Below are positions 1 to 64,000 of a stretch of 64,000 nt of DNA, piece by piece. Origin of the DNA: Akkermansia muciniphila (lineage in GTDB: Bacteria; Verrucomicrobiota; Verrucomicrobiia; Verrucomicrobiales; Akkermansiaceae); assembly GCA_945879075.1 (NCBI GenBank), contig CAMCUY010000002.1:1-64000 (forward strand), read 5' to 3'. Both the position numbers and the translations under genes were made by a program. Below the pieces are notes generated by a model. It was given only the letters and a program-made list of their open reading frames with translations, did no database searches and was not told where the DNA came from. Position 1 is the first letter of the stretch. Each line of letters opens with the position of its first letter.

Positions 1-1
1 C

Positions 2-1255
2 GCCATCATCTGCGATCCCTCCAAGACCTTTCAGGAAATCGTCGGCTTCGGCGGCGCGCTCACCGAGTCCTCGGCCTGGGTCCTCGCGCAGTTGCCGCAG
101 GAGCAGCGGATGGAAATCCTCCGCCGCTACTACGACCCCAAGGAGGGCATCGGCTACACGCTCGCTCGCACTCATATCAATTCCTGCGACTTCTCGCTGA
201 ACATGTGGTCACTCGCTCCCACTCCCGGCGACTATGACCTGCACGATTTCACGCTCGATCCGATGCGCCGCTGGCTGATGCCGCTGATCCACGATACCCG
301 CAATGTCGCCGGAGCGGACCGCTTCAAATTGATGGCGTCCCCATGGAGCCCGCCTGCATGGATGAAAACCAACAACCGCATGGATGACGGCGGATCGCTA
401 CGCAACGAATACCGCCCAGCATGGGCAAATGTGTTTGTAAAGTTCGTACAAGCGATGGCCAAGGAGGAGAAAATCCCGATCTGGGCGCTGTCCATTCAAA
501 ACGAGGTCGATGCCCACCAGACCTGGGAATCCTGCAAATACACTCCCGAACAAGAGCGCGATTTCGTCCGGGATTTCCTCGGCCCAGCATTGCACGGCGC
601 CGGCCTCGCGGACGTGAAACTACTCACCCTCGATCACAACCGCGATCTGATCGAAAAATACGCCAACGCCCAACTCGGCGACCCCGCCACCGCCAAATAC
701 ATTTGGGGTATGGGCCTGCATTGGTATGTGAGTGATGACTACGCCTCCTCGGCACGCGTGCATGAAAAATTCCCGGACAAGCACATCCTTTTCACCGAGG
801 GCTGCGTCGAAGGTGCTCCCGGCAACATGGGAAAATGGGAAAACGGCGAACGCTACGTCCGCAACATCATAGGCGACTTCCGCAACTACGTCTGCGGCTT
901 CATCGATTGGAATATCGTGCTCGATCAGCGCGGCGGACCGAATCACGTCGGAAACTTCTGCGACGCCCCCGTCATCGTCGATACGAATACCAAGAAGGTC
1001 ACCTACGGTCCCTCGTTCTACTACCTCGGCCACTTCAGCAAGTTTGTCCAGCCCGGTGCCCGCCGGATTCATTCGGAAGGCGGCCCTCAGGGGATTCAGT
1101 CCATCGCATTCAGCAATCCGGATGGCACGCTGGCGATCATGGTGGTAAATCCAACCGAGCAAGCAGCTGGGTTCACACTCGGTGTCGCGGGAGATAGTGT
1201 GGCGTGCAAGATCCCCGCACGTGCCATCCAGACCTACTTTGAAGCCCGTCATTGA
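2..1255 (+). CDS. Glycoside hydrolase family 30 (glucosylceramidase-type), 5' end cut by window edge
   Basis: The frame is open from base 2, so the tracked start (a TTG at 92) is internal and the true N-terminus lies outside the window. The first residues contain GFGGALTES, the conserved opening of the GH30 barrel. The acid/base region is SIQNEVDAHQTWESC, followed by the usual YTPEQERDF helix; the nucleophile glutamate is in ILFTEGCVEG. The C-terminal ~70 residues look like the GH30 beta-sandwich. Family members are retaining glycosidases acting on glucosylceramide, beta-1,6-glucan or related beta-glycosides; the substrate cannot be told from sequence. A secreted location is likely but the signal peptide is not in view. 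A repeat-rich secreted protein follows 50 bp downstream on the same strand, and galM and sulfatase remnants come next, suggesting a former polysaccharide-degradation locus. Confidence 0.88.
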   Translation, partial: AIICDPSKTFQEIVGFGGALTESSAWVLAQLPQEQRMEILRRYYDPKEGIGYTLARTHINSCDFSLNMWSLAPTPGDYDLHDFTLDPMRRWLMPLIHDTRNVAGADRFKLMASPWSPPAWMKTNNRMDDGGSLRNEYRPAWANVFVKFVQAMAKEEKIPIWALSIQNEVDAHQTWESCKYTPEQERDFVRDFLGPALHGAGLADVKLLTLDHNRDLIEKYANAQLGDPATAKYIWGMGLHWYVSDDYASSARVHEKFPDKHILFTEGCVEGAPGNMGKWENGERYVRNIIGDFRNYVCGFIDWNIVLDQRGGPNHVGNFCDAPVIVDTNTKKVTYGPSFYYLGHFSKFVQPGARRIHSEGGPQGIQSIAFSNPDGTLAIMVVNPTEQAAGFTLGVAGDSVACKIPARAIQTYFEARH

Positions 1256-1305
1256 ATTAAAATCAACCAACCTAACAAACGTCGGAATCAAACCACCAAA
1301 AATCC

Positions 1306-3921
1306 ATGAAACCAAAATCAAACACCGCCACCCTCCGCAACTCCAGCTTCGGAGCGCCACTCATCACCGCCATCGTCCTCTCCTTCAGCGCGTCGCTCAG
1401 CCATGCGGATGACAACAATTGGACCGGGACCACCAGTTCGGACTGGAATGACGCAACCAACTGGTCGGAAGCCGGCGTGCCGGATACATTATTCGGCGAC
1501 AACGCGGTTGTCTCAACGGTCGCACCCAACATCGCGACGATCACCGCTGACATCATAACCTCACCCAATGATATCAACGTGACCGGAGGCGGACGAATCG
1601 ACCATCAAGCGGGTATCGCCGGCACTGCTGGCGGTGCCTGGATGTCCGTCGGTCAGGACAGCACGCAAAGCTTCTACAACCTCGCCGACACTTCGACCGC
1701 AGGCACTGGAATCAGCGGATATGCACAAGGCTCGGGAACTCTGAATGTAACCGGAAACCTCAACTTGGCCGCATGGGGTGGCAACCGCAAAGGGACCATG
1801 AACATCAACACGACGGGTGCCTTGAATGTCACTGGGACACTTCGCATCGGCAATGACGGCGGTTCCGTCGGCGTGATGAATTTGGAGTCGGGTGCAGTGA
1901 TCCTTTCGCACACGGTTACTGTTTGGGGAGCAGACGAGACCCACATTGGCCATGGTGGAGGCACCGCAACATTGAATATTGCAGGCGGCTCTCTGAGTGC
2001 ATCGAGGAATTTTCGCCTCGGGAATGATCGTGGAAACGGAACGATCAATATCTCAGCTGGTTCGCTTACCATCACGGGAACCGATGATGTCTTCATCGGT
2101 CGCGACAAGGGCACTGCTGTAGTCAATCAATCCGGCGGCGTGGTTGAATTCAACCACAACACCTTTATCGCCAATGGAAACAACCAGAGCGACCCAACCA
2201 CTGGAACTTACAATCTCAGCGCCGGCGCGCTCAATGTGAAGCGTGAGTTCGTGATCGGTCGCGAGGGTGCCAATGGCACGCACACCGGCACCCTGAACAT
2301 GACGGGCGGCACGATCACCAAGACCGGAGATGAGAAGATGATCGTCGGTCACAACAATGCCAAAGGCTTCGTCGTGCACAGCGGTGGAACGATCAACGTA
2401 AATAACAACGAGTTGTTTATCGGTAACGAGAACGCTGGTGCCCAGGGAACCTATACCTTGAGTGGCACAGGGGCGCTCAATGTGGCGAACGAACTTGTTG
2501 TCGGTCGTGAGAGCGGCACAGGCACTCTGAATGTCAACGGCGGCACGCTCACCACCTCCGGCAACGGCAACATGTATATCGGACGCCGAAACGGCACAGG
2601 AACCCTGAACCAGACGGCTGGTGTGATCAGTGTGAACCGCGAGTTCGGTGTGGGAACGCGTGACGACAATAAGATCGGCACCGGTACCTACAACCTGAGC
2701 GACACAGGTGTTATCACCGTGGCGAACAATCTTTTCGTCGGGAAAGAACAGGGGTCTTCGGGGGATTTGAACATGACGGGCGGAACCATGAGCACGAGTG
2801 ACAAACTGATGATCGGACACAACCAGGCCACCGGTGTGGTGACACAGAGTGGTGGCACCGTGAATGTGCAAAACGAGGTCTTTGTAGGCAACGAGAACAA
2901 CGTCTCATCGGTCGCCCCATCGGTGGGCACCTACACGATCAGCGCCTCGGCCGCTCTGATTGTAGGCAACCAAATCATCGTGGGTCGTGACAATGGCACG
3001 GGCACCCTCAACCTCAATGGTGGCACTGTCACGACAAAGTGGATCGAGGGCGGCAGCGGCAGTGCGACGGTCAACTTCAACGGCGGCCTCATCAAGGCCA
3101 AGGAAAACCAGGGATCCATCATCAGGGATCTGGACGTGGCGAATGTGCAAAGCGGCGGACTCAAGATTGACAGCAACGGCTTCAATGTCAGCACGAGCCA
3201 GATTCTCACCGGAACCGGCGGTCTGGAGAAATCGGGGGCGGGTCAACTCACCTTGAGTGGCGCCAATACCTATGCAGGAACCACGACGGTTGCCGCAGGG
3301 GCATTGCGGATCGAGAAAACCGGGCTGAATGCCATTGTCAATGCCGCCGCTGACACCTTGGTTGCTGAGTTCACCGTGCAGCCTGCTGCTGGAGATTATC
3401 CAATCCTCCCTGGACCTCTTGCGGGTTCCCAGACTTTCAGCGCCAACGGTTTGGGGGCAAATCAGCAGGCCACATTCGATAATCAGACCAGCACCGTGAC
3501 GGTAACCAATACCGTAACAGACCCGTTCGTGACCTGGATCGATGGCTACACCCCGAATGCCCTGCTGCCGGATGAAGCGTCCAAACTTCCCGGTGCGGAT
3601 CCTGACGGCGATGGCATCACCAATCTAATGGAATTCGTACTCAGCGGCAGCCCAGTCGTTTCCTCGCAGTCCATCCTGCCGACGCAGGCGACTGTGGGCA
3701 CGGACCTAGTTCTCAGCTACACCCGCAGCGATGAGTCCGAAGCCGACACCACCCAGGTCGGCCAATGGAGCACCGACCTCTCGACTTGGACGAATGTTAC
3801 ACCCGTACTCGTCAATGAAAACGGTGCGTCTGCCGACGACATGACAATCTCCGTACCCAGGAGTAATGCGGTGAATGGCAAGATGTTCCTTCGCTTGAGC
3901 GTGGGAACGCCCACCCCCTGA
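1306..3921 (+). CDS. Secreted autotransporter-type beta-strand repeat protein
   Basis: The protein has 871 residues. Residues 1-35 form a signal peptide (basic start, hydrophobic stretch, SLSHADD cleavage region). Residues ~40-600 are Gly/Thr/Asn-rich repeats of about 40-50 residues of the kind GTGTLNVNGGTLTTSGNGN, alternating with NLFVGKEQG-like strands, as expected of a parallel beta-helix. Around residues 630-660, LTLSGANTYAGTTTVAAGAL matches the autotransporter-associated beta-strand repeat (TIGR02601 type). The C-terminal ~150 residues carry DPDGDGITNLMEFVLSG and a short beta domain ending FLRLSVGTPTP, common at the ends of verrucomicrobial exported proteins. No outer-membrane beta-barrel and no clear PEP-CTERM anchor is visible, so the export or anchoring route is unknown. 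Probable role is a surface adhesin or matrix protein; partner and ligand are unknown. Confidence 0.85.
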   Translation: MKPKSNTATLRNSSFGAPLITAIVLSFSASLSHADDNNWTGTTSSDWNDATNWSEAGVPDTLFGDNAVVSTVAPNIATITADIITSPNDINVTGGGRIDHQAGIAGTAGGAWMSVGQDSTQSFYNLADTSTAGTGISGYAQGSGTLNVTGNLNLAAWGGNRKGTMNINTTGALNVTGTLRIGNDGGSVGVMNLESGAVILSHTVTVWGADETHIGHGGGTATLNIAGGSLSASRNFRLGNDRGNGTINISAGSLTITGTDDVFIGRDKGTAVVNQSGGVVEFNHNTFIANGNNQSDPTTGTYNLSAGALNVKREFVIGREGANGTHTGTLNMTGGTITKTGDEKMIVGHNNAKGFVVHSGGTINVNNNELFIGNENAGAQGTYTLSGTGALNVANELVVGRESGTGTLNVNGGTLTTSGNGNMYIGRRNGTGTLNQTAGVISVNREFGVGTRDDNKIGTGTYNLSDTGVITVANNLFVGKEQGSSGDLNMTGGTMSTSDKLMIGHNQATGVVTQSGGTVNVQNEVFVGNENNVSSVAPSVGTYTISASAALIVGNQIIVGRDNGTGTLNLNGGTVTTKWIEGGSGSATVNFNGGLIKAKENQGSIIRDLDVANVQSGGLKIDSNGFNVSTSQILTGTGGLEKSGAGQLTLSGANTYAGTTTVAAGALRIEKTGLNAIVNAAADTLVAEFTVQPAAGDYPILPGPLAGSQTFSANGLGANQQATFDNQTSTVTVTNTVTDPFVTWIDGYTPNALLPDEASKLPGADPDGDGITNLMEFVLSGSPVVSSQSILPTQATVGTDLVLSYTRSDESEADTTQVGQWSTDLSTWTNVTPVLVNENGASADDMTISVPRSNAVNGKMFLRLSVGTPTP

Positions 3922-3946
3922 TCTCCCCGATCTGGGTTGCAATCAA

Positions 3947-4495
3947 CTAACATTCTAAAATCCTCAGGGGGCCGAAGGATTCCCGGAAGCCCCTAACCAT
4001 CCGCGCTTCCCGTCGGCCGTCTTTCGTCCCGGCGAGACCTACACCCACACGATGATCCATAAATTCTCGGCGGAGTAACTTCGTCGCCTGCTGTTCGAAT
4101 TGTAGAAACCTCACCAGCTTGGACACTCCGGACTCACCGCTCGCAACGCATTTCTTTTCCGCCAGGGGCAGACGGCCCGGCGCAATAATCGGACCTTGCA
4201 GATAATTCACAACGTAGATCTGCAGGCTCGACCGCCAATGATAGCGCCCGGTAAGCAACGTGTAGCGGGTGGGCGAGCAGACGCCGCTCGAGGTATGCGC
4301 GTCGGTGAAACGCATGCCCTGCGAGGCCAGCATGTCGATGTTCGGGGTGGGGATCTTTCCCCGCTCCGGATTGTAACATTTCACATCCCCATAGCCGAGG
4401 TCGTCGGCCAGGATGATGATGATGTTGGGCTTTGATCCGGCCAGGGCATGGCTGCACCACCCGGTGAGGAGCATCAAGCGGATGGCGGATTTCAT
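3947..4495 (-). pseudogene. Arylsulfatase, N-terminal remnant
   Basis: The better start is the internal Met at 4495, which gives a signal peptide ([20 protein letters not shown]) followed at once by [17 protein letters not shown], the metal-binding opening of family S1 sulfatases. The formylglycine motif [13 protein letters not shown] is intact. Similarity ends at about [15 protein letters not shown] (near base 4150), after roughly 115 residues of an expected ~450-500; the remaining codons run antisense through the galM scrap. All later metal and substrate residues are missing, so it cannot be active. A secreted formylglycine-generating enzyme is present at 53-54 kb. Calling it a pseudogene is secure; when it was lost is not known. 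Confidence 0.82.
3962..4078 (+). pseudogene. Aldose 1-epimerase C-terminal remnant
   Basis: Reading from about 3962 to the TAA at 4076-4078 gives a tail containing [19 protein letters not shown] and then [11 protein letters not shown], which closely resembles the last ~35 residues of aldose 1-epimerase (galactose mutarotase). There is no start codon and none of the upstream ~300 residues, including the catalytic His/Glu regions, so this is a 3' scrap of a lost galM. It lies directly after the repeat-protein gene on the same strand and is antisense to the read-through tail of the sulfatase remnant. Too short for the ORF track. Confidence 0.7.
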
Positions 4496-4695
4496 GGGCG
4501 GGATGCTTCGCAGGGCCAGGCGGTATTTCATAGAAGATTCATCTGACGGGGTTACTTGGATTCTGGATTCTGGATTCGGAGCGGGGTGCGGGCTTTTACG
4601 GACAAATCTTTACACTACCTTTCTCCGGATTTGCAAGGTCACGGGCTGCTGTCAGCGGCCCTGTTTTTTTGCGCTGCTAAGCTTAGGGAATGAAT

Positions 4696-4738
4696 CCGAC
4701 TGTCTCAGCCGGATTCCTCTTCCAACTGGAACAGTCGG
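4696..4738. repeat. Intergenic palindrome of the CCGACTGTCTCAG family
   Basis: CCGACTGTCTCAGCCGG folds as a 7-bp arm (one mismatch) around a TCT loop, and the outer CCGACTGT also pairs with ACAGTCGG 27 bases downstream. Related copies lie at 11050, 14135 and 42908. It sits just beyond the terminator of the SNF2 gene. Confidence 0.55.
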
Positions 4739-4752
4739 GACAGCATCCACAA

Positions 4753-4784
4753 AAAAAGCCCGGCCGTGTCTGGCCGGGCTTTCT
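4753..4784 (-). terminator. Rho-independent terminator of the SNF2 gene
   Basis: AAAGCCCGGCC pairs with GGCCGGGCTTT around a 6-base loop; on the minus strand the stem is followed by a run of seven T. It begins about 20 bases after the stop of the SNF2 helicase gene. Confidence 0.85.
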
Positions 4785-4802
4785 TGTGGCGGGAAGCCGG
4801 GA

Positions 4803-7800
4803 TTATTTGATCTCGTCTTCCTCGTCGATGGTGTGCGTGAGGATGAACTGCAGGTCGTCGAGACCGAGGTTCGAGGCGAAGCCTTCGTCGCCGAGCACGT
4901 TGGTGACGAGCTGGGTTTTCTGGTGCTGAAGGATGCGGATCTTCTCCTCGACGGTGTCGCGGGTGAGCAGACGATAGGCGATGACCTTGTTCTTCTGGCC
5001 GATCCGGTGGGTTCGGTCGATGGCTTGGTTTTCGACGGCCGGGTTCCACCATGGATCGTAAAGAATGACATACGACGCCGAGGTGAGGTTAAGGCCGGCG
5101 CCACCCGCCTTGAGCGAGAGCATGAAGACGGAGGGATCCTTGGTGGTCTGGAATTTCTCGATCTCGCCCTTCCGGTCCTTGGTCTGACCGGTGAGGTAGT
5201 TGTAGGGGCGGTTGTTGAGTTCGAGGCGCGCCTTGATGAGGTCGAGCATGGAAACGAACTGGGAGAAAACGAGGACCTTGTGGCCTTCCTCGTGGAGCTG
5301 GTCCAACAGATAGAACAGCGATTCCATTTTCGCGGATTCCTCCTTGAGATACTTGGGATCGATGAGGCCGGGGTGGCAGCAGATTTGCCGCAGGCGCATG
5401 AGACCTTGGAGGATGGCGAAGGAGTTTTTCTTGACCGCCTCGTCGGAATCAAGTCCGAGCAGTGCCTTCTGGATGCGCTTGAGTTCGTTTTTATAGAGCT
5501 CGATCTGGATGCCTTCCATTTTCGAGTAAACCTCTTCTTCGGTCCGCGGCGGAAGGTCCTGGGCGACCTGCAGCTTGGTGCGGCGGAGGAGGAACGGACG
5601 CAGGCGGGAGGCGAGGCGGCTCTGGCTGAGCGGGTCCTTGCGCTTGTCGAAGCGTTTCTTGAAATAGGCGCGGCTGCCGAGCACGCCGGGCATGGCGAAG
5701 GCCATGAGCGACCACATGTCGAGCAGGCGGTTTTCGATCGGCGTCCCGGTGAGGACCAGGCGGTTTTGGGAGTCCAGCTCGCGGGCGCACTTGGCGGCCT
5801 TGGAGTCCGGATTCTTGATCTGCTGGCCTTCGTCAAGGATGGTGGTGAGCCACTTGATGCCGTTGAGTTCCTCGCCGCAGACGCGGAGCTGGGCGTAGTT
5901 GAGGACGAGGATGTCGATGTTGTTCTGGATGTGCGGAACATCGATGTCGTCGCGGTTCTTGAGAATCTTGACCTTGAGCTGCGGGGTGAATTTGCCGGCC
6001 TCGCTGTACCAGACGTCCAAGACGGACTTGGGACAGACGACGAGTGCCGGTTTTTTCATGCCGCCGGTCTTGCGGTGTTCCTCGAACAACCAGAGCAGAT
6101 AGGTGAGCGACTGGATGGTTTTTCCGAGTCCCATGTCGTCGGCGAGGATGCCGCCGAAATTGTTGACGCAGAGGTAGGCGAGGAACTTGAAGCCATCCAC
6201 CTGATAGGGGCGGAGGGTGGCGTTGAGGCCGTCAGGGAGGTCCGGGTTGACCTCGAGCTGGATGTCGTTGGCGCGGTTCTTGATGCGCTCCCAGGCTTTC
6301 GGATCGAAGACCTCGGCGGCCTTGGGATCGGATAGCTGCAGGGCGTGCATGCGGTGGGTCTCGCCGGAGAGGTCGAAGGGATCGAGTCCGAGGCGGGTGA
6401 CGGCTTCGCGCTGATCGGCGTCGAGTTTGATTTCCAAACGCATCCACGTGCCGTCGTCCATCCGGACGTAGCCACCGCGGGCGGCGACGAGTTGGCGGAT
6501 CTGGACTTTGGAAAGATTGGCGCCCTGCACGTCGATGACGATGCGGAGGTCGAACCAGTCGATGTCCTGGCCGACGACCTCGAAGCGCACGGCGGCGGTG
6601 ACGGGATCGGCGAGGATGGACTTGAGGCGGAGGTCGATGTCGAGCTCGATGTTCTCGGGCATCGCCTTGATCCATTCCGCGAATTTCTCGGGGAACTGCT
6701 TGGTGATGCGGGATTTGAAGGAGAGCAGCTTTTCGTCGTAGCTGAGGCCCATTTCGTCGAGGATGGAGGGGACCGGATAGAGGTCCTCGCGGGCGAAACG
6801 CAGGAGTTGTTTGCCTTTGACCGGTTGTTGTTCGGCGAGTTCCCAGCCTTCCTTGACGAGGCGCTCGGTGCGGCGGCCCTTGGTCTCGATGGCGGTGACG
6901 TCGATGACGAGGTGCTCGGTCTCGGCGGCGGTGAGGCCGGCGATGAGCTTCATTTCGAACTTCGGCTTGAGCTCGAGATCGATGACGCGCTTCTTGAGCG
7001 ACTCGGGCAGGGCGGCACCGATTTTACGGAGGAACTCGACCCCTTCGAGCGAGTCGATGACGCGGACCGGAATCAGATAGCGCGGCATGACGTCGGTTTC
7101 TTCGAGCCAGCGTGGCGGGCCGGGGAAGACGGTTTCGTCGGATTGATAGAGTTCCTTGCGGCCGGGCAGGAGGCGGACCGAGTGGGAGACGTTCTCGCCG
7201 GAGGCGGTGACGAGCTGGAGGGCGAAGCTTTTCGGATCGAAAGGCTCGTCCTCACAAACCCAGGAGAGTGGGTCTTCGGAGACTTTGAATTCCCGTTCGT
7301 CGAGGTTGACGATGTAGCCGCTGAGGGCGGGCTGGCGGAAAACGCGGTTCATGAACCGGCAGGATTCCTCCTGGTCGAAGTCGAGGGTGGTGTCGCCGTA
7401 TTTGCGGAAGAAGGCGAGGTAGTGCTCCCACAGTGTCTGGCTGGAAGCGTCCATCAGCAGCGCGGCTTCATGGTGGAGATTGACGTAATTCTCGATGTCG
7501 TTCTTTTCGCGAAGCTGGATCCAGACGCCGGCTTTCGCTTCTTTCACTTCGAGGCGGGCCTCGTTGATGGTGGCGACCAAGCGGAAACCAACAGTGAGCG
7601 GCGCCTCCTGTGGCGGGCGTTCGTTGACTTGCTCGATGCGCTCATACCAGGATGCGACTTCGCGCTCTTGCTCCCAGTCCGCCATTTTTTTCTGCACGTG
7701 ACCGAGATCGGTGATCACGCTCATGAACTCGGGGTAGGGGAGTTTCTTTTTGTAGAAGGCGTAGGCGATGTAGTTCCAGAACTCGAGGATGTCGCCCGGC

Positions 7801-8300
7801 GGGATGGGCCAGAGTTCGAGCGGCTCGTAAGTGGTGATTTCCCAACGCGGGGTGATCCGCACCATGTCGTGGTCGTGGAGTTCGCCCTCGATCACGTAGC
7901 GACGGTAGCGTTTTTCGATCTTGGTGACGAAATCCGCCTCCTTGTCGTCGAGCTCGCGGCCGAGTTTTTCCTCGATGATGTCGAGCACCGGCGTGTCGTC
8001 GAACTCGTTCGGCGATTCCGGGAGGTCCTCGCCGCGGTGCATGCGCTCCATCATGGTGGCATACTGGCAGGCCCCGGCGATCAGCTCGTTTTCGGCGGTG
8101 CAGGAGCCGAACCAGCGGTTGCCTTGGAGGCGGAGGCTGGTGCGGAAAGTGCCGGTTTCGTCCTCGACGCGACCTTGGATGAAGAGGTGGTTTCCGAAAA
8201 TCTGGGTGACGGCACCGTCCTTTTGCAGCATTTCCCCGCGCTTTCGGGCATCCTCTGGAAAACTGTTGAGGAAATTAAGGGTCGCTCTGTCTGGATTCAT
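4803..8300 (-). CDS. SNF2-family DEAD/DEAH-box helicase (1165 aa)
   Basis: An ATP-dependent DNA translocase of the bacterial SNF2/RapA-like group. Residues ~1-130 include a degenerate SWIM-like zinc motif (WFGSCTAENELIAGACQYA). Residues ~130-690 are a long region without a recognised domain. The SNF2 ATPase core starts at YQVDGFKFLAYL, with Walker A in LADDMGLGKT (about residue 722) and motif II as DEGQQIKNP (about 823). The second RecA lobe holds GHKVLVFSQF (~1010) and ends with DRTHRIGQKNKVIAYRLL. All helicase motifs are present, so it should be active. The exact role (repair, transcription recycling, stress) is not inferable. It appears monocistronic with its own terminator. Two ~650-codon plus-strand ORFs over it are antisense shadows. 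Confidence 0.93.
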   Translation of the reverse strand: MNPDRATLNFLNSFPEDARKRGEMLQKDGAVTQIFGNHLFIQGRVEDETGTFRTSLRLQGNRWFGSCTAENELIAGACQYATMMERMHRGEDLPESPNEFDDTPVLDIIEEKLGRELDDKEADFVTKIEKRYRRYVIEGELHDHDMVRITPRWEITTYEPLELWPIPPGDILEFWNYIAYAFYKKKLPYPEFMSVITDLGHVQKKMADWEQEREVASWYERIEQVNERPPQEAPLTVGFRLVATINEARLEVKEAKAGVWIQLREKNDIENYVNLHHEAALLMDASSQTLWEHYLAFFRKYGDTTLDFDQEESCRFMNRVFRQPALSGYIVNLDEREFKVSEDPLSWVCEDEPFDPKSFALQLVTASGENVSHSVRLLPGRKELYQSDETVFPGPPRWLEETDVMPRYLIPVRVIDSLEGVEFLRKIGAALPESLKKRVIDLELKPKFEMKLIAGLTAAETEHLVIDVTAIETKGRRTERLVKEGWELAEQQPVKGKQLLRFAREDLYPVPSILDEMGLSYDEKLLSFKSRITKQFPEKFAEWIKAMPENIELDIDLRLKSILADPVTAAVRFEVVGQDIDWFDLRIVIDVQGANLSKVQIRQLVAARGGYVRMDDGTWMRLEIKLDADQREAVTRLGLDPFDLSGETHRMHALQLSDPKAAEVFDPKAWERIKNRANDIQLEVNPDLPDGLNATLRPYQVDGFKFLAYLCVNNFGGILADDMGLGKTIQSLTYLLWLFEEHRKTGGMKKPALVVCPKSVLDVWYSEAGKFTPQLKVKILKNRDDIDVPHIQNNIDILVLNYAQLRVCGEELNGIKWLTTILDEGQQIKNPDSKAAKCARELDSQNRLVLTGTPIENRLLDMWSLMAFAMPGVLGSRAYFKKRFDKRKDPLSQSRLASRLRPFLLRRTKLQVAQDLPPRTEEEVYSKMEGIQIELYKNELKRIQKALLGLDSDEAVKKNSFAILQGLMRLRQICCHPGLIDPKYLKEESAKMESLFYLLDQLHEEGHKVLVFSQFVSMLDLIKARLELNNRPYNYLTGQTKDRKGEIEKFQTTKDPSVFMLSLKAGGAGLNLTSASYVILYDPWWNPAVENQAIDRTHRIGQKNKVIAYRLLTRDTVEEKIRILQHQKTQLVTNVLGDEGFASNLGLDDLQFILTHTIDEEDEIK

Positions 8301-8503
8301 CTCGTGTGAAGTTGGAAAATGGCCCGGAACTCACCGCGCAAAGCAACTTGCCACGCCACGCAACGCCGGGCTGCGAGGGTAATCCATAAAAACGGGGGGA
8401 CGCAATAAAAACCTTATAACCGCAATTTCTTTGCCTCATAAGCGATTGAAATAGCCGCTCAGGGAGAATTCTGCGGATAGAAGCTGCGGAATTGCCGCGG
8501 CGG

Positions 8504-9025
8504 TCATGGCCTCCTGAAGACCGCCCGGAAGCTGATGCCGAGCCCGCCCAATACGAACAGCGCAGGGAACCAGATCGAATAGCCCGGCGCGAGCGAATCC
8601 GGTTTCAAGACCGCGAAATCAGAGTTCGCCGGATCGACCCGGCAAGTCGTCATTTTCCCTACCGGGTATTGCGAGACCCGCTGGTCCGCCAGCTCGCGCT
8701 TCGAGGACCAAGGGCTGCCGCGCAGGGTCAAATGGTCGCCGGTGCGGGCCACGCCCTGCCATTCATAGCCGAAACTCAGATCCTGACGGAATTCCGCGGG
8801 CGAGTTTTCATCATGCCGCCTTTCCTCCACTTCCGAGGTGATGATCACGCAAGCGACTTCCGGCCAGCTCCGCATTTCACGCGCTCGGAGGAAACTCCGC
8901 GCCATCAGCCAGATGAACAGCCCGCCGAGCAGGGCGATCACCAAGCCGAGGCACCCCAAATACCAACGTCCCGCGCGGCTGTTTGGGGCGGGGGGCTTGG
9001 TGGATCGAGAGGAATCGTGTGTCAC
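8504..9025 (-). CDS. DUF3592-type membrane protein
   Basis: The protein has 173 residues and two membrane segments, roughly 22-45 (YLGCLGLVIALLGGLFIW) and 150-167 (IWFPALFVLGGLGISF). They bracket an extracytoplasmic domain that starts with RSWPEVACVIITSEVEE and includes FGYEWQGVARTGDHL and VGKMTTCRVDPANS. This layout and the wording W-P-x-V-x-G/C-x-I plus V-x-Y-x-P/D-P are those of DUF3592. Function is unknown for the family. It stands alone, divergent from the subtilase downstream, with about 110 bp between the two starts that would contain both promoters. Confidence 0.75.
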   Translation of the reverse strand: MTHDSSRSTKPPAPNSRAGRWYLGCLGLVIALLGGLFIWLMARSFLRAREMRSWPEVACVIITSEVEERRHDENSPAEFRQDLSFGYEWQGVARTGDHLTLRGSPWSSKRELADQRVSQYPVGKMTTCRVDPANSDFAVLKPDSLAPGYSIWFPALFVLGGLGISFRAVFRRP

Positions 9026-9138
9026 GCCCGAAGCTATGCGGCAGATGCCGCCGGGATGCCACCCGAAATCTTTCGCAGCCGCGTTCGTCGTGGGAAATTT
9101 TTCCTGCCGTTTTGCGCATTTTCGGGTTTATGTAGGCC

Positions 9139-10755
9139 ATGCGTCGCGGCCACTTGATTTTGATCCTCGGCTTCGTGGTCACCGCGATGCTGGGATATTG
9201 GTTGGCGGGCACCGCGGTTCCTGTGCAAACCGCGCGGAAGGCGGTTCCGGAAGCGCAGGCCGGACCGAGGCGGACAATGATCACCGACGAGTCGACTCCT
9301 AAATTCCGCCGGGGCGAGCGGCTTCCGGCATCCCGCCGCGATGACGCGGCTGCGGAAGTCGGCGCGCTGCAGGGGCAGCGAATTGTGGTTTTCAAGAACC
9401 AGGCCGCGCTCGAAAATTTCCTCAAGCGCGCCGGGGACAATATCCGGCTGATGGGCCGCCTCGACGCGCTCAATACGCTGCGCATCGGTTTCTCCGATCC
9501 CGACGACCTGGCGTGGCTGCTCGATGGCGAGAGCGAGGCTTCGTTGGTATTTCCCGTGGATATTCCCAACCCCGGCGAAGGAACCGCACAAGCGGGAGCC
9601 GTGGCTTTGGGCGACGGCTTGCTCGACTGGCTCGGCATCACGGGGGACAATTCCACCTGGGGCAGTGGCGTCCGGATCGCGGTTTTGGATACTGGCGTAG
9701 TTTCCAGTTCCGCCTTCGGAAGCAAGATTTCCTGGATCAATCTGGTTGTGCTCCCGGCCGATCTCTCCAAACAGAACGGCCACGGGACCGCCGTCGCTTC
9801 CATGATCATCGGGCAAAATTCGCTGGCTCCCGGCGTCGCGCCCGGCGCGGAAATCATTTCGATCCGCATCGCCGACGACTTCGGCCAGTCTGATAGTTTC
9901 CTGCTCGCAAAGGGCATCGTCGCTGCGGTCGATGCGGGCGCGCGGCTGATCAATATTTCGATGGGCAGCTTGGGCGACAGCGCGTTGGTGCGGAATGCCA
10001 TCGAGTATGCGCGGGCGGCCGGCTCGTTGATCGTGGCTGCTGCGGGAAACAACGGGATCGACCGGGTGTCCTATCCGGCCGCGAACGACGGCGTGATCGC
10101 GGTGGGCGCGGTGGATGCTTTGGGAAATCATCTGGATTTCTCCAACACCGGCAGCGAGATCGTGGTCTCGGCGCCGGGCTACGGCGTGAATGCCGCGTGG
10201 ACCGGCGACCAGGCGGCACGAGTGAGCGGGACATCGTTTAGCGCCCCGATCGTGCTGGGCGTGATCGCCGCGGTGAAGAGCTGGCCGGGCAACGAGAAGC
10301 TGTCGATGCAGCAAGCGGCGGACGTGGCTTTTTCCTATCTGAATGACGGCGGCGAAGCCGGGGTGGACGCCGCGTTGGGTGCGGGCATGGTTGACTTGGG
10401 GCGTGTTTTAAACGGGAAAACTCCCGGCATTTACGACGCGGCCCTGGCCTCGCAGCGAATCCTCGCGCCAAGTGCCGGTTATCCGTACGGCCACGTCGAG
10501 GTGCTGGTGCAAAACCGGGGCACCGAAACCCTGATCAACACCGCGGTCCGGATTTCCACGCCGGGCGGTGTGGTGGATTCCAACATCACCGCGCTCGCCG
10601 TCGGCGCGGTCCAAGTCGTCCGCGTTCCGGTCTCGCAACAGGCGGCCGCGAGCATCCGCTTCGAATCCAAGGTCAGTCTATCCGGCGGCCGCACGGACGC
10701 GAAGCCTTCCAACGACTGGCGTGTTGAAACTTATGTTCCGGCTGGCAGCAAGTAG
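9139..10755 (+). CDS. Membrane-anchored or secreted subtilisin-like serine protease (S8)
   Basis: The protein has 538 residues. Residues 5-25 are a signal peptide or signal anchor. The S8 catalytic triad is intact: Asp184 in IAVLDTGV, His215 in NGHGTAVASMI and Ser366 in VSGTSFSAPI; the oxyanion Asn lies in AAAGNNG. The stretch before Asp184 (~80-150, RIVVFKNQAALENFL...) resembles an I9-like propeptide fold. After the protease domain, residues ~430-530 (YGHVEVLVQNRGTETLINTAV) look like a CARDB/Ig-type beta domain. It should work outside the cytoplasmic membrane in protein turnover or processing; the substrate is unknown. It has no operon partner and ends into a convergent decayed gene. Confidence 0.9.
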   Translation: MRRGHLILILGFVVTAMLGYWLAGTAVPVQTARKAVPEAQAGPRRTMITDESTPKFRRGERLPASRRDDAAAEVGALQGQRIVVFKNQAALENFLKRAGDNIRLMGRLDALNTLRIGFSDPDDLAWLLDGESEASLVFPVDIPNPGEGTAQAGAVALGDGLLDWLGITGDNSTWGSGVRIAVLDTGVVSSSAFGSKISWINLVVLPADLSKQNGHGTAVASMIIGQNSLAPGVAPGAEIISIRIADDFGQSDSFLLAKGIVAAVDAGARLINISMGSLGDSALVRNAIEYARAAGSLIVAAAGNNGIDRVSYPAANDGVIAVGAVDALGNHLDFSNTGSEIVVSAPGYGVNAAWTGDQAARVSGTSFSAPIVLGVIAAVKSWPGNEKLSMQQAADVAFSYLNDGGEAGVDAALGAGMVDLGRVLNGKTPGIYDAALASQRILAPSAGYPYGHVEVLVQNRGTETLINTAVRISTPGGVVDSNITALAVGAVQVVRVPVSQQAAASIRFESKVSLSGGRTDAKPSNDWRVETYVPAGSK

Positions 10756-10769
10756 CATCTTCTTCGCGC

Positions 10770-11022
10770 TCTGCATGTCGGCGCTGGTGTTCGAGCACCA
10801 TCAGGGACACGATGTCGCTGGTGGGGCGAAGATAGCGGGACACGTCGATCTTACCGGCGAGGGTCGTTAGTTCCGGGGATTCCCGTGGCAGTTCGCGGCC
10901 GTCGGATTCCTGGCAGGTGCGGTTTCCGAGTAGCGCAGCGGCGGCAGGTCCCACAAGTCCGTGGCCGCAAGAGCGCTGCCGATGCCGAGGAGCGTGGCTG
11001 CGATCGACGCGAGAGGTTTCAA
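10770..11022 (-). pseudogene. Remnant of a secreted WDLPPLRYSET-type verrucomicrobial protein
   Basis: A TTG at 11022 opens a convincing signal peptide (KPLASIAATLLGIGSALAA) followed by TDLWDLPPLRYSET, an opening I associate with large secreted, often cytochrome-c-linked, proteins of Verrucomicrobia/Planctomycetes. The frame then breaks: further text (TCQESDGRELPRESPEL, then VSRYLRPTSDIVSLMVLEHQ) lies in the next frame. That part resembles the SDIVALMVLEHQTRMHN segment found several hundred residues later in such proteins. An internal deletion with a frameshift, plus loss of the 3' end, is the simplest reading. The family assignment rests on memory of the motifs, not on a search. Confidence 0.6.
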
Positions 11023-11049
11023 GATGACTGGGAAGTGAATCAATGTGTT

Positions 11050-11065
11050 CGGCTGTCTCAGCCGG
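11050..11065. repeat. Intergenic palindrome of the CCGACTGTCTCAG family
   Basis: CGGCTG-TCT-CAGCCG is a perfect 6-bp stem with a TCT triloop, lying between the decayed gene and the aminotransferase terminator. It is related to the copies at 4696, 14135 and 42908. Confidence 0.5.
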
Positions 11066-11104
11066 TTTCAGAGCTACCGGATTTCCGTGGCACCTGTATC
11101 ACAA

Positions 11105-11136
11105 AAAAGCCCCGCCTCAGAAGAAGCGGGGCTTTT
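11105..11136 (-). terminator. Rho-independent terminator of the aminotransferase gene
   Basis: AAAAGCCCCGC pairs with GCGGGGCTTTT around a 10-base loop; on the minus strand T residues follow. It lies about 20 bases after the aminotransferase stop codon. Confidence 0.85.
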
Positions 11137-11156
11137 GATGGGAAATGCGGAGCGAC

Positions 11157-12227
11157 TCAGCCGAGCACGTCGTCCATCGCGTCGATGAGTTCCTGCATGG
11201 TGGCTTCGGTTTCGTTGCCCATGTTGGAGATGCGGAAGGTGGTGCCTTTGATTTTGCCGTAACCGCCGTTGATGAGGAAGTTGTGCTTGGCCTTCAGGTT
11301 CTTGATGAATCCGGAGAGGTCGAAGCCTTCCGGCGTCTTGAAGCAGGTGAGCGCGAACGAGCGGCGGCCTCTGGGAGCAAAGAGTTCGAAGCCGTGTTTC
11401 GCACCCCAGGCGGCGATCATCGCATTGGTCTTGGCGTGGCGCGCTTGGCGGGCGGCGAAGCCTTCCTTGGCGATTTCTCCGAGTATGTATTGCAGCCCGT
11501 AGATGATGGAAATGGCCGGAGTCGAAGGCGTGTTGTTGACGGCGGCGTTTTTCGCGAACTCGACGAAGTCGAAGTAGTAGCCGCGGTTCGGGTTGCCCTT
11601 GGCGCGTTCCATGCCTGCTTCGGAAACGGCGAATACGGCGAGGCCGGGTGGCAGCGCGAGCGCCTTTTGCACGCCGGCTAACATGACGTCGATTTTGTGG
11701 TCATCCATGTTCATCGGCACGGTGGAGAGCGAGGAAACGCTGTCCACGATGAGCATGGTGTCGGGGAAGGATTTCACGACTTTGCAAACGCCGGCGAGGT
11801 CGTTGAGCACGCCGGTGGAGGTCTCCGAGTGGATGAAGGTGACGGTGTCGAAGCCGCCTTCCGCGAGTTTGGCGCGGACGGCTTCCGGGTCGATCGCTTG
11901 GCCCCATTCGACTTGCACGGCTTCGGCCTCGAAGCCGCATTTTTTTGCGACATCCAGCCATTTGTCGGAGAACGCGCCGCAGCAGAGGCAGAGCACTTTC
12001 TTTTTGGCGAGGTTCCTGAGTGCGCCTTCCATCACGCCCCAGGCGGAGGAGGTGGAGAGGAAAACGGGACGGGCGGTGCCGAAGATTTCCTGCAGGCCGG
12101 GCTGGGTCGAGGCGTAGAGATCCTCGAAATCTTTGCCGCGGTGGCCGATCATGGTTTGCGACATGGCGGCGAAGGTTTCTTTTGAAACATCGACGGGACC
12201 GGGGGCGAAGAGTTTGGGTGATGGCAT
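11157..12227 (-). CDS. Class V aminotransferase (alanine-glyoxylate / serine-pyruvate type)
   Basis: A PLP enzyme of fold type I, ~356 residues from the preferred start MPSPKLFAPGPVDV; the tracked start ten codons upstream adds nothing conserved. The opening LFAPGPVDVS and the HRGKDFEDLY motif are typical of the serine-pyruvate/alanine-glyoxylate group. SETSTGVLNDL is the cofactor-side motif, VDSVSSL holds the pyridine-binding Asp, and Lys in AGVQKALALPPGL is the Schiff-base lysine. The C-terminal GYGKIKGTTFRISNMG is also standard. It would transaminate Ser, Ala or Asp against glyoxylate or pyruvate; exact specificity is unclear. It lies downstream of panC and dapA on the same strand, with a 66-bp gap carrying a dispersed repeat, and ends at a clear terminator. 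Confidence 0.9.
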   Translation of the reverse strand: MPSPKLFAPGPVDVSKETFAAMSQTMIGHRGKDFEDLYASTQPGLQEIFGTARPVFLSTSSAWGVMEGALRNLAKKKVLCLCCGAFSDKWLDVAKKCGFEAEAVQVEWGQAIDPEAVRAKLAEGGFDTVTFIHSETSTGVLNDLAGVCKVVKSFPDTMLIVDSVSSLSTVPMNMDDHKIDVMLAGVQKALALPPGLAVFAVSEAGMERAKGNPNRGYYFDFVEFAKNAAVNNTPSTPAISIIYGLQYILGEIAKEGFAARQARHAKTNAMIAAWGAKHGFELFAPRGRRSFALTCFKTPEGFDLSGFIKNLKAKHNFLINGGYGKIKGTTFRISNMGNETEATMQELIDAMDDVLG

Positions 12228-12239
12228 GGCTGTTTGGGA

Positions 12240-12284
12240 GTTGGGAACATCGAACACCGAACGTTCAACATGGAACGTCGAAGT
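12240..12284. repeat. GAACATCGAACACCGAACGTTC-type dispersed intergenic repeat
   Basis: The gap between dapA and the aminotransferase carries AACATCGAACACCGAACG and then TTCAACATGGAACGTCGAAG. The words GAACATCGAAC, CGAACG and GAACGTCGAAG are near-repeats of one another. Read as protein it gives WELGTSNTERSTWNVEV, a hallmark of spurious ORFs from a dispersed repeat I recall from many Verrucomicrobia and Planctomycetes genomes. Only one copy is in this window. Confidence 0.5.
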
Positions 12285-12292
12285 GAAGAAAT

Positions 12293-13180
12293 TTATGCAG
12301 GAAGAAGGTGGTAGGACTTGAGAAGAGTGGTGAGGCTGGCGGTGTTGGCATCGCTCAGGGGAGCGAGCGGGAGGCGGAGATCTGGCAGGCAGTGGCCTTG
12401 CAGGGCGACGGCGGTTTTAATCGGCACCGGGTTCACGTCGAGTGACATCAGGCCGCGCATGAGCGGGTAGTATTGCTTTTGCAGGGCGAGCGCTGCGAGG
12501 AAATTTCCGCTGAGGCAGGCTTTGACCAGCTGGACAATGATCTCCGGAACGAGGTTCGAGGCGACCGACACCAGTCCGGTGGCACCGCAGGAAACGAAGG
12601 GCAGGGTGAGCGGATCGTCTCCGCAGAGGATGCCGAAACCGGCGGGCAGGGCCTGCACGAGCTGGTTGATGCGGTCCACCGATCCGCCGGCTTCCTTGAT
12701 GGCGACGATGGTCGGGCAATCCACGGCGAGGCGGGCGGCGGTTTCCGGGGCGATCTCGATGGAGGAGCGGCCGGGCACGCTGTAGAGCATGATCGGCAGG
12801 TTCGTGGACTCGGCGATGGCCTTGAAATGGAGGTAAAGTCCTTCCTGCGAGGGCTTGTTGTAATACGGGCAGACTTGCAGCGAGCCGGTCGCGCCGAGCG
12901 CTTCGGCCGCTTCGGTGAGTTCGATGGCTTCAGAGGTGGCGTTCGCCCCGGTGCCGGCGACGACCTGGCAGCGGCCAGCGGCGAATTCCACGGCGAGGCG
13001 GATGACCTCGATGTGTTCATCCGTGTCGAGGGTGGGAGATTCCCCGGTGGTGCCGACGGGGACGATGCCGTCAATCCCGGCGGCGATTTGGCGCTCGATG
13101 AGGGATTGGAAGGCGGGGACGTCGATTTCGCCGTCGCGAAAAGGAGTGATGAGAGCGGTGTAAGTACCGGGGAAATGCAT
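12293..13180 (-). CDS. dapA: 4-hydroxy-tetrahydrodipicolinate synthase
   Basis: Condenses pyruvate with aspartate semialdehyde, the first committed step of lysine and diaminopimelate synthesis in the cytoplasm. The start at 13180 (MHFPGTYTALITPF) is preferred; the 13 extra codons upstream are not conserved. Diagnostic motifs are GIVPVGTTGESPTL (substrate-binding Thr pair), CPYYNKPSQEGLYLHF (catalytic Tyr) and VAIKEAGGS (Schiff-base Lys). At 295 residues it has normal length. It sits 66 bp after panC on the same strand, and diaminopimelate feeds the peptidoglycan made by the mre/mrdA system elsewhere in the window. Confidence 0.95.
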   Translation of the reverse strand: MHFPGTYTALITPFRDGEIDVPAFQSLIERQIAAGIDGIVPVGTTGESPTLDTDEHIEVIRLAVEFAAGRCQVVAGTGANATSEAIELTEAAEALGATGSLQVCPYYNKPSQEGLYLHFKAIAESTNLPIMLYSVPGRSSIEIAPETAARLAVDCPTIVAIKEAGGSVDRINQLVQALPAGFGILCGDDPLTLPFVSCGATGLVSVASNLVPEIIVQLVKACLSGNFLAALALQKQYYPLMRGLMSLDVNPVPIKTAVALQGHCLPDLRLPLAPLSDANTASLTTLLKSYHLLPA

Positions 13181-13246
13181 GGCGGGGCGAAAGATGGACA
13201 AAACCGGGCGCGGGTCCAAGCTGTATCCTGCGAGGGGCGGAAATTT

Positions 13247-14080
13247 TCAGCCGATGGCAATCATCGCGTGATCGATGAGCCGCACCTCGCCGTAAAAGAC
13301 CGCGGTGGCGAGGATGGCGGGACGGAGGAGTTCCGTGACGGGCTGCAGCGTCTCCGCATCGACGATGGTGAGGTAGTCGATGCGGGCGAGCGGCGAGGTC
13401 TCGATGGCGGCGCGGGCGGCGGCGAGGATTTCCGTGGGAGCGCCCAGCGTCGCCGCGGCGAGCAATGCCCGCCGGATGCGCGGCGCGTCGGCGCGCTGCT
13501 CCGGGATGAGGCGGGTGTTGCGAGACGACATCGCGAGCCCGTCAGCCTCGCGAAGCGTAGGGCAGGGGATGATTTCCACCGGCACGTCGAGGTCGCGGAC
13601 CATCCGGCGGATGACGGCGAGCTGTTGGAAATCCTTCTCGCCGAAGACGGCGCTTTCACAACCGGTTAGTAGGAAGAGCTTGAGGACCACGGTGCAGACG
13701 CCGTCGAAATGGCCGGGGCGCGCCGCTCCGCACAGGCTGCGGGAGAGCAGCGTCTCGGTGACGGTGACGGAGCGGTCCGGGAAATACATCGACTCGGCCG
13801 TCGGCGCGAAAACGACATCGACTCCGGCGGTCTCGCAGGCGGCGAGGTCGCTCGCCATCGGCCGCGGGTAGGCGTCGAGGTCGGCGGCGCGGTCGAACTG
13901 GATGGGATTGACGAAGATGGAAACGACGACGGTGCCGCCCGGCCCGGCGATTTTCCGGGCGCGCTGCATGAGCGAGAGGTGGCCGGGGTGGAAGGCGCCC
14001 ATGGTGGGCACGAGGACGCGCGGGGCGGGCGCGTTTTTCAAAATCTCCCTCAGGGCGCTGCCAGTGTCCGCGATCTTCAT
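13247..14080 (-). CDS. panC: Pantothenate synthetase
   Basis: Joins pantoate and beta-alanine with ATP to make pantothenate for coenzyme A. The tracked ORF is 44 codons too long; the family N-terminus begins at MKIADTGSALREIL (14080). Signatures present: LVPTMGAFHPGHLSLM (HIGH-like nucleotide motif), VSIFVNPIQF, the pantoate-site stretch VFGEKDFQQLAVI and the KMSKS-equivalent MSSRNTRL. At 277 residues it has normal length. It is first in the panC-dapA-aminotransferase run and divergent from dusB; the ~110-bp gap between them should hold both promoters and contains a short palindrome copy. Confidence 0.95.
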   Translation of the reverse strand: MKIADTGSALREILKNAPAPRVLVPTMGAFHPGHLSLMQRARKIAGPGGTVVVSIFVNPIQFDRAADLDAYPRPMASDLAACETAGVDVVFAPTAESMYFPDRSVTVTETLLSRSLCGAARPGHFDGVCTVVLKLFLLTGCESAVFGEKDFQQLAVIRRMVRDLDVPVEIIPCPTLREADGLAMSSRNTRLIPEQRADAPRIRRALLAAATLGAPTEILAAARAAIETSPLARIDYLTIVDAETLQPVTELLRPAILATAVFYGEVRLIDHAMIAIG

Positions 14081-14134
14081 GCGGCGGAGTTTGCGGGTTT
14101 TGGGAAGGCAGGGAAGAGCGGATTTTTCCTCTGG

Positions 14135-14149
14135 CCTGAGACAGTCGGG
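14135..14149. repeat. Intergenic copy of the CCGACTGTCTCAG motif
   Basis: CCTGAGACAGTCGGG, the reverse complement of CCCGACTGTCTCAGG, lies in the panC/dusB divergent gap. The arm pairing is weaker here than in the copies at 11050 and 42908. Confidence 0.4.
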
Positions 14150-14189
14150 ACACGTTGACTTGTGGGACGGGCGAGTTGTAGGGTCGCGC

Positions 14190-15185
14190 GTGCTTCCGTG
14201 GTTCTCCGACAACTCCTTCCCGCTCTATCTCGCCCCGATGGCCGGGGTGACGGACGTGATTTTCCGCCAGATCTGCAAGGAGCTCGGCGCGGACGTGATG
14301 GTCACCGAGTTCGTTTCGGCGGAGGGCATCATGCAAGCGGACGAGCGGACGCGGAAATACACGGAGTTCACCGACGAGCAGCGGCCGGTCGGCGTGCAGT
14401 TGTTCGGCGCGGACGGCGAGCGGATGGGCGAGGCGGCCAGGAAAATTATCACTTGGAAGCAGCCGGATTTCATCGATATCAACTTCGGCTGCCCGGTGAA
14501 CAAGGTGGTCGCGCGCAACGGCGGATCGTCGTTGCTCAAAGACTGCCCGATTCTGGCAGCGGTCGCTTCCGGCGTCGCGAAGGCGGTGGGCGACCAGGTG
14601 CCGGTGACCGCCAAGATGCGGATCGGCTGGGATGAAACGTCGGTCAACGCGGTGGAAGTCGCGAAAATCCTCGAAGACTGCGGCATGCAGGCCATCGCCG
14701 TGCACGGCCGGACGCGTTCGCAAGGCTACGGCGGCGAGGCGAACTGGGAGGTGATCGACGCGGTGGCGCGGGCGGTGAAAATCCCGGTCATCGGTAACGG
14801 CGACATCACCTGCGGCGCGGACGTGCTGCGGCGGCGGGCGGAAACCGCAGTGTCCGGCGTGATGATAGGCCGCGCGGCGATGCAGAATCCGTGGGTGTTC
14901 CGCGAGGCGAAATATTTTCTGGCGACGGGCAAATTGCTGCCGGAAGTGCTCGTCGAGGAGCGCTGGGATCTGGTCATCCGGCATTGCAAGCTGGCGGTGG
15001 AAAGCCGCCGGAATGGCAATGAAAAGCAGACGCTCACCGCCATGCGCTCGCGCTTGATGGCGTATTGCAAGGGATTTCCCGGAGCCAAGGAACTGCGGCA
15101 GAAGCTCTGCCAGGTGACATCGATTTCACAGGTTGAGGATCTCGCGGCGCAATCGCTCGGCAAGGTTGAGCTGGCGGAATTGTAG
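14190..15185 (+). CDS. dusB: tRNA-dihydrouridine synthase (DusB-type)
   Basis: An FMN- and NADPH-dependent enzyme reducing uridines in tRNA D-loops. The track gives a 427-codon ORF from 13902, but its first ~96 codons are antisense to panC; the GTG at 14190 (LPWFSDNSFPLYLAPM) gives 331 residues, normal for the family. Motifs: YLAPMAGVTDVIFRQ (FMN phosphate side), DINFGCPVNKVV with the catalytic Cys, VTAKMRIGWD, AVHGRTRSQGYGG and VIGNGDI. The C-terminal four-helix RNA-binding region follows. It is divergently transcribed from panC and has no obvious operon partner. Confidence 0.92.
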   Translation: MLPWFSDNSFPLYLAPMAGVTDVIFRQICKELGADVMVTEFVSAEGIMQADERTRKYTEFTDEQRPVGVQLFGADGERMGEAARKIITWKQPDFIDINFGCPVNKVVARNGGSSLLKDCPILAAVASGVAKAVGDQVPVTAKMRIGWDETSVNAVEVAKILEDCGMQAIAVHGRTRSQGYGGEANWEVIDAVARAVKIPVIGNGDITCGADVLRRRAETAVSGVMIGRAAMQNPWVFREAKYFLATGKLLPEVLVEERWDLVIRHCKLAVESRRNGNEKQTLTAMRSRLMAYCKGFPGAKELRQKLCQVTSISQVEDLAAQSLGKVELAEL

Positions 15186-15738
15186 GCGACGTGTTTTAAG
15201 CGGCGTCTCTATGAGCGTCGATGCCGATGATCTGCGCGAAGCCCTCTTCGTCTTCTGTCTTGTGACTTTAGATCCTGAGTCTCCGCCACAGGCGGCGGCT
15301 CAACCATCCCCGGAATCTATCCAATCTAGATCCCGAAGGTTTCGACCAACGTATGCTTCGAAGCCTTGGCGAAGAAGTAAGCCAAAGATGGCAGGCCCCC
15401 GAAATCCATTTGGACGACGGTCACATTCTGGTTCTCAAATCCACCTGACACGCCCTTCGGGTTCAAAAAACACTGCTACCGAAAGAAATCTTGGCAAAGC
15501 GGTCTACAAAGCTAGCCTGGCAGCGAGTGAATTTCCCTCCGAAATCTCCAATCTTGGCCAAATCCCGACGTCCAGCGGAGCATATCTCCTTGCAGCTTTC
15601 AGTTTTGAGCATTTCGGATCTAACAAAATCACCCTGTTCCCCCGCGACCCCCTTTTCCCGCCCTCCGGTCCTCTCGTGAGCTATCTCAACGACCTTCACC
15701 TGAAAAGCAATTTCCTAGCAATCGCTCCCGACGAGTCG
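15186..15738. other. Gene-poor 550-bp stretch with scraps of lost coding sequence
   Basis: No intact gene is convincing. On the minus strand, bases ~15325-15470 read GVSGGFENQNVTVVQMDF and then GLPSLAYFFAKASKHTLVE before a stop, which looks like the C-terminal end of a protein I do not recognise. A 78-codon minus ORF (15463-15699) just upstream is Cys/Lys-rich and also unrecognised. On the plus strand the frame of the DUF2071 gene is open through this region, but its translation has no similarity pattern and begins inside dusB. Confidence 0.4.
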
Positions 15739-16476
15739 ATGCGGCTCGCGGCGCGAGCGCGGCCAGCAGGAAGCCCTGTGATGTATCAACGATGGAGCGA
15801 CCTGCTCTTTCTGCACTGGGAATATTCGGCGGCAACGATTCAGGCGACGCTGCCGGAGGGGCTGTTTGTGGATACTTTTGGCGGCAAGGCGTATCTCGGC
15901 GCGGTGCCGTTCTTCATGCGGCACATCCGTCCGCGTTTTCTGCCCGCGGTGCCGGGTATTTCGAATTTCATGGAGATGAATCTGCGCACTTATGTGCATG
16001 ACTGCGCGGGTGTGCCGGGGGTGTGGTTTTATTCGCTCGATGCGAACCAGTGGCTTGCGGTGAAAATCGCACGGCGTTTTTTCCATCTGCCCTACGAACA
16101 TGCAGAGATGAAATCGAGCCGCACGGCGGAGGGGCGCATCCACTACGAATCGCTGCGCACCGGCGGGCGGGCGAATGGAACGAACTGCGTGTTTGATTAT
16201 GCGCCCGGTGCGGAGGTTCAGCAGCCTGCGCCTAGCTCACTGGAGTTTTTTCTTATCGAGCGTTACCGCCTTTATTCCAGCTCACCCAATGGGTTGCTGC
16301 GCGGCGCGGTGTTCCATGAGCCATATCAACTCAGCCGCGCGGACGTGACAGCGTGGGATGAAAATCTGCTTCCACTCGATGGCTTCTCGCCGACCGGGCG
16401 TCCGCCCGACCACGTCATCATGTCGCGCGGAGTGGATGTGACCATTTACCCACTGGAGCGAGTGGGAACCGCATAG
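15739..16476 (+). CDS. DUF2071 family protein (YqjF-like)
   Basis: The tracked ORF begins inside dusB; the domain itself starts at about MYQRWSDLLFLHWEY (15781), so ATG 15739 or 15781 is the likely start (~230-245 residues). The hallmarks of DUF2071/COG3361 are present: LLFLHWEYSAATIQATLPEGL, AYLGAVPFFMRHIRPR, ISNFMEMNLRTYV, GVWFYSLDANQWLAVKIAR, LPYEHAEM, and FFLIERYRLYS near the end. This is a SRPBCC-like fold of uncharacterised function, usually in small soluble proteins. It lies 15 bp before the radical-SAM gene on the same strand and may be co-transcribed with the DNA-metabolism cassette. Confidence 0.82.
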   Translation: MRLAARARPAGSPVMYQRWSDLLFLHWEYSAATIQATLPEGLFVDTFGGKAYLGAVPFFMRHIRPRFLPAVPGISNFMEMNLRTYVHDCAGVPGVWFYSLDANQWLAVKIARRFFHLPYEHAEMKSSRTAEGRIHYESLRTGGRANGTNCVFDYAPGAEVQQPAPSSLEFFLIERYRLYSSSPNGLLRGAVFHEPYQLSRADVTAWDENLLPLDGFSPTGRPPDHVIMSRGVDVTIYPLERVGTA

Positions 16477-16491
16477 CCTTCACTCGACATC

Positions 16492-17778
16492 ATGGAACTG
16501 CAGCAGAAACTCGAAATCCTCGCCGACGCGGCCAAGTATGACGCCTCGTGCGCGAGCAGCGGCGCGGCGCGGAAGGATTCGCGCGGCAGCGCCGGCGTGG
16601 GCTCCACAGGCGGTGCGGGCATCTGTCATTCGTATGCGCCGGATGGACGCTGCATTTCGCTGCTGAAGGTGCTGCTCACTAACGCGTGCCTTTACGACTG
16701 CCTCTACTGCATCAACCGGCGCTCGAGCAATGTGCAGCGTGCGCGCTTCACGCCGGACGAAGTGGTCCGGCTCACGCTCGATTTCTACAAACGCAACTAC
16801 ATCGAGGGGCTGTTCCTCAGCAGTGGCATCATCCGCTGCGCAGACTACACGATGGAGCTGGTCATCGAAGTCGCGCGGAAGCTGCGCGAGGAACATCACT
16901 TTCGCGGCTACATCCACCTCAAGACGATTCCCGAGGCGTCGCCGGCACTCATTGAGATGGCGGGACGTTATGCAGACCGCATCAGCATCAATATCGAGCT
17001 GCCCACGCAGCAGGGACTCGCGAAACTCGCGCCGGAAAAGAATCTCGCACGCACGCAGGAAGCGATGGGTCACATCCGCGAGAAAATCGACGAGCGCCAC
17101 GCAGAAAAGCGGAAGCCGGACGCGCCGAAGCCGCCGCCGTTCGCGACCGGGCAGAGCACGCAGATGCTCGTCGGCGCGGATGATTCCACGGACGCGGTCA
17201 TCCTGCGGCGTGCGGATATGCTCTACGGCGCTTACCGTCTGCGGCGCGTGTATTACTCTGGGTTCAGCCCGATTCCAGAGCCGTCGTCGCTGTTGCCCAT
17301 CAAGCCGCCGCCGCTCGTGCGCGAGCACCGGCTTTATCAGGCGGACTGGCTGCTGCGTTTCTACGGCTTCAAGGTGAATGAAATCGCCACCGAAGCCGCG
17401 CCGAATCTCGACCTGCAGCTCGACCCCAAGCTCGCGTGGGCGCTGCGCAACCGCGCCATTTTCCCCGCCGACATCAACAAGGCCTCGCGCGAAATCCTGC
17501 TCCGCGTGCCGGGGCTCGGTGTGCGCAATGTGGAGCGCATCCTCCGCGCGCGCCGCTACACGCAACTGCGGCTCGCCGACCTGCTGCGCCTGCGCGTGCC
17601 GATGAAAAAAGTGCTGCCGTTCATTATCGCCGCGGACCACACACCGGCGCGGCTCGGACTGGATGATGAGGCGCTGCGTGCGCGCTTCCTGCCGCCGCCG
17701 CGTCAGGCGGAACTGAACTTCGACGCGCCGTCGCCCGTCGCCGGCAACATCGATTCCGTGCGCTCGGGCGAGCTCTAG
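16492..17778 (+). CDS. Putative DNA modification/repair radical SAM protein (TIGR03916 type)
   Basis: The protein has 428 residues. The radical-SAM cluster motif is CLYDCLYC (CxxxCxxC), preceded by LLKVLLTNA and a Gly/Ala/Ser-rich N-terminal loop with ICHSYAPDGRCISLLK. EGLFLSSGII and HLKTIPEASP follow. The C-terminal region has LRVPGLGVRNVERILRAR, a helix-hairpin-helix DNA-binding motif, and conserved basic residues. This is the architecture of the family annotated as 'putative DNA modification/repair radical SAM protein', which is genetically linked with TIGR03915/uracil-glycosylase proteins. Here that partner begins 2 bp after the stop, so the two are clearly an operon. The reaction is unknown. 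Many CGC/GCG codons and a very high GC third position mark this cassette off from its neighbours. Confidence 0.9.
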   Translation: MELQQKLEILADAAKYDASCASSGAARKDSRGSAGVGSTGGAGICHSYAPDGRCISLLKVLLTNACLYDCLYCINRRSSNVQRARFTPDEVVRLTLDFYKRNYIEGLFLSSGIIRCADYTMELVIEVARKLREEHHFRGYIHLKTIPEASPALIEMAGRYADRISINIELPTQQGLAKLAPEKNLARTQEAMGHIREKIDERHAEKRKPDAPKPPPFATGQSTQMLVGADDSTDAVILRRADMLYGAYRLRRVYYSGFSPIPEPSSLLPIKPPPLVREHRLYQADWLLRFYGFKVNEIATEAAPNLDLQLDPKLAWALRNRAIFPADINKASREILLRVPGLGVRNVERILRARRYTQLRLADLLRLRVPMKKVLPFIIAADHTPARLGLDDEALRARFLPPPRQAELNFDAPSPVAGNIDSVRSGEL

Positions 17779-17780
17779 TT

Positions 17781-18650
17781 ATGCACACCGTCGTCATCCA
17801 GCCCATCTTTGAGGAATGGCGCGATCGCGCCCGCGAATTGCTCGCGCTGCGCGTGCCGCCCGACGAAGTGCTGTGGTCCGCCGACGCGCAGGAGCCCGGT
17901 CTTTTCGCTACGACGCTAGATTCCTCGCGGCGCGGCGCGGTGCCGAAAGTTCCGCCCGCATTTCTCGACATGGCCCGCAGCGTCGCCGCGCACACCGACG
18001 CGCGGCGATGGGGCGTGCTTTATCGCCTGCTGTGGCGGCTCACGCACGGTGGCGAACGCCATCTTCTCGCGGTGGCCACCGACCGCGACGTGCGCCAGAT
18101 CGCGCAATGGTGCAAAGCCATCGGCCGCGACATCCACAAGATGCATGCGTTCGTCCGATTCCGCCTCGTGAGCCGCCACGAGGCCACGGGTCGCGAGCAG
18201 TTCGTCGCTTGGTTCGAGCCCGAGCACCGCACCTTGCGGCTGGCTGCTGGCTTTTTTGAAAAGCGATTCGCCGGCATGGACTGGTCGATTCTCACCCCGC
18301 ATGAATGCGCGCACTGGGACGGCGAAAAGCTCCACTTTACCCCCGGTGTCCTGCGCAGCGCGGCGCCAGACGACGACGCGCTCGACGATCTCTGGCGCAC
18401 TTACTACCGCAGCATCTTCAACCCCGCGCGGCTCAAAGTGCGCGCGATGCAGTCCGAGATGCCGAAGAAATATTGGAAGAATCTCCCCGAAGCGCCGCTC
18501 ATTGCTGAGTTGATTTCCGGAAGCACCGGACGCGTGGAGAAGATGCTTCAAGCCGAGGAACGCCCCGCCAAACCCGCGCCGAAGAATGCGTATCTCGACT
18601 TGCTCAAAAGGTTGAACGAACAACAAGCCCCCGCCTCGAAGGAACCATGA
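17781..18650 (+). CDS. TIGR03915-type DNA metabolism protein without the glycosylase domain
   Basis: The protein has 289 residues. The family core covers residues ~1-250: [23 protein letters not shown], a helical middle ([25 protein letters not shown]), then [20 protein letters not shown] and [18 protein letters not shown]. The last ~40 residues are a Pro/Lys-rich tail ending in a helix. Many members carry a fused uracil-DNA glycosylase after this core; here translation stops before any UDG motif, so this is the stand-alone form. The adjacent radical-SAM gene (2-bp gap) and DUF2256 gene (4-bp ATGA overlap) show translational coupling. Its role with the radical-SAM partner in DNA repair or modification is inferred only from gene linkage. 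Confidence 0.88.
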
Positions 18651-18802
18651 AAGGCTTGAAGAAACAGCACCTGCCTGAGAAGCTGTGCGCGGCCTGCGGA
18701 CGCCCTTTCACGTGGCGCAAGAAATGGGAGCGCGTGTGGGACGAGGTGAAATTTTGCAGCGACCGCTGCCGGATGATGAAAGGAAAGCCGCGGGCGGGGT
18801 GA
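18647..18802 (+). CDS. DUF2256 small zinc-ribbon-like protein (51 aa)
   Basis: Absent from the ORF track because of its size. Starts at the ATG overlapping the upstream stop (ATGA) and ends at TGA 18800-18802. Residues 5-45 read [20 protein letters not shown], then a Trp/Val stretch and [12 protein letters not shown], which is DUF2256 from end to end: two Cys pairs (CxxC and CxxxC) spaced to hold zinc, with basic residues around them. The family is often found near photolyase/cryptochrome or DNA-metabolism genes. The tight overlap indicates co-expression with the TIGR03915 protein. It may be a nucleic-acid-binding accessory factor; that is inference. Confidence 0.88.
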
Positions 18803-18879
18803 TTCTTTTTGCGAGGGCTGTTGCGAGCTCGTGCTTCCGTATTGGCTTCACTCCTCGCTTCGCGATCTTTGCGCCAGAT

Positions 18880-19560
18880 GACCATCTGAAGTACCCCCCG
18901 AGTTCAAGGCACAGGCCATTGAGTTGCTCGCCCCTAGGTAGACCCGTCGCGGAACTTGCCGAAGAACTCTGCATCAGCGCCAATCCCCTCTACTCTTGGA
19001 AAAGCAGCTCGCGTCCTGCGGCGCGAAAACGCCCTCCTCCGCCACGAAAACGACATTTTCAAAAAAGCCGCACTCATCCTCGGCAGCAAAACCCAGCGGA
19101 ATTACGCGCGATGATCGAGAGCATGCATCAACAAACCGGCCACTGCATCCGGCCCGTCTGCCAGGTTCTGGGCGTCGCGCCGCAGCTACGATCACGCCTC
19201 TGAGCCGACCTCATGCGCGCCGAGCTTGTTACAGACGCCCTCTAGCAAGCCCTCGGCACACCCCCCCATCTCACCCGGCCTGATCTTCCACAGCGGCCGT
19301 GGGAGCTAATACGGCAGCCGCGCGCACCGCCAGATACTGGAAGCTGGGGACATCCTCCAGAGCATGCCTGCCCGCGCCAATCCCTATCACAATGCTCCAA
19401 GGCGGCACCTTCGCCACCGAGGCCGACGCCCGCATCGAGATTTCCGACTTGATCCAATCCTACTAAAACCATTACCGCAAACACTCCGCTCTCGGCTACT
19501 TGGCCCCGGCCCACTTCGAGACTAAAAAGCAAACTAACAGCCAATTAAAGCTTGGTCCGG
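18880..19560 (+). mobile_element. Degenerate IS3-family insertion sequence
   Basis: Several frames together recover IS3 transposase pieces. From orfA: EFKAQAIELLA, then RPVAELAEELCISANPLYSW (helix-turn-helix), then LRRENALLRHENDIFKKAAL (leucine zipper and frameshift region). From orfB: ESMHQQTGHCIRPVCQVLGV near the start, FHSGRGS (the second Asp of DDE has become Gly), ILQSMPARANPYHN, and near the end HSALGYLAPAHFE. Stops, at least three frameshifts and deletions are present, and the first catalytic Asp region is missing, so it is dead. No clean inverted repeats or target duplication were found by eye. It lies just after the DUF2256 gene, at the boundary of the high-GC3 cassette. Confidence 0.8.
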
Positions 19561-19717
19561 AAATCAGCTGCACCTCAAATCAGTGTAGTCGGTGCTTGCC
19601 GCCTTCTTTTCCAGGTTGAAAAACAATCGCCATTTTTTAATTAAAAACTTATCGGTGATGGTTTCGTTCGCACTGGCGGGTGTCTTCATCCGGGAATCGC
19701 CTTGCCGGAGTCGGCTT

Positions 19718-20737
19718 TCAGAGCGGCAACAGGAAGCGTTTGACCGCCTCGCGTTTGAGCCGGAGTTCGCGCCATTCGTTGACGAGGCGGCTCGCTTCAA
19801 TGATCCCGCAACCTGCGGGCAGCATCAAGTTTCCGCCGTCCCACCCGATGCCGCGGATCGCGACGACGGCATCGAACCGACCTTGATCCCAAAGTCCGAA
19901 GGGTGCGCCGAATTGCGGCGGGCAACCGAGACGTTTCCGCCAACCGAGCAGGAGTGAAAGGGTTTCCGCCGTGCGCGGCAAGGGGCCGAGCGCCGGCGTG
20001 GGATGGAGCCGGCGGAGCAGGTCCTCGGCAGTCTGCGGCGATTGAAGATCGAGGCTGATGAGAGTCAGGAAATGCACAATCGATCCGAGGTCGAGGATTT
20101 CGCGGGCGCTGCGCTCGATGCGGCCGAGGTCGAGGAGCTTGGAGACGAGCGTCTGCGCGACGTATTCGTGCTCGCGGATTTCCTTTTCATCGACGGCGAA
20201 AACCTCGCGGTCCTCGCTGCGGGCGGTGCCGGCGAGCGCCATGGTTTCGAGCCGGTTGCCATGAAGCGAAAATAACAACTCGGGAGTCGCACCCGCAAAA
20301 CCGGTGTCCTGTTGGAGCCATCCATAGGAATGGAGCGGCGCGGCCTGGCGGGTCATCGCCGCCAGGATAGCGGGTCCGGGGGGGTGGCGTGCGGTGCCGG
20401 TCTCGGTGACCACCGGCACGGTTTTTTCAAAAACCCCGCCATGGATTGAAGACATGACTTCCTGGAAAATCACGGAAAACGGCGCGGCGTCCAGCGGAGT
20501 CCACTCGCAGTCGAGTGGCGGGACCTCTCGAAATCGCGCGGCCATTTCCGCGGTGGTCGTCCGCTCGACACGGCTCGGGGTCTTCCACGGCTTCGCATCT
20601 TCCAGCGCGAAATTCTGCACGTAAAACGCAACGCCTTCGGATGGCGGCGCGGCGGATTCCACGAAGGGACCGTGGCCGACTACCACGCTGCCGTCCCGCT
20701 TGGCCAGCCAGGCCATTGAGTCTGAAATGTTTTCCAT
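19718..20737 (-). CDS. menF: Isochorismate synthase / chorismate-binding enzyme
   Basis: The protein has 339 residues. Converts chorismate to isochorismate, the entry to menaquinone (or a catecholate siderophore). The C-terminal two-thirds has the chorismate-binding core: SYGWLQQDTGFAGATPELLF, MALAGTARSED (Mg/chorismate site), DEKEIREHEYVAQTLV, then LHPTPALGPLPR and a C-terminal GCGIIEASRLVNEW with the conserved Glu. The first ~100 residues are poorly conserved, as is usual for MenF/EntC. No menD or other men gene is adjacent; it follows leuB by 41 bp on the same strand. MenF is favoured over EntC or salicylate synthase only because no siderophore genes are in view. Confidence 0.85.
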   Translation of the reverse strand: MENISDSMAWLAKRDGSVVVGHGPFVESAAPPSEGVAFYVQNFALEDAKPWKTPSRVERTTTAEMAARFREVPPLDCEWTPLDAAPFSVIFQEVMSSIHGGVFEKTVPVVTETGTARHPPGPAILAAMTRQAAPLHSYGWLQQDTGFAGATPELLFSLHGNRLETMALAGTARSEDREVFAVDEKEIREHEYVAQTLVSKLLDLGRIERSAREILDLGSIVHFLTLISLDLQSPQTAEDLLRRLHPTPALGPLPRTAETLSLLLGWRKRLGCPPQFGAPFGLWDQGRFDAVVAIRGIGWDGGNLMLPAGCGIIEASRLVNEWRELRLKREAVKRFLLPL

Positions 20738-20778
20738 GAAGCGCTGGGGAAAGGGCGGGCGCGACGCCCGCCTCGCTG

Positions 20779-23653
<2,875 letters not shown>

Positions 23654-23726
23654 CCGGGTTTGCCGGCATGGGTCAGGGATGGTGCCGGGCGCTTGCATCC
23701 ACCATGTTCGCCGGCGGATTTCATCT

Positions 23727-24791
23727 TCAGTCCGTGGTCGCCTTCGGCCTCACCAGCCATGAGGTGATCACGCCGGTCGCAAGAATGCCGAGAATCACAG
23801 CGAGAATGGTCAGGTTGAACGAGTCGCCGAGCCAGACCTTCAGCCACTTCGCGGCGAGCATCTTCACGCCGACCACTAGCAGGATCAGTGAGAGCGCGGG
23901 CTTGAGATAGCGGAACTGCGAGATCATCCCGGCGAGCGCGAAATACAGCGAGCGCAGGCCGAGGATGGCGAAGACGTTGCTGGTGAAAACCAGGAAGGGG
24001 TCCGCGGTGATCGAGAAAATCGCGGGGATGGAATCGACGGCGAAGATCAGGTCGGTCACCTCTACCAGCACGAGCGCCACGGCGAGGGGGGTGAGCAGCC
24101 ATTTGCCCTTGGGCGCGGCGTCCACCACGGGATCGGCCACGACGGCGGCGCCGGGTTCGGCGGTCTCGTGGGAATTCCGGCTGCCGGCCTTCACCAGGAA
24201 ATGCTGGCCGTGATAGTTGCGGGTGATCGGGAAATGCTTTTGCAGCCAGCGGACGAGCAGGTTGTTTTCGGGGTGCTCCTCCTTTTCCTTCATGAACAGC
24301 ATTTTCAGTGCGGTGAGGATCAGGAACGCGCCGAACACATAGAGCACCCAGTGGAAATTGTGCACCAGCGCGGAGCCCACGCCGATCATCGCGCCGCGCA
24401 TCACCAGTGCGCCGAGGATGCCCCAGAACAAGACCCGGTGCTGGTAGCGCGCCGGCACCGCGAGCGAGCCGAAGACCATCGCGATGACGAAGATGTTGTC
24501 GACGCTCAAGGACTTCTCCACCACGTAGCCGGTGAGATATTTGGTGGAGGCGAGTTTGCCGTTGTTGATCAGCCCGTCCACGCTGTCGGGTGTCAGGCCA
24601 AGCCCGTACCAATGGCCGTCATAGGCGAAGTAAACCAGCACCGAAAACGACAGCCCGAGCGTGATCCACACCGCCGACCAGGCGATGGATTCCTTGAATC
24701 CGACGATGTGGGATTTCCGGTGAAACACGCCGAGATCCAGCGCGAGCATGACGAGAACGAAACCGATGAAGACAAGCCAGGGGACAATCAT
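23727..24791 (-). CDS. TerC family membrane protein, Alx type
   Basis: The protein has 354 residues and about nine membrane helices. The C-terminal half contains EVTDLIFAVDSIPAIFSITADPFLVFTSN, with the acidic intramembrane motifs typical of TerC, and the first half has VVEKSLSVDNIFVIAMVF, as in the redox/pH-switched Alx group (TIGR03718 type). A cytoplasmic loop (~205-235) is charged and Pro/Ala-rich. The family is linked to Mn2+ export/homeostasis and tellurium resistance. No yybP-ykoY manganese riboswitch could be seen in the short gap upstream. A second, shorter TerC protein lies at 33.8 kb. Confidence 0.9.
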   Translation of the reverse strand: MIVPWLVFIGFVLVMLALDLGVFHRKSHIVGFKESIAWSAVWITLGLSFSVLVYFAYDGHWYGLGLTPDSVDGLINNGKLASTKYLTGYVVEKSLSVDNIFVIAMVFGSLAVPARYQHRVLFWGILGALVMRGAMIGVGSALVHNFHWVLYVFGAFLILTALKMLFMKEKEEHPENNLLVRWLQKHFPITRNYHGQHFLVKAGSRNSHETAEPGAAVVADPVVDAAPKGKWLLTPLAVALVLVEVTDLIFAVDSIPAIFSITADPFLVFTSNVFAILGLRSLYFALAGMISQFRYLKPALSLILLVVGVKMLAAKWLKVWLGDSFNLTILAVILGILATGVITSWLVRPKATTD

Positions 24792-24859
24792 GCGGCTAGG
24801 TTGCCGGCGGACCGCGGCGGATGGCGAGTGGAAAGCCGTCTGGAAATTCCACCGGACGC

Positions 24860-25319
24860 CTATTTCAGGAAGGCTTCGATGAGTTCCTCGATGACCTCGT
24901 CGCCCATCGGTTGGACTTCGCCGAGCAAGCGGCTGAGGATGACGGCCTCGGCGGTGGATTCGAGGACTTCGAGGCGGTCGAAGGCGTCGAGGATGGTCCT
25001 GACTAACACCAGCGCGCAGTCGTTCTCGATGAGCGCGATGGGAAACTCCGGGGTCATGGCTTCCCCGATTTTTTCCGGGGCGTCATAGACCCACGACAAC
25101 GGCAGGTCGGCCACGTCGCGGAGGAAGATGTAGCACTCCAGGATGGTGCGGGTGTCGAGGCGGGCGGCGGAGGCGGAGAATGCGGTGGCGTTGACCGGCG
25201 TGGCGTTGACGATGGCGCCGATCTCCGGATGTTTCCGGTAGATGAGCTGGTGGAGATGGTAGGCTTGGCTGGGCCATCGCCTGGACCAGTCGCTAGGCGG
25301 GGTGGGTGATGTCTCGCAT
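24860..25319 (-). pseudogene. Class II aldolase/adducin-type protein, internally deleted
   Basis: From the ATG at 25319 the frame reads MRDITHPA and stops, a typical N-terminus of the family. A second frame then carries the C-terminal half: LHQLIYRKHPEIGAIVNATP, DLPLSWVYDAPEKIGEA, EFPIALIENDCALVLVRT and FDRLEVLESTAEAVIL. The ~80-100 residues between, with TTTSGGNLS and the first zinc histidines, are missing, and the remaining HxH-type positions are altered (NATP where HAHP is usual). It was probably a sugar-phosphate aldolase or related enzyme. The tracked 162-codon ORF joins a spurious N-terminus to this half. It follows the 100-aa orphan gene by 3 bp, so it was probably once co-transcribed with it. 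Confidence 0.65.
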
Positions 25320-25322
25320 GGT

Positions 25323-25625
25323 TTAATCGAGTGGAAATTCCCCGTCACCGTCGATGCCGAGCCAGCCGAGGCGGCCGAAGGCGCGGTAGAGCGAGGTGAC
25401 CGGCTCGCCCTCTTCCTCGCCCTCGCCGTGTTCGAAGGTGGCGGTGCTGCTGAGGCCGTGGTTGCACTCGATGCTGATGACGGTGGTGTAGCTGTCCAGA
25501 TAGATCCAGTCGCCCCAGGCCTTGGCTTCGTGGCGGGGCTCGAAGTGCTCCTTGCGCAGCGAGGCGAGGATCTCGGCGATGGTGCTGGGAGCGGCGGAGT
25601 CAGGGAGTTTGATGAGTGTTTCCAT
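25323..25625 (-). CDS. Hypothetical protein (100 aa)
   Basis: I do not recognise the family. The protein is acidic, with a predicted alpha/beta pattern: a helix STIAEILASLRKEHFEP, strands DWIYLDSYTTVISIECNHGL, an acidic stretch EHGEGEEEGEPV, and an aromatic end YRAFGRLGWLGIDGDGEFPL. There is no signal peptide or membrane segment. It lies between the ABC exporter (32-bp gap) and the decayed aldolase on the same strand. Composition matches the neighbouring genes and the start is well placed, so it is probably real. Confidence 0.6.
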   Translation of the reverse strand: METLIKLPDSAAPSTIAEILASLRKEHFEPRHEAKAWGDWIYLDSYTTVISIECNHGLSSTATFEHGEGEEEGEPVTSLYRAFGRLGWLGIDGDGEFPLD

Positions 25626-25657
25626 GTGAGCTTCGTTGGGTGTAAGATTTGGCCTTT

Positions 25658-27394
25658 TCAGGCGTCGGGTCGAGGATCGTTAGCGAAAGTGGCTTCGCAC
25701 AGTCTGGCGTATGCGCCGCCATGCGCGAGGAGATCGGCGTGGGTGCCTTGTTCGATAAGTTTACCGTGGTGGAGGACGCAAATGCGGTCTGCCTTCTGCA
25801 CGGTGGAGAGGCGGTGTGCAATGACAAAGCAGGTGCGATCCGAGCGGAGGTTTTCTAGCGCTTGTTGGACAAGGCGTTCGGTGGTGTTGTCGAGGGCGGA
25901 GGTGGCTTCGTCGAGGAGCAGCAAGGGGGGATTTTTCAACAGCGCGCGGGCGATGGAGAGGCGTTGTTTCTCACCGCCGGAAAAGCGGCTGCCGCGCTCG
26001 CCGGCGAGGGTGTCGAGGCCCTCAGGGGTGGCGCGGACGAAGGCGGCGGCGTTGGCGGCTTCGAGGGCGGACCAGAGTTCCTGGTCGCTGGCGTCGTGTT
26101 TGGCGAGCAGGAGGTTCTCGCGGAGACTGGTGTTGAAAAGGAAGCTTTCCTGGGTGACGTAGCCGAGTTGGTCGCGCAGCCATTCCTTGGAAACCCCAGC
26201 CAGCGGCACGCCGTCGATGAGGATGCGGCCGGCGGTGGGTTCGTAAAAGCGGGTGAGCAGGTTGAGGACTGTGGACTTGCCGGCCCCGGTGGCGCCGACC
26301 AAGGCGATGGTCTCGCCGGGCTGCACCTCGAGGGTTAGCCCGTTGATGACTGGGGCTTGGTCGGCGTAGGTGAAGGAGACGTTTTCAAAACGCAGGTGGC
26401 CGCAGAAGCCGGCGGGGCGATCGCCTTCGGTGAGGTGGGATTCGTCCGGGGTGTCGATGATGGCGAAGATCCGCTTGGCGGAAACTGAGCCGCGAGTGAA
26501 GGTCTGGGTGAGAGGATTGATGCGGGAAATGGGGTCGAAGAGGAATCCCCAGGCGACGAGGAAGGCGATGACGATACCGGGTGATAGATTTCCCTGGAGT
26601 GTCCACCAGGCACCGAAGGCGACCATCAGGATGATGCCGGACTCGGCGATGAGAGAGACGCCGGGCCAGACGACGGCCTGGCCGCGCATGACGGTCATGT
26701 GGCGTTCCCCGACCTCGCGGGAGGCCTTGTCGAAGGTTTCGAGGGCCTTTGGCTCGACGGTGTAGGCCTTGATCTGGCGGATGCCTGATAGATTGTCGTG
26801 AAGAATGGCGTTGAGGGCGGAGGAGGCCTCGGAGGAAGCGCGCCAAAGCGGCTCGGAGCGGCGCGCCCACCAGGTGGTGATGAGGCCGATGACGGGCAGG
26901 GGAATCAAGGTCACCAGCGTGAGCTGCCACGAGTGATAGAGCATGTAGCCGATGATGATGACGAGCTGGAGGACGGCGGCGATGGCCTGGTCCACGCCCT
27001 CGATGATGACGCGGTCCATGGCGGGCACGTCGTCGGCGACGCGGGACATGATTTCGCCCGACGAGTTGGAATCGAACCATTTCACCGGCAGTCGCTGGAG
27101 TTTGTCGTAGAGCTCGACGCGGATGAGATGGGTGAGCTTGAGTTCCAGCGAATTGTTCAGATAGGTGCGGAGGGTGAAGAGTAGCTGGCGAACGAAGATG
27201 GCGCCGATGCCGAGGGCGGCGGTGGAGAGGATGAGATCGGGCCGGTTCTTGGCGATGATATCATCGATGAAGCGCATGGTGATGCCGGGCAAAACAAGGA
27301 CCAGAGCGGTGCAAAGAACCGCCATCAACAGGGAGAGCAAGCTCTGCGCGGGGAAGCGCACGGTGTGGCGGAGAATCCGTGCGAGGGTGGCCAT
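25658..27394 (-). CDS. ABC transporter, fused permease and ATPase (MsbA/lipid-exporter type)
   Basis: The protein has 578 residues, a half-transporter expected to homodimerise in the inner membrane. Six membrane helices span residues ~1-310, with the coupling region WFDSNSSGEIMSRVADDV. In the ATPase domain, Walker A is GATGAGKST, the Q-loop follows at YVTQESFLFN, the signature is RFSGGEKQRLSIARA, Walker B is LLLLDEATSALD, and the switch His lies in VIAHRLSTV. It resembles exporters of lipid A core or other lipids and drugs; the substrate is not determinable. It lies between galK (59-bp gap) and a small orphan on the same strand. Confidence 0.92.
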   Translation of the reverse strand: MATLARILRHTVRFPAQSLLSLLMAVLCTALVLVLPGITMRFIDDIIAKNRPDLILSTAALGIGAIFVRQLLFTLRTYLNNSLELKLTHLIRVELYDKLQRLPVKWFDSNSSGEIMSRVADDVPAMDRVIIEGVDQAIAAVLQLVIIIGYMLYHSWQLTLVTLIPLPVIGLITTWWARRSEPLWRASSEASSALNAILHDNLSGIRQIKAYTVEPKALETFDKASREVGERHMTVMRGQAVVWPGVSLIAESGIILMVAFGAWWTLQGNLSPGIVIAFLVAWGFLFDPISRINPLTQTFTRGSVSAKRIFAIIDTPDESHLTEGDRPAGFCGHLRFENVSFTYADQAPVINGLTLEVQPGETIALVGATGAGKSTVLNLLTRFYEPTAGRILIDGVPLAGVSKEWLRDQLGYVTQESFLFNTSLRENLLLAKHDASDQELWSALEAANAAAFVRATPEGLDTLAGERGSRFSGGEKQRLSIARALLKNPPLLLLDEATSALDNTTERLVQQALENLRSDRTCFVIAHRLSTVQKADRICVLHHGKLIEQGTHADLLAHGGAYARLCEATFANDPRPDA

Positions 27395-27453
27395 GCGCCA
27401 TGATGAACCGCTGGGCGGGGACTAGGGAAGGGGGAACTCGTGCGGTTGCGGGC

Positions 27454-28632
27454 TCACCCGACCAGATGCGCGCCTTGCGACGGGCGTGAGGCAAAGATCT
27501 GGGGCTTGATGCCGGTCGCCTTTTCGTATTCCACGCCAAGGGCGGCGGCGATTTCCGAGGCTTTGCGGGATTCGCAAAGGGTGACGGTGGATCCGCCGAA
27601 GCCACCGCCGGTCATGCGGGTGCCGATGACGCCGCCGTTGCGACCGATCTTGCGGGCGATCTCGACCATAATGTCGAGTTCTTTGCAGGAGACTTCGAAG
27701 TCGTCGCGAAGCGAGTCGTGGCTGGCGGCCATGAGCGGGCCGAGCGTTTCGAAATCGTTTCTGGCAAGCGCGGCGGCGGCGGCGATGGTGCGGGAAATTT
27801 CCCCGACGACGTGGCGGGAACGGCGGTTGACCGGTTCGCCGAGTTTCTCCCAGTTCGCATGCACGTCGGCGGCGGAGACGTCGCGCCAGGAGGCTTTACC
27901 GAGAATGGCGAGGCCGTCTTCGGTGTGCTTGCGGCGGGCGGCGTAGCCTCCGTCGGATAGCTCGTGGTTGACCATCGTGTTCGAGATCAGGACGGTGAGG
28001 TCGGGATTTTCGAAGGGGACGAGTTCGGGTTCGCCGGTCTTGCAGTCGATGAGGACGAGGCGGTTGGGCTTGCCGAAGGCGGAGGCGAACTGGTCCATGA
28101 TGCCGCAGGGCACGTGGGCGAAGTCGTGCTCGGCTTTCTGGCAGAGCAGGGCTTTTTCCTTGGTATCGAGAACGGTGTCCAGCAGGCCTTCAAGGAAGGT
28201 GGCGGTGGCGCATTCGAGCGCGGCGGAGGACGACAAGCCCGCGCCGCCGGGGATGGAGGAGAGGATGTAGGCGTGGAATCCGGGGATGTGGTGGCCGCGG
28301 TCCTGGAAGCCGCGGATGACGCCGCGCAGGTAGTTCGCCCACTTGGGCTCGCTGGTTTCCTGCGGTTGGGTGAGGTCGAGCGTGACGATTTCCTCGCTGA
28401 GCGCGGAGGTGATCCGGGCTTGCGAGGTGCCGTTAGCGCAGCCGGCGATGACGATGTAGCGGTCGATCGCGAAGGGCATGACGAAGCCGTCGCAGTAGTC
28501 GATGTGCTCGCCGATGAGGTTGACGCGGCCGGGTGCGGCCGCGGTGATGGTGGCCTTGGATTGCAAGCGGTCGGCGAGTCCGGCGGCGGCGTCGGTTACG
28601 AGGTCACTGAGGTTTGGATTGATCTGGAGCAT
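27454..28632 (-). CDS. galK: Galactokinase
   Basis: Phosphorylates alpha-D-galactose in the Leloir pathway. The start at 28632 (MLQINPNLSDLVTDAA) gives 392 residues; the 29 extra codons in the track overlap mdoH. GHMP-kinase motifs: GRVNLIGEHIDYCDGFVMP (galactokinase signature), GGAGLSSSAALECA (ATP loop), and RMTGGGFGGSTVTL near the C-terminus; the catalytic Asp is in CGIMDQFASAFG. The rest of the Leloir genes are not present, though a galM scrap lies at 4 kb. It is 22 bp downstream of mdoH and may be co-transcribed with the glucan operon. Confidence 0.94.
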   Translation of the reverse strand: MLQINPNLSDLVTDAAAGLADRLQSKATITAAAPGRVNLIGEHIDYCDGFVMPFAIDRYIVIAGCANGTSQARITSALSEEIVTLDLTQPQETSEPKWANYLRGVIRGFQDRGHHIPGFHAYILSSIPGGAGLSSSAALECATATFLEGLLDTVLDTKEKALLCQKAEHDFAHVPCGIMDQFASAFGKPNRLVLIDCKTGEPELVPFENPDLTVLISNTMVNHELSDGGYAARRKHTEDGLAILGKASWRDVSAADVHANWEKLGEPVNRRSRHVVGEISRTIAAAAALARNDFETLGPLMAASHDSLRDDFEVSCKELDIMVEIARKIGRNGGVIGTRMTGGGFGGSTVTLCESRKASEIAAALGVEYEKATGIKPQIFASRPSQGAHLVG

Positions 28633-28654
28633 GGGATTTGGAGAGTTAGTTCGC

Positions 28655-30826
28655 CTAGGCGGCGGGAGATTGGTCGAGGCGGCGGCGATAGCTTTCCACG
28701 GCTTGTGTCCACGTGACATGGATTCCTTCCGTCGGACGCAGCCAGACGGCGCGGTGCATCATGAGCATCGCGGGAGCGGCGTAAAGTAATTCGGAAAGTT
28801 CCGCTTTGGTCAGACTGGCAGGGCCCTCGCTAAGGCAGCGTTCGGCGAGCGCTTCTTCAACGTCGGTTAGGTCGGATTGCTCCAGCAGGGAGACATGGAC
28901 GCCGTTGACATAGGGATCGACGACGGCGGCGACAATGCCGCGGCGGGCGTCGGTGGATGCGTCGAGCGCGGGATCGACGGCGGCGGTGGCATTGTCGGCG
29001 AGGTGTAAGACGGATGGCGGATTGAGTTCTTCGGGAGTGGCCAGGATTTTCCGTTTCAGCAGGGCTCGGCCGTAGCGGGAGCGGCTGGTCCAGACGGAGA
29101 CGGGTGCCGAGAGCAGCAAGCCGAGCAAAATCGGGGTCATCCAGAGGGCGAAGGCGTATTTGGAAGTGAAGTCGCCGGGGTTCTTGGAATGATAGCCGAT
29201 GTTGATGGCAACGGCGGTCCAGACCGCCCCGAGAATCGTCTGCGGCGCGTGGAAGCGGAACGCGTCGCCCCACGCGGTGCCGTCGGTTTCGCGGTTTTGA
29301 TTTCCCCAGCCGACCGCGCGGCCGAGGATGATGCTCAGCACCATCAGCGAGTGGGCGAGCATGATGCAGGGCGCGAGCAGCATGGAGACGATGGTTTCCA
29401 AGCTTGCTCCGATCAGGATCCGGAAGGCGCCGCCGAAGGAGCGGCGGATGCTTGGCGTTAGAACCGCGCCGGTGACCGCGAGGATTTTCGGCAGGAATAA
29501 CAGCGCGAAAATGACAGCGGTGAGGATGATGCTCTGTTGGATCCCGTCGATGTGGAACCAGCGGGCGGCGTAGCTCTCGAAGGGAAGCTGGCTGAGTTCG
29601 CTCGAGTAGCGGTCCCAGGCGATCCAGGTGCCGAGGGCGAGGAACAGGAACCACAGCGGGCTGCCGAGGTAGGCCATGATGCCCATGAAGAGGTGCATTC
29701 TGACGGAAAACGGCAGCTTGCGGGCAAAGATGAGCCAAAGGTGTTGGAGGTTTCCTTGGCACCACCGGCGGTCGCGGATGAGGTGGTCCACCAGCGTCGG
29801 AGGGGCTTCCTCGTAGGTGCCCTCGATGTCCCAGGCGAGCCAGACTTCCCAGCCTTGGCTGACCATCAGCGCGGCCTCGACGAAGTCGTGGCTGAGGATG
29901 CGCCCGCCGAACGGTTCGCGGCCGGGCAGGGCGGGGAGCTCGCAGAACTCGGAAAACGGCTTTACGCGGATGAGCGCGTTGTGCCCCCAGTAGCTGCCGC
30001 CGCTGAGCTGCCAGAAGTTGAGCCCGCGGATGAAGAGCGGGCCGTAAAGCCGCATCGCGAACTGTTGGAGGCGGGTGAAAATCGAGGAGCCGCGGATCAG
30101 TTTCGGTGCGGTCTGGAGGATCCCGAGACGCGGATAGGCCTCCATGATGCGGGTCATCGTGACGATGTCGCCGCCGTCCATCAGGCTGTCCGCGTCGAGC
30201 ACGAGCATCGCTTCGTAGTCGCCGCCCCAGGTGCGGACGAAGTCGCCGATGTTGCCGGCCTTGCGGTTCTCGTTGGTCTTGCGGCGCCGGTAGTAGATGC
30301 GGCCGAACGCGTCGAGCCGCCGGCAGAGGTTGGTCCACGAGGTTTCCTCCATCACCCAGAGGTCGAGTTCGCGGGTGTCGCTGAGGATGAAGAAATCGAA
30401 CGACTCCAGGTTTCCGGCGGCCTCGATGGACCGATACATAGCCTCGATGCGGGCGCAGACGCGGACGCTGTCCTCGTTGTAAACCGGGATGACGACCGCA
30501 TGGCGCTTGGTGAGCGGTCCGGTTTTTCCCTCGGCGAGCTTGCTGATCCTGACCGAGCGCTTGCGGCCTAGCAGCATGTCGAAGGCGCCGAAAATCGCGT
30601 GGAACGAGCCGAGGACGAGCAGGCCGTTGAGGACCACGAAAATGGCCAGCAGGGGGAAGTGGGCCTTCTGAAACTGCATTCGATAGAACAAGTCGGCCAG
30701 CCAGAGGGTAGCGAGGATGTTGACGAAAAGCACGCTGCCGAAGAAAACCGTGCGCCGCAGGACCGTGCGGCAAGGGCTGAAAAACGTCTTGGCGGAATCG
30801 CGGGTGGTGAGGTCGGTGTTTTCCAT
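28655..30826 (-). CDS. mdoH: Glucans biosynthesis glucosyltransferase H
   Basis: A family GT2 membrane transferase polymerising the beta-1,2-glucan backbone of osmoregulated periplasmic glucans from UDP-glucose. The start at 30826 (MENTDLTTRDSAKTFF) fits the overlap with the upstream stop; the 34 further tracked codons are spurious. There are two N-terminal membrane helices (~25-75), then the GT2 domain with HAVVIPVYNED, FFILSDTREL, LVLDADSLMDG (DxD-like), SHDFVEAALM and RRWCQGNLQH (Q/RxxRW), then several C-terminal membrane helices and a ~100-residue cytoplasmic tail. At 723 residues it is shorter than E. coli MdoH (847). The start overlaps the upstream gene's stop (TGATG), showing tight coupling. 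Confidence 0.93.
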   Translation of the reverse strand: MENTDLTTRDSAKTFFSPCRTVLRRTVFFGSVLFVNILATLWLADLFYRMQFQKAHFPLLAIFVVLNGLLVLGSFHAIFGAFDMLLGRKRSVRISKLAEGKTGPLTKRHAVVIPVYNEDSVRVCARIEAMYRSIEAAGNLESFDFFILSDTRELDLWVMEETSWTNLCRRLDAFGRIYYRRRKTNENRKAGNIGDFVRTWGGDYEAMLVLDADSLMDGGDIVTMTRIMEAYPRLGILQTAPKLIRGSSIFTRLQQFAMRLYGPLFIRGLNFWQLSGGSYWGHNALIRVKPFSEFCELPALPGREPFGGRILSHDFVEAALMVSQGWEVWLAWDIEGTYEEAPPTLVDHLIRDRRWCQGNLQHLWLIFARKLPFSVRMHLFMGIMAYLGSPLWFLFLALGTWIAWDRYSSELSQLPFESYAARWFHIDGIQQSIILTAVIFALLFLPKILAVTGAVLTPSIRRSFGGAFRILIGASLETIVSMLLAPCIMLAHSLMVLSIILGRAVGWGNQNRETDGTAWGDAFRFHAPQTILGAVWTAVAINIGYHSKNPGDFTSKYAFALWMTPILLGLLLSAPVSVWTSRSRYGRALLKRKILATPEELNPPSVLHLADNATAAVDPALDASTDARRGIVAAVVDPYVNGVHVSLLEQSDLTDVEEALAERCLSEGPASLTKAELSELLYAAPAMLMMHRAVWLRPTEGIHVTWTQAVESYRRRLDQSPAA

Positions 30827-31416
30827 CAGTCCAAAAGGGTGAACCACACGGTGACGACGATCAGCAGCAAGAGCAGCCCGACAAACATGATCCGGACGAT
30901 CGGCTTGCGGTCCATCGTTTCCCACCATTGGGCGGCACCACTACCGATGACGTTGAATTCAAGCGGGCGGGGAACCATGGTGAGCTGGGCGAAGCGAGGG
31001 CCCGCGGCGAGGTAGGATTTCTTCATCGCCTCGACGAACTCGAGAGGCCACGGAGCGGGCGTTAGGAAAACCCCTTGCCACAGGTCCGGCATGCCGGCAA
31101 GCAACAGCGCAAGGCGGCCGCGGGCGGCGAGACGGCGGTTTTCCAACGGCACGTCGAGCACGTCCTGCGTCCAGTCGGCGACTTCGCTCAAGGCTTCCTC
31201 CATCGCCAGCAGGCGGGCGGGCTTTTCCGGTTCGTTGACCCTCCGGGCGGAAGCGCGCCAGAGAATGCCGCGGACGAGTTCAGCGACGAGCAGGCGGTTT
31301 CTCAGGCGCAGTGCTTGCAGGTAGGCCTCTACGGCGGCGTAGGCCTCTTCCCACTCGTTGAGCTCGCCCTCGCTGAGCGGGCGCAAGGTGTTCAAGGAGT
31401 GATGCGATGGACCCAT
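30826..31416 (-). CDS. Unknown tail-anchored membrane protein between mdoG and mdoH
   Basis: About 196 residues from MGPSHHSLNTLRPL (31416); the tracked start is 13 codons upstream. A helical N-terminal domain (SEGELNEWEEAYAAVEAYLQ, LRLRNRLLVAELVRGI, ALSEVADWTQDVL) is followed by FVEAMKKSYLAAGPRFAQLT. A single C-terminal membrane helix, IVRIMFVGLLLLLIVVTVWF, ends three residues before the stop, so most of the protein is cytoplasmic. I do not recognise the family. It overlaps the end of mdoG by 25 bp and its TGA overlaps the mdoH ATG, so it is translated with the two glucan enzymes. It may be an assembly or regulatory subunit of the glucan synthase; that is inference from operon structure. Confidence 0.72.
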   Translation of the reverse strand: MGPSHHSLNTLRPLSEGELNEWEEAYAAVEAYLQALRLRNRLLVAELVRGILWRASARRVNEPEKPARLLAMEEALSEVADWTQDVLDVPLENRRLAARGRLALLLAGMPDLWQGVFLTPAPWPLEFVEAMKKSYLAAGPRFAQLTMVPRPLEFNVIGSGAAQWWETMDRKPIVRIMFVGLLLLLIVVTVWFTLLD

Positions 31417-32954
31417 GTTTCGGTGAGGAAATTTTCTCCGCGTTTGAGGCAACAACGAAGTTCGACCGGGCCGATGTCAGCAAGCTTGCCACCTTCGGCG
31501 GCAGGCGCGATTTGGAAGGCGACACGCCAGCGGGCGTTGGGGATGGACTGGACGGTGATGCCTTGGATTTTAATTTTCTCCGCATTGGCCCCCATGGCTT
31601 GGACGAACGGAGTCAGCGGGATTTCCCCTTGCTGGTTGAGGGCGTTGCCGGAGAACTCGACGACCATGGTGCGTTGCTCGGGCTGCCAGTCATGCACGCC
31701 CGTGCGAGTGGCCACGACGTGGCCGTCGGCCATCGACGGGTCCTCGTCCAAAGTCCAATGCTGGCGGTAGGCGAACTCGATGCGGTCGCCGGGTTGTGGC
31801 GTCCGTGCCGGTTCCCACATGGCCACGGTGTTGTCGGAAAGTTCGTTGGTGGTGGGGATTTCCATCAACATCACGCGGCCCGGACCCCAGTCGGAAGTCG
31901 GTTCGATCCAGAGCGAGGGCCGGAGCTGATAGTCCGCCTCGCCGTCCTCGTAGGCGGCGAAGCGGCGGTCGCGCTGCAAGAGGCCGAAGCCGTCGCATTT
32001 TTCCATGTCGAAGAAGCTGAACTCGAGCTTGCCGGTGTCGTTGGAGATCGGACGCCACAGCCGCTCGCCGGTGCCAGTGCGGATGGCGAGGCCGTCGGAG
32101 TCATGGACTTCCGGGCGGAAGTCGTCGAAGCGGCGGCGCGAGTTTTCGCCGAACCAGAACATGCTCGACATCGGGGCGATGCCGAGGCGTTGCACCGTTT
32201 TGCGCGCGAAAAGGACGACTTTGACGTCCACGAGCGTCTTGTTGCCCGGCGCGATTTTGAATTGATAGGCCCCCGAGTAGGACGGGCCGTCCAGCAGCGC
32301 GTAAACCGTGGCCTGGGTGCTGTTCTGGTCAGGTTTGCGCAGCCAGAATTCCCTGAAATTGGGAAACTCTTCAGCCGCGCCCTCGGCTCCCGTGTCCACG
32401 GCGACGCCGCGCGAAGAGATGCCGTAGCGTTGATTTTTGCCCAGTGCTCGCCAGTAACTCGCTCCTTGGAAGGCGATGAGTTCGTCGAAAATTTCCGGGT
32501 TGTTCAGCGGCGCGTGCAGGCGGAATCCCGCGAAGCCGCCCTCGGCGGGCAGGTCGCCGTGCTTGTTGATGAGCGGACCGTAATTGAAGTACGCCTCCGC
32601 CAGACGGATTTTCTGTTGGTGGCTGCTGGTGAATTCGTTGAGCGTCACCGGCTCGCGATACAAGTAGCCGGGGTGGAAAAACATCGCGCGGAAGGGCAGT
32701 TTCTCGGTCGCCCACAAGGATTGGTTTGGGTTGAAGCGGATGTCGCGATATTGATCGTAGGTCAGCTCGTTCATCCAGCCCGGAAGACTGTCGCGGTTGG
32801 GGGCGACGTAGGGCTTGTTGGCGAGGTCGCGCGCTCGACTTTGGATGCTCTCGAATCCGATATCCTCGCGTTCCCAAGTCTGGCACAAAGCGGAGGACGT
32901 CAAAGTGGCAAACGTCGCGAGCAGAATAAGTTTCCTTGGCACAAGCAGGGTCAT
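31392..32954 (-). CDS. mdoG: Glucans biosynthesis protein G (periplasmic)
   Basis: The protein has 520 residues with an N-terminal signal peptide (LILLATFATLTSSALCQ). The MdoG/OpgG domain fills the rest: FESIQSRARDLANKPYVAP, LTYDQYRDIRFNPNQSLW, FRAMFFHPGYLYREPV, EGGFAGFRLHAPLN, FQGASYWRALGKNQRYGISS, SSMFWFGENSRRRFDDFRPE and LMEIPTTNELSDNTVAMWEP. The two-domain beta-sandwich plus Ig-like fold acts in the periplasm on the glucan made by MdoH (branching or cleavage). It is the first gene of mdoG-unknown-mdoH and lies 54 bp downstream of a methyltransferase on the same strand. No lipid-attachment Cys motif was seen. Confidence 0.94.
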   Translation of the reverse strand: MTLLVPRKLILLATFATLTSSALCQTWEREDIGFESIQSRARDLANKPYVAPNRDSLPGWMNELTYDQYRDIRFNPNQSLWATEKLPFRAMFFHPGYLYREPVTLNEFTSSHQQKIRLAEAYFNYGPLINKHGDLPAEGGFAGFRLHAPLNNPEIFDELIAFQGASYWRALGKNQRYGISSRGVAVDTGAEGAAEEFPNFREFWLRKPDQNSTQATVYALLDGPSYSGAYQFKIAPGNKTLVDVKVVLFARKTVQRLGIAPMSSMFWFGENSRRRFDDFRPEVHDSDGLAIRTGTGERLWRPISNDTGKLEFSFFDMEKCDGFGLLQRDRRFAAYEDGEADYQLRPSLWIEPTSDWGPGRVMLMEIPTTNELSDNTVAMWEPARTPQPGDRIEFAYRQHWTLDEDPSMADGHVVATRTGVHDWQPEQRTMVVEFSGNALNQQGEIPLTPFVQAMGANAEKIKIQGITVQSIPNARWRVAFQIAPAAEGGKLADIGPVELRCCLKRGENFLTETWVHRITP

Positions 32955-33008
32955 AGGGCGGGGATAGCCTGCCCGTCAAGAATCGTGATTTGGAAATCTT
33001 TCATGAAA

Positions 33009-33791
33009 TTAGACTTTTAAATCCAGCCGGGTGGCGTGGTAGGTGAGAATTCCGTCGAAATCGACGGCCTCCGGGTCCGCGATCAGCCGCTGCGGGTCGA
33101 AATCGAGGAAGAACCGGTCCACCTGGAATCCACAATCCACCAGCAGCGCGAGCAGTTCCAGATGCTCGATCCAGCGAATGGTTTGACGGGAATGATGGGT
33201 CTGGGGAGGATTTCCGGTGAGAGAATAACGGTGTTCTCGCTTGACGAGCTGTCGGCGCCGGTCCAAGCGGTGGCGGGTTTCCAGCAGGGCCTCCCGGCCG
33301 TCCGGCAAGGTCACGCGGTGGTCCTCATACCATTGGTTTTCCGGGAGGTCGCCCAGCAGTTCAGCGTAGGGCATGAAAACGGTGAGGTAGAGTCCGCCGT
33401 GGTTTGCGAGGAGGCCGTGCCAGTGGCGGAGGGTGGCGGCGGGATCGCTTGTGAGTTGCAGGGTGAACGCCGGGGCGAGCAGGGAGCAAAATTTCCGGCC
33501 GTTGTTCCAAAGCGACATGTCGCCCTCGTGGACCCGTGGCTGGATGCTCAATTTGCGCGCACGGGAATTTCCGAGGTCCAGCATGTCGCGTGAGAGTTCG
33601 AGGCCTTCCACGTCCATTCCCATTTGGACCAGCGGAAACATCAGCCGCCCCGAGCCCGAGCCGATTTCAAGTGCCGGGCCTGGATGGCTTTTGAGAAACG
33701 CTGCCATCAACGCCACCTCGGAGCCGTCGTCCTCGGCTTCCCAGAAGGCGTCGTGCAGCTCGGCTTCGAGAGACAGATAGGGCTGGGACAT
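33009..33791 (-). CDS. Class I SAM-dependent methyltransferase
   Basis: The protein has 260 residues. Rossmann motif I is ALEIGSGSGRLMFPLVQMG, followed by the acidic VEGLELSRDML, motif II around HEGDMSLWNNGRKF, and motif IV/V as LLANHGGLYLTVFMPYAEL. The C-terminal third (RIEH-type QTIRWIEHLELLALLVDCGF) is typical of small-molecule methyltransferases of the ubiE/Methyltransf_25 kind. The substrate is unknown. It starts 9 bp after the TerC stop on the same strand, so it is probably the last gene of ubiA-sufE-terC-methyltransferase. Confidence 0.85.
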   Translation of the reverse strand: MSQPYLSLEAELHDAFWEAEDDGSEVALMAAFLKSHPGPALEIGSGSGRLMFPLVQMGMDVEGLELSRDMLDLGNSRARKLSIQPRVHEGDMSLWNNGRKFCSLLAPAFTLQLTSDPAATLRHWHGLLANHGGLYLTVFMPYAELLGDLPENQWYEDHRVTLPDGREALLETRHRLDRRRQLVKREHRYSLTGNPPQTHHSRQTIRWIEHLELLALLVDCGFQVDRFFLDFDPQRLIADPEAVDFDGILTYHATRLDLKV

Positions 33792-33800
33792 CTGATATCC

Positions 33801-34616
33801 TCAGATTTCCGCGGCTGCCGGCGGTTGCGATTTTCCGCGCAGCTTGAGATTGAGCAGCTCGACGAGCAGCGAGAACGCCATCGAGAAATAGATGTAGCCC
33901 TTCGGAATGTGGAAGTGCATCGCCTCCGCCATCAGCGCCGTGCCGATGAGAATGAGGAACGACAGCGCGAGCATTTTCACCGACGGGTGGCGCGAGACAA
34001 AGCTGCTGATCGCGCCGGAGGCCAGCATCATCACGCCGATGGAAATCATCACCGCCACCATCATCAGCGAGACTCGCGTGGGGTCGTTGACCATGCCCAC
34101 GGCGGTGATGACGGAGTCGAGCGAGAAGATGATGTCGATCATCGCGATTTGCACCAGCACCGCGCCGAAGCTGGCTTTCGCCTTGCTGGTCATGGTCTTT
34201 TCATCGTGGCCTTCCAAGTTGTGGTGGATTTCCTTGGTGGATTTCCAGATGAGGAAAAACCCGCCGCCTAGCAGGATCAGGTCCTTCCATGAGAACCCGA
34301 GCATCCCCCCGTGCTCGGCGGCTTTCGGCATCATGTCCCACAGCGTCGGGTGGACGGGGATTTCGAAGATCGCGGTTTGCAGGCTCATGATCCAAGTGAT
34401 CGAAAGCAGCAGGACCATCCGCGCGCCCATCGCCAGGCTCAGCCCGATCATCCGGCCTTTTTTCCGCTGCTCTTCGGGCAGGCGGTCGACGAGGATGGAA
34501 ATGAAGACGATATTGTCGATGCCGAGGACGATTTCCAACAAGGTCAGCGTGAGGAGCGCGCCCCAGGCTTGGGGATCGGCGAGCCAGTTGAATTCAAGTA
34601 GGGAGGCGATGATCAT
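33801..34616 (-). CDS. TerC family membrane protein (short form)
   Basis: The protein has 271 residues and seven membrane helices. Both conserved acidic membrane motifs are present: LTLLEIVLGIDNIVFISIL near the N-terminus and IAMIDIIFSLDSVITAVGM in the middle, with FFLIWKSTKEIHHNLEGHDE in the loop between. This is the YgdQ/YoaE-like short TerC group, linked to metal (Mn) handling in the membrane. The start overlaps the sufE stop (ATGA), so it is translationally coupled to sufE. It is distinct from the longer Alx-type paralogue at 24 kb. Confidence 0.92.
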   Translation of the reverse strand: MIIASLLEFNWLADPQAWGALLTLTLLEIVLGIDNIVFISILVDRLPEEQRKKGRMIGLSLAMGARMVLLLSITWIMSLQTAIFEIPVHPTLWDMMPKAAEHGGMLGFSWKDLILLGGGFFLIWKSTKEIHHNLEGHDEKTMTSKAKASFGAVLVQIAMIDIIFSLDSVITAVGMVNDPTRVSLMMVAVMISIGVMMLASGAISSFVSRHPSVKMLALSFLILIGTALMAEAMHFHIPKGYIYFSMAFSLLVELLNLKLRGKSQPPAAAEI

Positions 34617-35029
34617 AATGAGGCGAATTCGAGTGCGCGTTGTTTCATCTGGTTTGCCATCAGAGTCAAGGCATTGGCGCGGGTTGGCGCGAGATGTTCC
34701 TTCAAACCGGTGCGGTCGATGAAGCCCATGTCTGCTGTTAAGATATCATCCGGCGTCTCGCCGCTGAGCACCCGGACGAACAGCGCGATCATGCCCTTGG
34801 TGATGAGCGAGTCCGAATCCGCCGAAAAACGGACCTTTCCGCCCTCGAACGCGGCGTCAATCCATACCTGCGACTGGCAGCCCTTGATTAGGTGCGCGGG
34901 CGTCTTCGAGGTCTCGTCCATTGGCGCGAGTTTTTTTCCGAGGCCGATCACGTATTCATACCGCTCCGTCCAATCCTGAAAAAGGGCGAGCTCCTCCAAA
35001 AGGTTCTCCTGTTTGTTTGCGATGCTCAT
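34613..35029 (-). CDS. sufE: SufE-type cysteine desulfurase activator
   Basis: 138 residues from MSIANKQENLLEELA (35029); the 47 extra codons in the track are antisense-like and not conserved. The active-site Cys is in HLIKGCQSQVWI, with the typical N-terminal helix (LFQDWTERYEYVIGLGKKL) and FSADSDSLITKGMIALFVRVLSG in the middle. SufE accepts persulfide sulfur from SufS during Fe-S cluster assembly. No sufS or sufBCD is adjacent; it lies between ubiA (43-bp gap) and terC (4-bp overlap). Confidence 0.93.
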   Translation of the reverse strand: MSIANKQENLLEELALFQDWTERYEYVIGLGKKLAPMDETSKTPAHLIKGCQSQVWIDAAFEGGKVRFSADSDSLITKGMIALFVRVLSGETPDDILTADMGFIDRTGLKEHLAPTRANALTLMANQMKQRALEFASL

Positions 35030-35072
35030 GCGGCGGAATTGATACGCGGAATGAAATTGCGGGCAAGCCTGA

Positions 35073-36035
35073 TCAAGTCGCCGGCGCGAGTCGCTGGAGC
35101 AGCAGCGCGGAAACGAAGGCGAGGGGAGGGACGAACAGGCAGGCCGCCGTGAAAGGTGACGTCCCCGCAAGGTTCGTCATGGCCAGAGAGGAAAGACTGA
35201 GAGGCAAAAGCACCATCCAGTCGATGAGCGGGATGCCAGCAAGCAGTCTGGAGACGTGCCGGGACACCGGCTTTCTCCAGACGCTCAGGCTGAGGATCGT
35301 CCATAGGCAGTAGGGTAGAAGTCCAGCAACCACGAACAACACGGAATCGACGCGCCACTGATAGATCGCGTAAGAAACGGCAGCGGCCGCTGTGATAAAA
35401 AGGATTCGCGCAAGATTGGAAATCCGGGCAGGTGGGTTTGGCATCGCCTCGTATCTGGCGCTCAAGGAAAGGCCCGCGATGTGGCAAAACAGGCCGAGCG
35501 CGCAGGCACCGATCATTCCCGAATGGGGCGGAATGGTCTGCACTAGGAAGACCCCGGAAAATCCCACCGCGCCCATCACCGGCAACAGCGCGCGGCACAA
35601 GCCCATCGCGACGACCGCCCAAGGGCTGCGTTTATGCCAGCAGGTGTAGATGGCGACCATACAGAGGATCGCCACCGCCACGGCCGCGCTCGCCGGACTC
35701 GTCACGGCGCTGAGAAAGATCCCGCCCGCGGCGCAAACCGCGGCCACTCTCAGATAGAATCCTGGCGGAAACAAGCCGCGCGGCAGCGCCCGCTCCGGCC
35801 GGTTTTTCAAGTCCCATGCCCGGTCCGCCCAGTCGTTGAGGAAATTTCCTGAAACGTAGAGCAGCACGCCCGCCAGCGCCAGACGGGCGGCGGCGGACCA
35901 CGGATGTGAAAACGAACACCAGCCTCCCAGATAGCCGGCAATCGACACGCCCAGCCAGACGTTGCTCACCACGCTCGGGATGTTCGCCACCCGGGCGGTG
36001 GACAGAAGGGCGTGAATCTTTCCGGAGCGGTTCAT
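35073..36035 (-). CDS. UbiA family prenyltransferase
   Basis: The start at 36035 (MNRSGKIHALLSTARVANIP) gives 320 residues with about eight membrane helices. The first Asp-rich motif is YVSGNFLNDWADRAWDLKNR (NDxxD-like), followed by PERALPRGLFPPG, a basic stretch typical of UbiA proteins with EboC/SCO3242-like wording. The second Asp motif is weak (ARYEAMPN region), as in this subgroup. It transfers a prenyl group to an aromatic or sugar acceptor in the membrane; the true substrate is uncertain. It lies upstream of sufE and downstream of the NOS gene on the same strand (200-bp gap). Confidence 0.85.
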   Translation of the reverse strand: MNRSGKIHALLSTARVANIPSVVSNVWLGVSIAGYLGGWCSFSHPWSAAARLALAGVLLYVSGNFLNDWADRAWDLKNRPERALPRGLFPPGFYLRVAAVCAAGGIFLSAVTSPASAAVAVAILCMVAIYTCWHKRSPWAVVAMGLCRALLPVMGAVGFSGVFLVQTIPPHSGMIGACALGLFCHIAGLSLSARYEAMPNPPARISNLARILFITAAAAVSYAIYQWRVDSVLFVVAGLLPYCLWTILSLSVWRKPVSRHVSRLLAGIPLIDWMVLLPLSLSSLAMTNLAGTSPFTAACLFVPPLAFVSALLLQRLAPAT

Positions 36036-36235
36036 CGGCCCGCAGCATGCGGCAAACCGCAGGATCCGCCAAAAGGAAATCTCGCGATATTTTGCCTCAT
36101 CCGGCAGGGCAGGGCGCCACCTGCTTGCGGAAAATGATCTCGGCCAATCCATGCAGGCCGGAATGGTCATTAGGAAGACGTGAAATCTGGTTCAAAGACG
36201 AGCGTGCCGAACTTCATGTTTTCAGAGAGACTCAT
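36036..36235 (-). other. 200-bp gap with possible coding scraps
   Basis: On the minus strand the gap after the NOS stop contains an ATG opening MKFGTLVFEPDFTSS and, one frame over, HSGLHGLAEIIFRKQVAPC and a stop. Neither is recognised; together they may be remains of a small gene. No terminator hairpin was seen. Confidence 0.25.
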
Positions 36236-37243
36236 TCACCAGGGCAGTTGGTTGACGAAGCTTGGTTCCGGGGCGACTTCATCGTAATAGCGGTGAAATA
36301 CCGGACACGCCGAAGCGGACATCGGAGGCACCAACCAAGACCAGTCGCCGGGTACGGTCCGTCCGCATTTTTCTTCGATCTCGATGTGTCGCATGAATTG
36401 AGAGGACGCTGTGTGGTGGTCGATGATGGTAACGCCTGCTTCATGGAAGGAGTGCAGCACGGCGGTGTTGAGTTCCACGAGTGCTCTGTCTTTCCACAAG
36501 CTCCGGGGTGAGCGCAGGTCGAGTCCCATGCCTTTGGCGATGCCTGGCAGTTGGTTGTAGCGGTTCTCATCCCCTAAGTTCCTTGAGGCGATCTCGGTAG
36601 CCATGTAGTGGCCGCTGAAAGGAGCTGCGGTGAAGTTCCACCCACCTCCGACGAGCGCCATGTCGGAAATGACCGGCACGGCATGCCACTTGAGTCCCAA
36701 TGCCGCGAACCATGAGAAGTCGGGGTGGAAGATCGGCACTTCCATTACGGAGTCCCGGGGAAGTGGGTAAAACCGGGGGGTGTCACCGGGGACGTCGATC
36801 ACCAGAGGTAGTAGGTCAAAATGGCTGCGCTCCCGGGGCGGGCGCCAACCCATCGCAATCACTTTGAGGGTGAATTCCAACTGTTCGGGATCACCCGTGA
36901 TCGTGCCGTTGCTTTCGCGGTAGCCCGCGTATCTGACGAGTTGCCGGTTCCTAATCCGGATGCCCGGCTTTCCATTCAGGGCAGGGGGGAATATGGTGAT
37001 TGCGGAACGGACTTTTCCGCCATTAGTTGCAAGGCGAAGGTGTGTGACGCAGGCGTCGAAGACATCATCCGGCTTTGCGGTCGTCCTCGCGTCTATGACC
37101 TCAAGTTTCTTCCAGAATAAACGGCCGATGCAGCGCGCGCTATTCCTCCATGCGGTTCTTGCCATCATGGCAAGCTCATGGTCGGGCATGGGTCCAGTTA
37201 GGTCATGAATGCGTGAAGAGTTCGACATGGAGCGATGGTGCAT
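36236..37243 (-). CDS. nos: Bacterial nitric oxide synthase oxygenase
   Basis: The protein has 335 residues, matching the NOS oxygenase domain almost throughout. TAWRNSARCIGRLFW carries the heme-thiolate Cys38. HLRLATNGGKVRSAITIFPP and VRYAGYRE follow. The substrate Glu217 lies in GHYMATEIASRNLGDENRYN, then KDRALVELNTAVLHSF and VTIIDHHTASSQFMRH. The pterin side is GDWSWLVPPMSASACPVFHR (Trp301). VPVISDM keeps an Ile at the site that is Val in mammals, as in slow NO-releasing bacterial enzymes. Against Bacillus NOS (~363 residues) about 25 N-terminal residues are missing, and the usual GWYM is GHYM here. No reductase domain is fused, as expected for bacteria. It makes NO and citrulline from arginine. 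Between ndh and ubiA, in a patch with IS remnants. Confidence 0.93.
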   Translation of the reverse strand: MHHRSMSNSSRIHDLTGPMPDHELAMMARTAWRNSARCIGRLFWKKLEVIDARTTAKPDDVFDACVTHLRLATNGGKVRSAITIFPPALNGKPGIRIRNRQLVRYAGYRESNGTITGDPEQLEFTLKVIAMGWRPPRERSHFDLLPLVIDVPGDTPRFYPLPRDSVMEVPIFHPDFSWFAALGLKWHAVPVISDMALVGGGWNFTAAPFSGHYMATEIASRNLGDENRYNQLPGIAKGMGLDLRSPRSLWKDRALVELNTAVLHSFHEAGVTIIDHHTASSQFMRHIEIEEKCGRTVPGDWSWLVPPMSASACPVFHRYYDEVAPEPSFVNQLPW

Positions 37244-37259
37244 GATTCCGATTTCGAAT

Positions 37260-37929
37260 CTAGCTGTAAAATCCGCGAACTCTATTGGAATGGGCGGGGC
37301 CCTCCTTGCCGAAGGTGGCGGTGGTCTGGCGTTTGAGGGCGGGCATTGCGTGTTCCTTCTTGGGCTCGATTTGATCCGCGACGGTGAGGTGGTTCATGCC
37401 ATGGCTGCGCAGGTCGAGCGTGTAAAGGTGACGGGTGGCGTATTTGATGGTGGCAACCCGGGTGGTGGTGGATGGATCGGGCGTGCCGGGTTGGTCGGAT
37501 TTTGTGGATTTGCTGGTGCGCGGCTTGGCTTTGTCATGGGTGGCGGCGGCGATGAAGTGGCCATCACCCGCATCAATGTCGAAGTCATAAGTCAACAAGG
37601 CATTGGTGACCGGCGAAAGGGTCGGGCAGTTCATGGCGCAAGCGGTTGCGGACCTGGCCGAGGATTTCATCGACTAGCAGGAGGCGACGCTTGCTCTTGA
37701 GGCTCTCGAAAAAGCTGGAGATGAGGTCTCGCGTGTCGTGTGGGTCGGCGAGTTGTTGAAGGAAATCGCGTCCCTTTTTTGAAAAATACCCAGACAGCGG
37801 CGGACGCCAGTTAGGAGCCAGAAGGAATTTTCGAGGGCAGGGCGGTTCCGGCGGCGTTTCGCGGTGTTTGGCGGTGTCGGAAAAACAAAAAGTGGCTTGA
37901 AGCATTCCATTCGATTCATTGGTTTGCAT
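37260..37929 (-). pseudogene. Unrecognised gene, possibly frameshifted, upstream of nos
   Basis: Two overlapping minus-strand frames look coding-like one after the other. From 37929 (MQTNESNGMLQATFCFSD) the first runs to 37585 through SGYFSKKGRDFLQQL and FFESLKSKRRLLLVDEILGQ. The second, to 37260, carries NALLTYDFDIDAGDGHFIAA, ATRHLYTLDLRSHGMNHLTV and KKEHAMPALKRQ. They overlap around 37600-37670, where a single-base slip would join them into ~220 residues. I do not recognise either part. The upstream region is more AT-rich than average. It may be one broken gene, two small genes or chance. Confidence 0.3.
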
Positions 37930-38230
37930 TGAGTTGCGTAGGTATAAAAATTTCAGACCTGGCCAGTAGGCAGCAATCAGAAATGCGTGGAAAGGGTGGA
38001 AATTCGGAAGATTCGCGCACGAGAGGGTGATTTCGATCGAGGGAGAATGAGGCCGACAGCCTCGCTGCAATGGCCCCGCGTGTCATTCACAGCGGCAAGT
38101 TCTTGCTCAATGTTGGACATCGTTGCATGTGGCGGGATTCCAGAACGGCTTCAGGCTCGATAAGCCACTGGTCAGGAAACCGCTGGGCGCTGGGCCCATG
38201 TGAGACCGATGAAGTTCGCAGCTACTCTTT

Positions 38231-39517
38231 TTAGATGCTATCAGACTGACTCGGCTTGATGCCCGTGACAATCCGCGCGCCGCGTCGATACGTGCAGTAT
38301 GAGTAAAACCACTGGAGCAGCACGGCCATTTTGTTGCGAAATCCGACGAGGAAGATGAGGTGGACAAACAACCACGCCAGCCACGCCATGAACCCGCTGA
38401 AACGAATGCTGCCAATCTCTGCCACGGCTGCCGAACGGCCGATCGTGGCCATCGTGCCCTTGTCGCGATACTTGAACTCCGGACGCGGCGCGTTCCCGGG
38501 CACCGATGCTGATAGTTCGTGATCGATGATCCTGGCGACGTGCTGTGCTTGCTGAATCGCCGCCGGTGAGACTCCCGGCACAGGTTTTCCATTCGCCTGC
38601 ATGACCAGCGCAAGATCGCCGATCGCAAACACCTCGGGATGCCCGGGCAGGCTAAGATCTGGCATGACTTTCAGGCGTCCCGCACGATCTGTCTCGACGC
38701 CGAGCGAGCGCGTGAGCGGGCTTGCGGAGACCCCTGCCGCCCAGATGATGTTGGCAGCTTCGATGCGTGTCCCATCGGCGAGTTCTACGAGTCCTTCGGA
38801 AATGTTGCTGACCTTCGCTTGCATGCGTACCTCGACCCCCATGTCTTCCAACTGCCGCTTGGCGCTCTCCGACATTTCAGGAGCCATGTGTGCAAGCAGG
38901 CGGTCACCGCCTTCCAGCAGTATGACACGCGCCTCGCCAGGATCGATGTGGCGAAAGTCGCGGCGCAACACATGTCGTGTGAGTTCGGCAAAAGCACCTG
39001 CAAGTTCCAAGCCGGTCGCGCCTCCGCCCACGACCACGACGGTCAGCAAGCGGTCGTGCCCGGCGCGGTCCGGTTCGTTCTCTGCACGCTCGAAGGCAAG
39101 CAGCACTTCACGGCGAATGCGCAGGGCGTCGTCGAGCGATTTCAAGCCCGGTGCGAATTGCTCCCACTCGGGATGCCCGAAGTAGCTCGTAACGCCGCCG
39201 AGAGCGATCACGAGGTGGTCGTATTCAAGCGGACCACTGGCAAGTTCAACTCGTCGCGTCGCGAGTTCGATACCGCTCACCTCGTCGAGACGCACACTGA
39301 CGTTTGGTAGATCGCGAAGAATCGAGCGGGCTGGCTGCGCGATTTCAGGCGCGGACAAGCCCGCCGTGGCGACTTGATACAACAACGGCTGAAAAAGATG
39401 ATGATTCTGCCGGTCCACGAGCGTGACTCGCGCCTGCGAGTTGCGGAAAACCTGACAGAATGTCAGTCCCCCGAATCCAGCGCCAAGCACCACGATATGA
39501 GGGGATTTATGAGACAC
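38231..39517 (-). CDS. ndh: Type II NADH:quinone oxidoreductase
   Basis: A single-subunit, non-proton-pumping NADH dehydrogenase. The GTG at 39517 (SHKSPHIVVLGAGFGGL) fits the family start; the 12 extra tracked codons overlap the upstream gene. The FAD-binding GxGxxG is VVLGAGFGGL, with HHLFQPLLYQVATAGLS after it. The NADH site is LLTVVVVGGGATGLELAGA, and the second FAD motif is HPEVFAIGDLALVM. The C-terminus has the membrane-associated YRDKGTMATIGRSAAVAEI and a hydrophobic stretch FMAWLAWLFVHLIFLVGF with a basic tail. At 428 residues it has normal length. It lies between the DUF6788-like gene and the unknown gene upstream of nos. Confidence 0.93.
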   Translation of the reverse strand: MSHKSPHIVVLGAGFGGLTFCQVFRNSQARVTLVDRQNHHLFQPLLYQVATAGLSAPEIAQPARSILRDLPNVSVRLDEVSGIELATRRVELASGPLEYDHLVIALGGVTSYFGHPEWEQFAPGLKSLDDALRIRREVLLAFERAENEPDRAGHDRLLTVVVVGGGATGLELAGAFAELTRHVLRRDFRHIDPGEARVILLEGGDRLLAHMAPEMSESAKRQLEDMGVEVRMQAKVSNISEGLVELADGTRIEAANIIWAAGVSASPLTRSLGVETDRAGRLKVMPDLSLPGHPEVFAIGDLALVMQANGKPVPGVSPAAIQQAQHVARIIDHELSASVPGNAPRPEFKYRDKGTMATIGRSAAVAEIGSIRFSGFMAWLAWLFVHLIFLVGFRNKMAVLLQWFYSYCTYRRGARIVTGIKPSQSDSI

Positions 39518-39854
39518 GATGTTCGAATATGTGGCGGGACCGGGCGAGCGCAAGCAGTAAGGTGACGGGAGAATGCGTTGTTCGAAAATCTCGAGCCATG
39601 GGCAGGTTTTTCCGCTGATTCCCAGGAACCGTTTTAAGGATTGAAGTCTGGGTGATTTCCCTCATTTCCCTGACAATTTCCTCAAGCTGCTTGTGGTTCT
39701 CGACGGCTTGAAGCATTTGTGCCGCCTGCTCTTTGGACAGGGCGACACAGGCGGTTTTGCCTTCCACCTTGAACGTCCAGCACCAGGATCCCGGCGCTTG
39801 GAAAGCGACGCTGCCGTGGCTCACGGGGCCGATCGCGGCGAGCTGATTATCCAA
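39507..39854 (-). CDS. Small DUF6788-like protein
   Basis: 115 residues; the first ~75 are coherent: GPVSHGSVAFQAPGSWCWTF, EGKTACVALSKEQAAQML and an amphipathic helix QAVENHKQLEEIVREMREIT. That order (short strand pair, K-T-x-x-x-x-L-S-x-E-Q, then E-N-x-x-x-L-E helix) recalls DUF6788-type proteins that often travel with transposases. The last ~30 residues overlap the ndh start by 11 bp and may be read-through. It lies about 120 bp from the broken IS4 transposase. Low to moderate confidence that it is expressed. Confidence 0.45.
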   Translation of the reverse strand: MDNQLAAIGPVSHGSVAFQAPGSWCWTFKVEGKTACVALSKEQAAQMLQAVENHKQLEEIVREMREITQTSILKTVPGNQRKNLPMARDFRTTHSPVTLLLALARSRHIFEHRVS

Positions 39855-39974
39855 GATGGCGTATCGGCGGGAATCTCACGGTTTCATGACGCCGAAGCGT
39901 ACCGGAATCCTTCGCTTTTGAACAGATTTTACACGCCCCTTAAGGTTGGTATGCACACCTAGCTGCATGCACCA

Positions 39975-41434
39975 AAGCATCCTGTTTTTTCAAGGATTCT
40001 CCTCGATTCTTTTCGGCCGCCCGGCACTCTCAGGACTCTAGGAAAAGCTCCGGAAGGTCGCCGCCCTCAACACCCTTTCGGATTTCTTCGAGACGTTCGG
40101 ATTCCTCATCACCGACGCGCTCCTTCACCGTCGTTCCTCCGGAGCCAACAGCTGTCAGCGACGCTTCACCCCGCATATGACCTCCTAGGCCTTTCTCGCC
40201 CAAACCCTCGCCCCGGAAACACCCTGCCGCGACATCGTGCGCAAGGTGCAGGCTTGGTGGCTGCTGCGCGCACCGAAATCCAACGCCGGCTCCTCATCCA
40301 CTGCCGCCTACACGAAGGCCCGCCAACGCCTCGCCCGCGAAACCATCCGCGGCATTGGAGAACACCTCATCGAGCATCTTGAAAGACGCGTGCCATCCTC
40401 GCAGCTATGGCTCGCGCGGCGCGTCAGGGTGGTCGATGGAACCACCGTCTCCATGCCCGACACGCCCGCAAACCAGAAGAAATACCCGCAACCCTCGTCT
40501 CAAAAAGCCGGTTGTGGATTCCCCCAGATGTGTGGCGTCGGTCACTTCTCACTGGCAAGCGGAGCCCTGTTGGATTTCGCGAAAAGCAGCATCAACGTCC
40601 ACGAAAGCATCCTCTTCGTGCAACTCATGGGCCATCTTGAAAAAAAGGCGACATCGTCCTGGCAGACCGCGGATTCGGTTCGTTCCACGCCTTCTGGAAG
40701 ATGTCGCAAGCCGACATTGATACCCTCATGCGTCTCAACGGCGGTCCAAAGGTGGACTTCCGCAAAGGCAGGAAGCTCGGCCCTAACGACCGATTGATCG
40801 CTTGGAAGAAGCCCGCCCAACGCCCCAAGGGCTGCACCGAGGAAGAATTCGACGCGCTACCCGCAAGCATGACCCTGCGCCATGTCGGGCTCACCGCATC
40901 GGCGAGCGGGCACCGCACCCAGACCATCACTCTGGTGATCACTCTGCTGGATGCCGTCGCCTATCCATTGCAGCAACTCGGCGAGCTCTATCTTCAGCGC
41001 TGGAGCGTCGAACCCCACTTCCGTGAAATCCAAATCAACCTCGGCAGGACGTGCTGCGCTGCAAGACACCCGTCATGGTGGAAAAGGAAGTGATGATGCA
41101 CGCCGTTTCGTATAACCTGGTTCGTTCACTGATGCAGCTGGCCGCCGTCAGGCATCAAGTCGATCTCACCCGGATCAGCTTCAAAGGCACCGACGATACC
41201 CTGCGGCACTGGAGCGCGAGCCTCGAAGCCATGCGAGGCATGCCACGCAAACAGAAATCCCTGCTAGACACGATGTTCGAAATCATCGCCAGCGATCTCG
41301 TTCCGCATCGCCCGGAACGAGAGGAACCGCGAGCGAAAAAACGCAGGCTCAAGAACTATCAACTCCTCACAAAACCCCGCCACGAGATGCAAATTTCAGG
41401 CCACAGAAACCGTGCCAAATCCTCGTTAAGTTAG
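39975..41434 (+). mobile_element. IS4-family insertion sequence with broken transposase
   Basis: Four pieces in different frames make an IS4 transposase. The N-terminal part (~40040-40200) reads TLSDFFETFGFLITDALLHR and then a TAG inside an MTS-stop-AFLAQTLAPET stretch. The next piece contains VRKVQAWWLLRAP, RVRVVDGTTVSMPDTPANQK (first DDE Asp) and FSLASGALLDFA. The third, from ~40700, has the second Asp near DxGF (lost at the shift), then GELYLQRWSVEPHFREIQIN, the YREK-like region with the Glu. The last has LRCKTPVMVEKEVMMHAVSY and HHDxL-like tail residues. One nonsense codon and at least two frameshifts make it inactive. Outer limits are estimated; no perfect terminal inverted repeats were found by eye. 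Confidence 0.85.
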
Positions 41435-41806
41435 CGCCATCCGGGTCAGTGGGGAAAACTTGACAGGATATCGGCCAGAATCCCTGTGTGATCCAAAAGC
41501 CTGATTCCGGCATTGGATGCTTTCGGGAGTGTGAGTTTGAACCGACAAGTTTGGAAGAGCGCCAAGGGGAGATGGAGAGGTGCGGGATGGTAGGCTTCGC
41601 CGGCTTTTCCGTCTGGATGGGCGGTGCGGATAGCGGGTGAAGAGTAGCCGCCGACGGTACAAGGTGAAGTGGGCGTGCCCTACCGCGGTTAGGGTCGGAG
41701 CGAGACGCTCCTGATACGGCCTCCGGCGAGACTCCGCAGCCACTTATCGCAGGTCGTACGTCGAAGGGTAGAGAGCGGGAGGTGCCGCCGCGCCTTGGGG
41801 CTGCGG
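41435..41806. other. Non-coding stretch with a GGAGCG-AGA-CGCTCC hairpin
   Basis: The minus-strand ORFs here (147 and 105 codons) are Pro/Ser/Arg-rich and lack any family pattern, so I treat the stretch as non-coding. It holds a perfect hairpin GGAGCGAGACGCTCC at about 41696-41710. A neighbouring run, TACAAGGTGAAGTGGGCGTG, has the look of a dispersed verrucomicrobial repeat. It lies between the IS4 remnant and prfA. Confidence 0.4.
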
Positions 41807-42880
41807 TCACAGCCCGGCTTCCGCCAGGCGCTCGTTCATCTCTGTTTTCTGGAGCTCGTTGGTGAACTCGGTGAGGTCGCCGGCGATGACGCCGGTTAGG
41901 TTGTGCGAGGTGAAGCCGATGCGGTGGTCGGTGATGCGGCTTTGCGGGAAGTTGTAGGTGCGGATTTTTTCCGAGCGGTCGCCGGAGCCGATGAGTGCAC
42001 GACGGTTCTCGGAGTATTCCGCCTGCTGCTCCTGCAATTTTTTCTCGTAGAGGCGGGTGCGCATGATCTTGAGCGCCAATTCTTTGTTTTTGATTTGCGA
42101 GCGACCATGCTCGCAGCGGACGTAGAGCCCGGTGGGAAGGTGGAAAATCTGGACGGCGGAGTCGGTGGTGTTGACGTGCTGTCCGCCGGCACCGCCGGAG
42201 CGGCAGACTTCGATACGAAGGTCTTCTTGCTTGAGTTCCACATCGACTTCTTCGGCCTCAGGAAGGACGGCGACGGTCACGGTGGAGGTGTGGACGCGGC
42301 CTTGGGTCTCGGTGGCGGGGACACGCTGGACGCGGTGAACGCCGGATTCGTACTTCAAATAACGGAACACTTCCTGCCCGGTGATTTTCAGGATGACTTC
42401 CTTGAATCCACCGACTTCGGAGGGCGAGCTTTCGAGGTGTTCTGATTTCCAGCCGCGGAGGTCGGCGTAGCGTTGATACATGCGCATCAGCTCTGCGGCG
42501 AAGAGGGATGCCTCATCGCCACCGGCACCGGCGCGGATTTCTATCAGCGCGTCGCGGTCCTCGCCGGGGTCGGCGGGAAGCAGCGCGTATTGGAGCTCGC
42601 CGCTGAGCTTTTCGATCTCCTTTTCAAGCGCCGGGATTTCCTCGGCGGCCATCATGGAGAACTCGGGGTCGTCGGACTTGGCGAGTTCCTGGTTGTCGGC
42701 GAGGTGGCGTTTGGCGGCTTCGAGCTTGTCCCAGAGTTCGAGGGTTTGCTTGAGCTTGCCGTGCTCGCGGAGAATCTCGGTGGCGCGCTTGGGGTCGGCG
42801 AAAAGCTCGGGATCGCCCACCGCTTCCTCCAGTTCGGAGAAGCGGTCGCGGCGTTTGGCGATGAGGGAGGAGTAATCCAC
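41807..42880 (-). CDS. prfA: Peptide chain release factor 1
   Basis: 357 residues, full length. Recognises UAA and UAG and releases the peptide on the ribosome. The GGQ motif lies in RSGGAGGQHVNTTDSAV; the RF1 signature surrounds it (RVPATETQGRVHTSTVTVAVLPE). The N-terminal coiled region, TNFPQSRITDHR-like segment (YNFPQSRITDHRIGFTSHNL) and C-terminus are normal. It follows rng on the same strand with a 58-bp gap that contains one CCGACTG palindrome. GGQ methylation would need PrmC, which is not in the window. Confidence 0.96.
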   Translation of the reverse strand: MDYSSLIAKRRDRFSELEEAVGDPELFADPKRATEILREHGKLKQTLELWDKLEAAKRHLADNQELAKSDDPEFSMMAAEEIPALEKEIEKLSGELQYALLPADPGEDRDALIEIRAGAGGDEASLFAAELMRMYQRYADLRGWKSEHLESSPSEVGGFKEVILKITGQEVFRYLKYESGVHRVQRVPATETQGRVHTSTVTVAVLPEAEEVDVELKQEDLRIEVCRSGGAGGQHVNTTDSAVQIFHLPTGLYVRCEHGRSQIKNKELALKIMRTRLYEKKLQEQQAEYSENRRALIGSGDRSEKIRTYNFPQSRITDHRIGFTSHNLTGVIAGDLTEFTNELQKTEMNERLAEAGL

Positions 42881-42907
42881 GGAAACAGGTAGAAGCTGAT
42901 GGATTTC

Positions 42908-42926
42908 CCGACTGAGACAGTCGGGG
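42908..42926. repeat. Intergenic palindrome of the CCGACTGTCTCAG family
   Basis: CCCGACTG-AGA-CAGTCGGG is a perfect 8-bp stem with an AGA triloop in the rng/prfA gap. It is the clearest of four related copies (4696, 11050, 14135). There is no T-run on either side, so it is not an ordinary terminator. Confidence 0.6.
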
Positions 42927-42938
42927 CGCTTTGGGATC

Positions 42939-44528
42939 TCAGCTCTGGTCGATGGTCTTCTCGGTGGCGGCGTCGATGATGAGGAATTTTTCGCGGTTCA
43001 TGGTCGGGTCCGAGCGGAAGATGAGACGGCCGGAATGCGAGCGCTCGAGTTCCATGAGGAGCTTGGCGTCCTCGCTCTTGAAACGGTTGAGGACGTCGCT
43101 GTTCACGATGACGATGATGTCGCCGACCGAGTCGTGACGTTTCTGGATTACGGTATGCAGGCGGCGCTGGATCTCGATGGACATGGTCATCGGGGTTTTG
43201 ACGCGGGCGCGGCCCTGGCAATACGGGCAGGGTTCATACATCGAGTCCCGCAGCGATTCGTTAAGCCGCTGGCGGGTCATTTCCATCAGGCCGACGGGGG
43301 ATATCTGGAGGACCTGGGTCTTGGCCTTGTCCTTCTTGAGGCGCTCCTTGATGGCCTTGTAAACCGTCTGCTGGTCCTTGCGGTGGCGCATGTCGATGAG
43401 GTCGATGACGACGAGGCCACCGATGTTGCGGAGGCGGAGTTGCCGGGCGACTTCGACGGCAGCTTCGACGTTGGTTTCGAGGATCATCTTGTCCACGTCC
43501 TTGGAGCCGCGGTTGCGGCCGGTGTTGACGTCGATGGCGATGAGCGCCTCGGTTTCATCGATGACGATGTAGCCGCCGCAGGGCAGCCAGACTTGGCGGG
43601 AAAACGCTTCGTCGATTTGCTTCTGGATGCCGACGCGCTCGAAGATCGGCTGGCCGGCGGCGGAGGGCATGTAATGGATGCGGCGCTTGGCGCGGCGGGA
43701 AATTTTCCCGGCGATTTCGCGAATCATCTCGGTGGTCTCGGCGTCGTCGCACATGACCTGGTCGATTTCCTCGGTGAGGAAATCGCGGGCGGTGCGCTCG
43801 ATGAGGCCGGGCTCTTGGAAGATGCAGGCGGGGGCGGGGTTGTTAGCGCGGCGGGCTTCGATCTCGTCCCACTGCTCGAGGAGCATGTGGAGGTCGCGCA
43901 CGAGGTGGCGGCGGCGGATGCCGCTGGCGGCGGTGCGCATGATGATGCCCATGCCTTCGGGGACCTGGAGTTTCTGGGTGATGATGCGGAGGCGTTGCCG
44001 TTCCTTGGGATCCTCGATCTTGCGGGAGATGCCGAACTGTTCGGTGAAGGGCATGAGGACGAGGTAGCGGCCGGCCAGCGAGATGTTCGTCGTGACGCGC
44101 GGGCCCTTGGTGCCGATGGGGCCTTTGGAGACCTGGATGACGATTTCCGAACCAATCGGATAGATGTCGGGGATGTCCTTGGAGCTGATTTTTTTCTGCT
44201 GCTTCCTTTTGCCTTCGCGCTGGATCTCCTCCAAGCCGGCGTCGAGCGCGGCGGGGATGGCGTCCCAGAAGTGGAGGAAGGCGTTTTTGTCGAGTCCGAT
44301 GTCGACGAACATCGCCTTGAGGCCGCCTTCGATGTTTTTGACGCGGCCCTTGAAGATGCCGCCGACGATGTTCTGGTCGCCCTCGCGCTCGACGGTGTAT
44401 TCCTCGAGCACGCCTTCTTCGAGGAGTGCGACGCGGCGTTCGAGTTTCTCGACGTTGACGACGATGCTGTTGCCGCGGGACGGGTTGGGTTTGCCGATGC
44501 CGAGGAGTCTTTTGATATGTTGGATCAT
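42939..44528 (-). CDS. rng: Ribonuclease E/G
   Basis: 529 residues; the catalytic domain alone (RNase G length), without the long RNase E scaffold. The S1 domain begins at about residue 40 (GGIFKGRVKNIEGGLKAMFVDIG). The 5'-sensor and DNase-I-like part includes GYIVIDETEALIAIDVNTGRN (Mg-binding Asp pair), and the Zn-link is CPYCQGRARV (CPxC-like). It cleaves single-stranded AU-rich RNA, for rRNA maturation and mRNA decay. An insertion of ~15 residues (REGKRKQQKKISSKDI) in the S1 domain is basic. It lies downstream of mrdA by 49 bp, and the mre-mrdA-rng order matches the classical cafA linkage with the mre genes. Confidence 0.94.
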   Translation of the reverse strand: MIQHIKRLLGIGKPNPSRGNSIVVNVEKLERRVALLEEGVLEEYTVEREGDQNIVGGIFKGRVKNIEGGLKAMFVDIGLDKNAFLHFWDAIPAALDAGLEEIQREGKRKQQKKISSKDIPDIYPIGSEIVIQVSKGPIGTKGPRVTTNISLAGRYLVLMPFTEQFGISRKIEDPKERQRLRIITQKLQVPEGMGIIMRTAASGIRRRHLVRDLHMLLEQWDEIEARRANNPAPACIFQEPGLIERTARDFLTEEIDQVMCDDAETTEMIREIAGKISRRAKRRIHYMPSAAGQPIFERVGIQKQIDEAFSRQVWLPCGGYIVIDETEALIAIDVNTGRNRGSKDVDKMILETNVEAAVEVARQLRLRNIGGLVVIDLIDMRHRKDQQTVYKAIKERLKKDKAKTQVLQISPVGLMEMTRQRLNESLRDSMYEPCPYCQGRARVKTPMTMSIEIQRRLHTVIQKRHDSVGDIIVIVNSDVLNRFKSEDAKLLMELERSHSGRLIFRSDPTMNREKFLIIDAATEKTIDQS

Positions 44529-44577
44529 GTTGATGGGAGTTTGTTGGTTAGAGAGTTGTTGTTCGGGGTGGGGGAAA

Positions 44578-46797
44578 TCAGGGTTCCGTGACGGGGATGG
44601 CTTTGGGGATGACCGAGCCCTCGGCGTCCACCTCGGGGGTGATGGTCGGGGTGGGGGTGACGGTGGTGGAGGGAGAGGGATGGATGGGGAGGGCGACCTC
44701 GCCGGCTTCCTCGCCGGTCTCGCCGGCGGGTTCTTCCGCGGCTTGCGGCAGGGCCTCCGCCCCGGCGACGGGCGGCGGTGCCGGGGCTGTCTGGCCTGCT
44801 TCGATGGCGGCGATCATTTCCGGGGAGATCTCGATGGTCTTCTCGATGCGGTCGGTATTTCCGAGGGCTTTGGCCATGGGTTTGAGCGGAAGCTTCACGC
44901 CGTTGTCGCGGGCGAAAAGGCCGCGTAAGACGAGGTTGACCAGCGGGCCGCAAACGCCGCCGCCGGAGCCGCCGTTCTGGACGAGGATGCAGATGGCGTA
45001 TTTCGGGTTGTCGTAGGGTGCGAAGCTCATGATCCACGAGTTGTTGGACTTCGCGCCGTTGTCGGTGGTCTGGGCGGTGCCGCTTTTTGAGGCGACGACA
45101 ACGTTCGTGAGTTTGACTTTTCCGGAGGTTCCTCCGGGGTCGTTGGTTGACATCCGCATGCCTTTGCGGATGAGCTCGATGTCGCTGGCCTTGATCCCCG
45201 ACTGCGTGAGATCGACCTCAAGCTTGGGGATGTCCGGAACGAGGGTTTTGCCGTCCTCGCTCACCGCGTGTTTCACGATCCGGGGTTTGTAGTATTTGCC
45301 GCCGTTGGCGACGCAGGCGGTGACGGCGCACATCTGGAGCGGGGTGGCCAACGAGTCGCCCTGGCCGATAGAGAGGAAGGCGTTGAGGGCGGGAGTCATG
45401 GTGAGGGAAGGGTTGGCGCTGCGCCACGCGCGGCTTCCGGGCAGGATGCCGGCGTCTTCCTTGGGCAGCTCGATACCGGTGCGCTTGCCGATGCCGACGA
45501 TCTGGCAGCCCTCGACCATCGCCTTCCAGCCGATGGTGTTGGCGAGCTTGTTGAAATACGGATTACAAGAATGCTGAATGGCTTCGGACAGGTCCTGGCC
45601 GCCGTGGTTGCCCTTGTGCAGGTTCCAGATCCAGCAGCCTACGTTCTTGTTGCCGTAGGTGACGTAGCCGTCGCAGGAGTAATTGCGGGTGGCGTTGCCT
45701 GCCAAGGCGCCCGCGATGGCGGTGGGGATCTTCATGGTCGAGCCCGGAGTGAACTCGGAAATGGCGCGGTTGGTGAACGGGGCGAGCTGCATGTTGGCCC
45801 GATAGGCGTCCCAGTTCTTTTGGGAAATGCTGGGGATGAAGTCGTTCGGGTCGTAGTCGGGCACGGAGGCCATGGCGAGGACCTCGCCGGTGTTGACGTC
45901 CATCACCACGCCGGCGGCGCGGCCCGCGAGACGCAGGGTGTTCTCTAACAGGAACTGGACGCGGGCGTCGATGGTGAGCCGGAGTTTGGCGCCGATGCCG
46001 GGCTTGGTGTAGTCGGACATCCGGATGGTGCGGCCCTTTTCGTCCTTCACGATGGTCTTCTGTCCCTCCGGTCCGCGGAGGGTTTCGTCCATGGAGAATT
46101 CCACGCCGGCGATGCCTTTTTCATCGCCGATGTAGTGGTTGAACTTGCGGGTAGCGCTGTCCGGGACGTCGCCTTTTTCCCACTGTTTCAGATAGCCGAG
46201 GACGTGGCTGGCGAGGGCGCCGTAGGGATAGTGCCGCTGCGGGCGGATGCTCGGATAGACTCCGGGGAGTTCGAGGTTGTGCTCAGCGAATTTGGAGAAC
46301 TCCTCGTAGCTGAGGTCGGAGCGGTAGCTGAAGGGGATGAGGCCGCCGTGGGTGAGGAAGTGGGTGCGGAGGTCGCCGGCCTTGTAGGGCCGCGCGAGGT
46401 TGAGGCGCGGGTCGCCGAGCACGCGGATGGGGCCGTCTCGGACGATGGCGACGATGTCCTTCTCCGAACGCTTGCGGGGCAGGCCGTCTTGCTGGGTCAG
46501 GCGCTGGATGGTCGGGTCCTCGACGTGTTGTGATAGATAGGCCTGGCGGATTTCGTCGAGGTTGAAGGAGACCTCGTAGTTGCGGAGGTTGCGGGCGAGG
46601 GTGATGCCGTTGCGGTCGGTGATTTCGCCGCGGATGCCGGGCTCGCGGACGGTGACGGTGCGGTTGCCGGGCACCTGCTGGAGGAAATCGTCGCGACGGA
46701 CAATTTGGAATTCATAGAGGCGGGAAAGCAGCGCGCCGAAGCCGACGAGCACGAGGGCCGTCAGCAGATAGAGTCGGAAGCGATAGCTGGGTTCCAT
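44578..46797 (-). CDS. mrdA: Penicillin-binding protein 2 (elongasome transpeptidase)
   Basis: The protein has 739 residues. An N-terminal membrane anchor (~10-25, LLTALVLVGFGALLSRLYEF) is followed by the PBP dimerisation domain (NRTVTVREPGIRGEITDRNG). The transpeptidase has the SxxK serine in FTPGSTMKIPTAI (about 352), SxN near HSCNPYFNK, and KSGTAQTTDNG (KTG-like motif, about 572). The last ~90 residues are a Pro/Ala/Glu/Thr-rich tail (APAPPPVAGAEALPQAAE) beyond the catalytic domain, longer than in proteobacterial MrdA. It crosslinks lateral-wall peptidoglycan with RodA and MreBCD. It starts 4 bp after mreD, in the same operon. No rodA follows; rng does. Confidence 0.94.
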   Translation of the reverse strand: MEPSYRFRLYLLTALVLVGFGALLSRLYEFQIVRRDDFLQQVPGNRTVTVREPGIRGEITDRNGITLARNLRNYEVSFNLDEIRQAYLSQHVEDPTIQRLTQQDGLPRKRSEKDIVAIVRDGPIRVLGDPRLNLARPYKAGDLRTHFLTHGGLIPFSYRSDLSYEEFSKFAEHNLELPGVYPSIRPQRHYPYGALASHVLGYLKQWEKGDVPDSATRKFNHYIGDEKGIAGVEFSMDETLRGPEGQKTIVKDEKGRTIRMSDYTKPGIGAKLRLTIDARVQFLLENTLRLAGRAAGVVMDVNTGEVLAMASVPDYDPNDFIPSISQKNWDAYRANMQLAPFTNRAISEFTPGSTMKIPTAIAGALAGNATRNYSCDGYVTYGNKNVGCWIWNLHKGNHGGQDLSEAIQHSCNPYFNKLANTIGWKAMVEGCQIVGIGKRTGIELPKEDAGILPGSRAWRSANPSLTMTPALNAFLSIGQGDSLATPLQMCAVTACVANGGKYYKPRIVKHAVSEDGKTLVPDIPKLEVDLTQSGIKASDIELIRKGMRMSTNDPGGTSGKVKLTNVVVASKSGTAQTTDNGAKSNNSWIMSFAPYDNPKYAICILVQNGGSGGGVCGPLVNLVLRGLFARDNGVKLPLKPMAKALGNTDRIEKTIEISPEMIAAIEAGQTAPAPPPVAGAEALPQAAEEPAGETGEEAGEVALPIHPSPSTTVTPTPTITPEVDAEGSVIPKAIPVTEP

Positions 46798-46801
46798 GGC
46801 T

Positions 46802-47386
46802 TCAGTAGGCGTGGCGGCGTTTCCGGCCGGCGTCGGGATTGATCGAGTGGTCGCAGAATTTCGCGACGCGGAAGAGCAGCCAGAAGACGAAAGGGGAAAA
46901 CAACATGGTCAGCAGCGAGGTGAAAACCATTTGCATGACGGTGGCCTTAGAGAGCACGAAGTCCCCGCGGACGAAGTTGATGATGGCATACTCGGCCGCT
47001 AGATAGAGGAAGATGGCAATGCCGGACAGGAAGGCGGAGAACTGCCATTTTCCCTGTTTGAAGAGCGGCTGGATTCCCTGCATCAGGAAACCCATCGCGC
47101 CGAAGAGCAGGATCGAGTAACCGAAGCGCAGGGACTCGACCTGCTGGGTATAGACTTCCGGGTCCCCGCCGTGCGGGCCGAGCGCGCAGTGGGAGTCCCA
47201 AAAAAACCCGCCGATGAAGGCAAGCAGCAGCATGGTGGGTTGGCCGACGGTGACGGCCGCGCAGAGGAACACCAACTGGATGAGCATGATGCGCGACTGG
47301 TGGATGCCCGTGAGCGCAGGCAGGAACTGCTGCACCACGAAGGAGGCGAGCAGGAGCAGGATCGTAATGAACGAGTAGCGGATCAC
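46802..47386 (-). CDS. mreD: MreD-like rod-shape membrane protein
   Basis: 194 residues with about five membrane helices. Sequence similarity of MreD is low in general; the call rests on size, topology (IMLIQLVFLCAAVTVGQPTM and MLLLAFIGGFFWDSHCALGP, then LLFGAMGFLMQGI) and position between mreC and mrdA. GGFFWDSHCALGPHG is the conserved loop with the Asp seen in MreD. It helps the elongasome in the inner membrane. It is separated from mreC by 7 bp and from mrdA by 4 bp. Confidence 0.85.
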   Translation of the reverse strand: MIRYSFITILLLLASFVVQQFLPALTGIHQSRIMLIQLVFLCAAVTVGQPTMLLLAFIGGFFWDSHCALGPHGGDPEVYTQQVESLRFGYSILLFGAMGFLMQGIQPLFKQGKWQFSAFLSGIAIFLYLAAEYAIINFVRGDFVLSKATVMQMVFTSLLTMLFSPFVFWLLFRVAKFCDHSINPDAGRKRRHAY

Positions 47387-47393
47387 GGACGGG

Positions 47394-48206
47394 TCAGGGA
47401 GCGGCGGAGAGCACGACGAAAACCGTGCCTAGATCCGCGAAGTTCACCGAGGGCCGGACGAGAGCTTCGGAATCCAGCGCGCCTTTTTCGACGGAATCGA
47501 TGGTTCCAAGTAAAATGTTAGGCTGGAAGATACCTCCACGGCCGGTGGTGAAGACGCGTAGCCCCGGACGGAGCGCGGCGTCGGTGGATAGAAATCTGAG
47601 GCGCAGCAGCGGGTTGCCGTCGAAGCGGCCGCGCTGGCCGCTGAGAATGCCAACTTCCGGCGAGCCCTCGACGCGGGCGGAGACCTGGCATTTCTCGTCG
47701 GTGAGCAGGAGCACCGACGAGCGGTTCTGGTCCTTGTAGATGCGGTCGATTTTGCCGACGAGTCCTTCGTTAGAGAGGACGGCGAGCTGGGTGCCGATGC
47801 CGCGCTCCTGGCCGGCGTCGATGTCCACGGTCTGCCACCAGGTGGTCGGCTGGCGGCGGATGACCTGCGCGGGGACCACGTCGAAGTGGGTGGCCTTCTG
47901 GTAATCGAGGGCATGCCGGAAGCGCTCGTTTTCGAGTTCGAGTTCGCGGTAGCGCGACTCGATGATGCGCAGACGGCCGAGCTCGCTGCGGACGGTTTCG
48001 AGCTCCACTTCGAGTTCTTTTGAATGCCGCGTCTCCTGGAGAAACGCGCGGGCCTGGGTTTCCATTTTCGAGCCGGATTTCAAAAACGGCGACATCGCCG
48101 AAAAGTAAAGATCCTGCACCTCGCGCACGGCGCGGTCGCTTTGGGTGAACGCCCAAAAGGCTCCTCCGAGGAAGAGCAGCAGCGCGATGAGATTGAGCGG
48201 CTTCAT
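47394..48206 (-). CDS. mreC: Rod shape-determining protein MreC
   Basis: The protein has 270 residues. A single N-terminal membrane helix (LNLIALLLFLGGAFWAF) is followed by a coiled coil (~45-95, KELEVELETVRSELGRLRIIESRYRE...) and the periplasmic beta-barrel pair with VPAQVIRRQPTTWWQTVDID, GIGTQLAVLSNEGLVGKIDR, VSARVEGSPEVGILSGQRG and TTGRGGIFQPNILLGTI. It dimerises and links MreB to PBP2. It starts 28 bp after the mreB stop, in the same operon. Confidence 0.94.
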   Translation of the reverse strand: MKPLNLIALLLFLGGAFWAFTQSDRAVREVQDLYFSAMSPFLKSGSKMETQARAFLQETRHSKELEVELETVRSELGRLRIIESRYRELELENERFRHALDYQKATHFDVVPAQVIRRQPTTWWQTVDIDAGQERGIGTQLAVLSNEGLVGKIDRIYKDQNRSSVLLLTDEKCQVSARVEGSPEVGILSGQRGRFDGNPLLRLRFLSTDAALRPGLRVFTTGRGGIFQPNILLGTIDSVEKGALDSEALVRPSVNFADLGTVFVVLSAAP

Positions 48207-48233
48207 GGCCGGAATGGGCCTGGCGAGGTCCGT

Positions 48234-49262
<1,029 letters not shown>

Positions 49263-49696
49263 GGATGTTTTTGAAAATAAGAGAGTAAATCGTAAAAATG
49301 GATGGTTTCCCGAGTCCGGCCGCCGCGTCATTCAGTTGGCAAGCCTGAAGAAAAACGGTGCGGTGCAAGGAACTCCTGAAGTCGAACGGAGGAATGTCAA
49401 CACTCGCCGCCCCGAGGTCAAGCGGGAATCCGTGTTCCTCGCCGTGCGGTCCAATGTTCCACACGATGGAAACGAGCGCCTCGCTCCAAATGGAGTGGCA
49501 AAAGCGGCGTATGCTGGCGGATTTGACGGCGTGAGAGGATATCTTCGACGCCTTAGTTTGGAACGTCGCCCTGCAGCGGCCCGCGATTTCCGGTTCTGAC
49601 GGTCACGGGTATCCGGTCGTATCGTATTGAAATCGGCGTGAACGACGGCTTGCCGTTTCCAAATCCGCTGTTTAATTTGCGGCTCCACAGACGCCC
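49263..49696. promoter_or_regulatory. Divergent intergenic region between mreB and the TPR gene
   Basis: 430 bp with no convincing gene; the ORFs here are Arg/Ser-rich shadows. It should hold the promoters for mreBCD-mrdA (minus) and the TPR gene (plus), but no strong -35/-10 pair stood out. An AT-rich patch at about 49266-49300 (TTTGAAAATAAGAGAGTAAA) lies directly upstream of the mreB ATG. A short hairpin GAGCG-CCT-CGCTC lies at about 49471-49483. Confidence 0.4.
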
Positions 49697-50464
49697 ATGA
49701 AATCGATTTCCCTTCTCTCCCTGTTCGTTTTGATCGCTCCGCTCTCAGCACAAGACAAGGCCGCGCCCGTCGAGAAAAATCCCGTCGTCAACAAGGATGC
49801 CTTGCTGCCCAATCAGCAGGCATTCCTCAATCTCCCCGAGGAGAGCCGGAATGAATTCATCAAGCATCTCAGCGAGGGCAACCGTCTTTTCCAACAGAAG
49901 CGGGTCTTTGAAACCCTCGAAGAACTCGACAAGGCGTCGAAGATTTTCACCGACAGCCCGGAGATCTACAACCTGCGGGGCAGCTGCTTCGTGGAAATGC
50001 GCTCGTTCGACAAGGCGCTCGACCAGTTCGAAAAGGCCCGCGCCCTGGCCAAGGATAACCCCAGCATCGACTTCAACGTTGGGGAGGTTTATTTCGTCAC
50101 CAAAGAGTGGAAAAAGGCCTTGGATCTGTTTGAGAAGATCATGAAAGTGCTGCCGCCGGAGAGTCTCGCGCTCGGGCGGTTGGTGGAGTTCAAGATCCTG
50201 CTCTGCAAGAAGAAGCTCGGATTGAACGACGAGGTGACGATCCTGGCCGGCAAATATGATTTCCTGGATGACTCGCCGTTCTATTATTACACGCAGGCGG
50301 CCCTTGCTTACGACAGCGATAATTTGGTCAAGGCGGAAGAGTGGCTGGCGATCGCCGGCCGGATTTTCCAAGATCCGAACGTGCTCGCGCCGTGGCAGGA
50401 CACGCTTGTCGAGTATGGATATATCAAGAGTTTCTACGGCGACGATGCCGGAACGGAACAGTGA
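49697..50464 (+). CDS. Secreted TPR-repeat protein
   Basis: 255 residues with a signal peptide (MKSISLLSLFVLIAPLSAQ). Residues ~55-180 are tetratricopeptide repeats: EGNRLFQQKRVFETLEELDK, PEIYNLRGSCFVEMRSFDKA and PSIDFNVGEVYFVTKEWKKA. Further TPR-like helices follow (ALAYDSDNLVKAEEWLAIAG). It is probably a periplasmic or outer-membrane scaffold; the partner is unknown. It may be co-transcribed with the secreted barrel-like protein 53 bp downstream. Confidence 0.85.
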   Translation: MKSISLLSLFVLIAPLSAQDKAAPVEKNPVVNKDALLPNQQAFLNLPEESRNEFIKHLSEGNRLFQQKRVFETLEELDKASKIFTDSPEIYNLRGSCFVEMRSFDKALDQFEKARALAKDNPSIDFNVGEVYFVTKEWKKALDLFEKIMKVLPPESLALGRLVEFKILLCKKKLGLNDEVTILAGKYDFLDDSPFYYYTQAALAYDSDNLVKAEEWLAIAGRIFQDPNVLAPWQDTLVEYGYIKSFYGDDAGTEQ

Positions 50465-50517
50465 ACTGGCGGGGGCGGTCTTGAACGCCCGCCAAAAGCT
50501 CCGCCGGACCCCGCGTC

Positions 50518-51381
50518 ATGGTTCGATTTTGTTTCAAAACCCTACTGCTTATTCTTGTCGTGCCGGGCGTTTTCGGCAGCGGGGCGGCGGTCGGGCAGGG
50601 AGGCGCCCCCAAGATCGTGGTGCCCACGGGCAGCCGTCCGGTGGTGCCGGCGCGACCTCCGTTGGCCTCCACGGCCAGAGTGCTCTATCCGTGGAAAACC
50701 CATGTGACCTGTACGATTTTCTGGATTGGCGAGCAACCGACGTCGCGCAATCCGACCCCGAACTGCAAGTCGTCCTGGGATCAGAACTGGGCGTCCAATT
50801 TCGGCGGTTACGATGATCCGGAGCCGGCGAACCGGGTGGCGAACCATACGACGGGTGAATTCCGGCCTAAAGGTTTCCAGCCCAAACTCAACCCGTTTTA
50901 TGTCGCGCTGCCCTATAACGACGTGCAAGGCGCGGGCAGGCACAAGCCGGAAGCCGCGAGGGTCGTTCCGTGGTTCGCGCGGGTGAGTCCGGAGCCAGGC
51001 AAGACAGTTTGCAAAGGGCGCTGGGTCCAGATTTACAAAGGCAGCCGGAGTTGTTACGCGCAGTGGGAGGATTGCGGGCCGTGGGTGACCGATGACTGGG
51101 AGTTTGTCTTCGGCACCAAGCCGCCGAAAACGACGCAGAATGGCGCGGCGGGAATTGATCTTTCGCCCTCGATCCGCGACTACCTCGGCTTGCGCTCCGG
51201 CCAGAAAGTGCACTGGCGCTTCGTCGAGGCCGGGCAGGTTCCTTACGGGCCTTGGAAAAAATACGGGCAGGAGGCTCCGGTCGTGAACAATCCCGACTTG
51301 CTCGCCCAGCAGCGTTATCTCGAATATTTGAGGAAGCTGCGCGATGAGGAGTTTATGAAAAAGCCCCTGAACCAACTCTGA
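50518..51381 (+). CDS. Secreted protein with a double-psi-barrel-like region
   Basis: 287 residues. Signal peptide FKTLLLILVVPGVFGSGAAVG, then a Pro-rich linker (PTGSRPVVPARPPLAS). The central part reads THVTCTIFWIGEQPTSRNPT, LNPFYVALPYNDVQG, VCKGRWVQIYKGSRSCYAQW and EDCGPWVTDDWEFVFG, then AAGIDLSPSIRDYLGL and GQKVHWRFVEAG. The xxDCGPW ... GIDLSP pattern is that of RlpA/expansin-like double-psi beta-barrels, with Cys residues likely in disulfides. A C-terminal basic helix (LLAQQRYLEYLRKLRDEEF) follows. It may bind or act on peptidoglycan or another polysaccharide; that is inference. Confidence 0.7.
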   Translation: MVRFCFKTLLLILVVPGVFGSGAAVGQGGAPKIVVPTGSRPVVPARPPLASTARVLYPWKTHVTCTIFWIGEQPTSRNPTPNCKSSWDQNWASNFGGYDDPEPANRVANHTTGEFRPKGFQPKLNPFYVALPYNDVQGAGRHKPEAARVVPWFARVSPEPGKTVCKGRWVQIYKGSRSCYAQWEDCGPWVTDDWEFVFGTKPPKTTQNGAAGIDLSPSIRDYLGLRSGQKVHWRFVEAGQVPYGPWKKYGQEAPVVNNPDLLAQQRYLEYLRKLRDEEFMKKPLNQL

Positions 51382-51522
51382 AACCAAGCGCCCAAACGGC
51401 GGAAATATTTCGGTTTTTGGGAATTCTCAGCTTCGGCGAGGAATAAAGCTTCATTCTTCTTGACTCGTTTTGGAGCGAGGCCTAAATCGCCGCCCCCAAA
51501 CGAACTTTTACCACTGATTCCC

Positions 51523-51996
51523 ATGGCCAACGCACAAGTTATTCTCAAAGAAAAAATCGAAGGCCTTGGTGCCGAAGCTGATGTCGTCAAAGTCCGCGCC
51601 GGATACGCCCGGAACTTCCTTATCCCTCAAGGCAAGGCTTTCGAAGCCAACCGCTCGAACCTCCGCCACGTGGAAGCTCTCAAAACCGCTCGCGCAGCCC
51701 GCGAGGCCATCGAACTCGTCGCGTTGCAGGAACTCGCCGTGAAGATTTCCAAGCTCAAGCCGAAGTTCGTGCTTTCGACCGGTCAAGGTGGCAAGGCATT
51801 CGGATCGGTCACCAACATGGACATCCACAAGGAACTCGAAGCAGCTGGCATCGTCATCGACCGCCACTCCATCGAGCTCGAGAAGCCGGTGAAAAAGTCC
51901 GGCAAGACCGAAGTCCAAATCCGCCTCCATCCCGAGGTCATCGCCACGCTCATCATCTCGGTGGACGCAGGTGCGGAGGAGGAAGCCGAAGCGTGA
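51523..51996 (+). CDS. rplI: 50S ribosomal protein L9
   Basis: 157 residues from MANAQVILKEKIEGLGAEAD (51523); the 21 upstream codons of the track are leader. The N-terminal domain has VVKVRAGYARNFLIPQGKA, which is diagnostic, followed by the long connecting helix and a C-terminal domain with FGSVTNMDIHKELEAAG and TEVQIRLHPEVIATL, ending in an acidic tail. rpsF/ssb/rpsR are not adjacent, unlike the common operon. A strong terminator follows. Confidence 0.95.
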   Translation: MANAQVILKEKIEGLGAEADVVKVRAGYARNFLIPQGKAFEANRSNLRHVEALKTARAAREAIELVALQELAVKISKLKPKFVLSTGQGGKAFGSVTNMDIHKELEAAGIVIDRHSIELEKPVKKSGKTEVQIRLHPEVIATLIISVDAGAEEEAEA

Positions 51997-52021
51997 TCCG
52001 CGGCTGATTGATTGTCATGAT

Positions 52022-52055
52022 AACCCCCGGTGCGTGAGACGAACCGGGGGTTTTT
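52022..52055 (+). terminator. Rho-independent terminator of rplI
   Basis: AACCCCCGGT pairs with ACCGGGGGTT around an 11-base loop and is followed by TTTTTG. It starts 26 bases after the rplI stop. Confidence 0.9.
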
Positions 52056-52169
52056 GTTTTTGAGCGCGAACTCGAAATAGGAGGGTCAGCAGTTTCTCCC
52101 GGTCGAATCTCTCGCTCAGCTTCGCCTCCATGGGCAGGGCCGCCAGAAGGACGAACGCATGTGGGTCCG

Positions 52170-52930
52170 TCATCGCCGCCCACAAGACCGGCATCGTCTA
52201 TTGCGCCATCCGGAAGAAAGTGGAGGTGGTCCCCGACACCCTCGCGAGTTGGGGCCTGAAATGCGTGGCCTATTACGGCGGCATGATTGAGCAGGACCGC
52301 GTCCGCACCCAGGAAGCCTTCATCCAGCGTAAGGCGGACGTCGCCCGCATGTCACGCCGGTCCCGCGATGGCTGGGAGCCGCGTTTCGGCCGTTGCCGCA
52401 CTGTCCAGATGCTCGCCGGCAGCAAGTCGCAGAAAATCATCTCCGCCGGGCTGGACCAGCTCACCACCTACGGCATTCTCCGTGACAAGGGCGCCGGCTA
52501 TCTCAACGGCCTGGTGTGCTACCTGTCAGACGCAGGACTCGTCCACACAGTCACCAACGGCGACTACCCGCTCATGACGCTCACCCCGCTGGGCGACACG
52601 GTCATGCGCGGCGAGGCATTATTCCAACTCGTCTAGCCGGATTCCGAGGCGGGAAAAAAGGAGGTCGCCCTCAAGGACCGCGGCCAGCTTTACTCGATGC
52701 TTCGCGTTCTGCGCGCGAAGATTGCGAAACGCGACGAAGTCCCGCCCTAGGTGATTTTTCCTAACGATAATCTCGAAGCCCTAGGACGCTACCAACCCGT
52801 CACCACCGGGGAAGACCTGCATCTCCCCGGCATTGGCGCGGCCAAGGTTCGGCGCTACGCCGAGCCCTTTCTGGAAGCCTTCCGCGTCTGGATAAAATCG
52901 CACGGCAGGAAAGTTCCGCATTGGCTCATG
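52170..52930 (+). pseudogene. RecQ helicase, decayed remnant
   Basis: Three RecQ segments survive in broken frames. First, a piece of the second helicase lobe: TGIVYCAIRKKVEVVPDTLA, CVAYYGGMIEQDRVRTQEAF and IQRKADVA, after which the ATP/Arg-finger part is deleted. Second, a winged-helix (RQC) piece: CRTVQMLAGSKSQKIISAGL, DQLTTYGILRDKGAGYLNGL and PLMTLTPLGDTVMRG. Third, after a frameshift and a TAG, an HRDC domain: YSMLRVLRAKIAKRDEVPP, FPNDNLEALGRYQP, LHLPGIGAAKVRRYAEPFL. The first helicase lobe with Walker A is gone. The 168-codon tracked ORF is only the middle of this. It lies between rplI and the FGE gene. Confidence 0.85.
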
Positions 52931-52990
52931 GATCACACGATCGCCGCTGCAGAGGCGGAGTGGGGGATCACCACTGCCTCGGAAACGCCT

Positions 52991-54064
52991 TCAGTCGCGG
53001 GATTTCACACAACGAAAGCCGGTGTGATGGGTGGCTGTGTTGATCTCGCCCTTGCCGCGGGTGCCGATCATGTAGCGCGTGCAATATTGATCGGTGCAAA
53101 GAAAAGAGCCACCGCGCTGGCTACGTTTCTTGGTTCCCGGTTCGGCGGGATCCCACGAGGAGGGTGGACCCTTGGGATCAGCTACAGGTTTTCCGCCAGA
53201 GGACTTTGCCATGAGCGGATAGGCATCCGCGCGATACCAATCGGCCACCCACTCCCAGACGTTGCCCGCCATGTCGTGAAGGCCGTAGGCGTTGGCGGGA
53301 AACGAGGCGACGGGAGCGGTTCCGGCGAATCCATCGGTAGCCTCATTCTTGTTGGGAAAACGGCCCTGCCAGGTGTTTGCCATGATTTTTCCGGCCGGTT
53401 GGAACTCGTCGCCCCAAGCGTAAGTTTTACCGCTGAGACCGCCGCGAGCGGCGAATTCCCACTCCGCCTCGGTGGGCAGCCGCTTGCCGGCCCACTTCGC
53501 GTAGGCCACTGCGTCCGGCCATGTAATGTGAACGACCGGGTGGCTTTCGCGGCCTTTGATCGAGGAGCCCGGGCCGTCGGGGCGGCGCCAGTTTGCGTCT
53601 TTGACGTAGGACCACCATTGCAAGTGGTTGTCGGTACGCACCTCGCGGGAAGGCGGGCGGAATACCACGGCTCCCGCCACCAGCGCCTCGGGCGGCGCGT
53701 CAGGAAACTCCTCGCGGGTCGGCGTGATTTCAGCGATGGTCCGGTGCCCGGTCGCTTCAACGAATTTTGAAAACTCGGCATTGGTCACTTCGGTGCGGTC
53801 CATCCAAAACCCCTCCACCTTGGCGCGCAGCACCGGCCGGGCGTCCACGACCGTAGCGGGTGAACAAATGCCGGACGAGGCGGCGGGCGCCCCCATCGAA
53901 AACTCGCCGCCGGGAATCCACACCATGCCAGCCGGTGCCTTGCCAGACGCTGTGGTGTCCGCTTCCACAGTGGGTTGGAAATCCGATGCGCGGGCGGACA
54001 TGGTAAAGAGCAATGCAATCCACAATACCAGTGGCCGGCTGGAATGAAATAATGATGAAGTCAT
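52991..54064 (-). CDS. Secreted formylglycine-generating enzyme (FGE/sulfatase-modifying factor)
   Basis: 357 residues with a signal peptide (LVLWIALLFTMSARASD). The FGE-sulfatase domain covers residues ~45-355: GMVWIPGGEFSMGAP, FWMDRTEVTNAEFSKFVEAT, HPVVHITWPDAVAYAKWAGK, RLPTEAEWEFAARGG, YGLHDMAGNVWEWVADWY. The catalytic pair is intact: Cys323 and Cys328 in GGSFLCTDQYCTRYM, the spacing of human Cys336/Cys341; most other family members in bacteria lack these. It would oxidise the CxPxR cysteine of sulfatases to formylglycine, probably in the periplasm. In this window only a sulfatase remnant (4 kb) remains, so its clients lie elsewhere. Confidence 0.92.
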   Translation of the reverse strand: MTSSLFHSSRPLVLWIALLFTMSARASDFQPTVEADTTASGKAPAGMVWIPGGEFSMGAPAASSGICSPATVVDARPVLRAKVEGFWMDRTEVTNAEFSKFVEATGHRTIAEITPTREEFPDAPPEALVAGAVVFRPPSREVRTDNHLQWWSYVKDANWRRPDGPGSSIKGRESHPVVHITWPDAVAYAKWAGKRLPTEAEWEFAARGGLSGKTYAWGDEFQPAGKIMANTWQGRFPNKNEATDGFAGTAPVASFPANAYGLHDMAGNVWEWVADWYRADAYPLMAKSSGGKPVADPKGPPSSWDPAEPGTKKRSQRGGSFLCTDQYCTRYMIGTRGKGEINTATHHTGFRCVKSRD

Positions 54065-54200
54065 GCGTGAATATATCGGGATAAGCGGTTGAGCAAAGTC
54101 GTTTCAGCGATTGCTTTCCGCAACACATTCGCCGTGTTGCCGCAGTGGCTTTTTCCTGAATCCACTGGGATCGCGGATCATCACTGCTCACGGAACGAAT

Positions 54201-55451
54201 TCAGACACCCGCCTTGATCGACTTTTGTATCTTTTCCCAGAAGCCGAAGAAACCGGCGGTGGCGAGCGGACGGAGAGCGAGATCTTCGGGACGATCCAAG
54301 AGCAGGAGATCGATACCGGATTTTGTCAGCGTGGTTTGCAGCTCCTCGATTTGGTCGTCTAGCGGCCCGATTTCGGGACGCATGGCGGCGATTTGTTGGA
54401 GCTGGTGGTCGGACGCCCAGCGAAGAAGTGCCCCGGTGATGGGCGAATCGACGTGAAGCCGGGCTTCGATTCCGAAGGCCGAACCTGCGCGCCCGGCCGC
54501 ATCGGTGAGCGCGGCGCGAAGCCAACTGGTTTTAGGTTCCGGGTAGCGGAAACGAGTCCAAGTGGCCGTGTCGCCGGTGGCAAGGATGGCGCTGGGTCTC
54601 AACGCTGCAAGCGGGCTTTGTTCGATGAAAAGATCTTCTTCGTGAATCCAGATCCCGAGCCGGCACTCCTTTGGAGAAGGCGAGGACGGAAGTGAGGGGC
54701 GGGTGATGACGGAAACTTGCTCGGGGGGAAGGATCAGCGGGTAAGGATTTTCTAACAAATAAAGTCCCGCGTGGTGTATTTCCAGAATCTCGGGAGGTAG
54801 ATATTTTTCTAAATTGCGACGGCGCGGCAGGTAGGTTTTTCCCGGAGTCTGAAGCCCGGCAACCCACCGCCATGAGAGCGTGTTGGAGGCCGGGTCTCCA
54901 TCGAGTAGATGGCGGAGGAAGAAGTCGGCCCCGAGTTGCCAGGGAAGCCGTTCAATGTGAATCCACCATCCAGCGAACCACATGCGGGCGTGGTTGTGGA
55001 GATAGCCGGTTTCCATCAGTTCGCGGGCGAAGTGGTTCATGATGGCGACCGGGCCTTCACCGGCTTCGCAGAGAGCGGCGCGTGCCCGGACGCCTTCGGA
55101 TTGCGGGTTTTTTTGCAACGCCGCGAGTTGATCGAGGTAGGCCGTCCACAGCTGGGGCCGGAGCGAGAGCCAGTTTTTCCAATAGCGCCGCCAATAGACT
55201 TCTTGGGTGAATTTTTCGACGGTCGATGCGGCGTATCGCCGGAGGGGCGCTGCGGCACATTCGGATTCGAGAATCAATCGGTGCCGGATCGCCGGGGAGA
55301 GTCTCGAAACATGGGGGTGGCCGGGAACAACCTGATTCCGTTTGCCTGCATAGCGTCCGGCGAGGGGAATGAAGGCATTAAGCTGCTCAAGCGCATCCTT
55401 GCGGGTGAATGAAAACCCAGGTGTAGGCCGGGGGAAGAGTTCGTTTTTCAT
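54201..55451 (-). CDS. Photolyase/cryptochrome-family FAD-binding protein with domains in swapped order
   Basis: 416 residues. The FAD-binding helical domain of photolyases comes first: VEKFTQEVYWRRYWKNWL (~80-97), MNHFARELMETGYLHNHARM, WFAGWWIHIERLPWQLGADF, FLRHLLDGDPASNTLSWRWV and GKTYLPRRRNLEKYLPP (up to ~230). Residues ~265-416 then form an alpha/beta region (CRLGIWIHEEDLFIE, SAILATGDTATWTR, DSPITGALLRWASDHQLQQI, IDLLLLDRPEDLALRPL) that resembles an N-terminal photolyase-type Rossmann domain moved to the C-terminus. I recall similar permuted proteins in other bacteria; their light or repair role is unproven. It overlaps no gene but starts 1 bp from the ADP-ribosylglycohydrolase stop, implying an operon. 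Confidence 0.82.
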   Translation of the reverse strand: MKNELFPRPTPGFSFTRKDALEQLNAFIPLAGRYAGKRNQVVPGHPHVSRLSPAIRHRLILESECAAAPLRRYAASTVEKFTQEVYWRRYWKNWLSLRPQLWTAYLDQLAALQKNPQSEGVRARAALCEAGEGPVAIMNHFARELMETGYLHNHARMWFAGWWIHIERLPWQLGADFFLRHLLDGDPASNTLSWRWVAGLQTPGKTYLPRRRNLEKYLPPEILEIHHAGLYLLENPYPLILPPEQVSVITRPSLPSSPSPKECRLGIWIHEEDLFIEQSPLAALRPSAILATGDTATWTRFRYPEPKTSWLRAALTDAAGRAGSAFGIEARLHVDSPITGALLRWASDHQLQQIAAMRPEIGPLDDQIEELQTTLTKSGIDLLLLDRPEDLALRPLATAGFFGFWEKIQKSIKAGV

Positions 55452-55452
55452 G

Positions 55453-56421
55453 TTAGATTGTGATGGATAACTCGCGGCATGCCTTCAAGCCCGCGATCCA
55501 GCGGTGATCGATGCCATTCGCCGCGGCAAGGAGCGAGCCAACGACAGCACCCCGGTGGCAGTTGTCTCCACCGACCATGGCGTTGGCAATGATGCCGGTA
55601 TCGAAGCAGTCATGATACTTCCAAGTGAGATAGAGGGCGGCCGGAAATGCCTGATCGATGTAGCAAGCGGGGCTCAAGATGCTGCCAATGATTTCATTGT
55701 CCGGACGGGTCGCCCACCGTTCGGCTTTCCGGCTAGAGAACCAATCGCCTGCCTCGCGGATGATCGCATCGCGTATCGATGTGCCCGAGTTGATGGATTT
55801 CAGCAATCGGGCGAGACAATCGGCGGCTCGTTGGACGTTGCTGTGGCGGTGGGTGAGTGCAAGATGCTCGCGGGTGGCGCCGCGCCAATCGGCATCCTCC
55901 GGCAGTGCTGCGAGCAGTGCGGGGATTTGGGCGAGTCCGCCGATGTGTTCATCGGAGATTCCGCACTGGGTGACCGCCTTACCTTGAGCGTAGCGGGTGA
56001 AGAAACCGCGGTGGTATTCCTCAACATAGGTGTCGCGATGCCAGCCAGGCGTCAACATGCACTCGATGTAGCGGCGGGCCCAGCGCTCGGGATCGTAGCC
56101 GCCGTGGGAACGGACTTGCTCGTAAAGTTCGGTCGCGAGTCGGAAGTTCACCGTATTTTCGCCGGCCTCCAGGAACTGATGATAGTGGATGCCGCGCTGG
56201 CCCCAGAAGGCGGCCTGGTCCCGGAGGATATCGCCCCGTTCGTTGAGCGCGTGGTATTCCGAACGCCAGAGGATGCTGCCGGGGTGCGGGTTTCGCGGAG
56301 CCTGATAGGAATCGAGCACCCCGTAATCGTGCCTGAGGGCTTCCCGGTCATAATACCAATGGCCGGGCATCGTAAGGGCATCGGCGACGAGGGTACCGAG
56401 ATAGGCGTGGTGGAGGGTCAT
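55453..56421 (-). CDS. ADP-ribosylglycohydrolase family protein
   Basis: 322 residues from MTLHHAYLGTLVADALTMPG (56421); the 131 upstream tracked codons are antisense to the decayed flavoprotein. The fold signature is present: an N-terminal AYLGTLVADALTMP, a middle with RHSNVQRAADCLARLLKSIN, YLTWKYHDCFDTGIIANAMV and the metal motif GGDNCHRGAVVGSLLAAANG (the usual GGDTDT is GGDNCH, a change at key positions). Activity may differ from DraG/ARH enzymes. It is followed at 1 bp by the swapped-domain photolyase-like gene. Confidence 0.85.
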   Translation of the reverse strand: MTLHHAYLGTLVADALTMPGHWYYDREALRHDYGVLDSYQAPRNPHPGSILWRSEYHALNERGDILRDQAAFWGQRGIHYHQFLEAGENTVNFRLATELYEQVRSHGGYDPERWARRYIECMLTPGWHRDTYVEEYHRGFFTRYAQGKAVTQCGISDEHIGGLAQIPALLAALPEDADWRGATREHLALTHRHSNVQRAADCLARLLKSINSGTSIRDAIIREAGDWFSSRKAERWATRPDNEIIGSILSPACYIDQAFPAALYLTWKYHDCFDTGIIANAMVGGDNCHRGAVVGSLLAAANGIDHRWIAGLKACRELSITI

Positions 56422-56514
56422 GGCGTGTAAGGATAACGCGGACTTCCAATCGCGCCACCCGTGAGTCGGATGATCCGGGCTTGCGGATCCGATGAACTGC
56501 CAAATGGTCCCGGC

Positions 56515-57435
56515 GTGAAGGAAATTGCAACCATCGGAGCCGGCGTGGCGGGATTGACAGCTGCGTGGTCGCTGGCGAGGCATGGATTTGCACCGGTGGT
56601 TCTTGAGAAAAGTTCGAGCCTCTCGGGGCGGGCGGCATCGCGCGGCAGGGGAGGCGTAAGGTTCGATGACGGGGCGAATTCCTTTCGATTGGACAACCCG
56701 GCGAACGAGACGCTGGTGCGTCATGCTTTGCCGACTGACGACTTGGTGGAAATCTCCGGAGATGTATGGACCTTTGACGTTTCTGGCAAGCTGACGCCAG
56801 GGAATCCGAAGCACAACGCAGAGGCGAAATATACCTATCGAAACGGTATCAGCCAGTTGGGCAGGCTGTTGGCCGAGAGTTCGGGAGTGGAGGTGTGCCG
56901 GCAGACGCGCGTCATCTGACTCGATCAGCGCGGCAGGCGCTGGAGACTGGTGGATGGGGCGGGGAATGATGCGGGCGAGTACGATCGGGTCATTCTAACA
57001 TAAACTGCGCCCCAGTGCATGAAAATCATCGGGTCCAGCACGATGGCAGTATCCCCTTAAGGCGGATCTCACCCGCGCCCTGGCTGAATCCAGCTAACAT
57101 CCTCAGTTATCGTTCGTCCTTGGCTACGAGCAAGCCCTAGCCCGATCACAGCCGTTACATGCGCTGTTGAGCACGGATTACCGGAATGCGGTGGCATGGC
57201 TGGGTTTCGAGGAATACAAGCCGGGGCATCTTCGGACGGTCAGGGAGTCCTTGTGGTCCAGATGTTGCCCGTCTGGACGGGTCAGCGGTTCGATGTTGAT
57301 CGGGAGGAACTTCTTGAGTCGGTCAGCCGTGAGGCGGGGATGCCGTCTGCATCCGACGCGTCCACCCGTTTCAAGACCATGGCCGAAGCCAGTCGCGTGA
57401 TGGTGGAGGATATCCAGGCTCGTGAAGAAGGGTGA
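56515..57435 (+). pseudogene. FAD/NAD-dependent amine oxidase-like flavoprotein, decayed
   Basis: From a GTG at 56515 the frame reads VKEIATIGAGVAGLTAAWSL (dinucleotide motif) and HGFAPVVLEKSSSLSGRAAS (FAD ribose site), then RNGISQLGRLLAESSGVEV, and stops at 56917. The text continues in frame pieces: RRWRLVDGAGNDAGEYDRVI with a stop, FVLGYEQALARSQP, YRNAVAWLGFEEYKPGHL and, in another frame, QMLPVWTGQRFDVDREELLE and AEASRVMVEDIQAREEG. The whole matches a renalase/amine-oxidase-like NAD(P)/FAD protein with at least three lesions. It is convergent with pyk. Confidence 0.8.
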
Positions 57436-57449
57436 GTAGGGCCAGCGGC

Positions 57450-58853
57450 TTAGGCGTGGTGCAGCAAAATCGAGTTCGCAGCAAAGTGATCGGATAGAAT
57501 GTCAGAAACGATGACCAGCGGCGTGCCCGGCCGGACGAGGTCTTCCTTCCGCAGCAGCTCGCTAACGCGCTGGATGGTTTCCTCGATGTTGGAGGCGAAG
57601 GGCAGCTTAATGCCGCGGATGCCGCGGGTCAGGGAGAGCTTGCGGCAGACGTGCTCGGTGGGGGTGAATGCATAGAAGCCGGAGGTCCGCGGCCGCAGCA
57701 TGGCCACGTGGTTGGCTAGAACGCCGCGGCGGGTGAGCACGACGAGCCGCGCGTCCGGCAGCGAGTCCGCCAGAGTGACGGCGGCGCGGGCGGTCTTCTG
57801 CCGCTCGTCGCGGAGCAGCACGTTCTGGCCGAAGCCGTGGCCGCCGGAGCGCTCGATACGCGAGGAAATGCGGACGAGCGCTTCCACGCAGCGCTCCGGA
57901 TAGCGACCCACCGAGGTTTCGCCGGAAAGCATCAAACAGTCAGCTTCCTCGTAAGCAGCGTTCATCACGTCGGTGACTTCCGCGCGGGTCGGGGTGGGGT
58001 TGGTGATCATCGATTCTAACAACTGGGTGGCGACGATGACGCGGGTGCCGAGCTCGTGGCAGCGCTTGACGATGCGGCGCTGGAGGATAGGCAGTTCCTC
58101 GAACTCGACCTCCGTGCCCAGATCGCCGCGGGCGACCATGATGACGTCGGCCTCGTGGATGATGGCGTCGATATTGCGGATGGCTTCTTGGTCCTCAACC
58201 TTAGCGACGATCTGCGCCTCGCCTTCAAGCGCCTGCATCGCCTCGCGCAGTTCACGGACATGGGCGGAGTCGCGGACGAACGAGCCGGCGATGTAGTCGG
58301 CGCCGCACTCGACGGCGAGCGAAAGGTCTCTGTGGTCCTTTTCAGTGAGCGCGGGGAGGTTGAGGCGGACGCCAGGAAGATTGATGTGGCGGCGGGAGCC
58401 CATCGAGCCCGGCGTCTTTACCGAGCAGAGAATGCGGTCGGTTTCCACCACGTCGATGCGCATCAGCATGGCGCCGTTGTCGACGACGAGCGTGTTGCCC
58501 ACGGTGACGTCGCCCATGAGGCCGTCGTAGTTGACAGTGGTGGATAGCGGGACCGACTTGTCCGCGCCGACTTTGCGGAACTCGACGATGTCGCCTTCCA
58601 GCAGGTCGTAGGGTTTGTCGAGGTCGCCGGTGCGGATGGATGGGCCGGTGAGGTCGAAGAGGACGGCGATGTGGGCGTCCCGCGCTTCGGATTGGCGGCG
58701 GACTCGCTTGGTCATTTCCGCGGCCCACTCGTGCTTGGCGTGGCTCATGTTGAGCCGGAAAACGTTGGTGCCCGCGTCGATGAGCTTGCCGATCATTTCT
58801 TCGGCTTCGGTGGCAGGGCCCAGGGTGATGATGATCTTGGTTTTGCGTGACAT
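57450..58853 (-). CDS. pyk: Pyruvate kinase
   Basis: 467 residues from MSRKTKIIITLGPATEAEEM (58853); the 87 upstream tracked codons are not conserved. Makes pyruvate and ATP from phosphoenolpyruvate. NMSHAKHEWAAEM (usually NFSHGxHE) is the first substrate motif; FDLTGPSIRTG, ADYIAGSFVRDSAHV, QIVAKVEDQEAI (catalytic Lys and Mg Glu) and VARGDLGTEVEFEELP follow, then RAEVTDVMNAAYEEADCLMLSGETSVGRYP. The C-terminal allosteric domain is present. The VED (normally IEN) and GTE (normally GVE) changes are minor. Upstream is uvrD on the same strand. Confidence 0.94.
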   Translation of the reverse strand: MSRKTKIIITLGPATEAEEMIGKLIDAGTNVFRLNMSHAKHEWAAEMTKRVRRQSEARDAHIAVLFDLTGPSIRTGDLDKPYDLLEGDIVEFRKVGADKSVPLSTTVNYDGLMGDVTVGNTLVVDNGAMLMRIDVVETDRILCSVKTPGSMGSRRHINLPGVRLNLPALTEKDHRDLSLAVECGADYIAGSFVRDSAHVRELREAMQALEGEAQIVAKVEDQEAIRNIDAIIHEADVIMVARGDLGTEVEFEELPILQRRIVKRCHELGTRVIVATQLLESMITNPTPTRAEVTDVMNAAYEEADCLMLSGETSVGRYPERCVEALVRISSRIERSGGHGFGQNVLLRDERQKTARAAVTLADSLPDARLVVLTRRGVLANHVAMLRPRTSGFYAFTPTEHVCRKLSLTRGIRGIKLPFASNIEETIQRVSELLRKEDLVRPGTPLVIVSDILSDHFAANSILLHHA

Positions 58854-58989
58854 GGATTCGAGGATCTGAGCTACGGGCGGGACCGGATCGTCCGCCCCGG
58901 GGCAGGAAACATGCCCGGCGCATCCAGAGCAAGCCGGGAAGCGGAAATGATGCCTATTGCCGCCTATTACCCTCGAAATCCTCGGTTTT

Positions 58990-61002
58990 TCAAGCATCGT
59001 CGAGCAAGCCCTTGAGCCCGCCGAAGAAATTGTCGAGCTCGTCGGAGCTCGGAGCCGCGCCGAGGATATCGTCGTAGGTGGTGTGGGTGAGGTGCTTGTC
59101 GTCGAGCTCGCCAATGAAGCTGCTAGGTTGGCAGCCGGTTTCCTGGCCCCACTTGATGCGGGTGGAGCAGTAAGTCATGGTCAGCTGGTCCTGAGCGCGG
59201 GTGATGCCGACGTATAACAACCGCCGTTCCTCGTCCTTGGTGCCCTCCGCGATGCTGCGGGTGTGCGGCAGGAATCCTTCTTCGAGGCCGACGAGGAAGA
59301 CGATGGGGAATTCGAGGCCTTTCGATGCGTGGAGGGTGATGAGAGTGACGCCTTGTTTTTTCTCAAGATCCTCGTCGTCCTTGTCGGAAGCAAGGGCGCT
59401 GTGGTCGAGAAAGGACTGTAGCGTCTTCTTGGGCCCTTTCGCCAGGTGCTGGCGGAGGCTGTCCACGACGCTGAAAATGCCTTCGCCGCGTTGCTGACGC
59501 TCGCTGTCGGTCTTGCACGCGCGCTCGATCCACGGAAGGTATTCGATTTGCTTGATCAGCGCGTCCAGCACGTCGGCGGGGTTTTCCCTGGCGATTTCGA
59601 TGCGGTTCTTGGCGCCGGCGATGGTGGCGACAAACTCCTGCACGGCGTTGGCGGCCTTGCCTCCTAACTGGTCGGTGAAATTCGGATCGCACAGCGCCTG
59701 CCAGACGGACTCATGGTGCTCGCGGCTCCAGTCAGTGGCGAGCACGGCGGTGGACTGGCCGATGCCGCGGTTCGGCGCGTTGAGCACGCGCAGCAGGGCG
59801 ACGTCCGCATCCGGCGCGGCGAGGAGCTGGGCGTAGGCGAGCACGTCGCGAACTTCCCGGCGGTCGTAGAAACTCTGCGCGCCGACCATCCGGTAGGGCA
59901 TCTTGCGCTCGCGGAAGGCGAGCTCGAGCTTGCGGCTCTGGCCGTTGGTGCGGAACAGGATGGCGAAATCCTCCCACTCGCGGCCGACCGCGCCTTTTTC
60001 CGCCATGATTTCCTCGGCGATGAACTCCGCCTCCTCGTCGTCGCCGGGCATCGCGACGATGCGCACCGGGTCGCCGTCCTTGCGGGTGGAGCGGAGGATC
60101 TTCTCGCGGCGGCCGATGTTGTGTTTGATCAGGCTGTTCGCGGTGTGGAGGACGGCGTGGGTGGAGCGGTAGTTTTCCTCCAGCCGAATGACTTTCGGGT
60201 TGGGGAAAAATTTCTCGAACTGGAGGATGTTTGCCACCTCCGCGCCGCGCCAGCCGTAGATCGACTGGTCATCGTCGCCGACGACGCAGACATGATAGTT
60301 CGGCGGGCCGACGAGCTGCTGGAGCAGACGCATCTGGAGCGCATTGGTGTCCTGGAACTCGTCCACGGTGACGCGGGTATAGCGCTGCCGGAAGACTTCG
60401 CGGACGTCTTCGTGCTCCCGGAGGATTTGTTCGCCCATCAGCAGCAGGTCGTCGAAATCCACGGCGTTCTGGGCGCGCAGTTCGTTCTGATAGGCCACGC
60501 CGAGCATGGCGAAGTATTCGTCCTCCAGATCCTGGGGATCGATGCCTTTGTTTTTCCCCTTGGAAATCGCAGTAAGCACCTCGTCCGGCTTCACCTTCTC
60601 CGAGCTGCCGCCCTTGCGGACGAGCAGTTGCTTCATCAGTCCGACTTGGTCCGAGTGCGAGCAGATCGAGAAGTTTTTCTTGTAGCCGAGCTTGTCGATG
60701 CCGCCGCGCAGGATGCGGACGCAGAGCGAGTGGAAAGTGCAGACGGTCATCGCCTCGGCGGACTTTTTTGAAACCATGCCGCCGATCCGCTCGCGCATTT
60801 CGCTGGCTGCCTTGTTGGTGAAGGTGACGGCGAGGATTTCCGAGGCGGCGATCCGCTTTTCCAGCATGTGCGCGATTCGGCAGGTGACCGTGCGGGTTTT
60901 ACCGGTGCCTGCGCCGGCGAGCAACATCACCGGGCCGTCGAGAGCGCCCACGGCTTCGCGCTGGGCTTGATTCAGGGAGTCGAAAGAGAACGAGGAGGCC
61001 AT
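58990..61002 (-). CDS. UvrD/PcrA-type ATP-dependent DNA helicase
   Basis: 670 residues; a superfamily 1A helicase. Q motif LNQAQREAVGALDGPVMLL, Walker A AGAGTGKTRTVTCRI, motif Ia VTFTNKAASEMRERI, Walker B VDEFQDTNALQMRLL, motif III VVGDDDQSIYGWRGAEV, motif IV LEENYRSTHAVLHTAN, motif V VTLITLHASKGLEFPIVF, motif VI EERRLLYVGITRAQDQL. The C-terminal ~60 residues are less conserved. It unwinds 3'-to-5' in repair and replication restart. It is closest to PcrA/Rep by length; naming beyond that is not possible here. It is followed by pyk after 136 bp. Confidence 0.94.
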   Translation of the reverse strand: MASSFSFDSLNQAQREAVGALDGPVMLLAGAGTGKTRTVTCRIAHMLEKRIAASEILAVTFTNKAASEMRERIGGMVSKKSAEAMTVCTFHSLCVRILRGGIDKLGYKKNFSICSHSDQVGLMKQLLVRKGGSSEKVKPDEVLTAISKGKNKGIDPQDLEDEYFAMLGVAYQNELRAQNAVDFDDLLLMGEQILREHEDVREVFRQRYTRVTVDEFQDTNALQMRLLQQLVGPPNYHVCVVGDDDQSIYGWRGAEVANILQFEKFFPNPKVIRLEENYRSTHAVLHTANSLIKHNIGRREKILRSTRKDGDPVRIVAMPGDDEEAEFIAEEIMAEKGAVGREWEDFAILFRTNGQSRKLELAFRERKMPYRMVGAQSFYDRREVRDVLAYAQLLAAPDADVALLRVLNAPNRGIGQSTAVLATDWSREHHESVWQALCDPNFTDQLGGKAANAVQEFVATIAGAKNRIEIARENPADVLDALIKQIEYLPWIERACKTDSERQQRGEGIFSVVDSLRQHLAKGPKKTLQSFLDHSALASDKDDEDLEKKQGVTLITLHASKGLEFPIVFLVGLEEGFLPHTRSIAEGTKDEERRLLYVGITRAQDQLTMTYCSTRIKWGQETGCQPSSFIGELDDKHLTHTTYDDILGAAPSSDELDNFFGGLKGLLDDA

Positions 61003-61084
61003 CGGCGGGCGGAGTCAAGCGGGGTCGGGGCGGGGTGGCGAGCGCGGAAAAACTCAATTGTCGCAAATTCGGCGCGGCGGTGCC

Positions 61085-62110
61085 TCAGCGCCACAGCTCG
61101 CACGCGTGCGCCGCGAATCCCGCGCCGAACGCGGTGAGCCACAGCCGTTGGTCGTCGGCCCGGTTCTCTGCCAGCCGCTGCTCGAGGGCGAACAGCACCG
61201 AGGGGCTGCTCATGTTGCCGTGATCGCGCAGCACCTCGCGGGTTTCTGTTAAATGAAACGGCAGCACGCTTTCCAGAGCCTCCACCACGTCGCGCCCGCC
61301 GGAGTGGGCGAGCACTTGGTCCGGCTCACCCGTCCGCTGGGCAAATAGCCCGGCGACTGCTTCGGCGGCCAATCCTGGCACCGCGCGGTGGAGTTGGTTT
61401 TTCAACTTTCCCGCTGAGTTCACAAAGCGGATTTTCTCCCGTTCCTGCGGGCGATGAGTGGTGGTGAAATGGCCCGCTTGCCAATCGCCAGCAGCGCCGT
61501 CGGCCGTCCAGATTACCGCCGCCGCGCCGTCGCCAAACAGGCAGAGGCTGATCAGGACGCCGGGATCGTCATCGGCGAAAAACGCCGCCGAACAGATTTC
61601 CACCGCCACCGTGGCGACCACGGCCTGCGGGTTTACTGCTAGAAATCCCTGTGCGGCCCGCAGCATCGGGATGGCGGCGCCGCAGCCCAGACCGACGAGG
61701 TCGGCCAGATAGACATCATGCCGCATTCCCGTCAGCTCGGCCACGTGGCTGCTCACGCCGGGACAAAGGTAGCCGGTGCAGGTGCAGACGAAAAGCGCGT
61801 CCACATCCGCAGCCACCCGACCGGATTTCCGCAAGGCGTCCAGCAGCGCGGCGCTCGCCAGCGGCGGGGCTTCAAGCTCGAAACTGTGATTGAGCTTCTC
61901 CGCGCAGTGGCCGAACGATTCCTCGATGGAATCCAGCGCGAGATTCCGCCGTTCGATTCCCGAGGCTTCGTTCGTCAGGATTTTCTCCATCAGTGCCATC
62001 GATCGCGGCTTGAGGGTTGCGGGGAAATCTCCTTCCTGCATGGCGTTCCAGCATGCTTGCTGGGTGAACGAGCGGGGCGGAACAGCGGTGGCGATGGAGC
62101 TGAGATACAT
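61085..62110 (-). CDS. Type III polyketide synthase (chalcone/stilbene synthase family)
   Basis: 341 residues from [15 protein letters not shown] (62110). The catalytic triad of the family is intact: Cys143 in [14 protein letters not shown], His269 in [14 protein letters not shown] and Asn299 in [19 protein letters not shown]-like and [20 protein letters not shown] are also characteristic. It extends an acyl starter with malonyl-CoA to pyrones or resorcinols; the starter is unknown, but bacterial relatives in such operons make alkylresorcinols or alkylpyrones. It is the third gene of methyltransferase-oxidoreductase-PKS, starting 17 bp after the oxidoreductase. Confidence 0.94.
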
Positions 62111-62127
62111 GATGGGAGCGGACAAAT

Positions 62128-63144
62128 TTAGCGAATGAGAGTGAGCATCGGTTGGAAGGGTAACAAGTGCGCTGCTGCCAGATTTTGCAGCAGCGTCCGG
62201 CCGCAGGCGTTGAGTAAAACCGGATGCAGCAGCGCCGCTGCCGCCAGCCTGCGTTTGAATTTCCGGCGCACCGCCGCCCGCACCGAGTTGGCCGCGTCCT
62301 GCCAGGATTGTCCGCCCCGCGACCATGCGACAAGTGGGCCGACCGCGCATTCCGCCGCTTGAAAAGCCATCGACATCCCGTTTCCCGTGAACGGCGGGAT
62401 CATGCTCTCCGCGTCGCCGAGCGCGAGCAGGCTGGGCAGGGGCGTTTGGCGTCCGAGCTCAAAACCCGCCACCGCGGAAAACGATCCCGCCCGCCACTCG
62501 CCGTTCCGCAATGCGGTCGCAAGTTCGCGGTTTCCGCCCGCATCCAGATAGGCCGGCAGCAAGTCAGCGCCCCTCGCCGGGAGCGAACGGTCGATCCGGA
62601 ACAACCCGCAGACATTGGTCCAGCCGTCTTCCACCGCAGCGAGTCCGGCGTAGCCGTTAGTGCCCGCGTGCATTTCCAAATCCGCGGTCATCGGCAGGTC
62701 GCGGACGTGGGCCTTGAGTCCGAGCCACTGGCCGTTGCGCGGGCGTCGTCCCGCCGTCCAGACGAAGCCATCCCGTTGCTCCGGCCGGGCTCGCGTTTCC
62801 GTCCTGACCGTGCCGCCGAGCGCTTCGAGGTGATCCTTGAGGCGTGCATCCAAGCAATAGCGGGAAATCCCTAACGCCGGGTCTTTGAAATGATCGCGAT
62901 GGATCAGGCGCCCGCTTTCATGCCAGCCTAGCGACCGGTGGCGGAGCGCGTCTTCGAACAGATTGGCGATTCCAAGCGCGGCTAGCGTCTCGCCGGTGAC
63001 GCCGGAAATGAACTCGCCGCAAACCCGGTGCCGCGGATAGATCCCCGCCTCCAGGACCACCACCGGCACCTCGTGCCGGCGCAGGGCGGCGGCCAGCGAC
63101 AATCCCGCCAAGCCCCCGCCAGCGATGGTGATTTCCTGTTTCAA
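62128..63144 (-). CDS. FAD-dependent oxidoreductase of the type III PKS operon
   Basis: 338 residues from the TTG at 63144 ([20 protein letters not shown]), which overlaps the methyltransferase stop by 4 bp; the tracked ORF starts far upstream inside that gene. FAD motifs: [14 protein letters not shown] (Rossmann), [20 protein letters not shown], and [20 protein letters not shown] (GD motif) in the C-terminal half. It resembles geranylgeranyl-reductase/flavin monooxygenase-type enzymes (UbiH/lycopene-cyclase-like fold). It would hydroxylate or reduce the polyketide product, as SrsC-like proteins do; that role is inference. Confidence 0.88.
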
Positions 63145-63854
63145 TGCCGCGATGCTAACACGCGTCTGGCCCCGCGCCACGTGGAAGTTTCGCGGATTTG
63201 CCAGCGACCTGGATCGAGTCCGAGAAGTCCGGTGATTTCCCCCGCCGCGAAGCCCGCCCGGATGCTGACGTGCATGTCGTGCCGCGTCACGCGATTGATC
63301 CACGGGTGCATCAGTGCGCCGAGGAAATGCGGCAGGCGGGCGCGGTCCGGTTCGTTGAAAACGAGCACCTCGAAATTCCTAAACCAGTGCGCCAAGGCCG
63401 TTAGCGAATCGCCCTCGAAATGGTGCAGGAACAAACTCGCCACCAACACGCCGCCTGGTTTCGGAACAGGCGCGACGAAAACATCCCCGCGCCGCCACTC
63501 GACCCGCAAATCCAGATCGCCGGGTGCCGGAGCCAGATCATAGGCGGTCACGGCTGCATGAGGAAATAATCGGGTCAGTTTGCCGCAGAGTATTCCTTCG
63601 CCAGCGCCGATCTCGACGATCCCGCGTCCCGCCGCCTCCGGAAACCGGCGGACCGTCCGGCACACCCAGTGCTCGTTGCCCATCAGCAGATTGATCCGTC
63701 GCAGGTCCCGTCGGCTGCGCTGTGCCTCCGGATCATCGTGAGGCAGATGATCGAGCAGTTCCGGGATGACGACGCGTTTTGTCACAGGCGTGCAGGCTAG
63801 TTGCCGCGCGGTTTCCCACAACGCATAAGATTTCCCGTGATGACTTGCTGGCAT
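63141..63854 (-). CDS. Class I SAM-dependent methyltransferase of the type III PKS operon
   Basis: About 237 residues from MPASHHGKSYALWETA (63854); the 29 earlier codons in the track are antisense to the divergent gene. A helical N-terminal part (LLDHLPHDDPEAQRSRRDLR) precedes motif I, IVEIGAGEGILCGKLTRLF, then acidic AYDLAPAPGDLDL, GGVLVASLFLHHFEGDSLTA and LVFNEPDRARLPHFLGAL. It overlaps the oxidoreductase by 4 bp (TTGA). It would methylate the polyketide or its lipid chain; substrate not known. It is the first gene of the operon, 26 bp from a divergent start. Confidence 0.87.
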   Translation of the reverse strand: MPASHHGKSYALWETARQLACTPVTKRVVIPELLDHLPHDDPEAQRSRRDLRRINLLMGNEHWVCRTVRRFPEAAGRGIVEIGAGEGILCGKLTRLFPHAAVTAYDLAPAPGDLDLRVEWRRGDVFVAPVPKPGGVLVASLFLHHFEGDSLTALAHWFRNFEVLVFNEPDRARLPHFLGALMHPWINRVTRHDMHVSIRAGFAAGEITGLLGLDPGRWQIRETSTWRGARRVLASRH

Positions 63855-63880
63855 GATCGATCTCCGCCTAAGCTCGCGCC

Positions 63881-64000
63881 ATGCCGCAGCCACCCCGCCG
63901 ACCGTTCCGCGCCCAACAAGGCCGGAAACCCGCGCCGCCAACCGGAAACAAGCCGCCCGCCGCCAAGGATCGCGGCTGGGACCCCGTGGCCGCGTGGTAT
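63881..64000 (+). CDS. Partial gene, probable methyltransferase N-terminus
   Basis: An ATG at 63881 opens 40 codons that run off the window: a basic Pro-rich leader (QPPRRPFRAQQGRKPAPP) then RGWDPVAAWY. WDPVAAWYD is a common entry to the helical N-terminus of class I SAM methyltransferases in this phylum. It is divergent from the type III PKS operon with a 26-bp gap between starts. The call is tentative as no motif I is in view. Confidence 0.5.
   Translation, partial: MPQPPRRPFRAQQGRKPAPPTGNKPPAAKDRGWDPVAAWY

Follow-up and report, generated by a model that had tools for sequence, protein, structure and literature searches.

The 64,000-nucleotide stretch of DNA analyzed here (the window) carries on its minus strand an open reading frame of 335 codons with an ATG start (36236–37243), which encodes a nitric oxide synthase (NOS) oxygenase. 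The gene, its key codons, and its surroundings are, in order of position:

35073–36170, minus strand: UbiA-family prenyltransferase gene (PF01040), the downstream neighbor that is kept in the nearest relative (synteny with L111)
36236–37243, minus strand: NOS oxygenase gene, 335 amino acids with a short N-terminus (PF02898, E = 4.4e-136; dN/dS 0.24–0.26; AlphaFold2 pLDDT 89.4)
36341–36343, minus strand: codon of Trp301, the pterin-stacking tryptophan (invariant column; role according to PMC9500659)
36593–36595, minus strand: codon of Glu217, the substrate-binding glutamate (invariant column)
36608–36610, minus strand: codon of His212, the residue that stands where the usual GWYM motif has Trp (aligned with Geobacillus NOS and nNOS; His, Tyr, or Phe in 39/39 clade members)
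37130–37132, minus strand: codon of Cys38, the heme thiolate ligand (column invariant in the alignments)
37244–37299, minus strand: conserved leader and upstream DNA, at whose far end the homology to the promoter side of the orthologues stops (blastn)
37300–38070, minus strand: DNA that replaces the divergent marR gene and the palindrome of the orthologues (no homology to the orthologue loci)
38231–39553, minus strand: gene for an NDH-2-like FAD/NAD(P) oxidoreductase, the upstream neighbor (PF07992 and NDH2_C)
40237–41093, plus strand: decayed IS4-family transposase in two frame-broken pieces (matches to NF033592 with E = 2.7e-18 and 7.7e-9, neither of which reaches the family cut-off)

The sequence-only reading had proposed a NOS oxygenase with Cys38, Glu217, and Trp301 as functional residues, and the data agree with this. 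The NO synthase profile PF02898 matched the window protein at 454 bits (cut-off 22.7; E = 4.4e-136) over profile positions 48–357 of 362, and Cys38, Trp32, Glu217, and Trp301 did not vary in two NOS alignments, one of 20 and one of 67 sequences. The heme ligand Cys38 lies in the motif WRNxxRCIGR, and the proximal Trp32 is present as well. An NCBIfam search with the same protein gave no match. When the PDB was searched by sequence, Geobacillus NOS came first (4.9e-103) and mammalian NOSs next. An AlphaFold2 model built from an alignment of 67 homologues had a pLDDT of 89.4 and a pTM of 0.87, with pLDDT values below 50 only at residues 1–14, and its best match in the PDB was B. subtilis NOS (TM 0.90, RMSD 1.5 over 317 columns).

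The window NOS resembles the NOSs of Bacillus subtilis and Geobacillus stearothermophilus in its domain, fold (TM 0.90), and catalytic residues and in having no fused reductase; it differs from them (approximately 50% identity) by the loss of about 47 N-terminal profile positions and by His in place of the GWYM Trp. The oxygenase domains of mammalian NOSs (nNOS, eNOS) are 48% identical to the window NOS (TM 0.90–0.91), which, unlike these, has no zinc/hook region, N-terminal helices, reductase, or calmodulin site. Among the matches listed, the closest named records are two MAGs labelled Akkermansia muciniphila in NCBI, with 92% and 88% protein identity. Compared with the two closest orthologues (88–92% identical), dN/dS amounts to 0.24 and 0.26, which indicates purifying selection. 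Taken together, the profile match, the invariant residues, the predicted fold, and the dN/dS values show an intact gene that selection maintains. It is the sole NOS gene of its genome (2.39 Mb in 135 contigs, 90% completeness). Judged by its sequence, it is a genuine stand-alone NOS oxygenase in a verrucomicrobial background, as had been claimed. The emphasis placed on Ile192 as a bacterial-type residue was justified only in part: the residue is present and, through a constant offset of 26, equals I218 of B. subtilis NOS (compare the PDB title “4d3v I218V”), but it marks nothing, since close relatives carry either Ile or Val at this position.

Two oddities of the protein needed attention. The first, GHYM for GWYM, is real, as Geobacillus NOS and rat nNOS both have Trp at the aligned column. 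The second, the shortened N-terminus, is also real but larger than the approximately 25 residues originally estimated, with about 47 profile positions (1–47) missing. The reading frame stays open for 50 codons upstream of the start, to position 37390. A hidden upstream start that would restore the N-terminus was considered and rejected: the open stretch beyond 37243 contains neither a start codon nor a match to a NOS N-terminus. Several relatives have merely 18 to 20 open codons ahead of the heme motif, which, together with the missing upstream start codon, confirms the truncation.

The phylogeny that had been suggested was run on 73 NOS sequences (318 columns) and placed the window NOS inside a verrucomicrobial clade of 39 members (support 100/96) in which the site of the GWYM Trp is occupied by His, Tyr, or Phe in all 39 members. 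This site switches often within the clade; across the whole tree, there are 15 letter changes, four of them between Trp and another residue. Trp was also lost elsewhere in the tree, in the group of L012, L017, L131, and L134, and it is replaced by His in the plasmid-borne NOSs of Novosphingobium and Jannaschia and by Ile in that of Rhizobium. Nearly all members of the Trp-less clade begin just ahead of the heme motif; the basal members L065, L048, and L056 retain the full N-terminus. Hence, the loss of the GWYM Trp preceded that of the bulk of the N-terminal region. GHYM and the short N-terminus are inherited characters of this clade, shared by dozens of species, and not errors. The oddities of the window NOS define a new variant clade of NOS.

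In established NOS structures, the GWYM Trp holds the substrate guanidinium via its main-chain carbonyl, so that a change of the side chain may well be tolerable. From a change of the His212 type, we expect altered kinetics or an altered pocket shape and not a loss of function. Two parts that other NOSs keep, the GWYM Trp and the helices at the N-terminus, are missing, which could affect activity or dimer formation. Tyr, Trp, and Glu have been named as the residues that fix arginine in NOS (PMC9500659). All members of the clade lack a residue that is kept in other NOSs, and the site next to the substrate Glu toggles between His, Tyr, and Phe, which could be read as a sign of altered chemistry, the heme protein oxidizing another guanidine or amine or yielding nitrite, nitroxyl, or superoxide in place of NO. 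We regard such a change as very improbable in view of the invariance of Cys38, Trp32, Glu217, and Trp301 and of the linkage to NO sensors described below, which argues for NO as the product. As the clade shows, a NOS can lose both the GWYM Trp and its N-terminal region with the remainder of the protein still under selection, and the clade offers a set of natural variants for structure–function work on NOS.

The downstream side of the locus (UbiA, SufE, and TerC) is syntenic with that of the nearest relative (genome G566, locus L111) at approximately 90% identity; a stretch of about 4 kb on this side of L111 has no counterpart in the window. Recent gene transfer into the site is ruled out by this synteny: the gene occupies the same position as its orthologue in the nearest relative and is thus not a recent arrival. 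The locus had previously been described as an accessory patch with IS remnants; the IS remnant is real, namely the IS4-family transposase fragments at 40237–41093.

The rearranged part of the locus is the DNA upstream of NOS. Homology to both orthologues (L185 and L186) stops at 37299, that is, 56 bp upstream of the ATG, and identity over 37241–37299 is 96.6% to L185 and 88% to L186 (blastn). In both orthologues, a divergent MarR-family gene (PF01047) lies upstream of NOS, and the intergenic region between the two genes contains a 29-bp palindrome, which reads CCTTAAAATGCAAA-A-TTTGCATTTTAAGG in L186 and differs in L185 by one compensated change and one mismatch. This palindrome is likely an operator. 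Beside the window NOS, both the marR gene and the palindrome are missing. Directly upstream of the gene, 37300–38070 contains two overlapping ORF fragments; this stretch looked transposase-like by eye and gave no match in searches of Pfam, NCBIfam, and plasmids. No consistent site for a sigma-54 promoter was seen upstream of NOS. The break at 37300 may be a true rearrangement or an assembly join in this metagenome-derived genome.

One reading of this break is that the window NOS is on its way out, an orphan that lost its promoter side in the rearrangement and is perhaps unexpressed. The end of homology, the loss of marR and palindrome, and the transposase debris some 3 kb away would fit such decay, which we nevertheless consider improbable: the frame and the catalytic residues are intact, dN/dS is 0.24–0.26, and an assembly join could also account for the break.

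The genomic context of NOS in relatives was assessed at 91 NOS loci, which add up to 1.33 Mb with flanks of up to about 10 kb on either side; 40 stretches taken from the same contigs served as controls. A receiver (REC) domain was found at 20 of 58 loci with an H/Y/F-type NOS, compared with 2 of 31 Trp-type loci (P = 0.004) and 3 of 40 controls (P = 0.002); 38 of the 58 H/Y/F-type loci have no receiver domain nearby. FIST/NosP and H-NOX are NO sensors that work with kinases (PMC12570481, PMC9500659). Four loci have H-NOX beside NOS, against 0.08 expected (P = 1.4e-6), and three have FIST (0.11 expected, P = 2e-4); the expectations come from genome-wide counts in 59 relatives with a summed size of approximately 260 Mb, and the P values assume independent loci, with L209 and L211, which share the same arrangement, counting as one event.

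In total, NO sensors adjoin H/Y/F-type NOS genes at six loci in two families and Trp-type (GWYM) genes at 0 of 31. Locus L104, from another genus of the same family, combines both sensor classes in a single-strand run (nosP–kinase–regulator–NOS–hnoX–kinase) that consists of a FIST gene (3820–5133), a hybrid kinase (5145–7319), an NtrC-type regulator (7398–8744), NOS (8932–10071), H-NOX (from about 10072), and then a kinase with an HNOBA domain. Locus L207, from another family, carries H-NOX, an HNOBA-kinase, a LuxR-type regulator, and NOS. In L209 and L211, NOS is followed on the same strand by H-NOX at a distance of 639 bp, and in L039 and L044, FIST with a kinase and an NtrC-type regulator is found beside NOS. 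As in the known NosP (FIST)–kinase and H-NOX–kinase systems (PMC12570481, PMC9500659), the sensor adjoins a histidine kinase and a regulator in L104, L207, L044, and L039; unlike in those systems, an NO synthase is part of the cluster, and the regulators are of the NtrC or LuxR type and not c-di-GMP enzymes. A full-text literature search, covering mainly papers outside subscription, returned no paper on NOS clustered with FIST/NosP or H-NOX. A profile search of the window genome (90% complete) gave no FIST or H-NOX (HNOB) match.

Other bacterial NOSs without a reductase rely on a borrowed reductase and a reduced pterin. The window NOS would likewise convert L-arginine and O2 to citrulline and NO with electrons from a borrowed cellular reductase and would use a reduced pterin. 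The window genome has a PTPS-family gene; no GTP cyclohydrolase I (PF01227) turned up in its 90%-complete assembly. In relatives, NOS of this clade is linked to two-component systems and NO sensors (FIST/NosP and H-NOX), and because of this linkage, we infer that its NO most likely acts as a signal within the cell that produces it. With the sensors and the marR-type upstream region missing, the enzyme of the window genome is an orphan. Overall, the gene probably encodes a working short NOS of the Trp-less clade, an orphan copy of an enzyme that would serve NO signaling in relatives, with catalysis, reductase, and signaling being the parts that we infer. More specifically, NO made by the cell's own NOS may be read by NosP and/or H-NOX kinases of the same cluster, the window copy having lost the sensor part; this we propose tentatively, at slightly less than an even chance. 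The context suggests signaling by self-made NO in relatives only; such a context is absent from the window genome.

Alternatively, NO could serve cytoprotection or respiration, as proposed for Bacillus and Staphylococcus, with the kinases merely controlling expression and NO being no signal. Such roles have been described for other bacterial NOSs (PMC6195638, PMC5539425), NO sensors are missing at most loci of the clade, and at eight loci, NOS is flanked by a PAS/GAF kinase and a LuxR-type regulator without a known NO-sensor domain. We consider this alternative unlikely, given that NO-sensor genes lie by NOS at six loci in two families, far above chance, and by none of the Trp-type genes. Whether bacteria use self-made, NOS-derived NO as a signal is openly disputed: one paper asks “why do bacteria make NO?” (PMC6195638), and accounts in which NO itself acts as a signal in bacteria have been called scarce (PMC5539425). 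Clusters such as that of L104, in which NOS lies together with the two known classes of NO sensor in bacteria, make this question directly testable.

NOS had been thought unusual for this lineage, which did not hold up. The gene was found in 18 of 390 genomes in a sample of the phylum, 17 of the 59 nearest relatives, 63/194 genomes of the family, and 105/386 genomes of the order, and NOS in verrucomicrobial MAGs was reported as early as 2017 (PMC5673642). The MAG in question, Opitutae-Tous-C4FEB, likewise carries NOS, with toxin genes absent nearby; that report gave the presence of NOS only and nothing on clade, residues, or sensor context.

Other NOS genes encountered in the survey differ in architecture or setting. 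In L014 (genome G360), the NOS frame contains one in-frame TAG and is possibly a pseudogene. L205 (9466–12672, minus strand) and L214 (7305–10505, plus strand), from another family of the order, encode Trp-type proteins of approximately 1067 residues in which NOS follows two cyclic-nucleotide-binding domains and a BFD-like [2Fe-2S] domain, and which are possibly regulated by cyclic nucleotides. L018 (3–2003, minus strand), from another verrucomicrobial family, encodes a NOS that is cut by the contig end and also follows a BFD-like [2Fe-2S] domain. On a plasmid of Nostoc sp. C052 (L137), NOS (3818–4987) shares a gene run with two SDR oxidoreductases, a fatty-acid desaturase, an aminotransferase, and an SRPBCC protein, which resembles a biosynthetic cluster that uses NO. 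On the Novosphingobium and Jannaschia plasmids (L143 and L144), NOS has GHY replacing GWY; in both, the gene immediately follows a radical SAM gene and has a glycosyltransferase gene nearby. NOS also occurs on haloarchaeal plasmids, namely the Natribaculum megaplasmids (L138 and L223).
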